Of a stretch of 64,000 bases of DNA, positions 1-64,000 are shown piece by piece. A program made the position numbers and the translations under genes. The stretch is from Amycolatopsis thermophila (GTDB taxonomy: Bacteria > Actinomycetota > Actinomycetes > Mycobacteriales > Pseudonocardiaceae): positions 4,154,001 to 4,218,000 of the forward strand of contig NZ_JAUSUT010000001.1 in NCBI RefSeq assembly GCF_030814215.1. The letters are read 5' to 3'. Every line of letters begins with the position of its first letter. Position 1 is the first letter of the stretch. Under the pieces are notes generated by a model. That model did not search any database and was not told the origin of the DNA. It saw only the letters and a program-made list of their open reading frames with translations.

Positions 1-14
1 CCCCTCGCCTCGAC

Positions 15-140
15 TGATCAGCGGCACGGCCCCGCCTACCTCGCACACTGACACGGTCCCGCCTACCTCGCACATTGGTCAGCGGCGCGGCCCACCTGCC
101 TCAACACATGATCAGCGGCACGATCTCACCCGCCTCATGC
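15..140. repeat. degenerate short direct repeats at window start
   Basis: The segment TGATCAGCGGCACG occurs at 15-28 and 108-121, with a variant (GGTCAGCGGCGCGG) near 77. CGCCTACCTCGCACA occurs at about 33-47 and again, nearly the same, at 60-74. The units are roughly 30 bp and imperfect. No gene is visible between 1 and 439 on either strand; the rest of this stretch (about 140-290) is strongly C-rich and G-poor. Function unknown. Confidence 0.45.
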
Positions 141-439
141 GCGGATCAACGCCGTCCCCACCGCCCTCCCCACCCGCCGGGCCATCCTGACCAACGCCCC
201 ACCCACGACCGACACCCGCCAACGCCACCCGCCACCCCGGAACACTGATCAACCACCGCACCGGATAGACCATCCAGCCCAACCTCGTGCGACGTTCGGC
301 TGTGTTCGCGTCACAGTTCAGTGGCATGAGACTGTCATCCGGTCACAGAGATACCCCCTGGCGGCTACGGATCGTTGACCCTGCCTCCCCGGATTCCTAT
401 CGTGACCGCGATCAACGTGGATCTCGGAAGGACTACTCC

Positions 440-2764
440 ATGGCGCTTCAACGTCGATCGCCCGCGGACGGGGACGGGGCTCCGGCCCTGGAACGGCGCC
501 GGTTCCTGGGATACCTCCTCGCGGCGCCCACCCTCGCGGTCGCGGCGCGGCTCGGCGGTGACCTCGCCTCCCCGGCGCCCGCCGACGCCGCCATCCCCAC
601 CCTCCCCGGCCCCGCCGACATCCTCGACCTCGGCGACGCCCTCACCCTGGCCGCGATGCCGACCTCCAACCTCATCGCGATCCAGCTCAACCGTGACGAC
701 ACGGTCTCCTTCGCGGTGCCCCGCGCCGAGGTCGGCCAGGGCATCACCACCACCGTCGCCATGCTCATCGCCGAGGAGATGGACCTCCCGCTGAGCAAGG
801 TGGGCGTCAACCTCGCCGACGCGCGCCCCGAACTGGTCTTCAACCAGCTCACCGGCGGCTCCAACTCGGTCCGCTCCCTCTACAACCCGGTCCGCACCGC
901 GGCCGCCATCGCGCGCGCCCGCTTGCTGGCCACCGCCGCCGAGCAGTGGAAGGTCGACGCCGCCACGCTCACCACCCGCGACGGTGTCGTCCGCTCGGCT
1001 TCCGGGCTGACCGCGTCCTACGGCTCGCTCGCCGAGGCCGCCGCCTCGTCCCGCACCGAGGAAACCACCGCGACCCTCAAGAAGACCTCCGAGTTCCGCA
1101 TCATCGGCAAGCCCACGACCCGCATCGACGCGCTCGACGCGGTCACCGGGCGCAAGCAGTTCACGATGGACCTGCAGGTCCCGAACGCCAAGCCGACCAT
1201 GGTCTGCCGCCCGCCCACGATCAACGGCACGGTCAAGGCCGTCCGCAACCTCGCCGAGGTCAAGGCGATGCCGGGCGTCACCGACGTCGTCACCGTCTCC
1301 TCCGGCGTCGCCGTCCGGGCCGAGACCTTCGGCCAGTGCATCGACGCCGTCCGAGCGCTCAAAGTGGACTGGGGTCCGGGCACAGTGGACGGTGAGTCCG
1401 ACGCCAGTGTCGAGGCGAAACTGCGCGCCGCCGCCCTCCCGCTCGCCGTGCCGCCGGTGCTGACCCAGTCCATCGACGCCGAGTTCGTGTTCGCCTTCGC
1501 CAGCAACAGCGCGCTCGAGACCAACTGTGCCATCGCCGACGTCCGCGCCGACCGCGCCGAGATCTGGTCCGGCCTGAAGTCCCCGATCGTCGCGCAGGAA
1601 CAGATCGCGACCATGCTCGGACTGCCCATCCCGGCGGTCAAGGTGCACGTCGTCACCGGCGGCGGTTCGTTCGGGCGCAAGCTGTTCGGTGACGCGGCGC
1701 TGGAGGCCGCGGAGATCTCGAAGAAGATGGGCAAGCCGGTCAAGCTCATGTGGCACCGCGCCGACGACGCCCGCCACGGCCGCACGCACCCGATGTGCAT
1801 CTCCCGCGTCCGGGTCAACCACGCCCTGGGCAACGTCGTCAGCTACGAGCAGCGGCACACCAGCGTCACCACCGACTTCGGGCACGGCCTCGGCGAGATC
1901 CTCACCGCGGTCGCGGCGAAGCTGCCGGTCGGCGACATCGGGTTCTCCCAGACGGTGTTCATGCTGTCCACCTCGATGCCCTACAACTTCGGCGCCACCA
2001 CCCAGCTGCTCAACGAGGTGCCGCTGAAGTTCCACACCGCGAGCATGCGCAACGTTTACTCGCCCAACGTGGTCTGCGCGCGCGAGCTGATCGTCGACCA
2101 GCTCGCCGCGAAGATGGGCCAGGACCCGCTGACGTTCCGCCGGAACTTCATCAAGGACGACCGCATCCGCAAGGTCCTGGACAAGGTCGCCGAGGTCGGC
2201 AACTGGGGCCGGAAGATGCCCGCCGGCACGGCTCAGGGCATCGCGCTGCACCACGAGTACAAGAGCGTCAGCGCCGTCCTGATGGAGATCGACTGCCGCC
2301 CGGAGACGGTGAACCGCAAGATCCGCAACGGTGTCGCCGGCCCGCGCGTCACCAAGGCGGTCGCGGTCGTCGACGCCGGCCTGCCGATCAACCCGCGGGG
2401 CCTGGAGGCGCAGACGATCGGCTGCGTCAACGACGGCATCGCCCTCGCGCTCACCTCGAGCCTGCACATCGACCAGGGCCTGCCGCTGGAAGCCAGCTGG
2501 GACAACTACTTCTACACCCGGCAGTGGAACACGCCGCCGGAGATGGAGGTCGTGGTCATGCCCGCCACGACGGGCGAACCGGGTGGCGCCGGTGAGCTCG
2601 CCGTCGCCAGCTCGTTCGCCGCGGCCGCCTGCGCCTACGGTCGCGCGGTGGGCAAGATGCCGACCCGCTTCCCGATCAACCACGGCACGCTCAGCTTCGA
2701 GCCGAAGCCGAAGGTGCCGCCGGTGCCCGAATCGCCGGTCGACGGCCTGTCCTACACGTTCTGA
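440..2764 (+). CDS. xanthine dehydrogenase-family molybdopterin subunit (isoquinoline 1-oxidoreductase beta-like), Tat-exported
   Basis: Large catalytic subunit of a molybdenum hydroxylase, 774 aa. The ATG at 440 follows GGAAGGA by about 9 nt; longer in-frame versions lack a good ribosome site. The N-terminus has a twin-arginine signal (RRRFLGYLL at residues 19-27, then a hydrophobic stretch and APADA), so the folded enzyme is probably exported with its cofactors. MoCo-binding family features include VGQGITTTVAMLIAEEMD near residue 95, GGGSFGRK, and GEPGGAGELA near the C-terminus, whose Glu is the expected active-site base. It is followed 10 nt later by the 2Fe-2S subunit, which matches the two-subunit Ior/aldehyde oxidase arrangement that relies on an external electron acceptor. 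The substrate (N-heterocycle or aldehyde) cannot be told from sequence. Confidence 0.88.
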   Translation: MALQRRSPADGDGAPALERRRFLGYLLAAPTLAVAARLGGDLASPAPADAAIPTLPGPADILDLGDALTLAAMPTSNLIAIQLNRDDTVSFAVPRAEVGQGITTTVAMLIAEEMDLPLSKVGVNLADARPELVFNQLTGGSNSVRSLYNPVRTAAAIARARLLATAAEQWKVDAATLTTRDGVVRSASGLTASYGSLAEAAASSRTEETTATLKKTSEFRIIGKPTTRIDALDAVTGRKQFTMDLQVPNAKPTMVCRPPTINGTVKAVRNLAEVKAMPGVTDVVTVSSGVAVRAETFGQCIDAVRALKVDWGPGTVDGESDASVEAKLRAAALPLAVPPVLTQSIDAEFVFAFASNSALETNCAIADVRADRAEIWSGLKSPIVAQEQIATMLGLPIPAVKVHVVTGGGSFGRKLFGDAALEAAEISKKMGKPVKLMWHRADDARHGRTHPMCISRVRVNHALGNVVSYEQRHTSVTTDFGHGLGEILTAVAAKLPVGDIGFSQTVFMLSTSMPYNFGATTQLLNEVPLKFHTASMRNVYSPNVVCARELIVDQLAAKMGQDPLTFRRNFIKDDRIRKVLDKVAEVGNWGRKMPAGTAQGIALHHEYKSVSAVLMEIDCRPETVNRKIRNGVAGPRVTKAVAVVDAGLPINPRGLEAQTIGCVNDGIALALTSSLHIDQGLPLEASWDNYFYTRQWNTPPEMEVVVMPATTGEPGGAGELAVASSFAAAACAYGRAVGKMPTRFPINHGTLSFEPKPKVPPVPESPVDGLSYTF

Positions 2765-2774
2765 GGAGCCCGCG

Positions 2775-3251
2775 TTGTCCCAACACACTTTCACCGTCAA
2801 CGGCAAGCGGGTCACCGTCGACGCCGACGACAAGGTCCGCCTGCTGTGGGTGCTGCGCGACCTGCTCGGCATCACCGGTCCCAAGTACGGCTGCGGTATC
2901 AACGTCTGCAAGGCGTGCACGAGCCACATCAACGGCAAGGCGTTCAACCCGTGCTCGGTGCCGGTGTCGGCGATCGGGCCGGACGACGAGATCACCACGA
3001 TCGAAGGTCTGGCCGACCCGGCCACCGGTGAGCTGCACCCGATGCAGGAGGCCTGGCTCGACCGGGACGTCGCGCAGTGCGGGTACTGCCAGCCCGGTCA
3101 GATCATGGCGGCCATCGCGAAGGTGAAGCAGGCCCGCAGCGAGGGCCGGGAGATCAGCGACGCCGATTTCGAGGAGATCCGCAACATCTGCCGCTGCGGC
3201 ACCTACTCGCGCATCCGCGAGGCGGTGAAGAGCGCCGCCGCCAAGATGTAA
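2775..3251 (+). CDS. (2Fe-2S) subunit of molybdenum hydroxylase (isoquinoline 1-oxidoreductase alpha-like)
   Basis: Electron-transfer subunit of 158 aa with a TTG start at 2775, placed 7 nt after GAGGAG, which itself overlaps the end of the preceding gene. The N-terminal plant-type ferredoxin domain has KYGCGINVCKACTSH...NPC. The C-terminal helical domain has CGYCQPGQ and CRCGTY, giving the eight cysteines for two [2Fe-2S] clusters. It has no signal peptide of its own, so if the pair is exported it would ride with the Tat-bearing large subunit, as is known for such complexes. There is no FAD subunit nearby. A strong terminator closes the two-gene unit at 3376-3412. Confidence 0.9.
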   Translation: MSQHTFTVNGKRVTVDADDKVRLLWVLRDLLGITGPKYGCGINVCKACTSHINGKAFNPCSVPVSAIGPDDEITTIEGLADPATGELHPMQEAWLDRDVAQCGYCQPGQIMAAIAKVKQARSEGREISDADFEEIRNICRCGTYSRIREAVKSAAAKM

Positions 3252-3252
3252 C

Positions 3253-3339
3253 GCAGTCGCGCGCAGCGCGTCCGTTGAGGGCGGCGGTGGGTGACGGGTG
3301 GGCGTAAGGCAGTCGCGCGCAGCGCGTCCGTTGAGGGCG
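3253..3339. repeat. 31-bp direct repeat, two copies 56 bp apart
   Basis: An exact 31-bp sequence (starting GCAGTCGCGCGCAGCGCGTC) lies at 3253-3283 and again at 3309-3339. It sits between the stop codon of the 2Fe-2S subunit gene and its terminator. The spacer between copies carries GGGTGACGGGTG, and a related GCGACAGGTGTG follows the second copy, so the duplication may be a little longer but diverged. It looks like a local tandem duplication. Confidence 0.75.
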
Positions 3340-3375
3340 AGGCGAGCGACAGGTGTGCGTGACGCAACTGCGGCA

Positions 3376-3412
3376 AAAAGCCCCGCAACCTTCCGCGGTT
3401 GCGGGGCTTTTC
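3376..3412 (+). terminator. intrinsic terminator after molybdenum hydroxylase genes
   Basis: A 15-bp perfect stem (AAAAGCCCCGCAACC at 3376-3390 with GGTTGCGGGGCTTTT at 3398-3412) encloses a short TTCCGC-containing loop. The A-run and T-run make it usable from both strands. It is one of the few hairpins here with a T-tract. Confidence 0.88.
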
Positions 3413-3431
3413 CGCGCGGTTGGGCGACGTT

Positions 3432-3454
3432 GGACACTTTCGTGTTAGATGTCC
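3432..3454. promoter_or_regulatory. possible operator upstream of pucR-like gene
   Basis: GGACA at 3432-3436 and TGTCC at 3450-3454 are inverted, and a nested ACAC-TTTC-GTGT palindrome lies inside. The site is about 40 nt before the regulator's ATG and would suit autoregulation. No experimental consensus supports it. Confidence 0.3.
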
Positions 3455-3495
3455 ACTCGCGAGCCCCAGCCCTCGACGGGGAGGACGGACATCTC

Positions 3496-4695
3496 ATGCG
3501 ATACACGGGCCCCGATCCCGCGGTGGCCGGCCTGGCCGGCCGCGCACTGCCGCGGTTGCCGGAGATGACCAAGGCGACCTACGAGCAGATCCTCGAGGAA
3601 ATGGCTGTCTACCGCGAGGAGCGGTTCGTCTCGCACGCCGACCTGTTCGCCTCGTGCCGGGACAACCTGCAGTTCCTCGTCCGCGCCCTGTCCGAATCCG
3701 GCGTGCCGGACCTGTCGAAGGCCCGCGCCACCGGCCGCGAGCGGGCGCTGATGGGCGCCCCGCTGCCGGAGCTGCTGCGCGCGTTCCGCATCGGGTTCAC
3801 CGAGGTGTGGCAGTGCTTCGTCGAGCTGACCACGCCGTCGCAGGACCTCGCGACGCTGGTGCCGGCCACCACCGCGATCTGGGACCTGATGGACGACTAC
3901 ATCGAGGAGCTGACCTCGACCTACCGCACGACGATGGCCGAGATCAGCCGTACCCGGCAGAACCGGAGGCTGGCGCTGGTGGAGGCGCTGTTCGCCGGCG
4001 GCAACGCCACCGACGGCACGCTGTGGGACATCGCGCGGATGCTCGACCTGCCGCTGGAGGGCACGTTCGTCGTGGTGGCCGCGGAGACACCCGGGCTGGG
4101 CCAGGAGGCGTTGCCGCTGATCGAGGTCCGGTTGCGGGAGGCGAACCACGCCTCGGCCTGGCGGCTCACCCCCGAGCTGCAGATCGGCGTGGTGTCGCTG
4201 CGCGACACCGGACCGGTGCTGGACCTGCTGCGGGAGGACTGCCGCGGCCGGGCCGGGATGAGCCCGGTGTTCACCGGCCTCGGCGACACCGCGCGGGCAC
4301 TGCACCTGGCGCGCGTGGCGCTGTCCAGCCTGCCGGCGGGGACGAAGGACGTGGCCCGGTTCAACGAGTCGCCGCTGGCGGGGCTGGTGGCGAGCGACCC
4401 GGAGGCGTCGGCGCAGCTGGCCGGTCAGGTGCTGCGGCCGATCCTGGAGTTGCCGGGGGAGGAGGGCAACGTGCTGCTGCTGACGCTGCGCGCCTGGTTC
4501 GACTGCGGCGGGTCCACGAAGGCGATCGCCGAGCGCGTCTACTGCCACCCCAACACGGTGCGGCACCGGTTGAAGCGGATCGCGGACGTGCTGGGCCGGT
4601 CGCTGAGCGACCCCTCGGACATCGCGGAGCTGGGAACGGCGCTGCGGGCACTGGCCATGTTCGGTGACAGCGCCCGCAGAGCCGTGCGGAACTAG
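3496..4695 (+). CDS. PucR/CdaR-family transcriptional regulator
   Basis: A 399-aa regulator. The ATG at 3496 has GGGGAGGACGG about 8 nt before it. The N-terminal half (about residues 20-180) resembles the helical sensory part of actinobacterial PucR-like proteins. The C-terminus has the PucR-type helix-turn-helix: LLLTLRAWFDCGGSTKAIAERVYCHPNTVRHRLKRIADVLGRSL, with the usual WF..GG..K.IA...HPNTVRHRL pattern. Such proteins often control catabolic genes and sense small molecules, so the adjacent molybdenum hydroxylase genes are possible targets, but a terminator separates them. A shared inverted repeat at 3432-3454 may be its own operator. Confidence 0.85.
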   Translation: MRYTGPDPAVAGLAGRALPRLPEMTKATYEQILEEMAVYREERFVSHADLFASCRDNLQFLVRALSESGVPDLSKARATGRERALMGAPLPELLRAFRIGFTEVWQCFVELTTPSQDLATLVPATTAIWDLMDDYIEELTSTYRTTMAEISRTRQNRRLALVEALFAGGNATDGTLWDIARMLDLPLEGTFVVVAAETPGLGQEALPLIEVRLREANHASAWRLTPELQIGVVSLRDTGPVLDLLREDCRGRAGMSPVFTGLGDTARALHLARVALSSLPAGTKDVARFNESPLAGLVASDPEASAQLAGQVLRPILELPGEEGNVLLLTLRAWFDCGGSTKAIAERVYCHPNTVRHRLKRIADVLGRSLSDPSDIAELGTALRALAMFGDSARRAVRN

Positions 4696-4949
4696 CCGAG
4701 CTTCTTGCCCGTCGCCTTGGTGAACGCCTTCGCGCCGGCCCGGTCGACGGCCGCCTTCACCCCACCGAAGATCGCCCCCTGCAGCACCGCCGCGATGAGG
4801 ACCTCCTTGGTGGAGAAGTCCGGCGATGTGGCCTCCGGGGCGTCGTCCTCACCGGTCGCCGCCTTCCAGGCCTGCTTGAACAGCACCCCGGCGAGCACCC
4901 CGCCGAGCGCGCTCACGGCCAGGCTCAGCGGTTTGTACAGCAGTTTCAT
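4692..4949 (-). CDS. DUF4235 small membrane protein
   Basis: An 85-aa protein. The ATG at 4949 (MKLLYKPLSL) is preferred because GAGAGGTGACGGG lies just upstream. There are two hydrophobic segments: residues 5-24 (PLSLAVSALGGVLAGVLFKQ) and about 50-68 (EVLIAAVLQGAIFGGVKAAV). The sequence and length fit the DUF4235 family, common in actinobacteria and of unknown function. It overlaps the end of the PucR gene by 4 bp tail to tail. Upstream is a GTGT-N16-GGGTAC element (4991-5016) like SigF/SigB promoters. Confidence 0.85.
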   Translation of the reverse strand: MKLLYKPLSLAVSALGGVLAGVLFKQAWKAATGEDDAPEATSPDFSTKEVLIAAVLQGAIFGGVKAAVDRAGAKAFTKATGKKLG

Positions 4950-4990
4950 CCCGTCACCTCTCCACAGTGGACCCGGCTGCACCCGGCCGG

Positions 4991-5016
4991 GTACCCAGCG
5001 TTCCGGTCACCGACAC
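4991..5016 (-). promoter_or_regulatory. SigF/SigB-like promoter of the DUF4235 gene
   Basis: On the minus strand GTGT (5016-5013), a 16-nt spacer and GGGTAC (4996-4991) lie 41 nt before the ATG at 4949. This agrees with the known mycobacterial SigF / Streptomyces SigB pattern G(T/N)NT-N14-17-GGGTA. Confidence 0.5.
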
Positions 5017-5083
5017 TCGGCCGTTGTGCGGCGGGGTCGAGGGGCGTACCTTGGCGCGATACTTCGCCGGGAGGGTTGGGCTG

Positions 5084-5452
5084 GTGGTCAGGGGCAAGGT
5101 CGTCCGGTTCGACGAGATGCGCGGGTACGGGTTCGTGGCGCCGGAAGGGGGTGGCGAGGACGTCTTCATGCACGTCAACGATCTCGACGTGGACAAACGG
5201 CTGATCACACCCGGTGTGGTCGTCGAGTTCACGGTCGAGGACGGCGACCGCGGGCTCAAGGCGTCGGGCATCCGGCTGGTGCGCCGGAGCGGTGACGACG
5301 AGGGCGAGGACCCGTACTCGGCGCGCGACTTCCGCGAGGAGCTGACGGAGGCGCTGCTCACCGGCGTCCCGACGCTCACCGCCGAGGAGGTGCTGCGGGT
5401 CCGCCGCTGCGTCCTCGAGCTGGTCCGCGACCACGGGTGGCTCGGCGGTTGA
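5084..5452 (+). CDS. cold-shock domain protein with C-terminal extension
   Basis: A 122-aa protein starting at GTG 5084, with GGGAGGG about 8 nt upstream. Residues 1-65 form a cold-shock domain (VVRGKVVRFDEMRGYGFVAPEGGGEDVFMHVNDL), with RNP1 (GYGFV) and RNP2 (DVFMHV), and so it should bind single-stranded RNA or DNA. The remaining ~50 residues (REELTEALLTGVPTLTAEEVLRVRRCVLELVRDHGWL) form a helical tail not found in 67-aa CspA proteins but seen in larger actinobacterial homologues. A role as RNA chaperone is inferred from the fold. Confidence 0.88.
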   Translation: MVRGKVVRFDEMRGYGFVAPEGGGEDVFMHVNDLDVDKRLITPGVVVEFTVEDGDRGLKASGIRLVRRSGDDEGEDPYSARDFREELTEALLTGVPTLTAEEVLRVRRCVLELVRDHGWLGG

Positions 5453-5454
5453 AT

Positions 5455-5479
5455 GTTTCGCCGACCAGGTCGCGGGCAC
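5455..5479 (+). promoter_or_regulatory. SigF/SigB-like promoter of the alcohol dehydrogenase gene
   Basis: GTTT (5455-5458), 15-nt spacer, GGGCAC (5474-5479), then 10 nt to the ATG at 5490. There is no Shine-Dalgarno sequence between, so the transcript would be almost leaderless. Confidence 0.5.
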
Positions 5480-5489
5480 ACGAACGGGC

Positions 5490-6680
5490 ATGAAGGCTGT
5501 CACCTGGCACGGCAAGCGTGACGTCCGCGTCGAGGACGTCCCGGACCCGAAGATCGAGGAACCCACCGACGCGGTCGTGCGGATCACCTCGACCGGCATC
5601 TGCGGCTCCGACCTGCACCTGTACGAGGTGCTCGGCCCGTTCATGGGCGAGGGCGACATCCTCGGGCACGAGCCGATGGGCATCGTCGAGGAGGTCGGCT
5701 CCGCGGTGCCCAACCTCAAACCGGGTGACCGGGTCGTGGTGCCGTTCAACATCTCCTGCGGCCACTGCTTCATGTGCGACCAGGGCCTGCAGTCGCAGTG
5801 CGAGACCACCCAGGTCCGGGACAAGGGCAAGGGTGCCGCGCTGTTCGGCTACACCAAGCTCTACGGACAGGTGCCCGGCGGGCAGGCCGAGTACCTGCGC
5901 GTCCCGCAGGCCCACTACGGCCCGGTGAAGGTGCCCGAAGGTCCCGCCGACGAGCGGTTCGTGTACCTCTCCGACGTCGTGCCCACCGCGTGGCAGGCCG
6001 TCGACTACGCCGGCATCCCCCGCGGCGGCAGCGTCGTGGTGTACGGGCTCGGGCCGATCGGGCAGATGTGCTGCCGCATCGCCCGGCACCGGGGCGCCGG
6101 GCAGGTGATCGGCGTCGACCTGGTGCCCGAGCGGCTGGCGCTCGCGGAGCGGTACGGGGTCACCGCGATCGACGCCCGCGTTGAGAAGGACGTTCCCGGC
6201 GCGGTGCGGGAGAGGACCGCCGGCCGGGGCGCCGACTCGGTGATCGACGCGGTCGGCATGGAGGCGCACGGCGCGCCGCTGGGCAAGCTCGCCCACCAGA
6301 TGGTCGGGCTGCTGCCGGACCAGGTCGCCGCGCCGCTGATGGAGAAGGGCGGCGTGGACCGGCTCGCGGTGCTGCACCAGGCCATCGCCACGGTCCGCCG
6401 CGGCGGCACGATCTCGCTGAGCGGTGTCTACGGCGGCATGCTCGACCCGCTGCCGATGATGGAGCTGTTCGACAAGCAGATCCAGTTGCGGATGGGCCAG
6501 GCCAACGTGCGGCGGTGGATCGACGACGTGTTGCCGCTGGTCACCGACGACGCCGACCCGCTCGGCGTGGCGGACCTGGCGACCCACAAGCTGCCGCTGG
6601 AGGACGCGCCGCGCGCCTACCGGATGTTCCAGCAGAAGCAGGACGGGGCGATCAAGATCCTCCTTCAGCCTTCGGTGTGA
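5490..6680 (+). CDS. zinc-dependent alcohol/aldehyde dehydrogenase (formaldehyde dehydrogenase-like MDR)
   Basis: A 396-aa medium-chain dehydrogenase that oxidises an alcohol or aldehyde with NAD(P). The catalytic zinc ligands are in TGICGSDLHLY and LGHEPMG; the structural zinc is held by four cysteines in SCGHCFMCDQGLQSQC. The Rossmann motif is VVVYGLGPIGQMCCRIA near residue 185. The insertion after the structural loop and the sequence IDAVGMEAHG are typical of the glutathione-independent formaldehyde dehydrogenase-like group. The gene lacks a clear ribosome site and lies 10 nt after a SigF-like -10 element, so a stress-linked detoxification role is likely but inferred. Confidence 0.85.
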   Translation: MKAVTWHGKRDVRVEDVPDPKIEEPTDAVVRITSTGICGSDLHLYEVLGPFMGEGDILGHEPMGIVEEVGSAVPNLKPGDRVVVPFNISCGHCFMCDQGLQSQCETTQVRDKGKGAALFGYTKLYGQVPGGQAEYLRVPQAHYGPVKVPEGPADERFVYLSDVVPTAWQAVDYAGIPRGGSVVVYGLGPIGQMCCRIARHRGAGQVIGVDLVPERLALAERYGVTAIDARVEKDVPGAVRERTAGRGADSVIDAVGMEAHGAPLGKLAHQMVGLLPDQVAAPLMEKGGVDRLAVLHQAIATVRRGGTISLSGVYGGMLDPLPMMELFDKQIQLRMGQANVRRWIDDVLPLVTDDADPLGVADLATHKLPLEDAPRAYRMFQQKQDGAIKILLQPSV

Positions 6681-6817
6681 CGGAGGCGGCACGCCCGGAT
6701 TTCCGGACAGCGGAGCGTAGCCCCGGATGATCACCCGGCTATGATCTGGCTCCCTGGGATTGTCCAGCAGCGTGGCACCCGTGTTCGAAGCAACTCCACT
6801 GCAGGAGCCGTACACGC

Positions 6818-7495
6818 ATGTCCACCCGCCGGAAGCCGGACCCCCTGTCCGACCTGCCCGCAGGTCAGAGCGCCGACCAGGTCGGGATGTACCACTGGGA
6901 CGTGCGTGCCGGGACGTGGACGTGGTCGTCGGAGATCTACCTCATGTACGGCTACCAGCCCGGCTCCGTGGACCCGAGTCTGGACCTGGTCACCAAGCAC
7001 GGCCACCCGACCGACCGGCGCCAGCTCGCCGCGGTGTTCGAGGACGCGCGCCGCACCGGTGAGCCGTTCAGCGCGCAGCACCGCATCCTCGCCGCCGACG
7101 AGAGCACCCGCGCGGTGGTCGTGGTCGGCGATGTCGACGAGGAGGGCGGCGAGCCCGCCGGGGTGCACGGCTACTACGTCGACCTGACCACCGCCCGCAT
7201 CCGCGAGGCCGAACAGCTGTCCGAGCTGGCCGGCGAGGCCGCCGGGCTGCAGCGTGCGATGGCCTCGCGCGCCACGATCGAGCAGGCCAAGGGCATGATC
7301 ATGCTGGCCTACGGGCACGACTCGAAGGCCGCGTTCGAGCTGCTCATCCGCGTGTCCCAGCAGAGCAACACCAAGCTGCGCGACCTCGCCGACCGCCTGG
7401 TCGACGCGGTCCAGGCCGCCGGTGCCCCGCAGGCGCAGTCGCGGGACCTCCTTGAAACGGTTCTGGCGCGGTTGTCGGTGTCGGCGGACGTGTAA
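6818..7495 (+). CDS. PAS-ANTAR RNA-binding regulator
   Basis: A 225-aa protein; ATG 6818 has AGGAG 10 nt upstream. Residues 22-125 form a PAS-like domain (GMYHWDVRAGTWTWSSEIYLMYGYQPG), which probably senses a small ligand or redox state. Residues 150-205 form an ANTAR domain (LQRAMASRATIEQAKGMIMLAYGHDSKAAFELLIRVSQQSNTKLRDLADRLV), with the conserved IEQAKG and AF..L...S. ANTAR domains bind paired hairpins in mRNA leaders and stop termination. Its target is not evident here. A TATGAT -10 like element lies at 6736-6741. Confidence 0.88.
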   Translation: MSTRRKPDPLSDLPAGQSADQVGMYHWDVRAGTWTWSSEIYLMYGYQPGSVDPSLDLVTKHGHPTDRRQLAAVFEDARRTGEPFSAQHRILAADESTRAVVVVGDVDEEGGEPAGVHGYYVDLTTARIREAEQLSELAGEAAGLQRAMASRATIEQAKGMIMLAYGHDSKAAFELLIRVSQQSNTKLRDLADRLVDAVQAAGAPQAQSRDLLETVLARLSVSADV

Positions 7496-7549
7496 CCCGG
7501 TCGTCTCGAGGTACCCGGTCGGGGATCGGGTGAAAGGAGACGTACCGAA

Positions 7550-8014
7550 ATGAGCACGATCACCGAGTCCGTGGATGTCGACGTCGACGTTCGCACCGCG
7601 TACAACCAGTGGACGCAGTTCGAGTCCTTCCCCGAGTTCATGGAAGGCGTCGAGCAGATCCGCCAACTCGACGACACGCACACGCACTGGGTGACGAAGA
7701 TCGGCGGCGCGAAGCGCGAGTTCGACGCCACCATCACCGAGCAGCACCCCGACGAGCGGGTGGCGTGGCGGTCGGACAACGGCCCGAACCACGCCGGGGT
7801 CATCACCTTCCACCGCATCGACGACCGCAAGACCCGGGTCACGGCCCAGATGGACATCGACCCGGAGGGGTTCGTCGAGAACGTCGCCGACAGGCTGGGC
7901 ATCCTGGACCGTCGCGTGCACGGTGACATGGAGCGCTTCAAGGCGTTCATCGAGAAGCGCGGGGGCCAGGAGACGGGCGCCTGGCGGGGCGACGTGGACC
8001 GCCCCGGCAACTGA
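7550..8014 (+). CDS. SRPBCC-family (polyketide cyclase/dehydrase-like) protein
   Basis: A 154-aa helix-grip (START-like) protein with AAAGGAG 9 nt before its ATG. It has the family pattern VDVDVRTAYNQWTQFESFPEFMEGVEQI, then HWVTKIGG...FDATITEQHPDERVAW. Members bind hydrophobic ligands; this subfamily is common as single-domain stress-associated proteins in actinobacteria. Its stop codon overlaps the start of the uracil-DNA glycosylase gene (TGATG), so the two are translated together. Confidence 0.85.
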   Translation: MSTITESVDVDVDVRTAYNQWTQFESFPEFMEGVEQIRQLDDTHTHWVTKIGGAKREFDATITEQHPDERVAWRSDNGPNHAGVITFHRIDDRKTRVTAQMDIDPEGFVENVADRLGILDRRVHGDMERFKAFIEKRGGQETGAWRGDVDRPGN

Positions 8015-8649
8015 TGGCCACCCGCACGAAGCGCGACGCCGCCGGGTTCGTGCCGGACAGCCGCTCGCTGGACCGGCTCCGCTCGGCGGCGCGCGGGTGC
8101 GAGGGATGCGACCTGTTCCGCAACGCCACCCAGACGGTGTTCGGGGCCGGCCCGGCGCCCGCGAAGGTTCTGATGCTGGGTGAGCAGCCGGGGGACAAGG
8201 AGGACGTCGCGGGCGAGCCGTTCGTCGGCCCCGCGGGACGGTTGCTGGACCGGGCGCTGGAGGAAGCGGGCGTCGACCGCGGGCAGGTGTACGTGACCAA
8301 CGCGGTGAAGCACTTCAAGTTCGTGCCGGCGGAACGGGGCAAGCAGCGGATCCACAAGAAGCCGTCCCGCGGGGAGATCGTCGCGTGCCGGCCGTGGCTG
8401 CTCGCCGAGTTGGAGGCGGTGCAGCCGGAGGTGGTGGTGTTGCTGGGCGCCACCGCGGCTTCCTCCCTGATGGGCCCGGCCTTCAAGGTGACCGCCCACC
8501 GCGGCGAGCTGCTCCCCGCGCCGGACGAGTTCTCCGGACGACCGGAAAACGTGCTGGCGACGGTGCATCCTTCGTCGGTGCTGCGGGCGCCCGACCGGGA
8601 CGAGGCCTACGCCGCCCTGGTGGCCGACCTGCGAGCCGTACCCGCGTAG
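8014..8649 (+). CDS. udgX: UdgX-type uracil-DNA glycosylase
   Basis: A 211-aa family-4-like uracil-DNA glycosylase. The active-site motif GEQPGDKEDVAGEPFVGPAG (residues 56-75) and HPSSVLR near the end are conserved. The loop KQRIHKKPSRG (residues 110-120) is the R-loop that defines UdgX. Its histidine (H114 here, corresponding to His109 of the Mycobacterium smegmatis enzyme) forms a covalent bond with the abasic sugar after uracil is removed. CEGC at residues 29-32 and C124 are likely [4Fe-4S] ligands. The start overlaps the preceding SRPBCC gene by 1 bp. It acts in DNA repair in the cytoplasm. Confidence 0.9.
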   Translation: MATRTKRDAAGFVPDSRSLDRLRSAARGCEGCDLFRNATQTVFGAGPAPAKVLMLGEQPGDKEDVAGEPFVGPAGRLLDRALEEAGVDRGQVYVTNAVKHFKFVPAERGKQRIHKKPSRGEIVACRPWLLAELEAVQPEVVVLLGATAASSLMGPAFKVTAHRGELLPAPDEFSGRPENVLATVHPSSVLRAPDRDEAYAALVADLRAVPA

Positions 8650-8679
8650 CCCGCGCGGAAGCGCCCTGCCCTCAAAGGA

Positions 8680-8828
8680 GCTGGGTGGTCATCCCGTCGC
8701 CTGAGGCCGTCAGATCACTGTGAGCCAGGCCCGCACCCTGCGCCGGGTCCGGCGGCCGAAAGACCAAAGCGTGCGGGCCTGGCTCACAGTGATAGGCCTC
8801 GATGCAGGCGACGGGATGACCACCCAGC
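8680..8828. repeat. two-tier inverted repeat (149 bp), possible MITE-like or structured element
   Basis: The outer arms, 24 nt each and perfect, are 8680-8703 and 8805-8828 (GCTGGGTGGTCATCCC... inverted). The inner arms, 23 nt and perfect, are 8714-8736 and 8771-8793 (ATCACTGTGAGCCAGG... inverted). Ten to eleven unpaired bases separate the tiers and the central loop is 34 nt. No transposase is near. It begins 31 nt after udgX ends, so it could end transcription, but it has no T-run. Confidence 0.85.
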
Positions 8829-8998
8829 GACCACCTACCCAAGGCGAGCCGACAACGCTCCCCGGTCATCCCGGAGCCTGCCCGTCCGGCGAGGACATCT
8901 TTTGATCTTTTTCTTTGGCCTTCGGCCAGGGCGCCTACGGCGCTGAGTGGTCGCCTTGGGTGCCGACCTCCCCCGCCCCCTCCGGGTGGAGTGTTTTC

Positions 8999-9058
8999 GG
9001 TCGCCAAGCAGGCGTGTCAAGGCGGGAAAGAGTACCTTGACACGCCTGATCGGCGACC
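8999..9058. repeat. inverted repeat with 7 + 14 bp arms
   Basis: GGTCGCC (8999-9005) with GGCGACC (9052-9058), and inside it CAGGCGTGTCAAGG (9009-9022) with CCTTGACACGCCTG (9035-9048). The loop is 12 nt. It is separate in sequence from the 8680-8828 element but has the same two-tier layout with a short bulge. Confidence 0.8.
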
Positions 9059-9085
9059 AAGGCGGGCTGGGGATCGGGGGCGGGA

Positions 9086-9276
9086 GAGGTCTGGGGACGT
9101 CGCACCTCGCCTCGCGTCGCCGGGCGCGTGGGGGTGCGGGGAGGTCTGGGAAGGCCGCACCTCGCCTGGCGTTGCCGGCCGGCGGGAGGTCTGGGGAGGC
9201 CGTGTGCCGGCTTGCGTTGTCGGCCGGCGGGAGGTCTGGGGAGGTCCCCGGGGCGGTTTCCGTTGCCGGGCGCGGG
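9086..9276. repeat. imperfect tandem repeat, 45-bp core period
   Basis: GAGGTCTGGG begins units at 9086, 9141, 9186 and 9231. The middle two units are 45 bp and end in CGGCCGGCGG; the first is 55 bp and the last is diverged. The spacing is regular but the units are contiguous, with no unique spacers, so this is not a CRISPR array. Confidence 0.75.
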
Positions 9277-9415
9277 ATCAGGGATGAACGGTCCCCCGGA
9301 AGGTGCCCCTCGCCGGGGGCGAGGCGGGTGGTGCGGGCCTGGCCGGGGGCGAGGGGCTTGTCCGGGAAGGGCGGGTATCGGCGAATCCGAATCCGCGAAT
9401 CGCATCGGGCGCCGG

Positions 9416-9979
9416 TCAGGTGTGCCGCTTGCTCAGCCCGTCCCGGATCTTGTCGATCAGCCCGGCGCCGGGGTCGAGGATGAGGTTCATCGGCGGGCGG
9501 TCCGGCGCGCTCGGGTGCGGGCGGGTCGGCGCCATCTTCTTCGCGCGCTCGACCTTGTCACCCAGGTCGAGCAGCTCCTCGGGCGAGCAGGCGGACTGGA
9601 GCTTGGGCAGCAGGTCCTTCTCCTCGTCCTCGATGTGGTGCCGGATGTCGTCCATCAGCTGGCGCAGCAGCTCGTCGAAGCGCGGTTCGGTCGCCGGGAT
9701 GTTCTCCAGCTGCTTCATGACCTCTTCGGCCTCGGCGTGCTCCTCCAGTTCGTGGTCGGCGAGTTCGTCCCCGTTCTCGAGGTACTTGCGCGCCGCCGGG
9801 TACATGTACTGCTCCTCGGCGACGGAGTGGCGCACGAGCTCGGCGATCACGTGGTCGGCCAGGTTCCGCCGGTGCTCGGGAGTCCCGGTTCCGGACTCCA
9901 GTTCGGTGAACACGCGTTCCACGTGCCGGTGATCGGAGATGATCACCGAGATCAGGTCCGGTTTGTCGGTGGCGGTCAT
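9416..9979 (-). CDS. hemerythrin HHE domain protein
   Basis: A 187-aa protein starting at ATG 9979, with GGAG about 7 nt upstream. Residues 10-130 form a hemerythrin-like four-helix bundle. Metal-site residues include H in SDHRHVERVF, H in VIAELVRHSVAEEQYMYP, H/E in LADHELEEHAEAEEV and H in IRHHIEDEEKDLLP. Such proteins bind a di-iron centre and take part in O2, NO or redox handling. The C-terminal 50 residues are Pro/Arg-rich and less conserved. Its promoter region has GTTG-N14-GGGTAG (10020-10043), in keeping with general stress control. Confidence 0.88.
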   Translation of the reverse strand: MTATDKPDLISVIISDHRHVERVFTELESGTGTPEHRRNLADHVIAELVRHSVAEEQYMYPAARKYLENGDELADHELEEHAEAEEVMKQLENIPATEPRFDELLRQLMDDIRHHIEDEEKDLLPKLQSACSPEELLDLGDKVERAKKMAPTRPHPSAPDRPPMNLILDPGAGLIDKIRDGLSKRHT

Positions 9980-10019
9980 CGTGGCTCCGTTTCGGTTCGG
10001 TACGGATTCCACCCGTCCA

Positions 10020-10043
10020 CTACCCAGCCGAGGGAGCCTCAAC
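10020..10043 (-). promoter_or_regulatory. SigF/SigB-like promoter of hemerythrin gene
   Basis: On the minus strand GTTG (10043-10040), 14-nt spacer, GGGTAG (10025-10020), followed by a 40-nt leader that contains a normal Shine-Dalgarno sequence. Confidence 0.45.
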
Positions 10044-10044
10044 C

Positions 10045-11322
10045 CTACGGATGACCGGTCAGGCGCACCGAGAAGTTGTCGAACGTCATCGGCAGGGGGC
10101 GGCCGGGCGCGGGCTTCGGGGAGGAGTCCACTGTGTAGTCGCGGTCCCGGATCAGCGCGGCCAGCACCGTCGAAACCGTGAACAGCACCAAGTTCTTCGC
10201 CGGGCACCCGGCGGGCCCGGCGCTGAACGGCACGAGCGCCGGCTCCCGCTGCGCCCGCCCGTCCAGCCAGATCTCCGGCACGAAACTGTGCGCGTACGGC
10301 AACCGGGAGTCATCACGGTGGAACAGCGGCGTGAACACCAGCAGGCCCGTCCCGGACGGCACCCGGTGACCGTTCCAGTCCAGTTCCTTCGTCGTGTCCC
10401 TCAGGATCGCCGGCGTCGTCGGCCACAGCCGCACGGTGTCCAGCACGCACGCGCGCAGGTAGCCCAGCCCGTCACCGGACGCGATGTCCTGCCGGGCCTG
10501 TTGCCGCTGGGCGGGGTGTGTGGCCAGCAGTGCCAGCGTCCGGAACGTCACCATCCCGGCCGCGTCGAACGCGAACAGCCAGTGCCCGATCTGGGCGGCC
10601 ACGTCTTCGCCGGCGCCGAGGCCGCCGGCGAGGCCGTCCGACGGCGCCCGCGCGAGCAGCGACCGCACCCGGCCGAGGAACTCCTCCCGCGACCGGCGCC
10701 GCCGCGGCAGCAGGTAGGACCAGTTCGCCGCGCGCCGCAGCCGGCCCAGCAGGTCCGTCGTCACCTGGTCGTCGCGGGCGTGGTCCCCGAAGACGATCCG
10801 CCGCACCATCCGCCACCACACCGGCGCGAACGCGTCCCACCCGAGCGGTCCCGGCCCCAGGGTGGCGAACTCCTCGGCCGCCTTCGCCGCCACCGAGGGC
10901 GCCAGGTGGTGCGTCGGGCGGCTCGTCTCCAGCGCGCGCTCGTTCCACTCCCGGCGCCGGTCGCGGTCCCGCCCGTCGGAGATCAGCACGCCGTGCGGCT
11001 GGAACTGGGACAGCGCGGCCTTCTTCTCCAGATTCGCCGGCGTGAACGGCTCGGGCGACTCCGCCAGCACGCGCCCGACGTCGTCGGGGGAGAGCACCAG
11101 CGCGAACGACCGGCCGGGCACCGCCAGCCGCAACAGCCCGTCGCCGTGCTCGGCTCGCAGCTTCTGCAACGTCCGCACCGCCGAGGCGTCCGCCTGCAGC
11201 TTCTCCAGCACGGTCAGCACACGCGGGCGCCGCTTGATGACGCCACCGGCGAGCGTCGGCCCGACGACCCCGGCGAACACCTGCGCGGTCTCCGCCACCG
11301 AGGCCGCCGGCAGCCCGCTCAT
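10045..11322 (-). CDS. cytochrome P450
   Basis: A 425-aa P450 haem monooxygenase. The haem-ligand loop is PFSAGPAGCPAKN with the conserved Cys, and the I-helix oxygen-binding motif is DAAGMVTF (AGxxT). The K-helix ExxR motif appears as DTVR (in CVLDTVRLWP), so the usual Glu is Asp, which is rare. The ATG at 11322 overlaps the stop of the upstream esterase gene by 4 bp (ATGA), so the two are co-translated. The N-terminal ~25 residues are not strongly hydrophobic, so it is probably soluble. The substrate is unknown; the neighbours (esterase, CocE hydrolase, ATP-grasp) suggest an acyl or amide compound. Confidence 0.88.
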   Translation of the reverse strand: MSGLPAASVAETAQVFAGVVGPTLAGGVIKRRPRVLTVLEKLQADASAVRTLQKLRAEHGDGLLRLAVPGRSFALVLSPDDVGRVLAESPEPFTPANLEKKAALSQFQPHGVLISDGRDRDRRREWNERALETSRPTHHLAPSVAAKAAEEFATLGPGPLGWDAFAPVWWRMVRRIVFGDHARDDQVTTDLLGRLRRAANWSYLLPRRRRSREEFLGRVRSLLARAPSDGLAGGLGAGEDVAAQIGHWLFAFDAAGMVTFRTLALLATHPAQRQQARQDIASGDGLGYLRACVLDTVRLWPTTPAILRDTTKELDWNGHRVPSGTGLLVFTPLFHRDDSRLPYAHSFVPEIWLDGRAQREPALVPFSAGPAGCPAKNLVLFTVSTVLAALIRDRDYTVDSSPKPAPGRPLPMTFDNFSVRLTGHP

Positions 11323-12221
11323 CGGGTCACCAGCGCCGCGATCCGGTCCAGGGCGTGCTTCGCCTCCGGGATGTTCGCGATCATCCACGCGTGGAACATC
11401 CCGCCGTACTCCCAGTACTCCAGCGGCACCCCCTGCTCGGCCGCTTTGTGGTACAGGTTGCGCGAGTCGGCGAGCAGCACGTCCCGGGTGCCGATGAAAC
11501 AGCTCAGCGCACCCAGCCCGCGCAGGTCCCCGTTGATCGGGCTGACCAGCTCGTTCGCCGGGTCGAGGCCGCCGGCGTAGAGGCGCCCGGCCTCGCGCAG
11601 ACCGGTGACGCCCAGGTACGGGTCGTGCCGGTCGTACTCGGGCAGCGACGGGTCGGTCATCGTGATGTCCAGCCACGGCGACAGCATCACGATCTCCTTC
11701 GGCTGCGGACGGCCCTCGTCGCGCAGGGCCCGCGCCAGCACCAGCGACAGCCCGCCGCCGGCGGAGTCGCCCATCAGGACCTGGTCCCGCGGGGCGACGT
11801 TCCCCAGCACCTCCTTGTAGGCGGCGTGGATCGTCGACAACGTGTCGTCGTAGTGGCTGCCGGGAGCCAGCGGGTACAGCGGCGCGGTGACGGTGCAGCC
11901 GGTGCGGGCGATCAGCCGGGCGAAGAACTTCCAGTGGTCGCCCTGGATCTGGTGCACGTACGCGCCGCCGTGGAAGTACAGGACGTGCCGCGCGGTCGCG
12001 TTCGCCCTCGGCCGCAGCGTGTACACCGGGTGGCCGTGCACCTCGGTGCGGTCGATGTCGACGTGCTTGCGCACCGCGACCGGCGGCAGCGCGTTCTCCC
12101 GCTGCTGTCGCGGCCCGGTGCTCTTGTGCAGGGCGTCCACGTCGGTGAACGTGCGCTTGCGCCCCGTCAGGAGCATCTGCGCGATCAGCAGTTTCGCGTG
12201 CAGGCTGGTGTTCCCGATCAC
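11319..12221 (-). CDS. alpha/beta hydrolase, HSL-type esterase
   Basis: A 300-aa esterase. The oxyanion-hole motif is YFHGGAYVHQ and the nucleophile elbow is LMGDSAGGGLSL (Ser). The likely acid is Asp in IGTRDVLLADS and the base His in GMFHAWM, the usual hormone-sensitive-lipase layout. The GTG at 12221 lies 9 nt after a GGGTAA -10 element and there is no Shine-Dalgarno sequence, so the mRNA is probably near-leaderless; ATG at residue 16 is an alternative start. It heads a two-gene unit with the P450. The gene sits 35 nt after the CocE-type hydrolase gene, with its own promoter in the gap. Confidence 0.87.
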   Translation of the reverse strand: MIGNTSLHAKLLIAQMLLTGRKRTFTDVDALHKSTGPRQQRENALPPVAVRKHVDIDRTEVHGHPVYTLRPRANATARHVLYFHGGAYVHQIQGDHWKFFARLIARTGCTVTAPLYPLAPGSHYDDTLSTIHAAYKEVLGNVAPRDQVLMGDSAGGGLSLVLARALRDEGRPQPKEIVMLSPWLDITMTDPSLPEYDRHDPYLGVTGLREAGRLYAGGLDPANELVSPINGDLRGLGALSCFIGTRDVLLADSRNLYHKAAEQGVPLEYWEYGGMFHAWMIANIPEAKHALDRIAALVTR

Positions 12222-12227
12222 CGAGCC

Positions 12228-12254
12228 CGGTTACCCCTGCTGCCCGGGCGTGAA
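12228..12254 (-). promoter_or_regulatory. SigF/SigB-like promoter of esterase-P450 unit
   Basis: On the minus strand, GTTT, a 16-nt spacer and GGGTAA, then 9 nt (CCGGGCTCG) to the GTG start. It lies within the 35-bp gap between the hydrolase genes and fits the SigF/SigB consensus well. Confidence 0.65.
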
Positions 12255-12256
12255 AC

Positions 12257-14281
12257 TCACACCAGTTTCCGCGGGAACGTGCGGTGCCAGTTACGGGAGA
12301 ACACCCGGTTCGGGCCGTCGAACCCGTCGACGGTCGCGTGCAGCACGAACTCCGTCGGCGTGCAGGACAGGACCGTGTGGGTGTCGGTGCGGGCTTCCCA
12401 GTCGCCGCGGGCGAACGTGATGCTCCACTTCGTCTCGCCACGCACCGAGGAGAAGTCGTCGGCGACCGAGCTGTAGCACTCGTACGCCCGCCGCGACACC
12501 TCGAGATCGATGTCGTCCAGCCGCGTGGTCCCGGAGTCCTTCACGATCTCCAGCGCCGAGCGGTACTCGACGAGGTCCCGCGACACCGTCCAGCGCTGCT
12601 CACCGGGACGCACCTGCGTGGTGGTCATCGGCGGCGCGCCTTCCGGCTCGCCGAACACCATGCCGGTCACCTCGTCGGACTCCCGGATCGGGCGCACCGG
12701 CAGGCACAGCGAACTGCCCTTCGGGTAGACGGTCAGCAGCGCCGGTTCCGGCGGGGGCCACGCCAATGGCCAGTACGAAGTGGACAGCGACAACCGGATG
12801 CGGTGACCCGGCGGGAAGGCCTGGGCGACACCGTTGAGCTCGATCTCCACCTGGTACCACCGGCCCGGCTCCAGGGGCTCGGGCTCGTCGTGGCCGTCCC
12901 GGTGGGTCAGGTTCAGCAGACCGTAGGTCACGCGGGTCGCGCGCCCGTCCGGCTGCACGTCGGACAGCCGCGCGGCGACCATCGCCACCGGCTTGTCCAC
13001 GGACAGCTCCAGCCGCACCTTGGGGGCGCCGAGGATCTCGCACGTCTCGGTCAGCTCGTCGCCGTCGAACACCAGCGACCCGCCGTCCTCCTCGCGCTGG
13101 TCGTAGGGCAGATCCGGCGGCGCGTTGTAGGAGGCCCACTTGCCGGCGAACTGGCCCACCGACAGCGGCGACTCGACCTGCAGCCGGGCGTCGGGCACCT
13201 CCTCGTCGCGGCGCGCGATCCGGTGCGGCGCCAGGGGGTAGGTGCGCCAGTCGATGTGCGGCGAGGGCAGTTGCGGCTCGCCGACCCACCGCCCGGGACG
13301 CTCCTGGTAGGACGTCGAGGGCGGCACGCTGTCCTGCATCCAGGCCAGCAGCATCGGGCCGTCCATCACGCCGTTGTCGCGGTCCTTGAGCCAGTGGTCC
13401 CACCAGCGCACGACCTCCTGCAGGTACCCGATCGCCGGGCCGGGTTCGCCCAGGTGCGGGTACTTGTGCGACCACGGCCCGATCAGGCCCTTGCGCGGCA
13501 CGGACAGGTGGGACAGCACGCGCGTCACCGCGTTGGAGTAGCCGTCGGCCCATCCGCTGGAGGCCAGCACCGGCACCTGCACGTCGCTGTAGTTCTCGCA
13601 CACCGACGCGTGGCGCCAGTACTGGTCGCGGTGCTGGTGCTCCAGCCAGGTGTCCACCCACGGGCCGACACCCTCGATGCGCTCGCGCCACATGTCGCGC
13701 CAGCGGTCCCCGACCAGGGCCGGGTCCGGCGGCAGCGTGCTGTGGGCGAACATCGTCCCGGCCTCGCCGAGGTTGTCCGACAGCATGCAGCCGCCCATGT
13801 AGTGGAAGTCGTCGGAGTAGCGGTCGTCGGTGAACGACGAGATCACGATCGCCCGCAGGCTCGGCGGTTTCCGGGCCGCCACCTGCAGGGCGGCGAACCC
13901 GCCCCAGGAGATGCCCATCATGCCGGTGCGGCCGTCGCACCACGGCTGGTCGGCCAGCCACGCCAGGACGTCCTCGGCGTCGAGCTGCTCCTGTTCGACG
14001 TACTCGTCGGTCAGGACCCCTTCCGACTCGCCCGTGCCGCGCAGGTCCACGCGCACGCAGGCGTACCCGTGGCCGGCGAGGTACGGGTGGTGGACCGAGT
14101 CACGGACCGCGGTGAGGTCGCGCTTGCGGTACGGGATGTACTCGAGGATGCCCGGCACGGGTTCGTCCTCCGCGGACACCGGCCGCCAGATCTTCGCGGC
14201 CAGGCGCGTGCCGTCCGACACGGGGATCCAGACGTGCTCTTCCTGGGTGATCTCGTACGGCAGGGAGCGGACCTCCCGCAT
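12257..14281 (-). CDS. CocE/NonD-family (X-Pro dipeptidyl-peptidase-like, S15) hydrolase
   Basis: A 674-aa serine hydrolase that may cleave esters or acyl-amino bonds. The N-terminal alpha/beta domain has GISWGG (nucleophile Ser), SGWADGY (Asp) and GPWSHKYP (His). The C-terminal ~230 residues form the jelly-roll X-Pro_DPP_C domain (GHRIRLSLSTSYWPLAWPP). There is no signal peptide, so it is probably intracellular, unlike some secreted relatives. The ATG at 14281 follows GGAGG by about 10 nt and lies 6 nt after the ATP-grasp gene, so they form an operon. Hydrolase and ligase together suggest making and breaking the same amide or ester bond; that is inference. Confidence 0.88.
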   Translation of the reverse strand: MREVRSLPYEITQEEHVWIPVSDGTRLAAKIWRPVSAEDEPVPGILEYIPYRKRDLTAVRDSVHHPYLAGHGYACVRVDLRGTGESEGVLTDEYVEQEQLDAEDVLAWLADQPWCDGRTGMMGISWGGFAALQVAARKPPSLRAIVISSFTDDRYSDDFHYMGGCMLSDNLGEAGTMFAHSTLPPDPALVGDRWRDMWRERIEGVGPWVDTWLEHQHRDQYWRHASVCENYSDVQVPVLASSGWADGYSNAVTRVLSHLSVPRKGLIGPWSHKYPHLGEPGPAIGYLQEVVRWWDHWLKDRDNGVMDGPMLLAWMQDSVPPSTSYQERPGRWVGEPQLPSPHIDWRTYPLAPHRIARRDEEVPDARLQVESPLSVGQFAGKWASYNAPPDLPYDQREEDGGSLVFDGDELTETCEILGAPKVRLELSVDKPVAMVAARLSDVQPDGRATRVTYGLLNLTHRDGHDEPEPLEPGRWYQVEIELNGVAQAFPPGHRIRLSLSTSYWPLAWPPPEPALLTVYPKGSSLCLPVRPIRESDEVTGMVFGEPEGAPPMTTTQVRPGEQRWTVSRDLVEYRSALEIVKDSGTTRLDDIDLEVSRRAYECYSSVADDFSSVRGETKWSITFARGDWEARTDTHTVLSCTPTEFVLHATVDGFDGPNRVFSRNWHRTFPRKLV

Positions 14282-14287
14282 ATCCGA

Positions 14288-15571
14288 TCAAACCTCCTGG
14301 AACTCGAACTTCAGCGCGTCGGTCGTGCGCCGGTACTTGTCCTTGAGCTCGGCCTCGGTGTCCGCACCGACGTAGACGAACGCCAGTTCGTAGCTGTAGC
14401 TGTCCTGGGCATCCATTTCGGACAGACGCTGGCCCTCGGCGGGCACGATGTCCACGTCCACGCCGGGGATCTCCCGCTGCAGCCGCTCGATCTCCTCGCC
14501 CGTCGGGATGCGCGTGACGACGCCGTCCTCGAAGCGCCGGTAGTACCACTTCGCCGCGATCCGGTACTCGCCCTTGTCGTGCGGCATCTTCGGGCGGCGG
14601 CCCAGGCCCAGCTCGATCATGTTGTAGTGGTCGGGGACGCCGTCGACGTTCTCGAACATCTCGGCGTGCGACTGCGAGTGCCGCGGGTTGATCTCCAGCA
14701 GTTTCACGTCACCGGTGTCGGGCCGGCAGAAGAACTCGATGGAGAAGGTGGAGTTGTTCAGGCCGATCTGCTCGATGACCTTCTTGGAGACGTCCAGCAT
14801 CTTCTCCACGACCGGCTCGGGCAGCTGCGAGGGGTACTGGTGGCGCAGGAACGACGAGCTGTCCGGGTAGTTCAGCGAGTCCAGCGCGCCGTAGACGACG
14901 ACCTCGCCGTCGTACACGAAACCCTCGGTCGCGGCCTGCTGGCCGGTCATCTCCTCCTCGGCGAGCGCGGCGAGCGCGCCGGCGTCGGCCACCTCGGGCG
15001 GGATGTCGACGCCCGACACCTGGTCCAGGATGTACTGGAACGGCTTCCCGACGCGCCCGATCCCGGCGCGGATCTCCTCCACCGCCTCCCGGAAGTCCTG
15101 CTCGTCCTTGACGTGGAAGGCCAGCTCGGACGAGAACGACTTGACCGGTTTGAGCCACATCGGGAACGACACGTCCTCGGGCGGCTTGGGGTCGCCCTCG
15201 AGGTCGACCAGCGCGAAGTTCGGGATCGCGTCGGTGACCTTCCGCTGCTCGAGGCGGCTCCAGTACTTGTGCTCGCACTTGAGCACGCCCTCCAGGTTCG
15301 GGGTGGGCAGGCCGTAGCGGCGCCCCAGGATCGGCACCATCGTGGTGACCGGGAAGTCCCAGTAGCCGACGATGGCGCCGATCTTGCCGTCGAAGGCGTC
15401 CAGTTCGGCCACGGCCCGGTCGATCAGGTCGGCGATGGGGATCTCGCCCTCCTGCACGTCGGCCTGTGACAGGAGGCCGTGGTAGCGGTAGTTCTCCGCT
15501 CCCGGCACCCGTCGCAGGGTTCGCAGGTTGGCGTCGTCGAGCCCCAGCACGAAAATGTCGATGTCGTTCAC
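14288..15571 (-). CDS. ATP-grasp domain ligase
   Basis: A 427-aa protein beginning at GTG 15571 (VNDIDIFVLGLDD). The ATP-grasp fold is seen in the lid/nucleotide segment MWLKPVKSFSSELAFHV (Lys) and the metal-binding end VKLLEINPRHSQSH (Glu and Asn). The family joins a carboxylate to an amine or thiol with ATP. Residues 1-110 form a pre-ATP-grasp Rossmann-like domain. There is no biotin carboxylase signature. The gene is divergent from the LigD-like gene across 66 bp holding two opposed SigF-like promoters, and it leads the ATP-grasp/CocE operon. The substrate is unknown. Confidence 0.83.
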   Translation of the reverse strand: MNDIDIFVLGLDDANLRTLRRVPGAENYRYHGLLSQADVQEGEIPIADLIDRAVAELDAFDGKIGAIVGYWDFPVTTMVPILGRRYGLPTPNLEGVLKCEHKYWSRLEQRKVTDAIPNFALVDLEGDPKPPEDVSFPMWLKPVKSFSSELAFHVKDEQDFREAVEEIRAGIGRVGKPFQYILDQVSGVDIPPEVADAGALAALAEEEMTGQQAATEGFVYDGEVVVYGALDSLNYPDSSSFLRHQYPSQLPEPVVEKMLDVSKKVIEQIGLNNSTFSIEFFCRPDTGDVKLLEINPRHSQSHAEMFENVDGVPDHYNMIELGLGRRPKMPHDKGEYRIAAKWYYRRFEDGVVTRIPTGEEIERLQREIPGVDVDIVPAEGQRLSEMDAQDSYSYELAFVYVGADTEAELKDKYRRTTDALKFEFQEV

Positions 15572-15581
15572 ACCGGAATTG

Positions 15582-15607
15582 ATCCCCGTTGTCGCGGAAC
15601 GGTAAAC
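15582..15607 (-). promoter_or_regulatory. SigF/SigB-like promoter of ATP-grasp operon
   Basis: On the minus strand GTTT (15607-15604), 16-nt spacer, GGGGAT (15587-15582), then 10 nt to the GTG at 15571. It overlaps the -35 region of the opposite promoter. Confidence 0.5.
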
Positions 15608-15628
15608 ACCAGCGGGTGACCGGGGTAA
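15602..15628 (+). promoter_or_regulatory. SigF/SigB-like promoter of LigD-like gene
   Basis: GTAA (15602-15605), 17-nt spacer, GGGTAA (15623-15628), then 9 nt to the GTG at 15638. The -10 is perfect; the -35 departs from GTTT. Confidence 0.5.
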
Positions 15629-15637
15629 CCTCGGCGC

Positions 15638-16699
15638 GTGGCCGACCTCAGCGAGTATCGGCGGAAACGCGATCCGGAGCGGACGCCGGAACCGATGCCC
15701 GATCGCGTGGTGCCCCGGGGTGACGACGACGTGTTCGTGATCCAGGAGCACCACGCGCGGCGCCTGCACTGGGACGTGCGGTTCGAGCGGGACGGGGTCC
15801 TGGTTTCGTGGGCGGTGCCCAAGGGGCTGCCGCCGCGCCCGGGCCCGCCCCGGCTGGCCGTGCACACCGAGGACCATCCGCTGGAGTACGCGACGTTCGA
15901 GGGCGAGATCCCGAAAGGCGAGTACGGCGGCGGGAAGATGCTGATCTGGGACCGGGGCACGTACGAGGTGCTGCACTGGAACGACCACAAGGTCGAGGTC
16001 GACCTGCGCGGGTCGCGGGTGCGGGGCCGGTTCCTGTTCGTCAACAGCCACCGCGGTTCGCAGTCCCGGGACTGGCTGGTGCGGCGCGTCGATCGCGGGA
16101 GCGGCGAGGAGTTGCCGGAGTTCGTGAAGCCGATGCAGGCGCGAGCGGGCTCGTTGCCGTCCGAGGACGCCGGCTGGGCGTACGAGTTCCGGTGGCGGGG
16201 TGAGCGGGTCGTGGTGCGCGTGGAAGGCGGGCGGATCACGGTGCGTGACCACACCGGGGAGGACGTCACGCCGCTGTACCCCGAGCTGCGCGGTCTGGGT
16301 GAATCGCTGGGGGCGACGGAGGTGTTGCTCGACGGCGAGCTGATCGTGCTGGAGGACGGTCGTCCCAGCCGGAAGGCCCTGAGGACGCGGGTGTCGGCCG
16401 AGCCCCGCCAGGCGAAGCGGCTGTCGGAGCGTTCGCCGGTGCTGTTCCTGCCGTTCGACGTGCTGCACGCGGACGGGAAGTCGCTGCTGCAGCTGCCCTA
16501 CCGGAAGCGCCGGGCGCGGCTGCGGAAGCTCCAGGTGGCCGGGGACTACTGGCGAACGCCCGAGTCGTACGACGGCGGCGGGGCGGACGTGCTCGCCGCC
16601 AGCCTGGCGAACGGACTCGGCGGGGTGACCGCGAAGCGGCTCGATTCGGTCTACGAGCCGGGGAAGCGCAGCGGTGCCTGGCTGACGATCACGAAGTGA
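15638..16699 (+). CDS. LigD-like protein: 3'-phosphoesterase domain plus degenerate ATP-dependent ligase domain
   Basis: A 353-aa protein. Residues 25-150 match the LigD 3'-phosphoesterase: HHARRLHWDVRFE and HTEDHPLEYATFEGEIPKGEYGGG keep the His/Asp/Arg/Tyr set that trims 3' ends in non-homologous end joining. Residues 160-353 resemble the adenylation domain, with DGELIVLEDG (motif III), FLPFDVLHADG (IIIa) and VTAKR (IV). However, motif I, normally KxDG, reads FRWRGER, so the nucleophilic Lys is Arg and the Asp is Arg. The motif IV Glu is also missing (LGGVTAKR). The phosphoesterase is probably active and the ligase part is probably dead or only DNA-binding. No Ku gene is near. Near-leaderless GTG start after a SigF-like -10. 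Confidence 0.85.
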   Translation: MADLSEYRRKRDPERTPEPMPDRVVPRGDDDVFVIQEHHARRLHWDVRFERDGVLVSWAVPKGLPPRPGPPRLAVHTEDHPLEYATFEGEIPKGEYGGGKMLIWDRGTYEVLHWNDHKVEVDLRGSRVRGRFLFVNSHRGSQSRDWLVRRVDRGSGEELPEFVKPMQARAGSLPSEDAGWAYEFRWRGERVVVRVEGGRITVRDHTGEDVTPLYPELRGLGESLGATEVLLDGELIVLEDGRPSRKALRTRVSAEPRQAKRLSERSPVLFLPFDVLHADGKSLLQLPYRKRRARLRKLQVAGDYWRTPESYDGGGADVLAASLANGLGGVTAKRLDSVYEPGKRSGAWLTITK

Positions 16700-16780
16700 C
16701 GGTTCCGGGGTGGCGCCGTGGTCCCACGGTGTGGTTGTGTGGCGTTCGACCAGGGTGCCGATGATCAGGTCGCCCCACCC

Positions 16781-16798
16781 CGCCCCGGCGGGGCGTTT
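16781..16798 (+). terminator. short GC hairpin with T-run after LigD-like gene
   Basis: CGCCCC (16781-16786), a 3-nt loop, GGGGCG (16790-16795), then TTT. The T-run is also the GTTT -35 of the next promoter. Confidence 0.4.
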
Positions 16799-16820
16799 CG
16801 CAGGCCGGCTACGGGGGCAA
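16795..16820 (+). promoter_or_regulatory. SigF/SigB-like promoter of FAD-Rieske gene
   Basis: GTTT (16795-16798), 16-nt spacer, GGGCAA (16815-16820), then 8 nt to the GTG at 16829. Confidence 0.45.
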
Positions 16821-16828
16821 TCTGGCCC

Positions 16829-18319
16829 GTGAGCATCCAGCTGCCCGAACCGCGCTCCTTGTGGATGGAGACCGCGCCCGCGCCGGATCGCGCCGGGCGC
16901 GCGTTGCCCGCCGAGGCCGACGTGGTTGTCGTCGGCGCTGGGATCGCCGGCTTGACCACCGCGTACGGCCTCGTGCGCGCCGGGCGCTCCGTGGTGGTTC
17001 TCGAGGCCTCCGAGGTCGCTTCCGGTGTCTCCGGTCACACCACGGCCAAACTGTCCGCCCAGCACGCCCTCAAGTACGCCACCCTCGCCTCCCGCAAAGG
17101 ACCGGAAGCCGCCGCCCAGTACGGGCGCACCCAGCTGGACGCGGTCGAGTGGGTCGCTTCCACGTCGGCCGAGCTGGGCATCCAGTGCGGCTTCACCCGG
17201 CGGGACAGCTTCGTGTACTCCACCGACCCCGCCCAGGCCGGCAAGCTGCGGCAGGAGGCCGAAGCCGCCGCCGAGGCCGGGATGCCCGCCGACTTCGTCG
17301 AGCACGTCGACCTGCCCCTCGACACCGCCGGCGCGGTCCGGTTCGTCGACCAGGCCCAGTTCCACCCCCGCCGCTGGCTGCTGGGCCTGGCCGAGCACAT
17401 CGAACGCCTCGGCGGGCACGTCCTCGAGCGCGTCCGCGTCCGCAACCTCGACGAACGCCCCACGCCGGCCGTGCAGACCGACCGCGGCCAGGTCCGCGCC
17501 CGCGACGTCGTCGTGGCCACCCACTACCCGATCTTCGACCGCGGCCTCTACTTCGCGCGCCTCGACCTGACCCGCGACCTCGTCGTCGCCGGCGAGGGGG
17601 AGGCGCCGCCCGGCGTGTACCTCGACGCGGTCACCCACCGCTCGCTGCGGGGCCACACCGAGGGCGACCGCCGGTACGTGCTCGTCGGCGGCGAGCACTA
17701 CCGCACGGGCGAACCCGTCGACGTCGAGGCCCGCTACCAGCGCCTCGCCGAGGCCGCCACCACCTTCGGCGTCACCAAGGCCACCCACCGCTGGTCCGCC
17801 CACGACCTCACCACCCTCGACGGCGTGCCCTACGTCGGCCGCTACCACCCGGCCACGAACCACGTGTGGGTCGCGACCGGGTTCAGCCAGTGGGGCATGA
17901 GCGGCGGCACCGCGGCGGGCCTCCTCCTCACCGAGCTGATCACCGGCAACGGGCACCCCGCCGCGGGCCTGTTCGACCCGAACCGCTTCGACCTCAAGTC
18001 CTCGATCACCCTCGCCGAGGACGGCGCGAAGGTCGGCAAGCAGTACGTCGCCGGCTACACCCGTGCGCTCACCACCACCCCGGCGGACCTGGCCCCGGGA
18101 GCGGCACAGGTGGCGCGTCGCGGGACGGACCTGGTCGCCTCCTACCGCGGCGAGGACGGGCAGCTGCGCGAGGTCAGCGCGCTGTGCACCCACCTGGGCT
18201 GCGTGGTCGCCTTCAACAACGCCGAGAAGACCTGGGACTGCGCATGCCACGGATCGCGATTCGCCACGGACGGCTCGGTGATCCAGGGCCCGGCGACCCG
18301 GCCGCTGCCGCCGGCCTGA
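16829..18319 (+). CDS. FAD-dependent oxidoreductase with C-terminal Rieske [2Fe-2S] domain
   Basis: A 496-aa fusion protein. The N-terminal DAO-type flavin domain starts with VVVVGAGIAGLTTAYGLVRAGRSVVVLEA (about residues 30-58). A second FAD-contact region is WVATGFSQWGMSGGTAAGLLL near residue 355. The C-terminal ~80 residues form a Rieske domain with CTHLGC and CACHGS, the 2Cys-2His cluster ligands. Family members are called glycine/D-amino-acid oxidase-like Rieske proteins and move electrons from a reduced substrate to the cluster; the substrate is unknown. The start at GTG 16829 (MSIQLPEPRSLW) sits 8 nt after a SigF-like -10. Its last 76 bp overlap the next gene. Confidence 0.87.
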   Translation: MSIQLPEPRSLWMETAPAPDRAGRALPAEADVVVVGAGIAGLTTAYGLVRAGRSVVVLEASEVASGVSGHTTAKLSAQHALKYATLASRKGPEAAAQYGRTQLDAVEWVASTSAELGIQCGFTRRDSFVYSTDPAQAGKLRQEAEAAAEAGMPADFVEHVDLPLDTAGAVRFVDQAQFHPRRWLLGLAEHIERLGGHVLERVRVRNLDERPTPAVQTDRGQVRARDVVVATHYPIFDRGLYFARLDLTRDLVVAGEGEAPPGVYLDAVTHRSLRGHTEGDRRYVLVGGEHYRTGEPVDVEARYQRLAEAATTFGVTKATHRWSAHDLTTLDGVPYVGRYHPATNHVWVATGFSQWGMSGGTAAGLLLTELITGNGHPAAGLFDPNRFDLKSSITLAEDGAKVGKQYVAGYTRALTTTPADLAPGAAQVARRGTDLVASYRGEDGQLREVSALCTHLGCVVAFNNAEKTWDCACHGSRFATDGSVIQGPATRPLPPA

Positions 18320-19389
18320 CCGTCGGCGTCGAGGAGGAGTTCCTGCTCCTCGACCCCGCCACCGGCGCCACCCTGCCGCGCGCCGCCGCGATCGTCGCCG
18401 CCGACCCGCCGCTGCCGCCCGGTGCGAAGCTGCACCGCGAACTGCGGCTCACCCAGGTGGAGGCCGCGACCGGTGTCTGCACCCGGGCACGGCAGCTGCG
18501 CGAACAGCTCGTCGCCGGCCGCCGGGCGCTCGCCGGGTCCGCCCGCCTGCACGGCGCGGTGATCGCCTCGTCCGGCACACCGGTCCTCTCCGGACCGTCC
18601 ACATCGGAGAACCAGGACGGCAGGTTCGGGGACATCGACCGGGTCTACCGGGGCATGGTCGCCGACTACGAGGCCTGCGGGTGCCACGTGCACGTCGGCG
18701 TGGCGGATGCGGAGACCGCGGTCGCGGTGATGAACCACCTGCGCCCGTGGCTGCCGTCGCTGCTGGCGCTGTCCGTGAACTCGCCGTTCGACCACGGCCG
18801 CGACACCGGGTACGGCAGCTGGCGGATGGTGCAGCAGTCCCGGTTCCCCGGCGCGGGAATCCCGCCGTACTTCCCGGACCTGGAGGCCTACCGGGCCGAA
18901 GTGCGGCGGCTCGCGGACTGTGGCGCGCTGGTGGACGAGTCGATGTCGTTCTGGCTCGTGCGCCCCTCGGCTTCGTTCCCCACACTGGAATTCCGGGTCG
19001 CCGATGCGGCGTCCACAGTGGATGAAGCGGTGTTGCAGGCCGTGCTCTCCCGCGCTCTGGTGCGCCGCGCCCTCGCCGATCTCTCCGACGGTGTCCCACC
19101 GCCCGAGATCTCCGGGCAGGTCGCCGCCGCCGCCCTGTGGGCCGCGGCGCGCGACGGGATCGACGGGGAGGGCGTGCACGCCTGTCACGCCCGCCGACTG
19201 CCGGCCTGGCAGCTCGTCGACGAACTCGTCGCGCACGTCGCGTCGACGCTCGACGAGACCGGTGACCGGGACCTCGTCGCGATCGTCCTGGAACGGCTCC
19301 GCCGCGACGGCAGCGGCGCCCGGCGTCAGCGCAAGGCCGCCGCGGCCGGGCTGCCCGCCCTGCTCGCCACGATCACCCATCAGGCTTAA
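18244..19389 (+). CDS. YbdK-type carboxylate-amine ligase (glutamate-cysteine ligase 2 family)
   Basis: A 381-aa protein. The typical family start (LTVGVEEEFLLLDPATG) is at residue 25; upstream, the only ATG/GTG/TTG in frame is the ATG at 18244, which lies inside the Rieske-domain gene. The 24-residue extension therefore comes from a 76-bp out-of-phase overlap. Other motifs: LTQVEAATGVC, CGCHVHVGV, NSPFDHGRDTGYGSWR. The family makes gamma-glutamyl-cysteine-like bonds with ATP, though many actinobacterial members have unknown substrates. The overlap suggests tight coupling with the Rieske oxidoreductase. Confidence 0.85.
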   Translation: MPRIAIRHGRLGDPGPGDPAAAAGLTVGVEEEFLLLDPATGATLPRAAAIVAADPPLPPGAKLHRELRLTQVEAATGVCTRARQLREQLVAGRRALAGSARLHGAVIASSGTPVLSGPSTSENQDGRFGDIDRVYRGMVADYEACGCHVHVGVADAETAVAVMNHLRPWLPSLLALSVNSPFDHGRDTGYGSWRMVQQSRFPGAGIPPYFPDLEAYRAEVRRLADCGALVDESMSFWLVRPSASFPTLEFRVADAASTVDEAVLQAVLSRALVRRALADLSDGVPPPEISGQVAAAALWAAARDGIDGEGVHACHARRLPAWQLVDELVAHVASTLDETGDRDLVAIVLERLRRDGSGARRQRKAAAAGLPALLATITHQA

Positions 19390-19409
19390 CCGACCGCGAG
19401 CAGGGGTAA
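19384..19409 (+). promoter_or_regulatory. SigF/SigB-like promoter of haem-oxygenase-like gene
   Basis: GCTT (19384-19387), 16-nt spacer, GGGTAA (19404-19409), then 9 nt to the GTG at 19419. The -35 overlaps the stop codon of the preceding gene. Confidence 0.5.
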
Positions 19410-19418
19410 CCGGGGGAG

Positions 19419-20417
19419 GTGACGACTGCCATGACGCTCGCGGCTGCCCTCCCGGCGCCCCGGGGACCGCTGTCCGAAGCCGTGATCGAGGCGCTGGGCC
19501 GCGACGAGCGCGGGGACTTCCCCGAGCTGCCCGAGGCCGCGGAGGCCGACCCCTTCGGCGAGGATCTGCAGCTCGCCCTGCACGTCTGCTACGAGCTGCA
19601 CTACCAGGGTTTCGCCGGCGTCGACCCGGACTGGGAGTGGGATCCGGACCTGCTGCGCCTGCGCGCGGCGATGGAGCGGGTGTTCCTGGCCGCGCTGCGG
19701 GCCCGCACGCCGGGAGGTGACGACGTGACGGAGGCGCTCGCGCCGCTGCTCGTCGAGCCGGTCAACGGCACCGGGCTCTCGCACCACCTGGCCGCGGACG
19801 GCACGTGGGGGCAGCTGCGCGAGTACTTCGCGCTGCGGTCGATCTACCACCACAAGGAGGCCGACCCGCACGCCTGGGTCATCCCGCGCCTGCGCGGCAG
19901 GCCGAAGGCGGCGCTGGTGGCGGTGGAGTTCGACGAGTACGGCGGGGGCCGGGCCGACCAGGTGCACGCGCAACTGTTCGCCGACCTGCTGGACGGCGCC
20001 GGGCTGAACCCGGCCTACCTGCACTACCTCGACCACGCCCCGGCGTGCATGCTCGCGGTGGTCAACATGATGTCGCTGTTCGGGCTGCACCGGCGGTTCC
20101 GCGCCGCGCTGGCCGGGCACTTCGCGGCCGCCGAGATCACCACCGCGCCCAGCGCGCAGCGGCTGGAGAAGGCGTTGAAGCGGCTGGACGCCGACGAGCG
20201 CTGCCGGTACTTCTACACCGAGCACATCGAGGCCGACGCGGTGCACGAGCAGGTCATGCGGCGCGACGTGCTGGGCGGCCTGCTGGAGACCGAGCCGGAC
20301 CTGGCGGGCGACATCGTGTTCGGCATCCAGGCGACGGACCTGGTGGAGCAGCGCTTCGCGGACCACGTGATGGGGGCCTGGCGGGCGGGCCGCAGCGCGC
20401 TGCGCAGACCGCTGTAG
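19419..20417 (+). CDS. iron-containing redox enzyme of haem-oxygenase fold
   Basis: A 332-aa protein. Residues 90-325 fit the haem-oxygenase-like di-iron fold: FALRSIYHHKEADPHAWVIPRL, ALVAVEFDEYGGG and RYFYTEHIEADAVHEQ supply His, Glu and Asp metal ligands. Known relatives include di-iron oxidases and lyases, so it could oxidise a fatty or amino acid. Two starts are possible. GTG 19419 lies 9 nt after a SigF-like GGGTAA. ATG 19431 has GGGGGAGG 12 nt upstream. The same spacing in nearby genes favours the GTG. It ends before a GC-rich hairpin facing the CDGSH gene. Confidence 0.82.
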   Translation: MTTAMTLAAALPAPRGPLSEAVIEALGRDERGDFPELPEAAEADPFGEDLQLALHVCYELHYQGFAGVDPDWEWDPDLLRLRAAMERVFLAALRARTPGGDDVTEALAPLLVEPVNGTGLSHHLAADGTWGQLREYFALRSIYHHKEADPHAWVIPRLRGRPKAALVAVEFDEYGGGRADQVHAQLFADLLDGAGLNPAYLHYLDHAPACMLAVVNMMSLFGLHRRFRAALAGHFAAAEITTAPSAQRLEKALKRLDADERCRYFYTEHIEADAVHEQVMRRDVLGGLLETEPDLAGDIVFGIQATDLVEQRFADHVMGAWRAGRSALRRPL

Positions 20418-20527
20418 CGGAAGGGGCGTGTCCCGATGGGGTTGTCAAGCCGCAGCCGTCGGCGGGGCCAGTCATCCGGAACCTGGCGACCACAGCTCCT
20501 TGATCAGAAACCACGAAGATGGCAACG

Positions 20528-20544
20528 GGGCGGGCCTCCCGCCC
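20528..20544. terminator. GC hairpin between convergent genes
   Basis: GGGCGGG (20528-20534), 3-nt loop, CCCGCCC (20538-20544), in the 135-bp gap between two converging genes. No T-run. Confidence 0.4.
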
Positions 20545-20552
20545 GCCACCCG

Positions 20553-20756
20553 TCAGTTCCGGACGCGCTTGCGGTGGCTGGTGTCGCAGAAGGGGTACCG
20601 CTTGCTGCGGCGGCACGCGCACAGCGCCACCACGAAGCGGTCCGACCGGGCGACCGTCCCGTCGGGCATCTCCAGCTCCACCGGGCCCTCCACGAGCACC
20701 GGCCCGCCGTCGACGAGCGTCACCCTGCGCGGCTCAGCGTTCGGTCCGGTCGGCAC
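20553..20756 (-). CDS. CDGSH iron-sulfur domain protein
   Basis: A 67-aa protein with the motif CACRRSKRYPFCDTSH (residues 46-61). It supplies the three Cys and one His that bind a redox-active [2Fe-2S] cluster. The ATG at 20756 lies inside the end of the methyltransferase gene (23-bp overlap); a later GTG would also keep the domain. It is the last gene of the DUF2795-topoisomerase-methyltransferase-CDGSH unit. Small CDGSH proteins take part in iron and redox balance. Confidence 0.87.
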   Translation of the reverse strand: MPTGPNAEPRRVTLVDGGPVLVEGPVELEMPDGTVARSDRFVVALCACRRSKRYPFCDTSHRKRVRN

Positions 20757-21390
20757 GGATCACCACCAGCTCCTCGTGTCGTTGCCCGGGCGCGATGAGC
20801 CCGGTGCGCTCCAGGAAGTCGATCCGCCCGCGCATCACCGGGCCGAACGGCTCGATCGCCCGCGCCACCACGGATGTCTTGAGCCCGCTGTCCCGCAGCG
20901 ACTCCACCGTCCGGCGGATGCCGCACAGCGACGAATGCACCAGCAGCATCGTCCCGTCCGGAGCGAGCAGGTCGTGGGCCCTGGTGCACAGGCAGTCCAG
21001 GTGCTTGCGCCCGTCCGCGCCGGCGTCCCACGCCAGCGCCGCCCCGTCCGGGTCCTCCGTGGACTCGCACGGCACGTACGGCGGGTTCGCCAGCACCACG
21101 TCGAACGGCGCGCCGCCGATGGTCTGCGACAGGTCACCGTGCCGGACCTCGACCGGGAGCCCCCGCACCCGCGCGTTGAACCGCGCGCTCAGCACGGCCG
21201 GCAGGTACCGGTCGACCGCGGTCACGCTCGACGCTCCACCGCGGACGGCGGCGATCGCCAGCGCGCCGGTGCCGGTGCACACCTCGAGAACCCGCGCGCC
21301 CGCCGGGAGGCGCGCTTCCCGCATCGCGCGCATCAGCAGCCAGGTGTCCGCCTGCGGCCGGTACACCCCGGGAAGTCTCAGCAGCTTCAC
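20734..21390 (-). CDS. HemK/PrmC-like SAM-dependent methyltransferase
   Basis: A 218-aa protein from GTG 21390 (VKLLRLPGVYRPQADTWLL). The class I SAM motif is VLEVCTGTGALAIAA, and NPPYVPC is the catalytic (D/N)PPY motif of N-methyltransferases acting on Gln, Asn or bases. It lacks the PrmC N-terminal helical domain, so its target is not clear; in mycobacteria similar stand-alone proteins are uncharacterised. The start is 28 nt after the topoisomerase stop codon. Confidence 0.82.
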   Translation of the reverse strand: MKLLRLPGVYRPQADTWLLMRAMREARLPAGARVLEVCTGTGALAIAAVRGGASSVTAVDRYLPAVLSARFNARVRGLPVEVRHGDLSQTIGGAPFDVVLANPPYVPCESTEDPDGAALAWDAGADGRKHLDCLCTRAHDLLAPDGTMLLVHSSLCGIRRTVESLRDSGLKTSVVARAIEPFGPVMRGRIDFLERTGLIAPGQRHEELVVIRADRTER

Positions 21391-21418
21391 CCGGATCAGG
21401 TACCACTGGACGCGCAGG

Positions 21419-22429
21419 TCAAACCCCGGAAAGCAGGCGGATGACCGCCCGGTCGAGCACCTCGCGGTCCGCGTCGGTGCGGACGCCGGTGCGGCCCAGG
21501 CGCCGCACCGCGGCCTGGATCGTCTTCCCCCGCGCGTGCGCCTCCACCACTCTGGGGTCCACATAGGACTTCCGGCACACGGCCGGGGTGTTGCCCAGCT
21601 CCTCGGACACCTCGCGCATCACCGCGGCCTGGGTGCGTTTCAGCCCGCGCTGCGAGGTGACCGGCTCGGCCGCGGCGAACGCGGTGGCCGCCAGCACGGT
21701 GGCGTTCCACGTCCGCAGGTCCTTCACGGTGAACTCGTCACCGACCATTTCCTTGAAGCGCTCGTTGATCTCGTCGGCGTGCACCTCGTGCCAGCCGCGG
21801 GGTGTGCGGTAGACGAACAGCCGGTCGCTGCCCGTCCGGGATCTGCGCAGCGCTTTGACCACGGCCGCCAGGTCGGCGTCGGCGAGCGTGATGGTGCGTT
21901 CGATGCCGCCCTTCGCGGGGTAGCAGAAGGTCAGCTCGTCGCGTTTGACGGCGACGTGCTCGCGCAACAGCGTCGCCGCGCCGTAGGTGCCGTTCGACTC
22001 GGCGTACTCCTCGCTGCCCACCCGGAAGACGCCGCGGTCGAGCATCCGCAGCGCCGCCGCGAGCACCCGTTCGCGGCCGAGACCGGGCCGGAGGAGATCC
22101 TCGGCGATCTGCATCCGCCACTTCGGCAGCCGCCGGGCCAGCTCGCGGACCCGCTCGTGCTTCTCCTCGTCGCGCTCCTGGCGCCAGCGGTCGTGGTAGC
22201 GGTACTGGCGGCGGCCGGCGTCGTCGGTGCCCACGGCCTGGATGTGCCCGTTCGGGTAGGGGCAGATCCACACGTCCCGCCACGCCGGGGGCACGGCCAG
22301 GCTCTTGATCCGCTGCAGGGTCTCCTCGTCCCGCAGCGGTTCGCCCTCCGGGGTCAGGTACCGGAAGCCGCGCCCGCTCCGCTGACGCCGGATGCCGGGC
22401 TGGGAGAGCCTGCTCCTGCGCAACCGCAT
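21419..22429 (-). CDS. DNA topoisomerase IB
   Basis: A 336-aa poxvirus/eukaryote-like type IB topoisomerase that relaxes supercoils through a 3'-phosphotyrosyl link. The active-site Tyr is in NTPAVCRKSYVDPRVV. Conserved basic catalytic residues lie in FRVGSEEYA and VKDLRTWNATVLAA, with Lys in YPAKGG. The N-terminal domain is GFRYLTPEGEPLRDEETLQRI. The ATG at 22429 (MRLRRSRLSQPGI) follows the DUF2795 stop by 5 nt. The enzyme is an accessory topoisomerase, found patchily in bacteria. Confidence 0.9.
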   Translation of the reverse strand: MRLRRSRLSQPGIRRQRSGRGFRYLTPEGEPLRDEETLQRIKSLAVPPAWRDVWICPYPNGHIQAVGTDDAGRRQYRYHDRWRQERDEEKHERVRELARRLPKWRMQIAEDLLRPGLGRERVLAAALRMLDRGVFRVGSEEYAESNGTYGAATLLREHVAVKRDELTFCYPAKGGIERTITLADADLAAVVKALRRSRTGSDRLFVYRTPRGWHEVHADEINERFKEMVGDEFTVKDLRTWNATVLAATAFAAAEPVTSQRGLKRTQAAVMREVSEELGNTPAVCRKSYVDPRVVEAHARGKTIQAAVRRLGRTGVRTDADREVLDRAVIRLLSGV

Positions 22430-22434
22430 GGCGG

Positions 22435-22629
22435 TCAGGTGATCTCGCTGCAGGCGCCGGTCACCGCGTCGAGGTCGGGGTAGGTGGTGTCCGGGATCGC
22501 GCCCAGGTGTCCGAGTGTGCTGTCGTCCGCGCCGTGGGCCGTCGCCTGGCGGATCAGCTCGGCCCGGTCGCACGGGAAGTCCACTTCGGACAGCAGTGCG
22601 CGCAGGCGGTCGGGGTCGGGCGTGGTCAT
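22435..22629 (-). CDS. DUF2795 small protein
   Basis: A 64-aa protein, MTTPDPDRLRALLSEVDFPCDRAELI..., matching DUF2795, a domain predicted to contact DNA or RNA. It leads the TopIB operon. No Shine-Dalgarno sequence is seen: ATG 22629 is 9 nt after GGGTAA, so the mRNA should be near-leaderless. Confidence 0.8.
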   Translation of the reverse strand: MTTPDPDRLRALLSEVDFPCDRAELIRQATAHGADDSTLGHLGAIPDTTYPDLDAVTGACSEIT

Positions 22630-22638
22630 GCCGCCGGA

Positions 22639-22663
22639 TTACCCCGCCCCGACCGGGGCAAAC
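22639..22663 (-). promoter_or_regulatory. SigF/SigB-like promoter of DUF2795-topoisomerase operon
   Basis: On the minus strand GTTT (22663-22660), 15-nt spacer, GGGTAA (22644-22639), 9 nt to the ATG at 22629. This is the best match in the window. Confidence 0.68.
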
Positions 22664-22716
22664 GGGGGCGGCCCCGCCCCGGAAATAACCGGGCGCCGCA
22701 CGTGGTTGTGACCGGC

Positions 22717-23472
22717 ATGACAACCGATGGTCGTGGCCGGGTCCGGACCGAACCGGGCACCAAGCGCGTACGGGCGGTCTTCGGCGGGCAGGTCGTCGCC
22801 GACACCCTCCGCCCGCTCATGGTGTGGGAGGTCCCGTACTACCCGACCTACTACGTCCCCAGGGACGACGTGCGCACCGGCTACCTGGTCGCCACCGGTG
22901 AGACGGCGCACTCACCGAGCCGCGGCGACGCCGACGTGTTCACCGTGCGGGTGGGGGACCGCGAGGCGCCGGGCGCCGCGCTGGAGTACCCGGACTCGCC
23001 GCTGGAGGCGCTGAAGGGCCACGTGCGGCTCGACTTCGCCGCGATGGACTCGTGGTTCGAGGAGGACGAGGAGATCTTCGTGCACCCGCGCGACCCGCGG
23101 ACCCGCATCGACATCCTCGCCAGCTCGCGGCACGTGCGCGTCGAGATCGACGGCGTCACCGTGGCGGAGTCGCGCAGCCCGCGGCTGCTGTTCGAGACCG
23201 GGCTGCCCACCCGCTACTACCTGCCGAAGACCGACGTGCGGCTGGACCTGCTGGAACCCAGCGACACCATCACGCGCTGCCCGTACAAGGGCGAGGCCGA
23301 GTACTACTCGGTGCGCGTGGGGGACAGGCTGCACGAGGACGTGGTCTGGTACTACCGGATGCCGCTGCCGGAGAGCCAGAAGGTGCAGGGGCTGGTCGCC
23401 TTCTACGACGAGAAGGTGGACGTCTACCTGGACGGCGTGAAGCAGGAGCGCCCGAAGACCAAGTTCGCCTGA
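22717..23472 (+). CDS. double DUF427 protein
   Basis: A 251-aa protein containing two DUF427 domains in tandem. Each has a VVA(D/E)(T/S)...YY.P..DV segment: VVADTLRPLMVWEVPYYPTYYVPRDDV near residue 28 and VTVAESRSPRLLFETGLPTRYYLPKTDV near residue 152. Each is followed by an RVGDR unit. DUF427 is a small beta-barrel (Mss4-like) of unknown function, common next to stress genes in actinobacteria. The ATG at 22717 is divergent from the DUF2795 gene. No good ribosome site is seen. Confidence 0.83.
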   Translation: MTTDGRGRVRTEPGTKRVRAVFGGQVVADTLRPLMVWEVPYYPTYYVPRDDVRTGYLVATGETAHSPSRGDADVFTVRVGDREAPGAALEYPDSPLEALKGHVRLDFAAMDSWFEEDEEIFVHPRDPRTRIDILASSRHVRVEIDGVTVAESRSPRLLFETGLPTRYYLPKTDVRLDLLEPSDTITRCPYKGEAEYYSVRVGDRLHEDVVWYYRMPLPESQKVQGLVAFYDEKVDVYLDGVKQERPKTKFA

Positions 23473-23484
23473 GGACATCCGGCC

Positions 23485-23871
23485 GTGGCCGGAGTGGAAC
23501 GCGGGCACGCCGGCGGGCGGACGAAGGTGGTGTACCGCACCGAGATCAGCGGTCCCGCGGCGGACGCCACGGCCTGGTGGATGAACACGCACGGGGGCCC
23601 AACCAGGTCGCCCTGGCCCCCGCCGGGCGGGACGGACGTCGAGGTGGCCTCGCAGGTCCTGCGCCAGCTCGAGGACAAGGACCTGATCCGGCGCGAGGTC
23701 GACCGGGCCGGCACCCGAGCCGAGCGGTTGCGCACCACCGAGCGCGGCGCGGATGGCCCGCCGCGCCAGGGCCGGCTCGAGGCGGTCGACGCCGCGTTCT
23801 TCCAGGAGGTTCCCGGCACCGGCGCGCTGGTGGCGATGCTGCGCACGCTCGCCGATCCCGGCGCCGGTTAG
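23485..23871 (+). pseudogene. decayed MarR-family regulator
   Basis: The C-terminal half looks like a MarR winged helix (GTDVEVASQVLRQLEDKDLIRREVDRAGTRAERLRTTERG). The expected preceding helix, NQVALA, is read in a different frame about 20 codons upstream (23596-23615), and the typical first 40-50 residues are missing or unrecognisable. This pattern suggests two compensating small indels around 23590-23640. An open frame of 128 aa from GTG 23485 is still present, so a small protein could be made. It is placed 12 nt after the DUF427 gene. Confidence 0.5.
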
Positions 23872-23880
23872 TCTTCGGGC
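23869..23880 (+). promoter_or_regulatory. leaderless -10 element before MBL hydrolase
   Basis: TAGTCT (23869-23874) followed by 6 nt and the ATG at 23881. The TANNNT-N6-7-start spacing is that known for actinobacterial leaderless mRNAs. Confidence 0.55.
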
Positions 23881-24594
23881 ATGTCCGACGACCGCCTGTA
23901 CTTCCGTCAGCTGCTGTCCGGCCGCGACTTCGCCGTGGGCGACCCGGTGGCCACCCAGATGGTCAACTTCGCCTACCTGATCGGCGACCGGGAGACCCGG
24001 GAGGCGGTGGTCGTCGACCCCGCGTACGCCGTCGGCGACCTGCTGGACGTGCTCGCCGCCGACGACATGCGCCTGACCGGGGTGCTGGCCACGCACCACC
24101 ACCCCGACCACGTCGGCGGCAGCATGATGGGCTTCACCCTGGCGGGCCTGCCCGAGCTGCTGGCACGCGAGACCGTGCCGGTGCACGTCAACAGCAACGA
24201 GACGGAGTGGGTCCAGCGGGTCACCGGCGTGTCGGCCACCGACCTGACCGGGCACGACCACGACGACGTCATCGAGGTCGGCGCCATCCCGATCCGGCTG
24301 CTGCACACGCCCGGCCACACGCCGGGCAGCCAGTGCTTCCTGGTCGGCGGGAGGCTCGTCGCCGGTGACACCCTGTTCCTCGAGGGCTGCGGCCGCACCG
24401 ACTTCCCCGGCGGCGACGCCGAGGCGATGTACCACAGCCTGCGGTGGCTGGTGGACCTGCCGGGCGACCCGGTGGTCTACCCCGGACACCAGTACTCGGC
24501 CGCGCCGTCGGCGTCGCTGTCGTCGGTGAAGCAGAACAACTTCGTCTACCGGCCGCGCAACCTCGACGAGTGGCGCACGATGTTCGGCGGCTAG
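23881..24594 (+). CDS. MBL-fold metallo-hydrolase (glyoxalase II-like)
   Basis: A 237-aa protein. The metal motif is THHHPDHVGG, followed by HTPGHTPGSQCFLV, AGDTLF and YPGHQYS, together giving the two-metal site of the hydroxyacylglutathione hydrolase/persulfide dioxygenase type. Actinobacteria lack glutathione, so the substrate may be a mycothiol thioester or similar. It probably starts translation without a leader (TAGTCT-N6-ATG). Confidence 0.87.
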   Translation: MSDDRLYFRQLLSGRDFAVGDPVATQMVNFAYLIGDRETREAVVVDPAYAVGDLLDVLAADDMRLTGVLATHHHPDHVGGSMMGFTLAGLPELLARETVPVHVNSNETEWVQRVTGVSATDLTGHDHDDVIEVGAIPIRLLHTPGHTPGSQCFLVGGRLVAGDTLFLEGCGRTDFPGGDAEAMYHSLRWLVDLPGDPVVYPGHQYSAAPSASLSSVKQNNFVYRPRNLDEWRTMFGG

Positions 24595-24656
24595 CTTCGC
24601 ACCCGGATCCACGATCCGCAGGCCGGATCACCTGCCGAACGCTGCCTGAGGGGGCA

Positions 24657-25763
24657 CTAGAGGTACTCGTGCGCGACCCGCTCGGCGAGGCGTTCCAGCA
24701 GCGGCGCCGGCTCGGTGAGGCACCGCTGGACGTCCGGCTCGATGTCGTTGAGCGCGTACGCCCCGCTGAAGCCCGCGGTGCGCAGGGCGCCGGCGTCCAG
24801 GGTGCTGCGCCCGGCCAGTGCCACCACCGGGATCCCGCGCTCGGCCGCCGCCGACGCGATCCCGGCCGGGCCCTTGCCGCGCAGGGTCTGCTCGTCCAGC
24901 GAACCCTCGCCGGTGATCACCAGGTCCGCGCCCGGCAGCTTCTCCGCCAGCCCGGTCAGCTCCAGCACCACGTCGATGCCCGGCCGGAACGACGCGCCCA
25001 GCACCGCCAGCGCGTAGCCGGTTCCACCGGCCGCACCGGCGCCCGGCACCTCCGCGACGTCGACGCCCGAGGCCCGCACGACCTCCGCCAGCCGGCGCAA
25101 CGCCGACTCCAGCAGCTCCACGTCCGACGGGGTCGCACCCTTCTGCGGCCCGTACACCGCCGCCGCGCCGTGCGGGCCCAGCAGCGGGTTGTCCACGTCG
25201 CTCGCGACCAGCAGCTCGACGTCCCGCAGCCGCGCGTCCAGACCATCCAGGTCGATGCGCGCCAGCCGGGTCAGCGCCGCCCCGCCCAGCGGCAGCTCCG
25301 CGCCCGCGGAGTCCAGCATCCGGGCACCGAGACCGCGCAGCAGACCCGTCCCGCCGTCGGTGCTCGAACTGCCCCCCAGCCCCAGCACCAGCCGGGTGGC
25401 GCCGGCGTCCAGCGCCGCGCGCATCAGCTCGCCGACGCCGAGCGTCGTCGCCGTCAACGGAGCGGGTGAGGGGAGCATGGCCAGCCCGGACACCGCCGCG
25501 AGCTCGATCACCGCCGTCGGACCCCGGCGCGCGTAACCCGTGTCGACCGGCTCGCCGACCGGACCACTGGCCCGCGCCGGCACGAACTCGAACCCGGCGG
25601 CCACGGCGGCCGCGACCGTGCCGTCCCCGCCGTCGGCGATCGGGCACTCCAGCACCTCGGCGCCCGGCCGCCCGCGGCGCAGCCCCGCCGCGATCGCGGC
25701 GGCCACCTGGGCGGCGGGCAGGGTGCCCTTGAACTTGTCCGGAGCGACGACGACTCGCGTCAC
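24657..25763 (-). CDS. glycerate kinase
   Basis: A 368-aa kinase of the GarK/GlxK family, making phosphoglycerate from glycerate and ATP. Typical motifs are VVVAPDKFKGTLPAAQVA (start), CPIADGGDGT, GLGGSSSTDGGTG and ITGEGSLDEQTLRGKGP. The GTG at 25763 overlaps the preceding gene's stop by 4 bp (GTGA), so it is co-translated with the membrane protein and esterase upstream. No glycerate dehydrogenase is adjacent. Confidence 0.9.
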   Translation of the reverse strand: MTRVVVAPDKFKGTLPAAQVAAAIAAGLRRGRPGAEVLECPIADGGDGTVAAAVAAGFEFVPARASGPVGEPVDTGYARRGPTAVIELAAVSGLAMLPSPAPLTATTLGVGELMRAALDAGATRLVLGLGGSSSTDGGTGLLRGLGARMLDSAGAELPLGGAALTRLARIDLDGLDARLRDVELLVASDVDNPLLGPHGAAAVYGPQKGATPSDVELLESALRRLAEVVRASGVDVAEVPGAGAAGGTGYALAVLGASFRPGIDVVLELTGLAEKLPGADLVITGEGSLDEQTLRGKGPAGIASAAAERGIPVVALAGRSTLDAGALRTAGFSGAYALNDIEPDVQRCLTEPAPLLERLAERVAHEYL

Positions 25764-26251
25764 ACCTGCGCCCCGTCGCCGTCCGGCGGGCCCTGCTTGA
25801 CCCGCAGCAGCAGCAACGCGATCGCGATGGCCAGCGCCAGGATCCCCAGCGGCGTGGCGACGGTGGTGCTGACGCCCACCACGCCCGGGACGATCAGCAA
25901 CAGCAACCCGGCGACGAAGAACAGCAGCACGATCAACGCGCCCTTGCCCGGTCGTGGCAACGGCGGCGGCTCCGGCGGCACGTAGTGCTCCTCGTCGCCG
26001 GCCGGCTCGGGCGACGGGTCGTCGCCCAGCACGGTGTCCTCCCACGCGGTGCCGCCACCGCGCCAGCTCGCCTCGCCGGCCGGTTTCTCCGGTTCCGCGG
26101 GCTTCTCCGGCTCGGACGGCTCGGGACGCGCGGGCGCCCGCTCGGTCTCGATGCCGTCGTCGAACAGGCCGACGCCCTCGGCCCGCAGGTCCGCGACGAT
26201 GGCCGCGAACGTGGCGTCGATGTCGTCGGGGTCGGGTACGCGTGAGTTCAT
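25760..26251 (-). CDS. acidic N-domain membrane protein of unknown function
   Basis: A 163-aa protein I do not recognise. Residues 1-100 are acidic with Pro/Glu repeats (PEPSEPEKPAEPEKPAGE), with FAAIVADLRAEGVGL near the start. Two transmembrane segments are seen at about 108-127 (ALIVLLFFVAGLLLLIVPGV) and 132-150 (VATPLGILALAIAIALLLL). The 4-bp overlaps on both sides place it in one operon with the esterase and glycerate kinase. Confidence 0.75.
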   Translation of the reverse strand: MNSRVPDPDDIDATFAAIVADLRAEGVGLFDDGIETERAPARPEPSEPEKPAEPEKPAGEASWRGGGTAWEDTVLGDDPSPEPAGDEEHYVPPEPPPLPRPGKGALIVLLFFVAGLLLLIVPGVVGVSTTVATPLGILALAIAIALLLLRVKQGPPDGDGAQV

Positions 26252-27018
26252 CGGGCCCCCACCTGCCCCGGATCGCGGACCGCTTCCACGAACTCGACAC
26301 TACGCCGGAAGACGAGCGGCGCGTCGTGGTCCAGGGTCGCCACGTGGAAACTCTTCTCCAGCAGCACTTCCGTCACGTCCCGGCTGCGCACGCCGTCGAG
26401 CACGATCCGGGCGTTCTCGGGCTCCACCACGTGGTCAACGACCGAGTGCAACAGGAGAAGCGGCTGCGTCACCCGCGGCAGGTCGGCGCGGGTGAGCTTC
26501 CACAGCTCCGCCAGGCTCGCCGCCGCCCGCACCGGCACGCGGTCGTAGGCCAGCTCGGTGACGCCCGGCTTGGCGATGTCGTTCGCGACGCCGCGCGACC
26601 ACGGCACCACCCGCGACAGGACGGGCAGCAGCCTGGTGGTCCAGCTCAGCCGCGTCACCGAGGGGTTGACCAGCACCAGGCCCGCGACCGCGTCCCCGTG
26701 CTGCTCGGCGAGCCGCAGCGCCAGCGTGCCGCCCATCGACTGGCCGAACACGAACACCGACCGGCACCGCTGCCGAAGTTCGAGGAACTCGCGCTCGACC
26801 GCGCCGTACCACTCGGGCCAGCCGGTCTTGTTCATCTCCCGCCACGTGGTGCCGTGGCCGGGCAGGCGCGGCAGCCGCACCGTGAAGCCCCGCGCGGCCA
26901 GGTACTCGGCCCAGCCGCGCAGGCTCTGCGGCGTGCCGGTGAACCCGTGGCACAGCAGCACCCCGACGTCGGCCGAACCGGTGTGCGCGAACGGTTCCGC
27001 ACCGGCGAGCACAGGCAT
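26248..27018 (-). CDS. alpha/beta hydrolase (carboxylesterase Est-like)
   Basis: A 256-aa hydrolase with LLCHGFTGTPQSLRGW (oxyanion region), FVFGQSMGGTLAL (Ser nucleophile), HSVVDHVVEP (Asp) and KSFHVATLDHD (His). It resembles the monoglyceride lipase/Est30 group. ATG 27018 has GGAGGAGAAGGGCGG upstream. First gene of a three-gene operon with 4-bp overlaps. It is divergent from the acyltransferase gene, so both may work on lipids. Confidence 0.87.
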   Translation of the reverse strand: MPVLAGAEPFAHTGSADVGVLLCHGFTGTPQSLRGWAEYLAARGFTVRLPRLPGHGTTWREMNKTGWPEWYGAVEREFLELRQRCRSVFVFGQSMGGTLALRLAEQHGDAVAGLVLVNPSVTRLSWTTRLLPVLSRVVPWSRGVANDIAKPGVTELAYDRVPVRAAASLAELWKLTRADLPRVTQPLLLLHSVVDHVVEPENARIVLDGVRSRDVTEVLLEKSFHVATLDHDAPLVFRRSVEFVEAVRDPGQVGAR

Positions 27019-27208
27019 GGCATCCGCCCTTCTCCTCCGAACGCGGCCCCAATCGTCGCATGCCCGGGCCCGCCGGGGGACCGCCTGCCGCAGCCCCGTC
27101 CCCCGGCTGTGACCTCCCGCCCACTGCCGACCCGGGCGTTGTGCCCGGTCACACCGCCTCCTACCCTGGATGCGGCAGGCAGTTCGGGCAGGTAGGAGGG
27201 CGTGCCGA

Positions 27209-27970
27209 GTGCTGTACCGGTTGCTGAAGTACGTGCTGCTCGGACCGTTGCTCCGGTTGCTGTGGCCCACCAAGGTCACCGGGGCCGAGAACGTCCCGGA
27301 CAGCGGGGGCGCCATCCTGGCGAGCAACCACCTCGCGGTCGCCGACTCGTTCTTCATGCCGCTGCGGGTCAAGCGCCGCGTCACCTTCCCGGCGAAGCAG
27401 GAGTACTTCACCGAGAAGGGCGTCAAGGGCACCCTCAAGAAGTGGTTCTTCACCGGCGCCGGCCAGATCCCGATCGACCGCTCCGGCGGCTCGGCCGCGC
27501 AGGCCGCGCTGGACACCGCGATCCGGCTGCTGCGCGAGGGCAACCTGCTCGGCATCTACCCGGAGGGCACCCGCTCCCCGGACGGCCGCCTGTACAAGGG
27601 CAAGACCGGCGTCGCGCGCGTCGCGCTGGAGGCCGGGGTGCCGGTCATCCCGGTCGCCATGATCGGCACCGACAAGGTCAACCCGATCGGCTCGAAGATG
27701 TGGATCCCGCGCCACCTGGAGATCCGTTTCGGCAAGCCGCTGGACTTCTCCCGGTACGCCGGGCTGTCCGGTGACCGGTTCGTGGAGCGCTCGATCACCG
27801 ACGAGATCATGTACGCCCTGATGGAGCTCTCCGGCCAGGAGTACGTGGACATCTACGCGGCGAAGGCGAAGGAGCTCCAGGCGGCCGAGGCCGCCGGGGT
27901 GCGCGCCGTCGTGCCGGCGCAGAGCGGCCTGCCCGACGCCCACCGGGTACCGGAGACCAAGGCCGGCTAG
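27209..27970 (+). CDS. 1-acyl-sn-glycerol-3-phosphate acyltransferase (PlsC-like)
   Basis: A 253-aa membrane-associated acyltransferase. GTG 27209 has AGGAGG 9 nt upstream. The HX4D motif is NHLAVADSFFMP and the glycerol-phosphate site is YPEGTRSPDGRLYKGKTG. A hydrophobic N-terminus (LKYVLLGPLLRLLW) suits membrane anchoring. It should make phosphatidic acid from lysophosphatidate. Confidence 0.88.
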   Translation: MLYRLLKYVLLGPLLRLLWPTKVTGAENVPDSGGAILASNHLAVADSFFMPLRVKRRVTFPAKQEYFTEKGVKGTLKKWFFTGAGQIPIDRSGGSAAQAALDTAIRLLREGNLLGIYPEGTRSPDGRLYKGKTGVARVALEAGVPVIPVAMIGTDKVNPIGSKMWIPRHLEIRFGKPLDFSRYAGLSGDRFVERSITDEIMYALMELSGQEYVDIYAAKAKELQAAEAAGVRAVVPAQSGLPDAHRVPETKAG

Positions 27971-28026
27971 CGCCCACCCGCCGCCCGGCCGGCACCCCTG
28001 ATCGCGGGGCTGCGCGCCGCACTGCT

Positions 28027-28038
28027 TAGGGTGCTGCG
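28027..28038 (+). promoter_or_regulatory. leaderless -10 element before RNase AS gene
   Basis: TAGGGT (28027-28032), 6 nt, GTG 28039. Confidence 0.55.
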
Positions 28039-28539
28039 GTGCGGTTTTTCTACGACACCGAGTTCATCGAGGACGGCGTGACGATCGATCTGGTGTCGAT
28101 CGGTGTCGTGGACGAAAGAGGCCGCGAGTTCTACGCGGTCTCCACCGACTTCGACCCCGCCAAGGCCGGCCCCTGGGTGCGCGAGAACGTCCTGCCGAAG
28201 CTGCCCTCACCGGGCGACAAGGCGTGGCGCAGCCGGGAGCGGATCCGGGCCGACCTGCTGGAGTTCCTGGGCCGCCCGCCCGGCGGGATCGAGCTGTGGG
28301 CCTGGTACGCCGCCTACGACCACGTCGCGCTCGCCCAGCTGTGGGGCACCATGCCCGAGCTGCCGCGCCAGCTGCCCCGCTTCACGCGCGACCTGCGGCA
28401 GCGCTGGGAGGACGTGGGCAAGCCCAAGCTGCCCGCCCCGCCCGCCAACGCCCACGACGCCCTGGCCGACGCGCGCTTCAACCTGGAACGGTGGCGCGTC
28501 ATCGACGAGGTGCGGCGGCGGAGGGGTTTCCCCGTCTGA
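28039..28539 (+). CDS. 3'-5' exoribonuclease (RNase AS, Rv2179c-like)
   Basis: A 166-aa DEDDh exonuclease. Catalytic acids are DTEF near the start, the Asp of AWYAAYDHVAL, and HDALADARFN at the end. The length and the opening RFFYDTEFIEDG match the characterised mycobacterial RNase AS, which degrades RNA tails. Translation probably begins at the first base of the mRNA (TAGGGT-N6-GTG). Confidence 0.9.
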   Translation: MRFFYDTEFIEDGVTIDLVSIGVVDERGREFYAVSTDFDPAKAGPWVRENVLPKLPSPGDKAWRSRERIRADLLEFLGRPPGGIELWAWYAAYDHVALAQLWGTMPELPRQLPRFTRDLRQRWEDVGKPKLPAPPANAHDALADARFNLERWRVIDEVRRRRGFPV

Positions 28540-28558
28540 CGCCGCGCGCACCTCGTCG
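28503..28558. terminator. hairpin between RNase AS and DAHP synthase genes
   Basis: CGACGAGGTGCG (28503-28514) and CGCACCTCGTCG (28547-28558) are perfectly inverted. The left arm is inside the RNase AS coding end, and the converging gene stops at 28573. Confidence 0.5.
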
Positions 28559-28572
28559 AGGAGCAGCGGCTC

Positions 28573-29658
28573 TCACCGCCGCGCGGAGACCGCGCCCGCC
28601 AGCCGCTCCAGCAGTTCGGCCGTGCCGGGCCAATCCAGGCACGCGTCGGTGATCGACTGCCCGTACGTCAGCTCGCCGGAGCGCCCCAGCACGAGATCCT
28701 GCCGCCCGGCCTCCAGGAAGCTTTCGAGCATGATCCCGGCGATCCCGCGCTCCCCGGCGGCGACGCGGTCGGCGATCTCCCGCGCGACCGCACCCTGGCG
28801 GACGTGGTCCTTGCCGCTGTTGCCGTGACTGGCGTCGATGATCACGCGCTCCGGCAGCCCGGCCTTCGCCTGCCGGGCGAGCGTGTCCGACACCGTCGCG
28901 GCGTCGTAGTTCGGCCCGGCCGACCCCCCGCGCAGGATGACGTGGCAGTCCGGGTTGCCGGCGGTGGTGAACAGCGCGGCGAGGCCGTCGTTGTTGATCC
29001 CGGCGAACACGTGGCTCGCCGCGGCGGCGCGGGTGGCGTCGACCGCGACCTGCACGTCGCCCTCGGTGGAGTTCTTGATCCCGACCGGCATCGACAGCGC
29101 GCTGCACAGCTGGCGGTGCACCTGGCTGGCCGCGGTCCGCGCGCCGATCGACCCCCAGCTCACGGTGTCGGCGATGAACTGCGGCGTGATCGGGTCGAGG
29201 AACTCGCACCCGACCGGCAGCCCGAGCGCGGAGATGTCGAGCAGCAGCTTGCGCGCCATCCGCAGGCCCTTGTTGACGGCGTAGCTGCCGTCCAGGTCCG
29301 GGTCGTTGATCAGGCCCTTCCAGCCCAGCGTGGTGCGCGGCTTCTCGAAGTACACGCGCATGATCACGTGCAGGTCGTCGCGCAGCGCGGCGGCCTTCTC
29401 GGCCAGGCGGTGCGCGTAGTCGAGTGCGGCCGCCGGATCGTGCACCGAGCACGGGCCGACGACGACGATCAGGCGGTCGTCGGCGCCGTCGAGGATGTCG
29501 ACGGTGGCGGCCCGGCCCTGGGCGACGGTCTTGGCGATCGCCGCGTCCACCGGCAGTTCCTGCCGGAGCAGGGCGGGGGAGATCAGCGGGCTGACGCCGA
29601 GGGTGCGCTGGTTGTCGAGGCCTTCGGTGGTGTCCGCGGGGCCTGCGCTGAGGGTCAT
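28573..29658 (-). CDS. aroG: DAHP synthase, class I (AroF/G/H type)
   Basis: A 361-aa enzyme that condenses phosphoenolpyruvate and erythrose-4-phosphate, the first step of aromatic amino acid synthesis. Type I motifs are VVVGPCSVHDP, MRVYFEKPRTTLGWKGL, GCEFLDPI, GIKNSTEGD, IIDASHGNSGKDH and MLESFLEAGRQ. ATG 29658 has AAAGGA 12 nt upstream. Between the promoter and this start lies a short ORF with Tyr-Phe-Trp-Phe codons, so attenuation by aromatic amino acids is likely. Most actinobacteria use the type II enzyme, so this may be an additional isozyme. Divergent from the PPi-phosphofructokinase gene. Confidence 0.93.
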   Translation of the reverse strand: MTLSAGPADTTEGLDNQRTLGVSPLISPALLRQELPVDAAIAKTVAQGRAATVDILDGADDRLIVVVGPCSVHDPAAALDYAHRLAEKAAALRDDLHVIMRVYFEKPRTTLGWKGLINDPDLDGSYAVNKGLRMARKLLLDISALGLPVGCEFLDPITPQFIADTVSWGSIGARTAASQVHRQLCSALSMPVGIKNSTEGDVQVAVDATRAAAASHVFAGINNDGLAALFTTAGNPDCHVILRGGSAGPNYDAATVSDTLARQAKAGLPERVIIDASHGNSGKDHVRQGAVAREIADRVAAGERGIAGIMLESFLEAGRQDLVLGRSGELTYGQSITDACLDWPGTAELLERLAGAVSARR

Positions 29659-29702
29659 TGCGGGGGGTTCCTTTCGGTGACCGGCCCGCGTGAGTCCCTG
29701 CC

Positions 29703-29724
29703 GAGCCGGTCGATCATCCGGCTC
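29703..29724 (-). promoter_or_regulatory. hairpin between leader peptide and aroG
   Basis: On the minus-strand mRNA GAGCCGG, an 8-nt loop and CCGGCTC. It starts 12 nt after the leader stop codon. Its arms could also pair with the GCCGGC segment within the leader ORF, allowing alternative folds. No U-run follows. Confidence 0.5.
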
Positions 29725-29736
29725 CAGGGTGGAAGG

Positions 29737-29805
29737 TCAGCGCGCAGCGAGGCCGCCGGCTGGCCCACCCAGGGCCGGCCCGCTAAACCAGAAATAGCGC
29801 TGCAC
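29737..29805 (-). CDS. aromatic leader peptide of aroG (attenuator)
   Basis: A 22-codon ORF, GTG at 29805 to TGA at 29737, reading VQRYFWFSGPALGG... then Pro/Ala/Gly/Leu-rich. Residues 4-7 are Tyr-Phe-Trp-Phe, a combination very unlikely by chance in such GC-rich DNA (codons TAT, TTC, TGG, TTT), and all three end products of the pathway are present. TAGGGT ends 7 nt before the GTG, so the transcript should be leaderless. The stop lies 78 nt before the aroG ATG, leaving room for the hairpin. Ribosome stalling at these codons when aromatic amino acids are scarce would control aroG. The sequence is direct; the mechanism is inference from known trp/phe leaders. Confidence 0.78.
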   Translation of the reverse strand: MQRYFWFSGPALGGPAGGLAAR

Positions 29806-29812
29806 GGAACCG

Positions 29813-29818
29813 ACCCTA
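29813..29818 (-). promoter_or_regulatory. -10 element of aroG leader transcript
   Basis: TAGGGT on the minus strand, 7 nt before the leader GTG at 29805. Confidence 0.55.
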
Positions 29819-29915
29819 GCACCCCGTCCCGCCGCTTTACCGATCAAGGGTGACTACCGCTACGCTGGCGCTCGCCAGGTGTGAGCAGCACAACTTTTTT
29901 CGGAGGTCTGATCAG

Positions 29916-30941
29916 ATGCGTGTCGGCGTGCTGACCGGTGGCGGCGACTGCCCCGGGCTCAACGCGGTGATCCGCGCCGTGGTCCGCAAGGGCATCGAGG
30001 TGCACGGCTGGGAGGTCGTGGGCTTCCGCTCCGGCTGGCGCGGGCCGCTGACCGGGGACAGCCGCCCGCTCGGCCTCGACGACGTCGAGGAGATCCTCGC
30101 CCGCGGCGGGACCATCCTCGGCTCCTCGCGGACCAATCCCTACCAGGAGTCCGGCGGCGCGGACCGGATCAAGGCCGTGCTGGCCGAGCAGGGCGTCGAC
30201 GCGCTCATCGCGATCGGCGGCGAGGACACCCTCGGCGTGGCGCGGAAGCTGACCGACGACGGCGTCGGCGTGGTCGGCGTGCCCAAGACCATCGACAACG
30301 ACCTCGCCGCCACCGACTACACGTTCGGCTTCGACACCGCGGTGCACATCGCCACCGAGTCCATCGACCGGCTGCGCACCACGGCGGAGTCGCACTACCG
30401 CGCGATGGTCGTCGAGGTCATGGGCCGTCACGCCGGCTGGATCGCGCTGCACTCCGGCCTGGCCGGCGGCGCGAACGTGATCCTGGTGCCGGAGCGGCCG
30501 TTCTCCGTCGAGCAGGTCGTCGAGTGGGTCGAGCGCCGCTTCGAGCGGATGTACGCGCCGATCATCGTGGTCGCGGAGGGCGCGGTGCCGCAGGGCGGTG
30601 CGGAGGTCCTCAAGACCGGCCAGAAGGACGCGTTCGGGCACGTCCAGCTCGGTGGTGTGGGCACGTGGCTGGCCGACGAGATCGCCACGCGCACCGGCAA
30701 GGAGTCGCGCGCGGTCGTGCTGGGGCACACCCAGCGCGGCGGCACGCCGACGGCCTACGACCGGGTGCTCGCGACCCGCTTCGGCCTGCACGCCGTGGAC
30801 GCCGTGGCCGACGGCGACTTCGGCACGATGGTCGCGCTGCGCGGCACCGACATCGTGCGCGTCAAGCTCGCCGAGGCCACGGCCGAGCTGAAGACCGTGC
30901 CGCCGGAGCGTTACGAAGAGGCCGAGGTCTTCTTCGGCTGA
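29916..30941 (+). CDS. pfp: PPi-dependent 6-phosphofructokinase
   Basis: A 341-aa enzyme; ATG 29916 has GGAGG 9 nt upstream. Opening MRVGVLTGGGDCPGLNAVIRAVV. The donor-site signature is GGEDTLG and PKTIDND: Asp replaces the Gly of ATP enzymes and Lys the second Gly, which marks pyrophosphate as phosphoryl donor. Motifs MGRHAGWIAL and GHTQRGGTPTAYDR bind fructose-6-phosphate. The sequence agrees with my recollection of the Amycolatopsis methanolica enzyme. The PPi reaction is reversible. It is divergent from aroG, which draws on the same sugar-phosphate pool. Confidence 0.93.
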   Translation: MRVGVLTGGGDCPGLNAVIRAVVRKGIEVHGWEVVGFRSGWRGPLTGDSRPLGLDDVEEILARGGTILGSSRTNPYQESGGADRIKAVLAEQGVDALIAIGGEDTLGVARKLTDDGVGVVGVPKTIDNDLAATDYTFGFDTAVHIATESIDRLRTTAESHYRAMVVEVMGRHAGWIALHSGLAGGANVILVPERPFSVEQVVEWVERRFERMYAPIIVVAEGAVPQGGAEVLKTGQKDAFGHVQLGGVGTWLADEIATRTGKESRAVVLGHTQRGGTPTAYDRVLATRFGLHAVDAVADGDFGTMVALRGTDIVRVKLAEATAELKTVPPERYEEAEVFFG

Positions 30942-30995
30942 GGTCCGCGGGGGCGGGACGGGTTTCCCGTCGCGCCCCCTACTTTCGTCGGGTGA

Positions 30996-31032
30996 AATGG
31001 TCTGAACCATTGTCTGAGTGGTCCAGTCCTCT
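30996..31032. promoter_or_regulatory. two DasR-like sites upstream of chitinase gene
   Basis: AATGGTCTGAACCATT (30996-31011) is palindromic in its arms and AGTGGTCCAGTCCTCT (31017-31032) is a half-conserved second copy. Both resemble the DasR element AGTGGTCTAGACCACT and the direct repeats in Streptomyces chitinase promoters. Control by N-acetylglucosamine through a DasR homologue is inferred. Confidence 0.7.
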
Positions 31033-31071
31033 TACGGTGCTGGTGTCCCCTTCGGCTCCCAGGGAGGCATC

Positions 31072-32265
<1,194 letters not shown>

Positions 32266-32271
32266 GGCCAT

Positions 32272-32299
32272 CCGGCCGGGTCCGCGCGGACCCGGCCGG
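32272..32299. terminator. perfect 28-bp palindrome after chitinase gene
   Basis: CCGGCCGGGTCCGC followed directly by its reverse complement. It forms a very stable GC hairpin 6 nt after the stop codon, with no T-run. Confidence 0.6.
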
Positions 32300-32317
32300 A
32301 CCGCCGGTGCCGGGGAT

Positions 32318-32329
32318 TATCGTGGCGGA
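32318..32329 (+). promoter_or_regulatory. leaderless -10 element before DUF2461 gene
   Basis: TATCGT (32318-32323), 6 nt, GTG 32330. Confidence 0.5.
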
Positions 32330-32998
32330 GTGAGGAAGTTCGCCGGGTTCGGAGAGCACGCGGTCGAGTTCTACGACGGCCTCAACGCCGACAACTCGAA
32401 GCCGTACTGGGAGGACCACGTCGAGATCTACCGGTCCGACGTGCGGGCTCCGATGGAGGCGCTGCTGGCCGAGCTGACGCCGGAGTTCGGGCCCGGGTTC
32501 GGCGACGGGAAGGTGTTCCGCCCGTACCGGGACGTGCGGTTCTCCCGCGACAAGACCCCGTATAAGACGCACTGCGGCGGCGTGATCGAGCAGGGCCGGG
32601 GCGGCGGCGCCTACTACGTCGAGGTGTCCTCGGCGGGGCTGCGCGTGGGCGGCGGGTGTTTCCACCTCCAGTCCGACCAGCTGGCCCGGTTCCGGCAGGC
32701 GGTCGACACGGACATCCACGGCAAGGTCCTGGAGGACGTCCTGGCCGGACTGCGCCGCGCCGGGTGGACCATCGCGGGCGACGCGCTGAAGACGAAGCCC
32801 CGCGGCTACGCGGACGACCACCCGCGCCTCGAGTTGCTCAAGCACCGCTCCCTGTACGCGGTGAAGGCCTGGGAGCCGGACGACACCCTGCACGAGCGCG
32901 CGTGCCTCGACCGGGTGCGCAAGGCCTGGCGGCAGGTCCGCGCGTTCAACGAGTGGGCCCGTGACCACGTCGGCGTGAGCGAGAAGCCGCGCCGCTGA
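32330..32998 (+). CDS. DUF2461 domain protein
   Basis: A 222-aa protein of the DUF2461/TIGR02453 family: FYDGLNADNSKPYWEDHVEIY, FRPYRDVRFSRDKTPYKTHCG and YADDHPRLELLKHRSLYA are typical. Function is unknown across the family. The GTG start has no ribosome site and follows a TANNNT-N6 element, so the mRNA is probably leaderless. Confidence 0.87.
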   Translation: MRKFAGFGEHAVEFYDGLNADNSKPYWEDHVEIYRSDVRAPMEALLAELTPEFGPGFGDGKVFRPYRDVRFSRDKTPYKTHCGGVIEQGRGGGAYYVEVSSAGLRVGGGCFHLQSDQLARFRQAVDTDIHGKVLEDVLAGLRRAGWTIAGDALKTKPRGYADDHPRLELLKHRSLYAVKAWEPDDTLHERACLDRVRKAWRQVRAFNEWARDHVGVSEKPRR

Positions 32999-33206
32999 CG
33001 ACCGGGCCGCGCTCGGGCGGCGCGGGAGCCAGGGCCCCGGGTGCCCGGCTTCGCCCGCCCCGCCGGCGAGCCCGGCGCATCCCCATACCGGGTGACCTCG
33101 CCCCCGGCCGGGCAATCCGGCCTCCGACCAGCCGTGAGGCGGCTCACTGGTGAACCTTTCCTGAACCGTTTGAGAGATCGGTACAGACGTGCGCCGGGTA
33201 AGGGAC

Positions 33207-33212
33207 TACGCT
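33207..33212 (+). promoter_or_regulatory. possible -10 element of pyruvate kinase gene
   Basis: TACGCT, 8 nt before GTG 33221. No Shine-Dalgarno sequence is seen, which again suggests a leaderless mRNA. Confidence 0.45.
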
Positions 33213-33220
33213 ATGGGAAC

Positions 33221-34645
33221 GTGAGCCGACGCGCGAAGATCGTTTGTACTCTTGGCCCCGCGACCGCCACGGCGGACAAGGTGCGTGCCCTTGTCGAAGC
33301 CGGGATGGACGTGGCGCGGCTGAACTTCAGCCACGGCAGCCACGGTGACCACAAGCAGGTGTACGACCTGATCCGGGAAGCCGCGGCCGAGACCGGGCGC
33401 GCCGTGGGCATCCTCGCCGACCTGCAGGGCCCGAAGATCCGGCTCGGCACCTTCGCCGGTGGACCCGTCGAATGGCGCACGGGGGACGTCGTGCGCATCA
33501 CCGTGGAGGACGTCGCCGGCACCCACGACCGGGTCTCGACCACCTACAAGGGCCTGGCCAAGGACGCCAAGCCGGGCGACCGCCTGCTGGTCGACGACGG
33601 CAAGGTCGGCCTGGTGGTCCAGGGCGTCGAGGGCCCGGACGTCGTCTGCGAGGTCACCGAGGGCGGCCCGGTCAGCAACAACAAGGGCGTCTCGCTGCCC
33701 GGCATGGACGTCTCCGTCCCGGCCCTGTCCGGCAAGGACATCGAGGACCTGGAGTTCGCGCTCGAACTGGGCGCCGACTTCATCGCGCTGTCCTTCGTCC
33801 GCTCGCCCGCCGACATCGACCTGGTCCACCAGGTGATGGACCGCGTGGGCAAGGGCCGCCGCCCGGTGATCGCCAAGCTGGAGAAGCCCGAGGCCGTCTA
33901 CAACCTCGAGGCCATCGTGCTCGCCTTCGACGGCGTCATGGTCGCCCGCGGTGACCTGGGCGTGGAGCTGCCGCTGGAGCAGGTGCCGCTGGTGCAGAAG
34001 CGGGCCATCCAGATCGCCCGTGAGAACGCCAAGCCGGTCATCGTCGCCACCCAGATGCTCGACTCGATGATCAACAACTCCCGCCCGACGCGCGCCGAGG
34101 CCTCCGACGTGGCCAACGCGGTGCTCGACGGCGCGGACGCGGTCATGCTGTCCGGCGAGACCAGCGTGGGCCGCTACCCGATCGAGACGGTGCGCACGAT
34201 GTCCCGGATCGTCGAGGCCGTCGAGGCCGACACCCCGTCCGTGCCGCCGCTGTCGCACGTGCCGCGGACCAAGCGGGGCGTCATCTCCTACGCGGCGAAG
34301 GACATCGGTGAGCGGCTCAACGCCAAAGCGCTGGTCGCGTTCACCCAGTCCGGTGACACGGTGCGCCGCCTGGCCCGCCTGCACACGCGCCTGCCGCTGC
34401 TGGCGTTCACCCCGGAGGACAGCGTGCGCAGCCAGCTGGCGCTGACCTGGGGCACCCACACCGAGCTGGTCCCGTCGGTGGACTCGACCGACCGCATGAT
34501 CAAGCAGGTCGACCGCGCGATGCTGGAGACGGGCCGCTACCAGGCCGGCGACCTGGTCGTCATCGTGGCCGGCTCGCCGCCGGGCACCGTCGGGTCGACC
34601 AACCTGATCCGCGTGCACAAGCTCGGTGAGGACGACCACGCCTGA
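33221..34645 (+). CDS. pyk: pyruvate kinase
   Basis: A 474-aa glycolytic enzyme making pyruvate and ATP from phosphoenolpyruvate. Motifs: [85 protein letters not shown] and [26 protein letters not shown]. Full length, with the C-terminal allosteric domain (residues 355-474). GTG 33221 starts MSRRAKIVC, matching actinobacterial homologues. Confidence 0.95.
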
Positions 34646-34655
34646 GGCCGCCCCG

Positions 34656-34668
34656 TAGGCTTTCGACC
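34656..34668 (+). promoter_or_regulatory. leaderless -10 element before tesB
   Basis: TAGGCT (34656-34661), 7 nt, ATG 34669. Confidence 0.55.
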
Positions 34669-35598
34669 ATGACTGAGCTCGCTCGGGACGCGGCCGCGGG
34701 ACTGGATGCCCAGGAGGGCGCCGGAGGGCAGCAGGTGCTCGACAACCTCGTCGCGCTGCTGGACCTGGAGCGCATCGAGGAGGACATCTTCCGCGGGGTG
34801 AGCCCGCCGCACTCGCCGGTGCGCGTGTTCGGCGGCCAGGTCGCCGGACAGGCGCTGGTCGCGGCCGGCCGCACCGTCCCGCCGGAGCGGCACGTGCACT
34901 CGCTGCACGCGTACTTCATCCGGGGCGGCGATCCGCGCGTCCCGATCGTGTACGAGGTCGACCGCATCCGCGACGGCCGCTCGTTCACCACGCGGCGGGT
35001 GACGGCGGTGCAGCACGGCAAGGCGATCTTCGCGCTGTCCGCGTCGTTCCAGAAGACCGAACCGGGGCTGGAGCACGCGGACGAGATGCCCGAGGTGCCG
35101 GACCCGGAGACGCTGCCGACGTACGCCGAGCGCCTGCGGGACTTCCCGCGGCAGGCGCCGGAGGTGCAGATGCGCCCGCGGCCCATCGACGTCCGCTACG
35201 TCAACGACCCGCCGTGGGTGACCTGGCAGACCGGAGAGCGTCCGGACCGCAACCAGGTGTGGATGCGCGCGGACGGCGTCCTGCCCGACGACCCGCTGCT
35301 GCACGTCTGCGTCCTGACCTACGCCTCGGACATGACGCTGCTCGACTCGCCGCTGGCCCGCCACGGGGTGTACTGGGACCTGGACCGCGTGCTGGGCGCG
35401 AGCCTGGACCACGCGCTGTGGTTCCACCGGCCGTTCCGCGCCGACGAGTGGTTCCTCTACGACTGCGAGTCGCCCTCCGCCTCCGGCGGGCGTGGCCTGG
35501 CCACCGGGCGTTTCTTCAGCCAGGACGGCAGGCTGCTGGCGACCGTGGTGCAGGAGGGCCTGCTGCGGGTGCTCCCGAAGGACGGCGCGGGCGCCTGA
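34669..35598 (+). CDS. tesB: acyl-CoA thioesterase II
   Basis: A 309-aa double hot-dog thioesterase that hydrolyses acyl-CoA to fatty acid and CoA. Motifs: VFGGQVAGQALVAAGRTV, LHAYFIRGGDPRVPIVYEV, RDGRSFTTRRVTAVQHGKAIF, and the C-terminal catalytic region ASLDHALWFHRPFRADEWFLYDCESP. An insertion of about 10 acidic residues (LEHADEMPEVPDPET) is normal for actinobacterial forms. TAGGCT-N7-ATG suggests a leaderless transcript. Confidence 0.92.
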   Translation: MTELARDAAAGLDAQEGAGGQQVLDNLVALLDLERIEEDIFRGVSPPHSPVRVFGGQVAGQALVAAGRTVPPERHVHSLHAYFIRGGDPRVPIVYEVDRIRDGRSFTTRRVTAVQHGKAIFALSASFQKTEPGLEHADEMPEVPDPETLPTYAERLRDFPRQAPEVQMRPRPIDVRYVNDPPWVTWQTGERPDRNQVWMRADGVLPDDPLLHVCVLTYASDMTLLDSPLARHGVYWDLDRVLGASLDHALWFHRPFRADEWFLYDCESPSASGGRGLATGRFFSQDGRLLATVVQEGLLRVLPKDGAGA

Positions 35599-35616
35599 GC
35601 GGGCACGCGGTGGGAA

Positions 35617-35982
35617 TCAGCCCAGCGGGCTCAGCGACGGCGTCCGGCGACGGCGGAGGTGCTTGGTCCGCGGCTTCACCACGTCCTCGATCGCCGGCCC
35701 CAGGCTGAGCTGCGCCGCCAGGTAGGCCCGGCACGGCGTCCGCCCGCGACGGCGGAACAGCAGGCGCGACCGCCGGCTGCGGCAGACCGGGCAGTGCCCC
35801 CGGGCGTCGGGCGCGTGCGTGGCCAGCGTGGCGCGCAGCGCCTCGACGAGGAGGGGGATCTCGCGGACCGCAAGGTCGGCGGCCCGGTCGCGGTCGGCGA
35901 GGTCGACCGATCGGCTGAGATCGTCCAGCCTGCGCTGCACGGACGTCTGCAGTGGACCGACGATGGTGTCGCGGTCGAGCAC
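35617..35982 (-). CDS. small protein with Cys pair and basic C-terminus
   Basis: A 121-aa protein I cannot name. GTG 35982 has AGGAGG 5-6 nt upstream. Residues 1-60 look helical and coiled (LQTSVQRRLDDLSRSVDLADRDRAADLAVREIPLLVEALR). Then HCPVCRSRRSRLLFRRRGRTPCRAYLA resembles a treble-clef/zinc-ribbon half with three Cys and one or two His. The tail is Arg-rich. It is divergent from the XRE regulator gene, sharing a 196-bp region with a CTGCAA-T-TTGCAG palindrome. Confidence 0.65.
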   Translation of the reverse strand: MLDRDTIVGPLQTSVQRRLDDLSRSVDLADRDRAADLAVREIPLLVEALRATLATHAPDARGHCPVCRSRRSRLLFRRRGRTPCRAYLAAQLSLGPAIEDVVKPRTKHLRRRRTPSLSPLG

Positions 35983-36033
35983 GCCGCCTCCTGGGGGTGG
36001 TTCAGTTCGCGGAGGCGACATTACCGCGGCAAT

Positions 36034-36046
36034 CTGCAATTTGCAG
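36034..36046. promoter_or_regulatory. palindromic operator between divergent genes
   Basis: CTGCAATTTGCAG, 6+1+6 perfect inverted repeat, with flanking GCGG/CCGC also inverted. It is AT-rich against the local background. It is likely a site for the XRE regulator that starts at 36179. Confidence 0.5.
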
Positions 36047-36178
36047 ACCGCTCATGGCACAAGATACCTCACGGGGGTGAGCCGGCCGGGGCCCGTTTCC
36101 GGATTCGGCTGGTTAGATGGAGCGGGTTGTCCACGAGCCGCCAGGGGGGAATGCGCGGGCCGGAGTGGAGGTGCGGAC

Positions 36179-37030
36179 ATGAGCCGGGGTCAGGGTCCTA
36201 CGATTCGCCGTCGGCGGCTGGCGAGCGAACTGCGCCGGCTGCGGGAATCGGCGGATCTCACCATCGACGAGGTGGCCGAGAAACTCGAATGCTCGGCGTC
36301 GAAGATCAGCCGGATCGAAACCGGGCACGTCGGGGTCACGCCGCGCGACGCGCGGGACATGCTCGAGCTGTACGGCATGACCGGCGACGAGCGGGAGGCG
36401 CTGGTCCAGCTCGCCCGCGAGGCCCGCAAACCGGGCTGGTGGCAGGCCTACAAGGAGGTCTTCACCGGCACGTTCGTCGGGCTGGAGGCCGACGCCAGCT
36501 CGCTGCGGGCGTTCCAGGCCCTGCTCGTGCCGGGCCTGCTGCAGACCGAGCAGTACGCCCGCGCCGTGATCCGCGCCATGCGGCCGGACGCCGAGGAGTC
36601 CGACATCCAGCGCCGGGTCGCCGCGCGCACCGCGCGCCAGCAGCTGCTCACCGACCCCAGCCCGCCGGAGTACTGGGCCGTCATCGACGAGGCGGTGCTG
36701 CACCGCGTGGTCGGCGGCCCGGAGGTGATGGCGCACCAGGCCGACCGGCTGCTGGCCGTCGCGCAGCTGCCGCACGTCACCATTCAGGTGGTGCCGTTCG
36801 GCGCGGGCGCCCATCCGGGTATGGAGGGACCGTTCCTGATCCTCGGTTTCCCGGAGCAGGCCGATCCCGATGTCGTGTACGTGGACAGCACTTCGGGTGG
36901 TTTTTTCCTCGAGCTGCCCCCCGATGTGCGCCGCTATATCCTGATGTTCGATCATTTGCGTGCGACGGCTCTCAAACCCGACGACTCGGTCGAGGTGATC
37001 GCCGCGGCGGCCGAACGTTTTTCCCGATGA
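36179..37030 (+). CDS. XRE-family regulator with DUF5753 domain
   Basis: A 283-aa protein; ATG 36179 has GGAGG 8 nt upstream. Helix-turn-helix at residues 10-70 (LASELRRLRESADLTIDEVAEKLECSASKISRIETGHVGVTPRDARDML). DUF5753 follows (YKEVFTGTFVGLEADASSLRAFQALLVPGLLQTEQYARAVI... to the end). Such proteins are abundant in actinobacteria and are usually paired with a DUF397 protein, as here. Some pairs act in development, others may be toxin-antitoxin-like. No toxin activity can be read from the sequence. Confidence 0.9.
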   Translation: MSRGQGPTIRRRRLASELRRLRESADLTIDEVAEKLECSASKISRIETGHVGVTPRDARDMLELYGMTGDEREALVQLAREARKPGWWQAYKEVFTGTFVGLEADASSLRAFQALLVPGLLQTEQYARAVIRAMRPDAEESDIQRRVAARTARQQLLTDPSPPEYWAVIDEAVLHRVVGGPEVMAHQADRLLAVAQLPHVTIQVVPFGAGAHPGMEGPFLILGFPEQADPDVVYVDSTSGGFFLELPPDVRRYILMFDHLRATALKPDDSVEVIAAAAERFSR

Positions 37031-37086
37031 GGGTTGCCGGGTGAGCCGTACGAACGTGAGCATTGGGAAGTGAGGAGCGGGGAGAA

Positions 37087-37287
37087 ATGTCCCATGTGGA
37101 GCGGGTGACCCCGGTGTGGCGCAAGAGCAGCCACAGCGGCGGCGGGAACGACTGCGTCGAGGTCGCGATGATCGCCGGGGGTGTCGGCGTGCGCGACTCC
37201 AAGAACCCCGGCGGGGGCGAGCTGCACGTCTCCGCCGAAAGCTGGCGTGGACTGCTGCGCGCCGTGGGTGCGCTCGACCGCGCCTGA
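37087..37287 (+). CDS. DUF397 protein
   Basis: A 66-aa protein, with WRKSSHSGGGNDCVEVA, VGVRDSKNPGGG and SWRGLLRAV, the full DUF397 pattern. ATG 37087 is preceded by GGGGAG. It lies 56 nt after the XRE-DUF5753 gene, its usual partner. Confidence 0.88.
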   Translation: MSHVERVTPVWRKSSHSGGGNDCVEVAMIAGGVGVRDSKNPGGGELHVSAESWRGLLRAVGALDRA

Positions 37288-37300
37288 GCAGCCGAACGGA

Positions 37301-37350
37301 CGACCCCTTACGCCGCCGCACAGGGGATGGGGCGGGGTAAGGGGTCGTTT
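37301..37350 (+). terminator. terminator after XRE/DUF397 pair
   Basis: Arms of 17 nt at 37301-37317 and 37331-37347 (CGACCCCTTACGCCGCC inverted, one mismatch) with a 13-nt loop, followed by TTT. Confidence 0.75.
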
Positions 37351-37451
37351 CGCGTCCGGGACGAGGTGTTCGACCGATGCCGGGGCACCGCCCTCAGGAC
37401 GACTCTGAGGTTCACAAGGGGAACTGAGAGAGCCGGAAGAGGGAACTCCCG

Positions 37452-37622
37452 ATGCGCAACGAGTTGATGTTCGACGCGGTCCTGGCCGAGGTGGCCTACC
37501 GCCGTGAGCAGCTGGAGAACGCGGGCCGGCCGGGCCCCCGGTGGTTCGGCCGCCGACGGGCCGCGGTCCGCGTGCCGGAGCAGCGCCGCCCCAGCGCGGC
37601 CGAGCTGGTCCGGGCCCGGTAA
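37452..37622 (+). CDS. small basic protein of unknown function
   Basis: A 56-aa ORF, MRNELMFDAVLAEVAYRREQ... ending ELVRAR. The upstream GAGAGAGCCGGAAGAGGGA gives only a weak ribosome site. It is rich in Arg and has a WFGRRRAA centre. I do not recognise a family, but the codon third positions are G/C as in real genes here. It is 63 nt before the LuxR gene and could be a small partner. Confidence 0.55.
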   Translation: MRNELMFDAVLAEVAYRREQLENAGRPGPRWFGRRRAAVRVPEQRRPSAAELVRAR

Positions 37623-37684
37623 GGGGCGGGCGTGGTCCGCCCGGAGCGAAAACCCTGTCGGAACTGTCGGTGGGGTACGACAGA

Positions 37685-40600
37685 ATGAACCTCGTGCCCC
37701 GCCTCGGTTCCGGAATCCCACTGGTCGCCCGCACTGACGAGATGCGGCGGTTGCGTGCTGCCTTCGCCGCCGCCGAGCGGGGTGAGGCCGGTGCGGTGCT
37801 CGTGTCGGGTGACGCCGGGGTGGGCAAGACCCGCCTGCTGACCGAGCTGGCCGAGCACGCCGCCTCGCGCGGCGCGCTCGTGCTCACCGGCCGGTGCCTC
37901 GACGTGCGGGAGGGCGGTCTGCCGTACCTGCCCTTCGCCGAGGCGCTGGCCCCGCTGAGCCTGGACGAGGATCCGGTGGTGGCCGAGGCGGTGCGGGTGC
38001 GCCCGGCGCTGGCGCGGCTGCTGCCGCAGGGTGCGATGCCGCCGGCGCCGGACGGCGAGTACCCGGGGCCGGACACCTCCGGCGAGCGGGACGTGCCCTA
38101 CCGGGTGCGCCAGGAGCAGGACCTCGGGCAGCTGCAGCTGTTCGACGCGGTGCTGGGGCTGCTGACGCAGGTGGCCGCGCACCGGCCGGTCGTGCTGGTG
38201 CTGGAGGACCTGCACTGGGCCGACTCCTCCAGCCGCAACCTGGTGTCGTTCCTGCTCAACCGGCTGCGGACGCAGCGGTTGCTGGTGGTCGCCAGCTACC
38301 GCGAGGAGGACGTGCACCGGCGGCACCCGCTGCGGGCGCTGCTGGTCGAGATGGTGCGGCTGCCCGCGGTGGAGCAGGTCGAGCTGCGCCCGTTCGGCAC
38401 CGCCGAGGCGCGGGCGTTCGTCGAGGCGCTGGCCGACGGGCCGTTGTCGCCGGAGATCCTCGCGGGGGTCGCGGAGCGGTCGGAGGGCAACCCGTTCTTC
38501 GCCGAGGAGCTGATGGCCGCCGGGGTCGAGTGCCGCGATCTCCCGGCGGGGCTGGCCGAGGTGCTGCTGGCGCGCCTGGAACGGCTCTCGCCCGAAGCGC
38601 GCCGCGTGGTCCGGACCATTTCCGCGGCGGGCGACTCGGTGGCGCACGCGGCGCTGGCCGAGGTCACCGGTCTGGACGAGCTGGAGCTGGACGAAGCGTT
38701 GCGCGAGGCGGTGCACCACCACGTGCTGGTCATCGAGCGCGGTGCTTACACGTTCCGGCACGCGTTGCTGCAGGAGGCGGTGTACGCGGACCTGTTGCCG
38801 GGGGAGCGGGTCCGGATGCACGGGGCCTACGCGGCGCGGATCGAGCGCACGCCCCAGGGCCGCGGCCACGACGCGAAGCTGGCGTACCACAGCCTGCGCA
38901 GCCGGGACCTGACGACGGCGCTGCCCGCGTTGCTGCGCGCGGCCGAGGAGGCCGAGCGGCTGGGCGCGCCGGGCGCCGCGCTGCGGCACATCGAGCAGGC
39001 GCTGGAGATCTGGGACGCGGTCCCGGAGGCCGAGCGGCCCGCGGACGTCGGCGAGCTGAAGCTGCTGCAGGAGGCGTCCTACTTCGCGGCCACCTCGGGT
39101 GAGCCGGAGCGCGCCATCGCCTACGGCCGGTCCGCTGTGCAGAACCTGGGGCCGGACGTGCCGGCCGAGAAGGCGGCGAAGGCGTGGCGGCGGCTGGCCG
39201 AGGTGCTGCTGAACGCCGAGGGCACGCTCGACGAGGCGCGCGCCGCCATCAACCGGGCGTGGGAGCTGGTCGCGGAGGGCGAGCCGAGCAAGACGCGCGC
39301 GTGGGTGCTGGCGACGCGCGCGGCGATCCTGCGCAACGCGGGCCAGTACGAGGACTCCAGCTGGAACGCGCACACCGCGGTCGCCGACGCCCGCGCAGTC
39401 GGTGCCACCGGCGCGGAGGCCGCCGCCCTGGTCACGCTGGGGGCGCTGGCCGACTCCGCCGGCGAGCCCGAGGAGGCCCGCGAGCGCCTGCGGGAGGCCG
39501 AACGCAAGGCCGTCGAGTCCGGTTCGCTCAACGTCGGGCTGCGCGCGGTGTGCTTCCTCGCGTTCAGCCACGAGGACCTGGGCGAGTACGGCGCGGCGAT
39601 GGAGATCTACCAGCGCGGCATCGAGCGCGCGGAGCAGACCGGGCTGACCTGGAGCATCTACGGGCTCGAGATGCGCGCCCGGCACCTGACGCTGCGGTAC
39701 CTCACCGGCGACTGGCCCGCGATGGCCAGCACCAACGCACCCGCGCGGGGGGTGTCCAGCGTGCTGGCGGCGCGGATGACGGCGGCGTGGCTGCCGTTCG
39801 CCGTGGCGCGGGGCCGGGTCGCGACGGCCGAGAAGTACCTGGAGGAGCTGCGGCCGCACTGGCGGGCGGAGCCGTTGACGGCGATCGTGAGCGGTGCGAC
39901 GGGCGCCGAGCTCGCGTTCTGGCAGGGGGAGTACCAGCAGGCGCTGGCCTGGGTCCACAAGGTCACCGACTTCCTGCTGGCCTTCGACGAGGGCTACCTG
40001 CTCGCGACCGTCCGCCTCGGCGCACTGGGGGTCGAGGCGGCCGCGTCGTGGGCGGCCACCGCCCGCCGGCGGGGTGACGAGGGTCTGGCCGCCCAGGCGG
40101 CCGCGGCGGGGCGGAAGCTGATCGAGCACGTCCGCCACGCCGGCGCGCACGGGAAGCCGCGAGCCCGCACGCTCGGTCCGGAGGGCCGGGCCTGGCTCGC
40201 CCGCGCGGAGGCGGCGGCCAGTGGTCTGGACGGTCCGGCCGACCCGTCGTTGTGGGCGGTGGCGGTCGCGGCGTTCGACTACGGCGCGGTGTACGAGCAG
40301 GCGGTCTGCCGGTGGCACCACGCCGAAGCGCTGCTGGCCTCCCACGGCGATGCCGGCTTGGCGGCGAAGGAACTGCTGGCCGCGCACGAGGTCGCCGAGC
40401 GCCTGCGAGCCGAACCCCTGCGCGACGCGGTGCGCGAGGTCGCCCGCCGCGCGCGCGTCGACCTCCCCGGCGTGGCCCCGGAACCCCGGCCGCGCCCGGT
40501 CGTCGACCCACTCACCGGTCGCGAACGGGCCGTGCTGGAGCGCGTGGCCCTGGGCCGGACGAACAAACAGGTCGGCGAGGAGCTCTACATCAGCGAAAAG

Positions 40601-40699
40601 ACGGTCAGCGTGCACCTGTCCCGGGTCATGGCGAAGCTCGGCGCGAGCCGGCGCGCCGAGGCAGTCGCCATCGCCTACGACCGCGGCCTGCTCACCTGA
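37685..40699 (+). CDS. LuxR-family ATP-binding regulator (LAL/MalT type)
   Basis: A 1004-aa regulator. The N-terminal AAA/NB-ARC-like ATPase has Walker A GDAGVGKTRLL (about residue 37) and Walker B VVLVLEDLHWADSS. The middle ~550 residues are TPR-like helical repeats (EARERLREAERKAVESG). The C-terminal HTH is LTGRERAVLERVALGRTNKQVGEELYISEKTVSVHLSRVMAKLGA. LAL proteins often switch on secondary metabolite or catabolic genes after binding a ligand. ATG 37685 is chosen because it opens MNLVPRLGSGIPLVARTDEM, which reads straight into the ATPase; GTGGGG 9 nt upstream is a weak ribosome site. No metabolite gene cluster is adjacent. Confidence 0.9.
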   Translation: MNLVPRLGSGIPLVARTDEMRRLRAAFAAAERGEAGAVLVSGDAGVGKTRLLTELAEHAASRGALVLTGRCLDVREGGLPYLPFAEALAPLSLDEDPVVAEAVRVRPALARLLPQGAMPPAPDGEYPGPDTSGERDVPYRVRQEQDLGQLQLFDAVLGLLTQVAAHRPVVLVLEDLHWADSSSRNLVSFLLNRLRTQRLLVVASYREEDVHRRHPLRALLVEMVRLPAVEQVELRPFGTAEARAFVEALADGPLSPEILAGVAERSEGNPFFAEELMAAGVECRDLPAGLAEVLLARLERLSPEARRVVRTISAAGDSVAHAALAEVTGLDELELDEALREAVHHHVLVIERGAYTFRHALLQEAVYADLLPGERVRMHGAYAARIERTPQGRGHDAKLAYHSLRSRDLTTALPALLRAAEEAERLGAPGAALRHIEQALEIWDAVPEAERPADVGELKLLQEASYFAATSGEPERAIAYGRSAVQNLGPDVPAEKAAKAWRRLAEVLLNAEGTLDEARAAINRAWELVAEGEPSKTRAWVLATRAAILRNAGQYEDSSWNAHTAVADARAVGATGAEAAALVTLGALADSAGEPEEARERLREAERKAVESGSLNVGLRAVCFLAFSHEDLGEYGAAMEIYQRGIERAEQTGLTWSIYGLEMRARHLTLRYLTGDWPAMASTNAPARGVSSVLAARMTAAWLPFAVARGRVATAEKYLEELRPHWRAEPLTAIVSGATGAELAFWQGEYQQALAWVHKVTDFLLAFDEGYLLATVRLGALGVEAAASWAATARRRGDEGLAAQAAAAGRKLIEHVRHAGAHGKPRARTLGPEGRAWLARAEAAASGLDGPADPSLWAVAVAAFDYGAVYEQAVCRWHHAEALLASHGDAGLAAKELLAAHEVAERLRAEPLRDAVREVARRARVDLPGVAPEPRPRPVVDPLTGRERAVLERVALGRTNKQVGEELYISEKTVSVHLSRVMAKLGASRRAEAVAIAYDRGLLT

Positions 40700-40733
40700 G
40701 TGCCGAAGGCGGGTCGCCAGGCCCGGGCGGGGT

Positions 40734-42344
40734 TCAGCGTCCCGGCACCTTGCCCAGCACGCGAAGCCCCACGGTCATCCCGCGGGCCCAGATCTTCCCG
40801 GGCACCACGCGCGGCGGCCGCAGCCGCACGCCGCGCTGCACGGCGATCGACTGCACCTCGGTGTACTTCAGCAGCCCCTCGCGCCCGTTGCGCCGCCCGA
40901 CGCCGGATTCCTTCATCCCGCCCATGGGCAGCCCGACCGACCCGAACGTCGCCGCGTAGCCCTCGTTCACGTTGACCGTCCCGGCCTTCAGCCGCGACGC
41001 CACCGCCCAGCCGGCGGCCGTGCTCCCGGACCACACGCTCGCGTTCAGCCCGTACTCGGTGTCGTTCGCCTGCGCGATCGCCTCGTCCAGGTCCGTGTAG
41101 CCGTAGATCGCGACCACCGGCCCGAACGTCTCCTCGCGGTACAGCTTCACGTCCTCGCCGACATCCGTCAGCACCGTCGGCTCGTAGAACAGCGGCCCCA
41201 GATCGGGCCGGGCCCGCCCACCGGTCAGCACCGTGGCGCCCTTGGCGCGCGCGTCCTCGACGTGCGCACTCACCGCGGCCAGCTGCGCGGCATTGGTCAG
41301 TGAGCCCATGTCCGCGCCGTACCCGAGTTCCGCGCCCAGCTTCAGCGCCCGCGTCTTCGCCACGAACGCCTTCGTGAACTCTTCGCGGATGTTCTCGTGC
41401 ACGTAGATCCGCTCGACCGACACGCACAGCTGCCCCGCCGACGAGAAGCACGCGGTCACCGCCCCGGCCGCGGCCTTGGCGACGGGCGCGTCCGGCAGCA
41501 CGATCATCGGGTTCTTGCCGCCCAGCTCCAGCGAGTACCCGGTGAGCCGGCCGGCGACCTTCTCCGCGAGCGCCTTGCCGGTGGGGGTGGACCCGGTGAA
41601 GCACAGGTAGTCCGACTCCTCGACGATCGCGTCGCCGATGCGCGAACCCCGCCCCAGCACGATCCGCCACACCCCGGCGGGCAGGCCGGCCTCGGCGGCG
41701 AGTTCGTGCAGCCACAGCGCGGACAACGCGGTCTGGTTGTCCGGTTTCTGCACGACGGCGTTGCCGGCGGCGAGAGCGGGAAGCACGTCCATCGCGGTGA
41801 GGGCGAGCGGGTAGTTCCACGGCGAGATCACGCCGACGACGCCCTTCGGGTGCCGGATCTCGCCGGCCTTCGTCGCGATCGGGATGACCCCGGCGGCCCG
41901 GCGCGCGCCGAGGAACTTCGCGCTGTGCCTGCCGTAGTACCCGGCGACCAGCGCGGTGGCGCTGACCTCGTCGAACGCGTCGATGCGCGCCTTGCCCGCT
42001 TCGATCTGCACCAGGTTCAGGATCTCCTCCTGGCGGCGGAGGACGAGGTCGCCCAGCCGCTTGAGCACGCGCTGCCGCTCGGTGGCCGGGCGCGCGGCCC
42101 ACGCCTGCTGCGCCTCGCGGGCCTGCCGGAACACCGCGCGGACGTCGGCGTCGGTGGCCTGCGGCAGGGTCGCGGTCGGCAGGCCGGTGAACGGCGCGGT
42201 GATCTCGACCGGCGCGGAGTCCTGCCCGCCCTCGGCGCGACGGGCGAGGTGGGCGGCCCGGGCGGCGGTCGGCGCACCGACGATGCCGCCGACGGTGCCC
42301 GGCCCCGGGGACGCCTCGTCCGTGGACGCGGTGGTGCTGGTCAT
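40734..42344 (-). CDS. aldehyde dehydrogenase, succinate-semialdehyde dehydrogenase (GabD2-like)
   Basis: A 536-aa NAD(P)-dependent enzyme that oxidises an aldehyde to an acid. Catalytic Cys is in CFSSAGQLCVSVERI and catalytic Glu in ELGGKNPM. VISPWNYPLAL and GSTPTGKALAEK bind the cofactor. The length and features match mycobacterial GabD2-type SSADH; a 40-residue disordered N-terminus and a basic tail (RLRPPRVVPGKIWARGM) are additions. ATG 42344 follows AGGAGG. Its promoter region has a CATACC-GGC-GGTATG palindrome, so it is probably repressed by a TetR-type protein. Confidence 0.9.
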   Translation of the reverse strand: MTSTTASTDEASPGPGTVGGIVGAPTAARAAHLARRAEGGQDSAPVEITAPFTGLPTATLPQATDADVRAVFRQAREAQQAWAARPATERQRVLKRLGDLVLRRQEEILNLVQIEAGKARIDAFDEVSATALVAGYYGRHSAKFLGARRAAGVIPIATKAGEIRHPKGVVGVISPWNYPLALTAMDVLPALAAGNAVVQKPDNQTALSALWLHELAAEAGLPAGVWRIVLGRGSRIGDAIVEESDYLCFTGSTPTGKALAEKVAGRLTGYSLELGGKNPMIVLPDAPVAKAAAGAVTACFSSAGQLCVSVERIYVHENIREEFTKAFVAKTRALKLGAELGYGADMGSLTNAAQLAAVSAHVEDARAKGATVLTGGRARPDLGPLFYEPTVLTDVGEDVKLYREETFGPVVAIYGYTDLDEAIAQANDTEYGLNASVWSGSTAAGWAVASRLKAGTVNVNEGYAATFGSVGLPMGGMKESGVGRRNGREGLLKYTEVQSIAVQRGVRLRPPRVVPGKIWARGMTVGLRVLGKVPGR

Positions 42345-42387
42345 CGGCCCTCCTGACGGTGGTCGGCAACGTTACCGGCGAGTACAG

Positions 42388-42402
42388 CATACCGGCGGTA
42401 TG
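42388..42402. promoter_or_regulatory. TetR-type palindrome overlapping aldehyde dehydrogenase promoter
   Basis: CATACCGGCGGTATG, 6+3+6 perfect inverted repeat, 44 nt before the ATG. On the minus strand the right half contributes TATGCT, a possible -10, so binding would block transcription. Confidence 0.6.
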
Positions 42403-42417
42403 ACCGCGCACCCTTTC

Positions 42418-42427
42418 CGTTCGCGAA
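42418..42427. promoter_or_regulatory. GTTCGCGAAC palindrome
   Basis: A 10-bp perfect palindrome upstream of the aldehyde dehydrogenase -10. Could be an additional operator or chance. Confidence 0.3.
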
Positions 42428-42552
42428 CGTCACACCCGGAGATCCGTGCGTCTCACCAAGTGAGCGGCCGGCCCGGGCGAGGGCCGGGCCGGCCGCCGCC
42501 CGCGTCCGGCGCGGGATCCGATGCGCCGGGAGAAAGCCGCGTCGACCTGGGC

Positions 42553-43164
42553 TCAGCCCTCGATGTCACCCCGGTAGGCGGCCAGTGCCAACCGCTTCCA
42601 CTCCTCCAGCAGCTGCTTCCGCCGCGCGGGCGCGCCGCCCAGCTCGGCGTCCAGCGCGAGGCCGCGGGTGAAGTTCACCGTCAGCCAGAACAACGTCTCC
42701 AGGCGCTCGCGGGGCAGTTCCGGTGCGATGGTCTTGATCTGCGCGAGCGTCTCGCGCCCCAGCGCGCGGTCGACCGGCCGGATCGCCGCCCGCAGTGCGG
42801 GATCCGTCCGGGCCGCGATCCACAGCTCGGTCGCCGCCGTGGCGAGGGTGCCCGAATACCCGGCCCACAACAGGTCGATCGCCGCGGGGATGGCCGCCTC
42901 GCCGCGCGGCAGGTCCGCGAAGGACTCCGCCAGCGCCGCCATGCGCCGTGTCGTGAGATGCGCCACAGCGGCCGCCATCAGATCGGCCTTGTCCGCGAAG
43001 TGGTGCTGCGCCGCGCCCTTCGACACCCCGGCGCGGGCGCAGATTTCCTGCACCGACGTGCGGGCGTAACCGAGTTCGACCAGGCACTCGATGGTCGCGT
43101 CGAGCAGGGCCGTCCGGGTCTGCTCCCGGCGCTCGGCCTGCGTGCGGTGCCCCCGCGCGGTCAC
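42553..43164 (-). CDS. TetR-family transcriptional regulator
   Basis: A 203-aa regulator. The HTH is in TRTALLDATIECLVELGYARTSVQEICARAGVSKGAAQHHFADKADLMAA. The C-terminal ligand domain follows, with the TetR_C-like segment LFWLTVNFTRGLALDAELGG. GTG 43164 has GGGAGG upstream. It is divergent from the acyl-CoA dehydrogenase/racemase pair, separated by 93 bp with a GGATGTACATTCC element. It probably represses that pair in response to an acyl-CoA, as many such TetR proteins do; this is inference. Confidence 0.88.
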   Translation of the reverse strand: MTARGHRTQAERREQTRTALLDATIECLVELGYARTSVQEICARAGVSKGAAQHHFADKADLMAAAVAHLTTRRMAALAESFADLPRGEAAIPAAIDLLWAGYSGTLATAATELWIAARTDPALRAAIRPVDRALGRETLAQIKTIAPELPRERLETLFWLTVNFTRGLALDAELGGAPARRKQLLEEWKRLALAAYRGDIEG

Positions 43165-43191
43165 GTCGCCTCCCTTTACCGGCGCTGGTGC

Positions 43192-43206
43192 CGGATGTAC
43201 ATTCCA
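43192..43206. promoter_or_regulatory. operator candidate between TetR and acyl-CoA dehydrogenase genes
   Basis: The core ATGTACAT (43195-43202) within GGATGTACATTCC is palindromic. ACATTCC is repeated directly downstream at about 43217-43223. Confidence 0.5.
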
Positions 43207-43257
43207 GCCGGAACTTACATTCCGACCGTCATGTTTTCCACCCGCTGGAGGTCACCG

Positions 43258-44403
43258 ATGCCGTTGCCCGCACCGAAGAGCCCCTGGGCGCAGGACCTGG
43301 GCGAGTTCCGCGAGCTGGCCCGCTCGTTCTGCCAGAAGGAGCTCGTGCCGCACCAGGAGCGGTGGAACGAGCAGAAGTCCGTCGACCGCGAGCTGTGGAC
43401 GAAGGCGGGCGAGGTCGGGCTGCTCGCGATCTCCATCCCGGAGGAGTACGGCGGCGGTGGCGGCACGTTCGCCCACGAAGCCGTGCTGTACGAGGAGCAG
43501 GCCAAAAGCGGCGACGGTTCGTGGGGCGTGTCCGTCCACAACGGGATCGTGGCGCACTACCTGCTCAACTACGCCACCGAAGAGAAGAAGAAGGAGTGGC
43601 TGCCCAAGCTCGCCAGCGGCGAATGGGTCGGTGCGATCGGCATGACCGAGCCGGGCACCGGCTCCGACCTGCAGGGCATCAAGACCCGCGCGGTGCGCGA
43701 GGGCGACGAGTACGTCATCAACGGCGCCAAGACCTTCATCAGCAACGGCGGCATGGCCGACCTGGTCGTGCTGGCCTGCAAGACCGACCCGGACGCGGGC
43801 GCGGCCGGGGTGTCGCTGATCGTCGCCGAGACCAGCCGCGAGGGCTTCCGCCGCGGCCGCGTGCTCGACAAGGTCGGCCTCAAGGGCCAGGACACCGCCG
43901 AGCTGTTCTTCGACGACGTGCGCGTGCCCGCGGCGAACCTGCTCGGCGAGGAGGGGCAGGGCTTCATCCAGATGATGCAGCAGCTCCCGCAGGAGCGGCT
44001 GATCATCGCGGTCACCGCGGTCGCCGGCATGGAGGCCGCGATCGACCTCACCATCGAGTACACCAAGGGCCGCACCGCGTTCGGCCGCCCGGTCTACAAC
44101 TTCCAGAACAGCAAGTTCAAGCTCGCCGACGCGGCCACCGAGGCCGCGGTCGCGCGTGCCTTCCTCGACCAGTGCATCGAGCGGCACCTCAAGGGTGAGC
44201 TGGACGTGCAGGGCGCGGCGATGGTCAAGCTGTGGACCACCGAGCGGGCCAACAAGGTCGTCGACGACTGCGTCCAGCTGCACGGCGGCTACGGCTACAT
44301 GACCGAGTACCCGATCGCGCGCGCGTGGACCGATCTGCGCATCTCCCGCATCTTCGGCGGGACCAGCGAGATCATGCGCGAAGTCATCTCGCGGACGCTC
44401 TGA
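43258..44403 (+). CDS. acyl-CoA dehydrogenase
   Basis: A 381-aa FAD flavoenzyme. Typical motifs are AISIPEEYGGGG, AIGMTEPGTGSDLQGIKT, YVINGAKTFISNGGMADLVV, GRTAFGRPVYNFQNSKFKLAD and QLHGGYGYMTEYPIARAWTDLRISRIFGGTSEIMREVI. The usual MCAD catalytic Glu in YEGT is replaced (FGGT), so the base is probably elsewhere, as in isovaleryl- and long-chain enzymes. ATG 43258 has GGAGG 8 nt upstream. Its stop overlaps the next start (TGATG). Confidence 0.92.
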   Translation: MPLPAPKSPWAQDLGEFRELARSFCQKELVPHQERWNEQKSVDRELWTKAGEVGLLAISIPEEYGGGGGTFAHEAVLYEEQAKSGDGSWGVSVHNGIVAHYLLNYATEEKKKEWLPKLASGEWVGAIGMTEPGTGSDLQGIKTRAVREGDEYVINGAKTFISNGGMADLVVLACKTDPDAGAAGVSLIVAETSREGFRRGRVLDKVGLKGQDTAELFFDDVRVPAANLLGEEGQGFIQMMQQLPQERLIIAVTAVAGMEAAIDLTIEYTKGRTAFGRPVYNFQNSKFKLADAATEAAVARAFLDQCIERHLKGELDVQGAAMVKLWTTERANKVVDDCVQLHGGYGYMTEYPIARAWTDLRISRIFGGTSEIMREVISRTL

Positions 44404-45545
44404 TGGCGGGACCACTGAGCGGTCTGCGGGTCGTCGAGCTGGCCGGCCTGGCCCCGGCGCCGTTCGCCGGCACCCTGCTGGCCGACCTGGGCGCCGACGT
44501 GGTGCGTGTCGACCGGGCCAAGCCGGGGGCCGACGTCCTCGGCGTCCCCGCCGATCCGCTGATGCGCGGGCGCCGCACGATCGGCGTGGACACCAAGAAC
44601 CCCGACGGCGTCGAGGTCGTGCTGCGGCTCGCCGAACGCGCGGACGTGTTCATCGAGGGCTTCCGGCCGGGCGTCGCCGAGCGGATGGGGCTGGGGCCGG
44701 AGCAGGTGCGGGCGCGCAACCCGCGCCTGATCTACGGCCGGGTGACCGGCTGGGGCCAGGACGGGCCGCTGGCGTCGGCGGCCGGGCACGACATCAACTA
44801 CCTCAGCGTGGCGGGCGCGCTCGAACCGATCGGGCGGGCGGGGGAGCGACCGGTGCCGCCGCTCAACCTGGTCGGCGACTTCGCCGGCGGCGGCATGCTG
44901 CTCGCGCTGGGCGTCCTGGCCGCGCTGCACGAGCGCACCACGTCCGGCCAGGGGCAGGTCGTGGACGCGGCGATGGTCGACGGCGCGGCCCTGCTGATGA
45001 CGCAGCTGTTCGGGATGCGCTCGGCCGGGATGTGGCCCAACGAGCGGGGCGGCAACGTCCTCGACGGCGGGGCGCCGTTCTACGACACCTACGAGACCGC
45101 GGACGGCAGGTACGTCGCCGTCGGGGCGATCGAGATGCGGTTCTGGGGCGACCTCGTCAAGGTGCTCGACCTGGACCCGGCCGAGCTGCCGACGCACGTC
45201 GACGGGAACTCGTGGCCGCGGCTGCGGGAGATCCTGGCCGAGGCGATCGGCAAGCACACGCGGGACGAGCTGGTGGCGCGCGCCGAGGGCACGGACGCGT
45301 GCCTGACACCGGTGCTCAGCCCGTGGGAGGCGGCCGCGCACCCGCACAATGCCGCGCGGGGCACGTTCGTCGAGATCGGCGGAGTCGTCCAGCCCGCGCC
45401 GGCGCCCCGCTTCGACCGGACGCCGCCCGCGACACCGGAGCCACCCCACGAAAAGGGGGCGGACACCGAGGATGTCCTCGCCGAATTGGGGTACGACCCG
45501 GACGGGGTGGCGGCGCTCCGCGCGGCGGGGGTGATCGCCTCCTGA
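44403..45545 (+). CDS. alpha-methylacyl-CoA racemase / CaiB-BaiF family
   Basis: A 380-aa protein of the class III CoA-transferase fold. The start LSGLRVVELAGLAPAPFAGTLLADLGADVVRV and GHDINYLSVAGAL (His) with LNLVGDFAGGGMLLALG (Asp) give the catalytic His/Asp pair of the racemase subgroup rather than a CoA transferase. YETADGRYVAVGAIEMRFW is a further family segment. With the co-translated acyl-CoA dehydrogenase it would convert (R)- to (S)-2-methylacyl-CoA for oxidation of branched or sterol-derived chains. Confidence 0.9.
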   Translation: MAGPLSGLRVVELAGLAPAPFAGTLLADLGADVVRVDRAKPGADVLGVPADPLMRGRRTIGVDTKNPDGVEVVLRLAERADVFIEGFRPGVAERMGLGPEQVRARNPRLIYGRVTGWGQDGPLASAAGHDINYLSVAGALEPIGRAGERPVPPLNLVGDFAGGGMLLALGVLAALHERTTSGQGQVVDAAMVDGAALLMTQLFGMRSAGMWPNERGGNVLDGGAPFYDTYETADGRYVAVGAIEMRFWGDLVKVLDLDPAELPTHVDGNSWPRLREILAEAIGKHTRDELVARAEGTDACLTPVLSPWEAAAHPHNAARGTFVEIGGVVQPAPAPRFDRTPPATPEPPHEKGADTEDVLAELGYDPDGVAALRAAGVIAS

Positions 45546-45566
45546 CGTTCGCGGCGCAGATCGTTT

Positions 45567-45572
45567 AGAGTG
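45567..45572 (+). promoter_or_regulatory. possible -10 element before small membrane protein gene
   Basis: TAGAGT, a TANNNT hexamer within ATCGTTTAGAGTGGG, about 165 nt before ATG 45737. The long leader shows no recognised riboswitch. Confidence 0.35.
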
Positions 45573-45736
45573 GGACGGAGCCCGAACTGGGCACGCAGCG
45601 TCACCGCGTCCAGCCATCCGTGTGAAGGGGTGTCGAAAACGTCCCGGTGACGGCAGGATTGCCGTTGATCGGGGGCTTGCGGGGCAGAACGGCTCGTGGC
45701 ATACCGCGAGCGCAGCGGAGCGAGGGGAACGAGACC

Positions 45737-45904
45737 ATGTCGGCGAACACCAAGAAGATCGTCATCGTGGCCGTTGTCGCGCTCGTCCTGTTCTTCCTGA
45801 TCACGCGACCGACCGAATCCGCCGCGGTGGTGCGCGACGCGCTCGGCTGGCTGCGCGACGGCGCGGAAGCCATCGTCACGTTCGTCCGCAGCCTCTTCTC
45901 CTGA
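45737..45904 (+). CDS. small single-pass membrane protein
   Basis: A 55-aa protein. Residues 6-23 (KKIVIVAVVALVLFFLIT) form a transmembrane helix, and the tail DALGWLRDGAEAIVTFVRSLFS is amphipathic. ATG 45737 follows GAGGGGAACGAG. Such 50-60-aa proteins are common in actinobacteria and of unknown function. A 19-bp hairpin follows it. Confidence 0.75.
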   Translation: MSANTKKIVIVAVVALVLFFLITRPTESAAVVRDALGWLRDGAEAIVTFVRSLFS

Positions 45905-45911
45905 CCCCATC

Positions 45912-45955
45912 CGGCCACGGCCGGCACCGCCCGTGCGCGGTGCCGGCCGTGGCCG
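45912..45955 (+). terminator. 19-bp GC hairpin after small membrane protein gene
   Basis: Perfect stem (45912-45930 with 45937-45955, starting CGGCCACGGCCGG) and a 6-nt loop, 7 nt after the stop codon. No T-run. Confidence 0.7.
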
Positions 45956-46204
45956 TGCGCGTTCCCGCAGTCGCTACGTTCCGTCATGATTCTCCGCATC
46001 TGAGCGGCACTGTTCGACCATCTGGGTGGATTGGCGGGATTAACGCGCTGGTCGTCGAAATCCTTGCCCGGAACCTCTGGCGCGACGGCCCGAATTCCCC
46101 CTACGGTGCTCACATTGCGTGACCAGCCGGTTCTCGCCGGCGAAACGGTCAATCGCTTCGATCATCGCCGTGGTGGCTTTCAGTTGGGGCACGAGGAGGC
46201 AGGG

Positions 46205-46687
46205 ATGACCGGAGATCCCGGGGTGGATGCGGTGATTCGCCAGTGGGCGTCCGAGCTCGAGCGCACGCCCGAGGAAATGGAGGCCGACCGGATCGCCTCC
46301 GCCTGGCTCGCCGAACTGCCGCAGCAACCACCAGGGATTCCCGGCCAGCGCGAGCGCGCCGGCACGCGCACGTGGAAGCCGGTGGAGTCGGCCGATCCGG
46401 ACTACCTGGACGCCATGCGCGAGCGGCTCCCCGAGGTTCCGCTGGAGCTGCTGGTCGCCGCCGCCGGCTGGTGGCAGATGATCGGCGACCTGGAGGAGGC
46501 CAAGGCCTGGTGGGACGCGGGCATCAGCCCGATCGACCAGCGGGCGCTGGACTACCGGCTGGCGGGGCTCACGCCGTCGGACCTGTCCCGCCGTCTCGGC
46601 CCGATGACCGTCCTGCAGCACCTGCGCCGCGGCAGTGCCCCGGCGTGGTGCGTGGCCCGGCTCGCGAGGCAGCAGCGCGCCGGCTGA
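46205..46687 (+). CDS. hypothetical protein
   Basis: A 160-aa protein not recognised. ATG 46205 has GAGGAGG close upstream. Mostly helical and acidic at the start (DAVIRQWASELERTPEEMEADRIASAWLAEL), with WKPVESADPDYLDAMRERLPEVPLELLVAAAGWWQMIGDLEEAKAWW in the middle. No transmembrane or metal motif. It lies alone in an otherwise gene-poor stretch (45905-46204 contains only a hairpin, a TACGGT -10 like site and a GCCGG inverted pair). Confidence 0.6.
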   Translation: MTGDPGVDAVIRQWASELERTPEEMEADRIASAWLAELPQQPPGIPGQRERAGTRTWKPVESADPDYLDAMRERLPEVPLELLVAAAGWWQMIGDLEEAKAWWDAGISPIDQRALDYRLAGLTPSDLSRRLGPMTVLQHLRRGSAPAWCVARLARQQRAG

Positions 46688-46815
46688 CCGTCGTGGCCGC
46701 GTAACGTCAGGAAACGCGGCCTCGTTGGTCAGGTGAGGCACGGTTAGCGCTCGCTTGACGCCCACGCACCTATCGTCGGCGCCGTCAGGCGCGACGTCGG
46801 TGGGAGGCAAGGTCC

Positions 46816-47709
46816 TTGGACACGGAGCAGATCGAGCACGACCCTGCGGACGTGTCCACCGAGGACGACACCGCCGACGCGCGGTCCGCCCGCCGGCGGA
46901 TCGCCCCGGCGGTGCTCGGCCGGCTCGCGGTGGTGGTGGCCGTGCTGGCCGCGGCGGCCGGCGGGATCTGGTCGACCAGCGCGGTCACCCGGCCCGGCCC
47001 GACCGCGACCACCACCGAGATCCCGGACCTCGACAACGCGGCCGCCCAGGTCGAACCCGGCACGGCCGCGCCGGTCAACGCGACCGTCGAGGGCACGCCG
47101 GTGGCCCAGACCAGGCCGCAGGCCCAGCCGCAGCAGTCCGGTGGTGGTGCGGACCTGCTGTCGAAGTGGGCGGACCAGGTGGCCGACGTCACCGGCATCC
47201 CGGCCCGCGCGCTCGTCGCGTACGGCAACGCCGAGCTCGAGATCCGCGCCACCCAGCCGAAGTGCCGCATCTCGTGGGCCACGCTCGCCGGCATCGGGCG
47301 CGTGGAGTCCAACCACGGCCAGTACGGCGGCGCCGTGCTGCAGGCCAACGGGCTGCCGTCGAAGGCGATCGTCGGCGTCCCGCTGGACGGCTCGCCCGGC
47401 GTCCGCGCCATCGGCGACAGCGACGGCGGCCGGTTCGACGGGGACCCGGCCTACGACCGGGCGGTCGGGCCGATGCAGTTCCTGCCCAGCACCTGGGCCC
47501 GCTACGGCGGCGGGTACAACCCGCAGCAGATCGACGCCGCCGCGCTCGCCGCGGCGAAGTACCTGTGCACCGGAGGCCGGGACATGGCCACCGCGAGCGG
47601 CTGGTGGGCCGGGATCTTGTCCTACAACAACTCGGTCGACTACGCGCAGAAGGTGTTCGGCCTGGCCGACGCCTACGCCAAGGCCGCCCAGGTCGTCAAG
47701 GTCTCCTGA
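46816..47709 (+). CDS. membrane-anchored lytic transglycosylase
   Basis: A 297-aa protein starting at TTG 46816, with GGGAGG 8 nt upstream. Residues 1-30 are cytoplasmic and acidic, 35-55 a transmembrane helix (LAVVVAVLAAAAGGIW), followed by a Pro/Gln/Ala linker (residues 60-115). The SLT_2-type domain contains TLAGIGRVESNHGQYG with the catalytic Glu, GPMQFLPSTWARY and WAGILSYNNS. It cleaves peptidoglycan outside the membrane. Homologues are common in mycobacteria and Amycolatopsis. Confidence 0.87.
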   Translation: MDTEQIEHDPADVSTEDDTADARSARRRIAPAVLGRLAVVVAVLAAAAGGIWSTSAVTRPGPTATTTEIPDLDNAAAQVEPGTAAPVNATVEGTPVAQTRPQAQPQQSGGGADLLSKWADQVADVTGIPARALVAYGNAELEIRATQPKCRISWATLAGIGRVESNHGQYGGAVLQANGLPSKAIVGVPLDGSPGVRAIGDSDGGRFDGDPAYDRAVGPMQFLPSTWARYGGGYNPQQIDAAALAAAKYLCTGGRDMATASGWWAGILSYNNSVDYAQKVFGLADAYAKAAQVVKVS

Positions 47710-47720
47710 CCCGCGAGTGC

Positions 47721-47732
47721 TAGCGTCGTGGG
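47721..47732 (+). promoter_or_regulatory. leaderless -10 element
   Basis: TAGCGT (47721-47726), 6 nt, GTG 47733. Confidence 0.5.
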
Positions 47733-48134
47733 GTGCCCACGGGTTTGTTCACGCCGCGCCGCATCGCGATCGGCGTCCTGTGTGTCGCCGCGTTCGCGGT
47801 GTGCTGCGGGCTGGCCTGGTGGCAGTGGAACCGGTTCGAATCGGCGAGCGGCACGTTCCAGAACCTGGGGTACGTGCTGCAGTGGCCGCTGTTCGGGGTG
47901 TTCCCGGCGTTCATGGTGTGGCGGATCGTGAAGCTGCGCCGGGAGGCCGCCGAGGAGGACGCCGCCGAGTCGGGGCAGCGCGCGGAGTGGGGCGGCAAGC
48001 CGGTGAGCTCGGTGCCCGCGCCGCGGCCGCCGGTCCCGCGCCGCGTCCCGATCGACGACGGCGACGAGGAGCTCGCCGCCTACAACCGGTACCTGGCCGA
48101 GCTGCACGCTCGTGACCAGCAGCGCGAGAGCTAG
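47733..48134 (+). CDS. two-helix membrane protein (conserved actinobacterial)
   Basis: A 133-aa protein. Two hydrophobic segments, residues 11-28 (IAIGVLCVAAFAVCCGLA) and 45-65 (GYVLQWPLFGVFPAFMVWRIV). The Arg-rich loop KLRREAAEE is followed by an acidic tail with LAAYNRYLAELHARD. I know similar proteins next to DUF3817 genes in mycobacteria, with no established function. The GTG follows TAGCGT by 6 nt, so it is probably leaderless. Confidence 0.75.
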   Translation: MPTGLFTPRRIAIGVLCVAAFAVCCGLAWWQWNRFESASGTFQNLGYVLQWPLFGVFPAFMVWRIVKLRREAAEEDAAESGQRAEWGGKPVSSVPAPRPPVPRRVPIDDGDEELAAYNRYLAELHARDQQRES

Positions 48135-48146
48135 AAAGGCAGATCG

Positions 48147-48503
48147 ATGGTGGACACCGACGAACGCGAAGGCGCCCCGGCCACGAAGGCCACGCCGGTC
48201 CTGCGGGGGCCGCTGCTGCGCTACCGCGCGCTGGCCTACGCCACCGGTGTCGCGCTGCTGCTGCTGACGGCGGCCTTCATCCTCAAGTACGGGTTCGACT
48301 CCGTCGGGATGATGAGCTGGGCGGGTGTCACCCACGGCGTGTTCTACATGGTCTACCTGGTGTTCGCGGTGGACCTCGCGCTGAAGGCCCGGTGGTCGAT
48401 CAAGGGCACGATCCTGGTGCTGCTCGCCGGGACCATCCCGTTCCTGTCGTTCGTGGCCGAGCGCGCGGTGACGCACCGCGTCCGGGCGGGCCGCAAGCTC
48501 TGA
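48147..48503 (+). CDS. DUF3817 integral membrane protein
   Basis: A 118-aa protein with GPLLRYRALAYATGVALLLLTAAFILKY, SWAGVTHGVFYMVYLVFAVDLALKARWS and TILVLLAGTIPFLSFVAERAV, three transmembrane helices of the DUF3817 family. Twelve nt after the preceding gene, so one operon. AGAAAGGC is a plausible ribosome site before ATG 48147. Confidence 0.87.
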   Translation: MVDTDEREGAPATKATPVLRGPLLRYRALAYATGVALLLLTAAFILKYGFDSVGMMSWAGVTHGVFYMVYLVFAVDLALKARWSIKGTILVLLAGTIPFLSFVAERAVTHRVRAGRKL

Positions 48504-48563
48504 CGAGCTGTCCCCTCGCCGGACGCGGCGCCGTGCGCCGGCGCAGCCGGGCACCGGTTGCGA

Positions 48564-49403
48564 TCAGTGGCGCAGGCTGAACGGCACCACCGTCGACCCG
48601 TGCAGGGTGGCCGCGTCCAGCGTCGCCGGCGTGAAGCCGGCCAGGTGGGACGTCATCAGGCCGACCGGATCGGGGACGGGGTCCAGCCGGCCGGACAGGA
48701 ACGCCCACTCGTGCTCGTCCGAGCCGAAGTACACCGGCGTGGCGAACACCTCGCCGAACCGCCGCCACGCGACGCGCAACGTGTCGTTGCGCCACAGCGT
48801 CGGGCAACCGCCCTGGCAGCAAACCACGCCGCCCGGCGCGAGCAGCCCGGCGCACCGCCTCAGGAACTCCGCCCCGTACAGCCGGTTGTGCTGGGCCTCG
48901 GCGTCGAAGTTCTCGTCCGGCAGGTCGATCACCACCACGTCGTACCCGCCCGGCGACGCCGACACGAACGAGAACCCGTCCTCGTAGTGCACCCGCACCG
49001 GGCCCTCGCCCCGCTCGGCCGCGTCCAGCTCCGCCGCCGTGTACCCGTAGGGCAGTAGCGACGCGCACGTCCGCACCGCCACCCGGTCGATGTCGACGTG
49101 GTCCACCACCTCGGCACCGAACGCCACGGCCAGCTGGCTGGCCACCCCCTCGCTGGACCCGATGATCAGCACCCGCCGCACCTGGGCGGCCAGCAGCATC
49201 GCCGGCACCATCAGCGCCTCGTGGTAGACGAGCTGGCTCGCCTCCGTGCTCTGCCGCTCGTCGTCGCAGAACAGGGACACACCCTGCGACGTCCGGCCGA
49301 TCAGCATCCGCTGGAACCCGGTGTGCTCGTCGAACAGCACCTCCGACACGTCCCACACCCGGGTCAGCCCCGGGCCGAGGGGCTCAACGATCTGCCGTGA
49401 CAT
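48564..49403 (-). CDS. speE: spermidine synthase (polyamine aminopropyltransferase)
   Basis: A 279-aa enzyme moving the aminopropyl group of decarboxylated SAM to putrescine. SAM-fold motifs are VLIIGSSEGVASQLAV, VDHVDIDRVAV, VRVHYEDGFSFV and YDVVVIDLPDE. GGxEG of canonical SpeE is GSSEG here, and the DxPxE catalytic loop is DLPDE. The N-terminal beta-region is HTGFQRMLIGRTSQGVSLFCDDERQSTEASQLVYHEALM. ATG 49403 overlaps the SpeD end by 20 bp. It is the last gene of the symporter/polyamine operon. Confidence 0.85.
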   Translation of the reverse strand: MSRQIVEPLGPGLTRVWDVSEVLFDEHTGFQRMLIGRTSQGVSLFCDDERQSTEASQLVYHEALMVPAMLLAAQVRRVLIIGSSEGVASQLAVAFGAEVVDHVDIDRVAVRTCASLLPYGYTAAELDAAERGEGPVRVHYEDGFSFVSASPGGYDVVVIDLPDENFDAEAQHNRLYGAEFLRRCAGLLAPGGVVCCQGGCPTLWRNDTLRVAWRRFGEVFATPVYFGSDEHEWAFLSGRLDPVPDPVGLMTSHLAGFTPATLDAATLHGSTVVPFSLRH

Positions 49404-49764
49404 GCTTCTCCCCACGCTCGACCACCGACATCTCCACCGCTGACGTGCCCAGCGCCGCCGCCAGCAGCCGCACCGCCACCTCCGGGTCCGCCTGGTCCCC
49501 GCAGGTGAACACGTCGGCGAACAGCGCCCCGATCTCCGGGTAGGTGTGCACCGAGGCGTGCGACTCGGCCAGCAGCGCCAGCACGGTCACCCCCTGTGGC
49601 TCGAAGCGGTGCGCGACCACGTCGCACACCGTCGCCCCGGCCTCGCTCACCGCGGTCCGCAGGGCGTCGCGCAGGAACGCCGGATCGTCGAGCAACCCCG
49701 GGTCGATGCTCCGCAGCTCGGCCAGCACGTGCCGGCCGGCGAAGGCGCCGATCTCACGTGTCAT
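49384..49764 (-). CDS. speD: S-adenosylmethionine decarboxylase proenzyme (prokaryotic SpeD)
   Basis: A 126-aa class 1b proenzyme. It has the self-cleavage site in LLAESHASVHTYPE, where the Ser becomes the pyruvoyl group, and the catalytic Cys in VFTCGDQADPE. It makes the aminopropyl donor for SpeE. ATG 49764 overlaps the ornithine decarboxylase gene by 11 bp, and SpeE overlaps its end. A short but complete family member. Confidence 0.9.
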   Translation of the reverse strand: MTREIGAFAGRHVLAELRSIDPGLLDDPAFLRDALRTAVSEAGATVCDVVAHRFEPQGVTVLALLAESHASVHTYPEIGALFADVFTCGDQADPEVAVRLLAAALGTSAVEMSVVERGEKHVTADR

Positions 49765-50908
49765 CGGCGAGCCGTCCTCCTTCCAGACAGTAGGTGCGCA
49801 GGGGCGGGATCCCGTTGAACGCCACCGACGAGTAGCTGGCGGTGTAGGCGCCGGTGTCGAGGATGTCGATCCGGTCGCCGGCCCGCAGCGACAGCGGCAG
49901 CTCGTACGGGGTGCGCTGGTACAGCACGTCGTCACCATCGCAGGTCGGTCCGGCGAGCACGACGGGGCCCCGCTCGCCGTCGCGGCCCAGCGGGTCGAGC
50001 CGGTAGGGGATGGCCTCGTTCTCCGTCTCGGCCAGCCCGTTGTAGCGGCCGACGTCGAGGTACACCCAGCGCCGCCCGAAGCGGTGTGATACCAGCACGA
50101 CCTCGGTGCGGATCAGCCCGGCCCCGGCGACCACGGCCCGGCCCGGTTCGAGCAGGATCTCCGGTTCGTCCGGGAAGTGAGCCCGCACCGCGGTCCGGAT
50201 CGCCGACGCGTACTCGGCGAGCGAGGGCACCGGTGAACGGTAGGCGACACCGAAGCCGCCGCCGATGTTGAGCCGCCGCAACCGCACACCCTGCGCGGCG
50301 CAGGCGGCGAAGATCTTGGCCGCGGCCGCGATGCCCGGCTCCCACGCGCCCGGATCCGGCTGCTGGGACCCGACGTGGAACGCGACACCGGCCGCGTCCA
50401 GGCCCAGCCGGTCCGCCTCCACCAGCAGCGCGGCCGCCGCGTCCGGTTCGCAGCCGAACTTCTGGCCGAACGGGGTCGCCGACGCCGGGCCGTCCACCAG
50501 GATCCGCACCGACACCGACGCGCCGGGCGCGTGCTCGGCCAGGTTCGCCACATCGCCGGGGGCGTCCGTGGTGAAGTCCCGCACACCCCGGTCGGAGGCG
50601 AACGCGATGTCGGCCGGCTTCTTGATGGTGTTGCCGTAGGACAGCGCGGCCGCCGGAGCTCCGGCGGCGAGGCAGGCGCTGATCTCGGCCGGGCCGGCCA
50701 CGTCGAACCCGCCGCCCGCCGCGAGCACCGCGCGCAGCACCGCCGGTTCGGGGTTCGCCTTGACCGCGTAACACAGCCGCGCGTGCGGGAACCCGGCGAC
50801 GAGCTCCCGCACGCGCGCGGCGACGGTGTCGGTGTCCACGACCAGGCACGGGGTGGCCGGTTCGTGGTCGTTCAGGAAACGCCTGATCCGCTCATGCCCT
50901 GGGGTCAC
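49754..50908 (-). CDS. PLP-dependent ornithine (or lysine/ornithine) decarboxylase, fold type III
   Basis: A 384-aa decarboxylase making putrescine from ornithine. The PLP lysine is in CYAVKANPEP; HVGSQ, IGGGFG and LEPGRAVV hold the phosphate; the catalytic Cys is in GPTCDGDDVL. It is closer to eukaryotic-type ODC than to DapF or LysA. GTG 50908 is 12 nt after the symporter stop codon. The pathway putrescine to spermidine is completed by the overlapping speD and speE. Confidence 0.88.
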   Translation of the reverse strand: MTPGHERIRRFLNDHEPATPCLVVDTDTVAARVRELVAGFPHARLCYAVKANPEPAVLRAVLAAGGGFDVAGPAEISACLAAGAPAAALSYGNTIKKPADIAFASDRGVRDFTTDAPGDVANLAEHAPGASVSVRILVDGPASATPFGQKFGCEPDAAAALLVEADRLGLDAAGVAFHVGSQQPDPGAWEPGIAAAAKIFAACAAQGVRLRRLNIGGGFGVAYRSPVPSLAEYASAIRTAVRAHFPDEPEILLEPGRAVVAGAGLIRTEVVLVSHRFGRRWVYLDVGRYNGLAETENEAIPYRLDPLGRDGERGPVVLAGPTCDGDDVLYQRTPYELPLSLRAGDRIDILDTGAYTASYSSVAFNGIPPLRTYCLEGGRLADDT

Positions 50909-50920
50909 CCCCGCAGGGTC

Positions 50921-52516
50921 TCAGGAGCCGATCCCGGTGAGCGAACGGACCTCCATCTCGGCGTGCTTGCGCGGGTCGGCCTTGTCCTTGCCGGCCAGCG
51001 TGCCGACGAACCCGCACAGGAACGAGAACGGGATCGACACCAGGCCCGGGTTCTTCAGCGGGAACCAGTGGAAGTCCACGCCCTTGATGATCGAGTCGGG
51101 CGAACCGGACACCACCGGCGAGAAGATCACCAGCACCAGGCACGCGGCCAGGCCGCCGTAGATGGCCCACAGCGTGCCGGTGGTGTTGAAGCGCTTCCAG
51201 AACAGCGAGTACAGCAGCGTCGACAGGTTCGCCGAGGCCGCGACCGCGAACGCCAGGGCGACCAGGAACGCGATGTTCTGCCCGTTGGCGAGGATGCCGC
51301 CGAGGATGGCCAGCACGCCGATCGCGACGGCGGTGAGCCGGGCGACCCGCACCTCGTCGGCCGGATCGGCGTGCCCGCGCTTGAAGATGTTCGCGTACAC
51401 GTCGTGGGCGAACGAGGCCGACGCGGTGAGCGTCAGGCCCGCCACGACCGCCAGGATCGTCGCGAACGCCACCGCCGCGATGATCCCCAGCAGCACCGTG
51501 CCGCCGATGTGCAGGGCCAGCAGCGGCGCCGCGGAGTTCTCGCCACCGGGCGCGGCCTTGATCTCGTCGGTGCCGACCAGGGCCGCCGCGCCGAACCCGA
51601 TCACCAGGGTGCACAGGTAGAACACGAACATGCAGGCCGTGGCCCACACCACCGAGCGGCGCGCCTCCTGCGAGTTCGGCACGGTGTAGAAGCGCATCAG
51701 CACGTGCGGCAGCGCGGCCGCGCCGAGGATCAGCGCGACGGCCAGCGACACGAAGTCCAGTTTGGTGGTGCCGGTCGCGCCGTACTGCCCGCCCGGCTCG
51801 AGCAGCTTCTCGCCCATCGGGCTGCGGTACGCCGCCTGCGAGAGCAGGTTCGACACGCTGAAGCCGAACTTGCCGAACAGGAACACGGTCATCAGCACCG
51901 CGGCCAGGATGAGGATGCTGGCCTTGATGATCTGCACGTAGGTGGTGCCCTTCATGCCGCCCACCAGCACGTACAGCACCATGACGATGCCCACCACCGC
52001 GATGATCAGCGCCTGGCCGAACCCGCCGTGGATGTCGAGCAGCAGCGCGATCAGGCCACCGGCGCCGGCCATCTGCGCCAGCATGTAGAACAGCGAGATC
52101 ACCAGCGTGGACGTCGCGGCGGCGGCGCGCACCGGCCGCTGCTTCATCCGGAAGCTCAGCACGTCGCCCATCGTGAAGCGGCCGGTGTTGCGCAGCAGCT
52201 CGGCGATGAGCAGCAGGTCCACCAGCCACGCGACCAGGAAGCCGATCGAGTAGAGGAACCCGTCGTAGCCGTGCACGGCGATGGCACCCGCGATGCCCAG
52301 GAACGACGCCGCGGAGAGGAAGTCGCCGGACAGCGCGATGCCGTTCTGCCGTCCGGTGAAAGCGCTGCCCGCGGCGTAGTAGTCGGAGCGCGAGGAGTTC
52401 CGGCTGCTCACGCGGTACACGACGAACAGCGTGATCGCCACGAAGAGCGCGAAGACGACCGTGTTCAGGACCGGGTTGCTGGTCGCGGTGGTGCCCGCGG
52501 CGAGAAGGTGGTTCAT
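50921..52516 (-). CDS. cation/acetate-type solute:sodium symporter (ActP-like)
   Basis: A 531-aa SSS-family transporter with about 13 transmembrane segments. Typical are DYYAAGSAFTGRQNGIALSGDFLSAASFLGIAG, GRFTMGDVLSFR, VGGMKGTTYVQIIKASIL, GAAALPHVLMRFYTV and ATILAVVAGLTLTASASFAHDVYA. It is preceded by DUF485, as in actP and mctC loci, so short monocarboxylates are the expected substrate. Here it is followed by polyamine synthesis genes, so a polyamine- or acid-related substrate cannot be excluded. Confidence 0.87.
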   Translation of the reverse strand: MNHLLAAGTTATSNPVLNTVVFALFVAITLFVVYRVSSRNSSRSDYYAAGSAFTGRQNGIALSGDFLSAASFLGIAGAIAVHGYDGFLYSIGFLVAWLVDLLLIAELLRNTGRFTMGDVLSFRMKQRPVRAAAATSTLVISLFYMLAQMAGAGGLIALLLDIHGGFGQALIIAVVGIVMVLYVLVGGMKGTTYVQIIKASILILAAVLMTVFLFGKFGFSVSNLLSQAAYRSPMGEKLLEPGGQYGATGTTKLDFVSLAVALILGAAALPHVLMRFYTVPNSQEARRSVVWATACMFVFYLCTLVIGFGAAALVGTDEIKAAPGGENSAAPLLALHIGGTVLLGIIAAVAFATILAVVAGLTLTASASFAHDVYANIFKRGHADPADEVRVARLTAVAIGVLAILGGILANGQNIAFLVALAFAVAASANLSTLLYSLFWKRFNTTGTLWAIYGGLAACLVLVIFSPVVSGSPDSIIKGVDFHWFPLKNPGLVSIPFSFLCGFVGTLAGKDKADPRKHAEMEVRSLTGIGS

Positions 52517-52520
52517 CGGG

Positions 52521-52937
52521 TCACTGCACTCCTGCCTGGCGGCGGACCTCGTCCACCTCGGGGTCGATCCGGCGCCGCGCGAACCGCAGGTAGAGCGCGG
52601 TGATCACGGCGGTCGAGACGAACTGGAGGATCCCCAGGACCATCCCCACGTTGACCTCGCCGACGAGCTTGATGCTCATGAAGCCGTGCGCGTACGCGGC
52701 GAGGAGCACGTAGGCGAGGTACCACAGGACGAACGCGAGGCTCATCGGGAACACGAACCGCCGGAACCGCCCGCGCAGGGTGGTGAACTCCTCGCTGCGC
52801 TGGATGGCGACGAAGTCGGGACCCGCCGGGCGGCGCGGGCGGGGCGGCTGCTCGGCGGGGTTGCCGAACAGCGGACGCATCTGACCCGTGTCTTCCACGG
52901 GGTTGCGCGTCGCAGCGGTGGGGGCGACGTTCTGCAT
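52521..52937 (-). CDS. DUF485 membrane protein
   Basis: A 138-aa protein; the ATG at 52937 has GGGAGG upstream. Residues 45-70 are cytoplasmic, then FVFPMSLAFVLWYLAYVLLAAYAHGF and VGMVLGILQFVSTAVITALYLRFARRR form two helices, the DUF485 pattern. It begins the operon, 4 nt before the symporter ATG. DUF485 proteins are usual partners of ActP-type symporters. Confidence 0.88.
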   Translation of the reverse strand: MQNVAPTAATRNPVEDTGQMRPLFGNPAEQPPRPRRPAGPDFVAIQRSEEFTTLRGRFRRFVFPMSLAFVLWYLAYVLLAAYAHGFMSIKLVGEVNVGMVLGILQFVSTAVITALYLRFARRRIDPEVDEVRRQAGVQ

Positions 52938-53689
52938 CTCTGCCTCCCGGCAAGCGTGCGAACTCGGCGAAACTTTTTCGGCGGCGCACATGCTAGCTAC
53001 GGCGACCTGGGCCTCCGACAGCGGAGGACCCCAGCAGAGTGAAGCGGTGCTCCGCCACCCGGTCGGGTTAATACGCTGATCGAGCGAAAGGAGGGCAGGA
53101 TTCCGCCGATACACGTAACGCCGCGTGAGTGACGCGGGGTGCCGTCCCTGGAAGGGGTGAGGAGCGATGCGCCGCGTAACACCGCGCCGGTTGTGGAAAA
53201 TCCCTGGCAGACAACGGTGACCGGGCAGGAATCCACCTCACAGCGAAAGCCACAAGATCGGGGGGTCTTCGATCGCCGGGCAACCCCGCGTCCGCACGGT
53301 CGGTACGAATTTCCGGGCTGGTCCCGGGAAACTGTGGGCTAAGTGGGTGACAGGTCCACGTCGTGGACGGGGCCGGCGGTAACCAAAACTCCCGGCTCTG
53401 CCGCTCTGACAAGCGGTTTTGCGTGAACCCCTGGTGACGAGCGGTATTTCCGCAGGTCAGCACCGCCCGGTTCGGCGGGCTTCCGGTCAGCCCGTTTGGT
53501 GTACGCTTCCTGGGCCACGCTGACTCGCTGTGACCGAGCGTAAACCGGTGTTGTGCGAAGCATCGTGCACACCGCATGATGCACGGCACTGGCGCCGGGC
53601 CGGTCCGGCGGGACGGCGGGGCGGCCGGGACAGCACCGTCGGCTGGGGCTGCACGAGAAGCGACGAGTTCATCCGTGATGAGGAGAGCC
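52938..53689. other. intergenic region between symporter operon and conservon
   Basis: This stretch of about 750 bases holds promoters for both sides but no gene of normal size. On the minus strand TAGCAT at about 52988-52993 could be the -10 of the DUF485 operon. On the plus strand TACGCT at 53502-53507 (with TTCCGG 15 nt before) could serve the conservon. GCATCGTGC-N5-GCATGATGC (53560-53582) is an imperfect operator-like repeat. I see no known riboswitch. Confidence 0.5.
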
Positions 53690-53788
53690 ATGCGGTCAGT
53701 GCCTTGCGGTGCCGCCGCGTGCTCCGGCACGGGTCCGGCCCGCCACGGACGCGAACACCAAACGCCGGACAGGGAGTCACCTCTGTGA
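53690..53788 (+). CDS. short upstream ORF coupled to cvnA
   Basis: A 32-codon ORF from ATG 53690, preceded by AGGAG (53681-53685). It ends in TGA that overlaps the cvnA GTG (GTGA, 4-bp overlap). The peptide (MRSVPCGAAACSG...) has no known relative. The coupling layout suggests translational control of the conservon, but coding is not proven. Confidence 0.3.
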   Translation: MRSVPCGAAACSGTGPARHGREHQTPDRESPL

Positions 53789-56700
53789 CCGTTGCAGGAC
53801 AGGGCCAGGTGCCTGTGGGACAGCTCCTCGGTCAGCAACCGCCGGAGCCGTCGAAGTGGGCCGCGCTGACGCGCTGGCGGGACTGGAGGCTGTCGGCCAA
53901 GCTCGCCGCCGTCTCCCTGGTGCCCATCGTCGTCGCCATGGTGCTGGGCGGTATCACCATCGGCAACCAGGTCGAGCGCTCCGGCAACTACGAGCGGATG
54001 AACCGGCTCGTCGAGCTCAACGGCACCGTCCGCACCCTCGTCGACGCGCTGCAGCAGGAGCGCACCCAGACCGTCGCCCTGCTCACCCAGGGCACCGTGG
54101 GCAGCTCGCCCCAGCTCGACGCCGCCCGCCAGCTGGTCGACCGCGCGACCGGTCCGCTCACCAGCGCCACCGCGCACGCCGCGGACGCCGACGACGGGAT
54201 CCGCGCGCCCGGCGAGGCCGCCGCGACCGCCGTCGGCCGGCTCGGCGAGGTGCGCAGGCAGGTCGCCGAGGGACGGCTGGACGCGGTCCAGGCGCTGGCC
54301 GCCTACAGCGAGATGACCGACTCGCTGATCGGGCTGGACACCGCGCTGGTCGCGGGCATCGGCGACGACGCCATCGGCGGTACCCCGAGCGCCGTGCACG
54401 ACCTGGTGGTCGTCAAGGAGGAGGCGTCGACCGCGCAGTCGCTGCTCGGCTACGGCATCTCGCGCGGCAACCTCACCCCCACCCAGCTCAACGACCTGCG
54501 CACCGCCGAGCTCCGGCTGGCCGACCGGCTCACCGACTTCCGCGCCGCCGCGGACTCCGCGCAGGAGGCCCAGTTCGACCGCTCGGTCATGGGGCAGGAC
54601 TTCAACACTCGCAGCCGCCTCGTCAACGGGGTGCTCGCCGCGGAGGGCTCGTCGGTGCCCAGCGCGCTGCGCGGCATCTCGGCCGAGCAGTGGTCGACGG
54701 TGTCGGCGTCGGTGATCACCGCGCTGAACACGGTCAGCGACAGCCTCGGCGACCAGCTCGCGACCACGTCGGCCGACCTCGCCGACAACGCGGGCACCGA
54801 CGCCGGCCTGCTCGCGGTGCTGCTGTTCGCCGCGCTCGTCGTCACCGCCGCGGTCGTCATCCTGATCACCCGCCAGCTGCTGCACTCGCTGCGCGTGCTG
54901 CGAGCCGGCGCGCTGGACGTCGCCGACCGGCAGCTGCCCGCGGCCGTGCAGAACATCCAGGAGGGCCGCGAGCAGACCACCGACGTCCAGCCCGTGCCGG
55001 TCGGCACCAAGGACGAGATCGGTGAGGTGGCCAAGGCGTTCGACGCGGTGCACAGCCAGGCGCTGCGCCTCGCGGTCGAGCAGGCCAACATGCGCACCGG
55101 GTACAGCAGCGTGTTCATCAACCTCTCCCGCCGCAGCCAGAGCCTGGTGCAGCGGCAGCTGCAGCTGATCGAGCGGCTGGAGCGGGACGAGGAGGACGCC
55201 GACCAGCTCGCGACGCTGTTCCAGCTCGACCACCTCGCGACCCGCATGCGGCGCAACAACGAAAACCTGATGGTGCTCTCCGGCGCCGAGCCGGGCCGCC
55301 GGTCCGGCCAGCCGGTCTCCACTTCGGACGTGCTGCGCGCCGCGGTGTCGGAGATCGAGCAGTACCAGCGGGTCGTGGTCCAGACCCCGCCGGACGCGCG
55401 GATCGTCGGTTTCGCCTCGAGCGACCTGATGCGCCTGGTCGCGGAGCTGCTGGACAACGCGACCGCGTTCTCCGCGCCCGAGACGCAGGTGACGGTGACC
55501 ACGCGGGCGTCCGACCAGGGCGGGCTGGTCATCGACATCATCGACAAGGGCATCGGCATGAACGAGGCCGAGGTCGCCGAGGCCAACGTCCGGCTGACCG
55601 AGGCCGGCACGGTCGACCTCGCGACGTCGCGCCGGATGGGCCTGTTCGTGGTCGGCCGGCTCGCCGGGCGTCACAACATCGGCGTCGTCCTGCACGGTGG
55701 CAAGGACATCGTGGGTGTGCGCGCTACCGTCACCGTGCCGCCGGACCTGGTGTTGGACCTGCCCGCGCCTTCTCCCGCGCCTTCTCCCGCGCCGGAGCAG
55801 GCCGCCGGACTGCCGCGGCGGCGCACGGTCAACGGCGCCGGACGGCCGGGCGCGCTCGCCGGGTTCGGCGAGGTGCCGGGTGCGGGCGACGGTGCCAGCG
55901 CACCGGCCGCGTGGGCGCAGAACGGTCACTCCGGTGTGCTGCCGCCGCGGCCGCCGTCGGACCTGGAGATTTCCGGTACGGCGCTGTTCACGCCGTTGCC
56001 GGCGGACGAGGGGCAGCCGGTTCCCGAGCCGCCGGCCCCGGAGCCGGTCGCCGAGGAGCCCGCCCCCGCGCCCGCCGAGCCGGAGCCGGGTGAGCTGCCG
56101 AGCGGCAAGGCGTTGTTCACGGCCAACAGCAGCCCGCTGTCGGACTGGTGGAGCTCGGCCGCCAACGAGCCGAAGCCGGCCGCGCCGCCGTCGCGCCGCG
56201 AGACGACGCCGATCTTCGACGAGACGTTGTCGGCGTGGTTCCGCAGCGACGACCCGCCGGCCGCCAAGGCGGCGGAGGAGCCGGAGAGCGGCGGCAAGGC
56301 CACCAGCGGCTGGGACTTCGCGGCGGACGAGAGTTTCCGCGCGGTGCAGGCGGCCTCCCAGGTGGAGCCGAAGAGCTTCACCGACGCCGGCCTGCCGAAG
56401 CGCCGCCGGGGTGAGCAGTTGCTGCCCGGCAGCGCCGGCAGCGAGGCCCCGGCGCCCGCGGCGCAGCGCGAGCTGCCGACCCGCGACCCGGCCGAGATGC
56501 GGGGCCGCCTGAGCAGCTTCCAGCACGGGGTGAACCGCGCCCGCCACGCGAAGGCCGCCGGCGAGGGTTCGGATGCCGCTGCCCCGGGTGCGGGGGCCGC
56601 TTCGGCCCCGGGTACTGCGGGAAGTGCCGCGCCGGTGGCGGGTGCCGCTTCGGAGAAGGGCGACGCCGAGGGCGCCGCCCCGACGAGCAGTGCCGCGTCG

Positions 56701-57912
56701 GCCGGCTCGGAAAGCGCTTCGCGCCCAGCGGAAGGCGGGCTACCGCGCCGGCAGCCGCGGCCTGCCCCGGAGTCGGAAAGCGCTTCGCCGGCGGAAGGTG
56801 CCCTGCCGCGCCGGCAGCCGCGTCCCGGTCCGGAAAGCGCTGCCACGTCGGCGGCCCCGCAGCTGGACAGCGGCCTGCCGCAGCGTCGCCCCAAGGCGGA
56901 GACGGACGCCGGGCTCCCCCGTCGCGAGGCCAAGGCCGAGTCGAACCTGCCGCAGCGCGAAGCCCAGGGGACCGACGCCGGCCTCCCGCGCCGCCGTCCC
57001 AAGGCGGACCCGGCGGGGGCGGAGAGCGGGCTGCCCCGCCGCCCGAAGCCCGAGGCGGACAGCGGCCGCCCCACCTCCGAGAAGGAGGACAGCAGCCAGC
57101 CCCCCGCCGCGGCCCAGCCGGATGCGGCCCAGCCCGCGCGGCAGTCGGCTACCCAGCCGGACGCGGCGCTGCCGCAGCGGCAGCCCACCACCGAGTCGGA
57201 CCCGGCGCTGCCCCAGCGGCAGCCGGACGCCGGCCTGCCCCAGCGGCAGCCGCGCCCGGCCGAGGGGCCGTCGGTGCCCGGCGGGCAGCCGGACACCGGC
57301 TTGCCCCGGCGCCAGCCACGCCCGGCCGAGGGCCTGCCGCAGCGCCAGCCGCGGCCTGCGGCGGGCGCGGGCTTGTTCGCCGCCGAGCAGACCGGCACCG
57401 GGCTCTTCCAGCCGGTGGGCACGGACCAGTCGCGGCCGGACGCGGGCGCCCCGTCGCCCCGCCACCAGCCGGCCGAGGGCGAGCCACTGCCCCAGCGGGG
57501 GGACCGCACCGGCTCGCAGCAAGACCCCACTGACCCCCAGCAGCCGGACCCCACCGCCCAGCGGCAGACCGATCCCGCGGGCCGGCCGCAGCGGCCGGGC
57601 GGCCCGGCCGCGGGTGGCGACGGTGCCTGGTCCTTCGCGACGGACGAGAGCTGGGCGGCCGTCCAGTCGGTGTCGTCGTCCGCGCCGTCCAGCTTCACCG
57701 CCGCGGGGCTGCCCAAGCGGCGCCGCGGTGAGCAGCTGCTGCCCGGCAGCGCCCTGTCCCCGGGGGGTGCCGCCACACCGGCGCCCAGGACACGCCGTGA
57801 CCCGCAGGATGTGCGTGGCAGGCTGAGCAGTTTCCAGCAAGGTGTTCAGCGTGGGAGGCACCGGACCGCTCAGTCCGCCGACCCCGATCAAGGAACCATG
57901 GAGGGTGAATGA
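53785..57912 (+). CDS. cvnA: conservon sensor histidine-kinase-like protein CvnA
   Basis: A 1375-aa membrane sensor. GTG 53785 (VTVAGQGQVPVG) is chosen because AGGGAG precedes it. A transmembrane helix at about residues 38-60 is followed by an extracellular nitrate-sensing (NIT)-type helical domain to about 335, a second helix (LLAVLLFAALVVTAAVVILIT), HAMP, then an HATPase: N-box ELLDNATAFSAPE, G1 DKGIGMN, G2 RRMGLFVVGRLAGRHNIGV. No clear phospho-acceptor His is seen, as usual for CvnA. The 700-residue tail is Pro/Arg/Gln-rich with many LPRRQPRP-like repeats. It also carries two copies of a ~75-residue module (56311-56548 and 57628-57864). It works with the CvnB, C and D proteins. Confidence 0.87.
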   Translation: MTVAGQGQVPVGQLLGQQPPEPSKWAALTRWRDWRLSAKLAAVSLVPIVVAMVLGGITIGNQVERSGNYERMNRLVELNGTVRTLVDALQQERTQTVALLTQGTVGSSPQLDAARQLVDRATGPLTSATAHAADADDGIRAPGEAAATAVGRLGEVRRQVAEGRLDAVQALAAYSEMTDSLIGLDTALVAGIGDDAIGGTPSAVHDLVVVKEEASTAQSLLGYGISRGNLTPTQLNDLRTAELRLADRLTDFRAAADSAQEAQFDRSVMGQDFNTRSRLVNGVLAAEGSSVPSALRGISAEQWSTVSASVITALNTVSDSLGDQLATTSADLADNAGTDAGLLAVLLFAALVVTAAVVILITRQLLHSLRVLRAGALDVADRQLPAAVQNIQEGREQTTDVQPVPVGTKDEIGEVAKAFDAVHSQALRLAVEQANMRTGYSSVFINLSRRSQSLVQRQLQLIERLERDEEDADQLATLFQLDHLATRMRRNNENLMVLSGAEPGRRSGQPVSTSDVLRAAVSEIEQYQRVVVQTPPDARIVGFASSDLMRLVAELLDNATAFSAPETQVTVTTRASDQGGLVIDIIDKGIGMNEAEVAEANVRLTEAGTVDLATSRRMGLFVVGRLAGRHNIGVVLHGGKDIVGVRATVTVPPDLVLDLPAPSPAPSPAPEQAAGLPRRRTVNGAGRPGALAGFGEVPGAGDGASAPAAWAQNGHSGVLPPRPPSDLEISGTALFTPLPADEGQPVPEPPAPEPVAEEPAPAPAEPEPGELPSGKALFTANSSPLSDWWSSAANEPKPAAPPSRRETTPIFDETLSAWFRSDDPPAAKAAEEPESGGKATSGWDFAADESFRAVQAASQVEPKSFTDAGLPKRRRGEQLLPGSAGSEAPAPAAQRELPTRDPAEMRGRLSSFQHGVNRARHAKAAGEGSDAAAPGAGAASAPGTAGSAAPVAGAASEKGDAEGAAPTSSAASAGSESASRPAEGGLPRRQPRPAPESESASPAEGALPRRQPRPGPESAATSAAPQLDSGLPQRRPKAETDAGLPRREAKAESNLPQREAQGTDAGLPRRRPKADPAGAESGLPRRPKPEADSGRPTSEKEDSSQPPAAAQPDAAQPARQSATQPDAALPQRQPTTESDPALPQRQPDAGLPQRQPRPAEGPSVPGGQPDTGLPRRQPRPAEGLPQRQPRPAAGAGLFAAEQTGTGLFQPVGTDQSRPDAGAPSPRHQPAEGEPLPQRGDRTGSQQDPTDPQQPDPTAQRQTDPAGRPQRPGGPAAGGDGAWSFATDESWAAVQSVSSSAPSSFTAAGLPKRRRGEQLLPGSALSPGGAATPAPRTRRDPQDVRGRLSSFQQGVQRGRHRTAQSADPDQGTMEGE
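56311..57864 (+). repeat. duplicated module and LPRRQP repeats in cvnA tail
   Basis: Module 1 (56311-56548) and module 2 (57628-57864) both read WxFAxDESxxAVQ...SFTxAGLPKRRRGEQLLPGSA...RGRLSSFQxGVxRxRH. Between them, at about 56730-57370, lie some 15 copies of GLPRRQPRP / LPQRQP / GLPRRRPKA. Usual CvnA tails have one end module. Confidence 0.8.
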
Positions 57913-58349
57913 CCACGCCGCAGCCACAGAACCAGTTCGGATGGCTGGTCAATGATTTCGCCGAGCGTGTGCCTGGCGTGGCGCACGCGGTGGTCGTTTC
58001 GGCCGACGGCCTGCTGCTGACCGCTTCGAACCGGTTGCCGCTCGATCGCGCCGACCAGCTCGCCGCGGTGGCGTCCGGCCTCGTCAGCCTGACCCAGGGC
58101 GCGGCGCGGTGCTTCGAGGCCGGTGCGGTGAACGAGACCGTCGTGGAGATGGAACTCGGGATCATGATCCTGATGTCCATCAGCGACGGCTCGTGCCTGG
58201 CCGTCCTGGCCGCCCCGAACTGCGACATCGGCCAGGTCGCCTACGAGATGACCATGCTGGTCGACCGGGTGGGCCAGATCCTCACCCCCGAACTGCGGGC
58301 TCAGCTGCAGGGTGCCGGTGGCGCCCTGATCGGCGAGCCGGTGGGATGA
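57909..58349 (+). CDS. cvnB: roadblock/LC7 protein CvnB
   Basis: A 146-aa protein. The roadblock/LC7 fold is seen in GWLVNDFAERVPGVAHAVVVSADGLLLTASNRL and LAVLAAPNCDIGQVAYEMTMLVDRVGQILTP. It is expected to regulate the CvnD GTPase. The ATG overlaps the cvnA stop by 4 bp. Confidence 0.92.
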   Translation: MTTPQPQNQFGWLVNDFAERVPGVAHAVVVSADGLLLTASNRLPLDRADQLAAVASGLVSLTQGAARCFEAGAVNETVVEMELGIMILMSISDGSCLAVLAAPNCDIGQVAYEMTMLVDRVGQILTPELRAQLQGAGGALIGEPVG

Positions 58350-58356
58350 TGCCGAC

Positions 58357-59082
58357 ATGACCACGGGATCCGAGAGTGGCTCCCCGGGCGGCGGCGAACC
58401 GGAACCGACGTTCGCCGACGTGATGAACAGCTTCAGCCTGGACTCCGGGCGTGGCCGTCGCAAGCGCAAGAAGTCGCGCGAACCGCGGCCCGAACCGGCC
58501 CCGGCCGAGGCCCCCGAGGTTCCGCAGGCCGAGCAGGCGCCGCCGGCGCCACAGCCGCCGCCGTCACCGGCGCCGGCACCCGCCCCGCAGCCGGAGTACC
58601 CGGCGCCGCCGGCGGGCCCGTTCGACTCCTCGCCGGGCACCGGGTTCTTCGAGCCCGTCCAGCCCGCCCAGGCCGCGGACCCGGCGCCGCCGTTCCGGCG
58701 CGAGGAGCCCGAGATCCACCCTGCCGAGGAGACCGCCGTGGTGCGCCCGTACGCGCTCACCGGCGGCCGCACCAAGGCCCGGGTCGCACTGGAACTGGAG
58801 ACGCTGGTCTCCGTCCAGGACGCCGTCCTCGCCCGGCTCGACGCCGGTGCGCTGACGGTGCAGTTCGAGCACCGCTCGATCATGGAAGAATGTCGGACAC
58901 CGCGGTCGGTCGCGGAGATCGCAGCGCTGCTGCGGGTCCCGATCGGCGTGGCCAGAGTCCTCATCAGCGACGCCGCCGATGCTGGTCTGGTCACCGTGCA
59001 CCGCACGGTGTCGACCAACGACGACGCCGAGGCGCATCTCATGTTGATGGAAAGGGTGTTGAGTGGACTCCGTCGGCTTTAA
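58357..59082 (+). CDS. cvnC: DUF742 protein CvnC
   Basis: A 241-aa protein. The DUF742 domain (about residues 125-241) has VRPYALTGGRTKARVALELETLVS and LLRVPIGVARVLISDAADAGLVTVHRT, a winged-helix-like segment. The first ~120 residues are a Pro/Ala/Glu-rich extension, twice the usual CvnC length, parallel to the long CvnA tail. Eight nt after cvnB; its last codons overlap the start of cvnD. Confidence 0.88.
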   Translation: MTTGSESGSPGGGEPEPTFADVMNSFSLDSGRGRRKRKKSREPRPEPAPAEAPEVPQAEQAPPAPQPPPSPAPAPAPQPEYPAPPAGPFDSSPGTGFFEPVQPAQAADPAPPFRREEPEIHPAEETAVVRPYALTGGRTKARVALELETLVSVQDAVLARLDAGALTVQFEHRSIMEECRTPRSVAEIAALLRVPIGVARVLISDAADAGLVTVHRTVSTNDDAEAHLMLMERVLSGLRRL

Positions 59083-59675
59083 GGCACCGCGGCAGACCGC
59101 GCCGCAGACCATGACCTCGGCGAAGATCGTGGTCGCCGGTGGTTTCGGTGCCGGCAAGACCACCTTCGTCGGCTCGGTCTCGGAGATCGTGCCGCTCACC
59201 ACCGAGGCGATGATGACCGACGCGAGCCGCGGCATCGACAACCTCGACCAGACACCCAACAAGGCCACCACGACCGTGGCCATGGACTTCGGTCGCGTGT
59301 CCCTGGACACCGATCTGATCCTGTACCTGTTCGGTACGCCGGGTCAGCAGCGGTTCTGGTTCATGTGGGACGACCTGGTGCGGGGCGCGATCGGCGCGGT
59401 GGTGCTCGCGGACACGCGGCGGCTGGCGGACTCGTTCGCGCCGATCGACTTCTTCGAGGACCGCAGGCTGCCCTACATCATCGGCGTGAACACGTTCGAC
59501 GGGGCAGCTGCACCACGAGCTGAGCGACGTGCGCGAGGCGCTGGCGATCGACGAGAGCATCCCGATCGTGCGCTGCGACGCGCGTGACCGCGAGTCGACC
59601 AAGCAGACGCTGATCACACTGGTCGAGTACGCGATGCGGCAGTGGATCGCGATGCGGTCCGCGACCGCGCGCTGA
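59063..59675 (+). pseudogene. cvnD: conservon GTPase CvnD, frameshifted
   Basis: A small GTPase. VVAGGFGAGKTTFVGSVSE (P-loop), DFGRV, LFGTPGQQRFWFMWDDL (switch II) and GVNTFDG (NTxD-type base motif) match the family. After FDG the frame leaves the family pattern at a GGGG run (59501-59504). Reading one base later gives QLHHELSDVREALAIDESIPIVRCDARDRESTKQTLITLVEYAM and a stop at 59675. That is the normal CvnD end, for a total near 203 residues. Without correction the protein is 174 aa with a junk tail. GTG 59063 has GGAAAGG upstream. Either a sequence error, a true mutation, or recoding. Confidence 0.85.
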
Positions 59676-59800
59676 CGCTCCGCGGTAGTTCGGAGGAAGT
59701 GCCGGGCGGGGGGCCCGGTTCACGTTCGGTCGACGCTTCCTTCGTGCTGCTCGCTCGCGTTCTGAATCGTTACCGTGCCCCGGCGGGTGTCGCGGCGGTC

Positions 59801-59835
59801 ATACTTGGGTTTGCGATAGTAGGAAGCCCAAGTAT
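59801..59835. promoter_or_regulatory. inverted repeat upstream of icmF
   Basis: ATACTTGGG (59801-59809) and CCCAAGTAT (59827-59835) are perfectly inverted around a 17-nt centre, and TTTTTGAGGT follows before the ATG at 59845. AT-rich compared with its surroundings. It may be a repressor site overlapping the promoter, or an mRNA hairpin beside the ribosome site. Confidence 0.6.
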
Positions 59836-59844
59836 TTTTGAGGT

Positions 59845-62800
59845 ATGAACGCCTCACTGCACCGGCCCGTGCACCCCGTGCGGTTCGTCACCGCCTCGAG
59901 TCTGTTCGACGGGCACGACGCTTCGATCAACATCATGCGGCGCATCCTGCAGTCGCAGGGTGCGGAGGTCATCCACCTCGGGCACAACCGGTCGGTGGAC
60001 GAGGTCGTGACGGCCGCGATCAGCGAGGACGCCCACGGCGTCGCGATCAGCGCCTACCAGGGCGGCCACGTCGAGTACTTCAGCTACCTGGTGGAGCTGC
60101 TGAACGAGCGCGGCGCCGGGCACATCAAGGTGTACGGCGGCGGGGGCGGCGTCATCGTGCGCGAGGAGATCGAGCTGCTGCACTCGCGTGGCGTCGCGCG
60201 CATCTTCTCCCCGGACGACGGCCTCCAGCTGGGCCTGCCCGGGATGATCAACCTGATGATCTCCGAGTGCGACTACGACCTGGCCGAGGTGCCGGCCGGG
60301 TCGGACGACGACCTGCTCGCCGGGGACGTCCGGGCGCTGGCGCGGTTCATCACCCAGCTGCAGGCCGGCAGCGTCCCGGCGGACCGGCTCGCGCGCGTCA
60401 CGGAGGCGGCCAAGGCGCGCACGGTCCCGGTCCTGGGCATCACCGGCACCGGTGGTTCGGGCAAGTCGTCGCTGACCGACGAGCTGCTCCGGCGGTTCCG
60501 GCTGGACCAGGAGGACAAGCTGCGCATCGCGGTGCTGGCGGTCGACCCGACCCGCCGCCGCGGCGGTGGCGCGCTGCTGGGCGACCGGATCCGGATGAAC
60601 GGGCTGGACGGCTCGCAGGTCTACTTCCGGTCGATGGCCACTCGTCAGGCCGCGGGCGAGGTGCCCGAGGGCCTGGACGAGGCCGTGCTGGCGTGCAAGG
60701 CCGCGGGCTACGACCTGGTGATCGTCGAGACGCCGGGCATCGGGCAGGGCGACGCCGGGATCGTGGACCACGTCGACTACTCGCTGTACGTGATGACGCC
60801 GGAGTTCGGCGCCGCGTCGCAGCTGGAGAAGATCGACATGCTCGACTTCGCCGATGCGGTGGCGATCAACAAGTTCGAGCGCCGCGGCGCCGAGGACGCG
60901 CGCCGCGACGTCGCGCGCCAGCTGGTGCGCAACCGCGAGCAGTTCGGTGCCTCGCCGGAGGACATGCCGGTGTTCGGCACCAGCGCCGCGCGGTTCAACG
61001 ACGACGGCGTGACGGCGCTGTACCAGTTCCTGCGCGACGAGCTGGCCGAGCGGGGCCTGTCGGTGTCGGCGGGGCAGCTGCCGAAGGTGGAGACCAAGGT
61101 CTCGACGGGCGCGACGGTCGTCATCCCGGCGTCGCGCGAGCGGTACCTGGCCGACATCGCCGCCACCGTCCGCGGCTACCACGAGAAGACGCGCGAGCAG
61201 GTCGCCGCCGTGCGCAAGGTCGACCAGCTGACCGCCGCGAAGGACGCCCTCGCCGCCGAAGGCGCGGACACCGGGCCGATCGAGGCGCTGCTGGCGAAGG
61301 CGGAGTCCGAAGTGGACTCCTCGGTGGCCGGTCTGCTGGAGCGCTGGGGCGAGCTGTCCGAGTCCTACCGGCAGGAGGAGCTGGTCGTCCGCATCCGGGA
61401 CAAGGAACTGCGCACCCAGCTGTGGCGCGAAACCCTGTCCGGCAACCGGATCCCGCGCGTGGCGCTGCCGCGCTACACCGACCGCGGCGAGCTGCTGTCG
61501 TTCCTGCGCCGCGAGCACCTGCCCGGCTACTTCCCCTACACCGCGGGCGTTTTTCCGTTCAAGCGCGAGGGCGAGGACCCGGCCCGCATGTTCGCCGGGG
61601 AGGGCGACGCGTTCCGCACCAACCGCCGGTTCAAGTACCTGTCCGCCGACTCCGAGGCCAAGCGGCTGTCGACGGCGTTCGACTCGGTGACCCTCTACGG
61701 GCACGACCCGGACACGCGGCCGGACATCTACGGCAAGATCGGCACCTCGGGTGTGTCGATCGCGACGCTGGAGGACATGAAGGCGCTCTACGACGGGTTC
61801 GACCTGACGGCGCCGAACACCTCGGTCTCGATGACGATCAACGGCCCGGCGCCGACGATCCTCGCGTTCTTCCTCAACACCGCGATCGACCAGCGGATGG
61901 ACGCCTTCCGCGCCGAGCACGGGCGGGAGCCGACGCCCGAGGAGGCCGCGGAGCTGCGCGAGTGGACGCTGCACCAGGTGCGCGGCACGGTGCAGGCCGA
62001 CATCCTCAAGGAGGACCAGGGCCAGAACACCTGCATCTTCTCCACCGAGTTCTCGCTGCGGATGATGGCCGACATCCAGGAGTGGTTCATCGAGCACGGG
62101 GTGCGCAACTTCTACTCGGTGTCGATCTCGGGCTACCACATCGCCGAGGCGGGGGCGAACCCGATCTCGCAGCTGGCGTTCACGCTGGCCAACGGGTTCA
62201 CCTACGTCGAGTCGTACCTGGCGCGCGGCATGAAGGTCGACGACTTCGCGCCCAACCTGTCGTTCTTCTTCTCCAACGGCATGGACGCCGAGTACTCGGT
62301 GCTGGGCCGGGTCGCGCGCCGCATCTGGGCGGTGGCGATGAAGGAGCGCTACGGCGCCAACGAGCGGTCGCAGAAGCTCAAGTACCACGTGCAGACGTCG
62401 GGCCGGTCGCTGCACGCGCAGGAGATGAGCTTCAACGACATCCGCACCACGCTGCAGGCGCTGTGCGCGCTCTACGACAACGCGAACTCGTTGCACACCA
62501 ACGCCTACGACGAGGCGATCACCACGCCGACGGAGAGCTCGGTGCGGCGCGCGATGGCCATCCAGATGATCATCAACAAGGAGTGGGGCCTGTCGAAGAA
62601 CGAGAACCCGTTGCAGGGTTCGTTCATCATCGACGAGCTGACCGACCTGGTCGAGGAGGCCGTGCTGGCCGAGTTCGACCGGATGGCCGAGCGCGGCGGT
62701 GTGCTGGGCGCGATGGAGACCGGCTACCAGCGCGGCAAGATCCAGGACGAGTCGATGCTGTACGAGCGGCTCAAGCACGAGGGCACGCTGCCGATCGTCG

Positions 62801-63081
62801 GGGTGAACACATTCCGCAACCCGCACCCCGAGGAGGACGAGGTCGAGGTCGAACTGGCGCGCGCCACGGAGGAGGAGAAGCAGTCGCAGCTGACGCGGCT
62901 GGCCGACTTCCAGCAGCGGCACAGCCGGGAGGCCCAGGAGGCGCTCCGGGCGCTCCGCGAGGCCGCCACCCGCGGCGAGAACCTGTTCGGCGTGCTGATG
63001 GACGCCGCGCGGGTCTGCTCGCTCGGGCAGATCACCGACGCGTTCTTCGAAGTCGGCGGCCAGTACCGGCGCAACATCTAG
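59845..63081 (+). CDS. icmF: fused isobutyryl-CoA mutase IcmF
   Basis: A 1078-aa coenzyme-B12 fusion protein. Residues 10-140 form the B12-binding domain (SLFDGHDASINIMRRILQSQG; the usual DxHxxG His is present). Residues 190-430 form the G-protein chaperone (GITGTGGSGKSSLTDELL P-loop; VETPGIGQGDAGI; AINKFER). Residues 560-1078 form the methylmalonyl-mutase-type catalytic domain (YTAGVFPFKREGEDPARMFAGEG; SISGYHIAEAGANP; LSFFFSNGMDAEYSVLGRVAR; KYHVQTSGRSLHAQEM). The PFKREG region identifies IcmF rather than methylmalonyl-CoA mutase. It interconverts isobutyryl- and n-butyryl-CoA and may also act on related chains. Confidence 0.95.
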   Translation: MNASLHRPVHPVRFVTASSLFDGHDASINIMRRILQSQGAEVIHLGHNRSVDEVVTAAISEDAHGVAISAYQGGHVEYFSYLVELLNERGAGHIKVYGGGGGVIVREEIELLHSRGVARIFSPDDGLQLGLPGMINLMISECDYDLAEVPAGSDDDLLAGDVRALARFITQLQAGSVPADRLARVTEAAKARTVPVLGITGTGGSGKSSLTDELLRRFRLDQEDKLRIAVLAVDPTRRRGGGALLGDRIRMNGLDGSQVYFRSMATRQAAGEVPEGLDEAVLACKAAGYDLVIVETPGIGQGDAGIVDHVDYSLYVMTPEFGAASQLEKIDMLDFADAVAINKFERRGAEDARRDVARQLVRNREQFGASPEDMPVFGTSAARFNDDGVTALYQFLRDELAERGLSVSAGQLPKVETKVSTGATVVIPASRERYLADIAATVRGYHEKTREQVAAVRKVDQLTAAKDALAAEGADTGPIEALLAKAESEVDSSVAGLLERWGELSESYRQEELVVRIRDKELRTQLWRETLSGNRIPRVALPRYTDRGELLSFLRREHLPGYFPYTAGVFPFKREGEDPARMFAGEGDAFRTNRRFKYLSADSEAKRLSTAFDSVTLYGHDPDTRPDIYGKIGTSGVSIATLEDMKALYDGFDLTAPNTSVSMTINGPAPTILAFFLNTAIDQRMDAFRAEHGREPTPEEAAELREWTLHQVRGTVQADILKEDQGQNTCIFSTEFSLRMMADIQEWFIEHGVRNFYSVSISGYHIAEAGANPISQLAFTLANGFTYVESYLARGMKVDDFAPNLSFFFSNGMDAEYSVLGRVARRIWAVAMKERYGANERSQKLKYHVQTSGRSLHAQEMSFNDIRTTLQALCALYDNANSLHTNAYDEAITTPTESSVRRAMAIQMIINKEWGLSKNENPLQGSFIIDELTDLVEEAVLAEFDRMAERGGVLGAMETGYQRGKIQDESMLYERLKHEGTLPIVGVNTFRNPHPEEDEVEVELARATEEEKQSQLTRLADFQQRHSREAQEALRALREAATRGENLFGVLMDAARVCSLGQITDAFFEVGGQYRRNI

Positions 63082-63120
63082 AAGCCGTGCGCACGGTGGC
63101 GGGTCGCGGCGGCCCGCCAC

Positions 63121-63173
63121 CGGTGACCCGCCGACCGGGCCGGGAATAGCGCGCCCCGGTCGGCGGGTTACCG
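63121..63173. terminator. 19-bp hairpin between icmF and LLM gene
   Basis: Arms 63121-63139 and 63155-63173 (CGGTGACCCGCCGACCGGG inverted, one G-U-type mismatch), loop 15 nt. It lies directly before the next ATG (63180), so besides ending icmF it may affect the next gene. Confidence 0.65.
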
Positions 63174-63179
63174 GGATAC

Positions 63180-64000
63180 ATGGAGTTCGGGATCTCGACG
63201 TTCATCACCGACGAAGGCATCCGCCCCGGCGCGCTGGGCCGTGCGCTGGAGGAACGCGGCTTCGACTCGCTGCTGCTGGCCGAGCACTCGCACATCCCGG
63301 TCAGCCGGGAGAGCCCCTATCCCGGCGGCGGTGACCTGCCGCGCGTCTACTACCGCACCCTCGACCCGTTCGTCGCCCTCACCGCGGTCGCGGCCGAGAC
63401 GACCGACCTGCTGCTGTTCACCGGTGTCGCCCTGCTGGTCCAGCGGGACGTCATCCACACGGCCAAGGAGGTCGCGAGCCTCGACCTGCTCTCCGGCGGG
63501 CGCGTGGCCTTCGGCGTCGGCGTCGGGTGGAACCGCGAGGAGATGCGCAACCACGGCACCGACCCGCGCACCCGCGGCGCCCTGATCGACGAGCAGATCC
63601 AGGCGCTCAAGGCGATCTGGACGCAGGACGAGGCCGAGTTCCACGGCAAGCACGTCGACTTCGACCCGATCTGGCAGTGGCCCAAACCGGTGCAGCGCCC
63701 GCACCCGCCGATCTACGTCGGCGGCGAGAGCGAGGCCGCGCTCAACCGGTTGGCCAAGCACGCCGACGGCTGGATGCCGCGGTCGCACACGCCGGCGGCG
63801 GAGATCCAGCGCGTCCGGGCGTGGCTGGCCGAGCAGGGCCGCACCGACGTGCCGTTCACCGTGTTCGGCGCCGGGCGCAGCGAAGAGGCCCTCGCCGGGT
63901 ACGCCGAGGCCGGTGTCGAGCGCGTGACGTTCATGCTGGGCACCCGGCCCGAGTCGGAGACCCTGGCCAAGCTGGACGAACTCGCCGCACTCGCGGAGGG
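63180..64000 (+). CDS. LLM-class F420-dependent oxidoreductase (partial, 3' end outside window)
   Basis: The open frame from ATG 63180 continues to the window end, giving 273 codons so far. It reads MEFGISTFITDEGIRPGALGRALEERGFDSLLLAEHSHIP, then LFTGVALLVQRDVIHTAKEVASLDLLSGGRVAFGVGVGWNREEM and PPIYVGGESEAALNRLAKHADGWMPR. This is the luciferase-like TIM barrel of the F420-using group. No Shine-Dalgarno sequence is seen; the hairpin ends 6 nt before the start. Confidence 0.88.
   Translation, partial: MEFGISTFITDEGIRPGALGRALEERGFDSLLLAEHSHIPVSRESPYPGGGDLPRVYYRTLDPFVALTAVAAETTDLLLFTGVALLVQRDVIHTAKEVASLDLLSGGRVAFGVGVGWNREEMRNHGTDPRTRGALIDEQIQALKAIWTQDEAEFHGKHVDFDPIWQWPKPVQRPHPPIYVGGESEAALNRLAKHADGWMPRSHTPAAEIQRVRAWLAEQGRTDVPFTVFGAGRSEEALAGYAEAGVERVTFMLGTRPESETLAKLDELAALAE

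Follow-up and report, generated by a model that had tools for sequence, protein, structure and literature searches.

Enterobacterial trp and phe leaders each respond to one amino acid, carry a U-tailed terminator and give the leader peptide an ordinary ribosome binding site, while in erm-type translational attenuators a drug-induced stall covers segment 1 and the resulting change of pairing opens the Shine-Dalgarno sequence. The nearest known system to the locus described here, closer than the trp and phe leaders, is AroR, the attenuator upstream of aroF in Corynebacterium glutamicum (Neshat et al. 2014, as related in the available parts of PMC11802643 and PMC4046766). According to the accessible text of PMC11802643, AroR has Phe-Tyr-Phe codons, acts transcriptionally and is raised under phenylalanine limitation, and tyrosine availability is reported to be without effect on the operon. 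Leaderless poly-cysteine ORFs have been described in mycobacteria, in which the speed of translation controls downstream translation (Canestrari et al. 2020, in the available part of PMC9031893). In the portions accessible to us, a 2005 survey reports no conserved RNA structures upstream of phenylalanine/tyrosine operons in Actinobacteria (PMC1262725), and a list of eight S. lividans leader peptides contains none for DAHP synthase (PMC8079986). Within a literature search of partial coverage, taking in few subscription journals, AroR was found for C. glutamicum and nothing on an aroG leader in other genera.

The window analysed here, a stretch of 64,000 nucleotides from Amycolatopsis thermophila, carries aroG on its minus strand (28573-29658, ATG at 29658), the regulated gene of this study, whose 361-residue product matches the class I DAHP synthase profile (DAHP_synth_1, PF00793, E 3.5e-84); the closest named aroG genes are those of Amycolatopsis thermalba and A. 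deserti, at 94% identity. Upstream on the same strand lies a leader ORF of 22 codons plus TGA (VQRYFWFSGPALGGPAGGLAAR, 29737-29805), identified by reading of the frame and by its relatives in other genomes, which begins GTG CAG CGC TAT TTC TGG TTT AGC and ends CGC TGA, with the control codons TAT TTC TGG TTT at 29785-29796. The ORF, a TAGGGT -10 element 7 nt ahead of it (29813-29818) and a hairpin before aroG (29724-29703), all listed in the earlier note, were found again on the minus strand. The aroG Shine-Dalgarno sequence is AAAGGA (29669-29674). A phosphofructokinase gene (PF00365) is divergent from aroG on the far side of the leader, so that one short intergenic region (29806-29916) is common to both; a GATCGGT stretch 5' of the -10 element recurs in several relatives and may be an operator or belong to a -35 element. 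Rfam gave no matches in the window, the best for the leader being mir-1234 at E 0.6, far under the cut-off. The second DAHP synthase in the A. thermophila genome is of class II. Reading of the 600 bases before it revealed no leader ORF, and a TATCCT box lies just 5' of its probable GTG start (L001, G000:C1:4017742), suggesting that this gene may be leaderless and constitutive.

Like AroR, the locus places consecutive aromatic codons in a leader peptide before a DAHP synthase gene; unlike AroR, described in the sources available as Phe-Tyr-Phe without Trp and as transcriptional, its codons are those for Tyr-Phe-Trp-Phe, it lacks a terminator and a Shine-Dalgarno switch is predicted for it. With the enterobacterial trp and phe leaders it shares control codons for a product of the pathway and mutually exclusive helices that start in the leader ORF (PMC11802643, accessible text), and it differs from them in covering three amino acids, in being apparently leaderless and in lacking a terminator. 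The mycobacterial poly-cysteine ORFs are similar in that translation speed in a leaderless short ORF controls downstream translation, whereas they use cysteine and the available part of PMC9031893 does not mention a helix chain. As in erm-type attenuators, the stalled ribosome proposed here would shift the pairing so that the Shine-Dalgarno sequence opens, although the stall would come from codon starvation and would expose segment 1. Set beside AroR, the aroG leader extends AroR-like control to many genera and would add Trp, a start-codon lock and a Shine-Dalgarno output. Among small-genome relatives, judged probably to be Corynebacterium, the class I gene was present in 8 of the 34 searched, with an aromatic leader of the RFYF, AYWRF or QYY type at six of the eight loci; GGCTCC/GGAGCC-like segments stand beside a hairpin with a T-rich tail at L201, L204, L205 and L206. 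The published primer for C. glutamicum aroR had no match in 301 genomes, and homology to AroR is therefore argued from relatives.

Class I DAHP synthase homologues were present in 94 of 150 family genomes, and among the 30 best-scoring loci 29 (all but L022) had the leader before aroG, as did 29 of 40 more distant copies chosen by hand from the family list. The pattern TAYTTYTGGTTYNNNNNNCCNGC occurred once each in 33 of the 150 family genomes, and its backward-read control gave none among the matches listed. In named genomes, the leader recurs in Amycolatopsis, Rhodococcus, Nocardia, Pseudonocardia, Prauserella, Saccharomonospora, Micromonospora, Kribbella, Actinoplanes, Jiangella, Isoptericola and one Acidimicrobiales MAG; no such leader was seen upstream of the homologues from Chloroflexi, myxobacterial, deltaproteobacterial and Opitutia records or from three actinobacterial MAGs (L174, L194, L195), and the L176 record holds just 190 upstream bases. 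The pool of 169 loci, in which some genomes were met twice, gave 144 with a candidate leader, 142 of these with a gene start and 129 distinct; L200 is a false pick among the 129, and 128 distinct leaders, the window's included, lie upstream of class I aroG. The 25 loci without a candidate include L079 and L159, where the leader is present and was missed by the regular expression. Pairing tests used 126 leaders (without L150, L160 and L200), and alignment A1 contains 45 of 51 representatives, L011, L016, L141, L170, L186 and L196 having been removed by hand for long leaders, doubtful gene starts or distant lineages.

A covariance model, R1, built from the 45 A1 leaders gave 72 matches in 71 of the 150 family genomes, of which 68 immediately precede class I aroG, in a search where many training sequences come from the same genomes and match by construction and where the filters lose weak matches. 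The other matches comprise a strong one in G116, an assembly with gene fragments only, and three weak ones (E 0.002 to 0.0096). The earlier note had made its reading depend on the short ORF being conserved in relatives, and the ORF proved to be kept in many actinobacterial families, together with its aromatic codons, the -10 spacing and the hairpin. The aroG leader belongs to an RNA switch conserved among actinobacteria, which probably raises synthesis of the enzyme as aromatic amino acids run short at the ribosome. At two loci of one genus, L022 and L066, segments 2-4 (defined below) are kept and the leader ORF is without its usual start and aromatic run; R1 still matches both genomes (G091, G063). 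In five genomes of the same family (G085, G107, G124, G054 and G015) there are three to four class I DAHP synthase matches, with the element before only one.

The spacing of the -10 element points to a leaderless transcript. In the 129 leaders, a TAnnnT motif ends 7 nt (104 leaders) or 6 nt (17) before the leader start, a count that is mildly circular because candidate starts with a -10 element were preferred during leader picking, and no TAnnnT is seen at the own start codons of the aroG genes of the same leaders. This is the pattern expected of a leaderless transcript, and the mRNA is predicted to start at the leader GTG (29805). A sigma-70 consensus scan found no promoter; the scan demands a -35 element, and none is obvious at the leader.

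Trp was present in 125 of the 128 leaders, Phe in 127, Tyr in 126 and all three in 122. These aromatic residues are written with TTT rather than TTC (132 vs 75) and with TAT rather than TAC (118 vs 15), opposite to the usage of five ORFs of the window (TTT 1, TTC 49, TAT 1, TAC 50), and in A1 the last Phe codon is TTT in 45/45 and TGG is kept in 44/45. Further along the A1 leaders, the Ala codon is GCC and one Gly codon GGG in all 45, and the codon before the Ala, at the Pro position, keeps a third-base G in 45/45 with the residue changed in four. That synonymous positions of conserved codons are frozen indicates that the RNA is constrained. In 97 of 126 leaders there are 6 nt between the last aromatic codon (TTT, TTC or TAT) and segment 1, close to the spacing at which, as known from frameshift signals, a downstream helix can abut a ribosome.

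For the analysis of pairing, segments were numbered along the mRNA, all on the minus strand of the window. Segment 0 (CAGCGC, 29797-29802) spans codons 2-3 and has as its partner segment 0' (GCGCTG, 29738-29743) at the leader stop codon, both assigned by comparison of own with swapped pairs, and changes in segment 0 are compensated in other genera. Segment 1 (CCGGCC CTG GGTGGG, 29764-29778), defined by pairing, codon and alignment tests, starts 6 nt past the TTT codon. Segment 2 (TCCACCC TG GAGCCGG, 29718-29733), from pairing tests, can pair with 1 or 3; segment 3 (GACCGGCTC, 29703-29711), from pairing and alignment, with 2 or 4; and segment 4 (GCGGGCCGGTC, 29679-29689), from pairing, alignment and folding, with 3 or 5. 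The hairpin 2:3 (29703-29724) reads GAGCCGG-8 nt-CCGGCTC and is visible in the sequence and the alignment. Segment 5 (CCCGC, 29660-29664), from pairing and folding, occupies the gap between the Shine-Dalgarno sequence and AUG and with segment 4 closes a hairpin around the former. Helices 1:2, 2:3 and 3:4 thus form a mutually exclusive series that starts inside the ORF. The leaders were divided into group 1 (83, short spacer, window included) and group 2 (43, longer spacer).

Own segments paired better than segments swapped among dissimilar representatives, in permutations that do not fully correct for relatedness. With 48 representatives, 1:2 gave -28.5 vs -24.4 kcal/mol and 3:4 gave -18.2 vs -15.9 kcal/mol, each reached in 0 of 5000 permutations; 0:0' gave -11.4 vs -9.5 (0/5000, 37 representatives) with a silent control window, and 4:5 gave -12.8 vs -10.5 (0/5000, 35 representatives of the window's group) with a silent 3:5 control. 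The result for 2:3 was also 0/5000, with segment 3 having been picked by its match to segment 2. A finer scan of 66 window pairs per group placed 3x4, 4x5 and 2bx3 at the top in group 1, and 3x4, 1ax2b and 2bx3 at the top in group 2, where 4x5 fell outside the best 14 and 1a:1c was without support. In the same scan, 1:2 and 0:0' reached z -2.2 to -2.6 in group 1, where some pairs outside the model were as strong (z to -2.4), and in group 2 the aromatic codons with 1c and 1b, also outside the model, reached -3.5 and -3.3 compared to -3.2 for 0:0'.

On the alignment, 3:4 was paired in 89% of cells, compared to 33-66% for slid versions. Cells with both bases changed numbered 42, compared to 20.9 in shuffles (0/500), and the covariation score was 0.245, compared to 0.169 (0/500), while the number of 3:4 pairs with double changes (41/500) and of pair types (466/500) did not go beyond shuffles. 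Helix 2:3 was paired in 95.8% of cells, equal to shuffles because its segments are almost invariant, and no covariation was found for it on the alignment. Codons of segment 1 change together with bases downstream: in a comparison that left 8 of 126 leaders unparsed, GAT goes with a downstream CCATC in 6 of 7 leaders, compared to 5 of 65 for GGT, and AGT goes with CCACTT in 4 of 5, compared to 0 of 65 for GGT, those four looking like one lineage. This joint change of leader codons and downstream bases supports the interpretation given in the earlier note. Judged by these comparisons of sequence, helices 1:2, 3:4 and 0:0' are supported, as is, in the window's group, 4:5 around the Shine-Dalgarno sequence.

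Given the ORF, its conservation, the own-pair signals of 0:0', 1:2, 3:4 and 4:5, the near-universal 2:3 and the predicted folds, all read from sequence, the presence of an aromatic-responsive attenuator of some kind before aroG is a strong claim and very probably correct. From the same material we infer that the leader is translated, that ribosomes stall on it and which sign the response has. The attenuator would sense charged tRNA for aromatic amino acids, with aroG translation as its output. With aromatic tRNAs plentiful, the ribosome would reach the leader stop and cover the 5' part of segment 2, so that segment 2b would pair with 3, segment 4 would be left free and 4:5 would close around the Shine-Dalgarno sequence, shutting aroG. 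Untranslated RNA would mostly take the same off fold, with the leader start held by its own stop region through 0:0'. When an aromatic codon is starved, the ribosome would halt over segment 0 with its leading edge short of segment 1, and the exposed segment 1 would form 1:2, leaving 3 to pair with 4, opening 4:5 and allowing aroG to be translated. If 4:5 hides the Shine-Dalgarno sequence, the on state needs 3:4 and hence 1:2, which is possible only when the stalled ribosome keeps clear of segment 1. A stall at any of the earlier codons would then have the same effect, and the mixed Tyr-Phe-Trp-Phe leader would be accounted for. We offer the switch's direction and its any-of-three logic as proposals, and for the window's lineage we hold this translational version, in which the ribosome-mediated attenuator exposes segment 1, with slightly less than even confidence.

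Folding agreed with the proposed switch in part. For the window's leader RNA without a ribosome, the predicted fold comprised 2:3, 4:5, a hairpin internal to the leader and a register-shifted helix of the 0:0' kind; with a ribosome on the last Phe codon (edge +8) the prediction became 1:2 and 3:4. The stretch from the Shine-Dalgarno sequence to AUG in the window was predicted to be unpaired at 0.81 with the ribosome stalled at TTT, compared to 0.54 for naked RNA, 0.57 at the stop and 0.62 at Tyr, and the Shine-Dalgarno core alone showed no opening in the folding test. Across the 83 group 1 leaders (edge +8), a ribosome at the last aromatic codon let 1:2 and 3:4 both prevail over their rivals in 39; the count was 25 for one at the first aromatic codon, 10 for naked RNA and 2 for one at the stop. 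Helices 2:3 and 4:5 both prevailed in 24, 31, 51 and 70 leaders, in the same order. With the edge at +11, both on-helices prevailed in only 6 of 83, indicating that the predicted switch depends on the assumed footprint. A stall at the first aromatic codon left the initiation region more open (by >0.03) than a ribosome at the stop did in 60 leaders and less open in 6. The 25 of 83 for first-codon stalls and the value of 0.62 at Tyr in the window weaken the any-codon idea, and the reported insensitivity of the C. glutamicum operon to Tyr, in the accessible part of PMC11802643, also counts against the proposal. Detailed folding of seven leaders showed the switch as drawn in only two, L002 and L004, which come from one genus; L008, L010 and L026 remain off, and L108 and L132 pair segment 4 with segment 1.

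The classical trp-type order would read the same chain differently, with the stalled ribosome covering segment 1 so that 2:3 forms, preventing 3:4, and aroG is on, and with 3:4 as an off structure that would crowd the ribosome binding site or terminate without a U tail. The series 1:2, 2:3, 3:4 is indeed that of trp attenuators, a stalled ribosome with the wide footprint (+11) favours 2:3 on average, and in 12 of 126 leaders a further Trp codon abuts segment 1, so that a ribosome stalled on it would cover the segment, which counts against the exposure model. However, the usual 6 nt places the last aromatic codon ahead of segment 1 and not inside it, and 3:4 leaves the Shine-Dalgarno sequence unburied, while a freed segment 4 allows 4:5, which can bury it. 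A masked segment 1 with 3:4 hiding the Shine-Dalgarno sequence was not our first choice; it was ranked lower because folding shows no such burial by 3:4 and because 4:5 has an own-pair signal, and we consider the trp-type order quite unlikely. An effector role of the leader peptide itself, or of an RNA-bound protein, would make the aromatic codons incidental and could appeal to the SGPAxGG motif and final Arg that are also conserved beyond the aromatics, but conservation reaches synonymous positions, as segments 1 and 0' explain, and this seems very improbable. Short ORFs are common in the window, and the leader might in principle be a chance ORF in a G+C-rich spacer, an idea that is refuted by its conservation in many genera with the -10 element, aromatic codons and paired segments and that can be dismissed for practical purposes.

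The remaining alternative to a translational, segment-1-exposing attenuator is that the window's attenuator works transcriptionally, like AroR by the published account, with Rho or a hairpin lacking a U tail (2:3 or 3:4) ending the transcript. The description of AroR in C. glutamicum as transcriptional is in favour of this, as are related leaders in other families with U-tailed hairpins: such a hairpin lies between leader and gene in 30 of the 43 group 2 leaders, compared to 5 of the 83 in group 1. In contrast, the window has neither a U-tailed hairpin nor a terminator-like site before aroG, and 4:5 around the Shine-Dalgarno sequence has an own-pair signal in the window's group, making transcriptional control there unlikely, though a serious candidate. 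Attenuation had been proposed in the earlier note by analogy with trp and phe leaders; this reading is supported by the conserved ORF, codons and helices, but the U-tailed terminator of those systems is not found in this lineage and AroR is the closer precedent. Where read in group 2 (for example L073, L075-L078 and L111-L115), the terminator-like hairpin sits between segments 2 and 3, and by reading its stem overlaps neither 1:2 nor 2:3, the window-pair scan having left out the terminator arms. We considered whether 1:2 or 2:3 might control this terminator and set the idea aside, as no overlapping pairing was seen.

DAHP synthase governs the flux into the shikimate pathway, the source of many actinobacterial antibiotics. 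Put in its widest form, the proposal describes a widespread and so far undescribed actinobacterial OR-gate RNA switch for three amino acids that works by exposing segment 1. Over evolution its output would have shifted between a terminator and a hairpin around the Shine-Dalgarno sequence, and pairing with the leader's stop region would lock the leaderless start codon; we advance this tentatively and, taken whole, think it somewhat doubtful. If true, the OR-gate reading would amount to one sensor for the end products of a whole pathway. Exact codons and helices are now available for mutation in producer strains, and whether a single leader can report three amino acids at once becomes testable. 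The element, which has no Rfam match, fills in many genera the gap left by the 2005 survey (PMC1262725, as far as its text was available).

Two Rhizobiales genomes have, before a class I DAHP synthase, a Tyr/Phe-rich leader of unrelated sequence (MSxxYAYASRFYSYRCSQRRRACA) and behind it a U-tailed hairpin; the leader begins 184 nt (L188) or 145 nt (L200) ahead of the DAHP synthase match, and this is apparently an independent attenuator.
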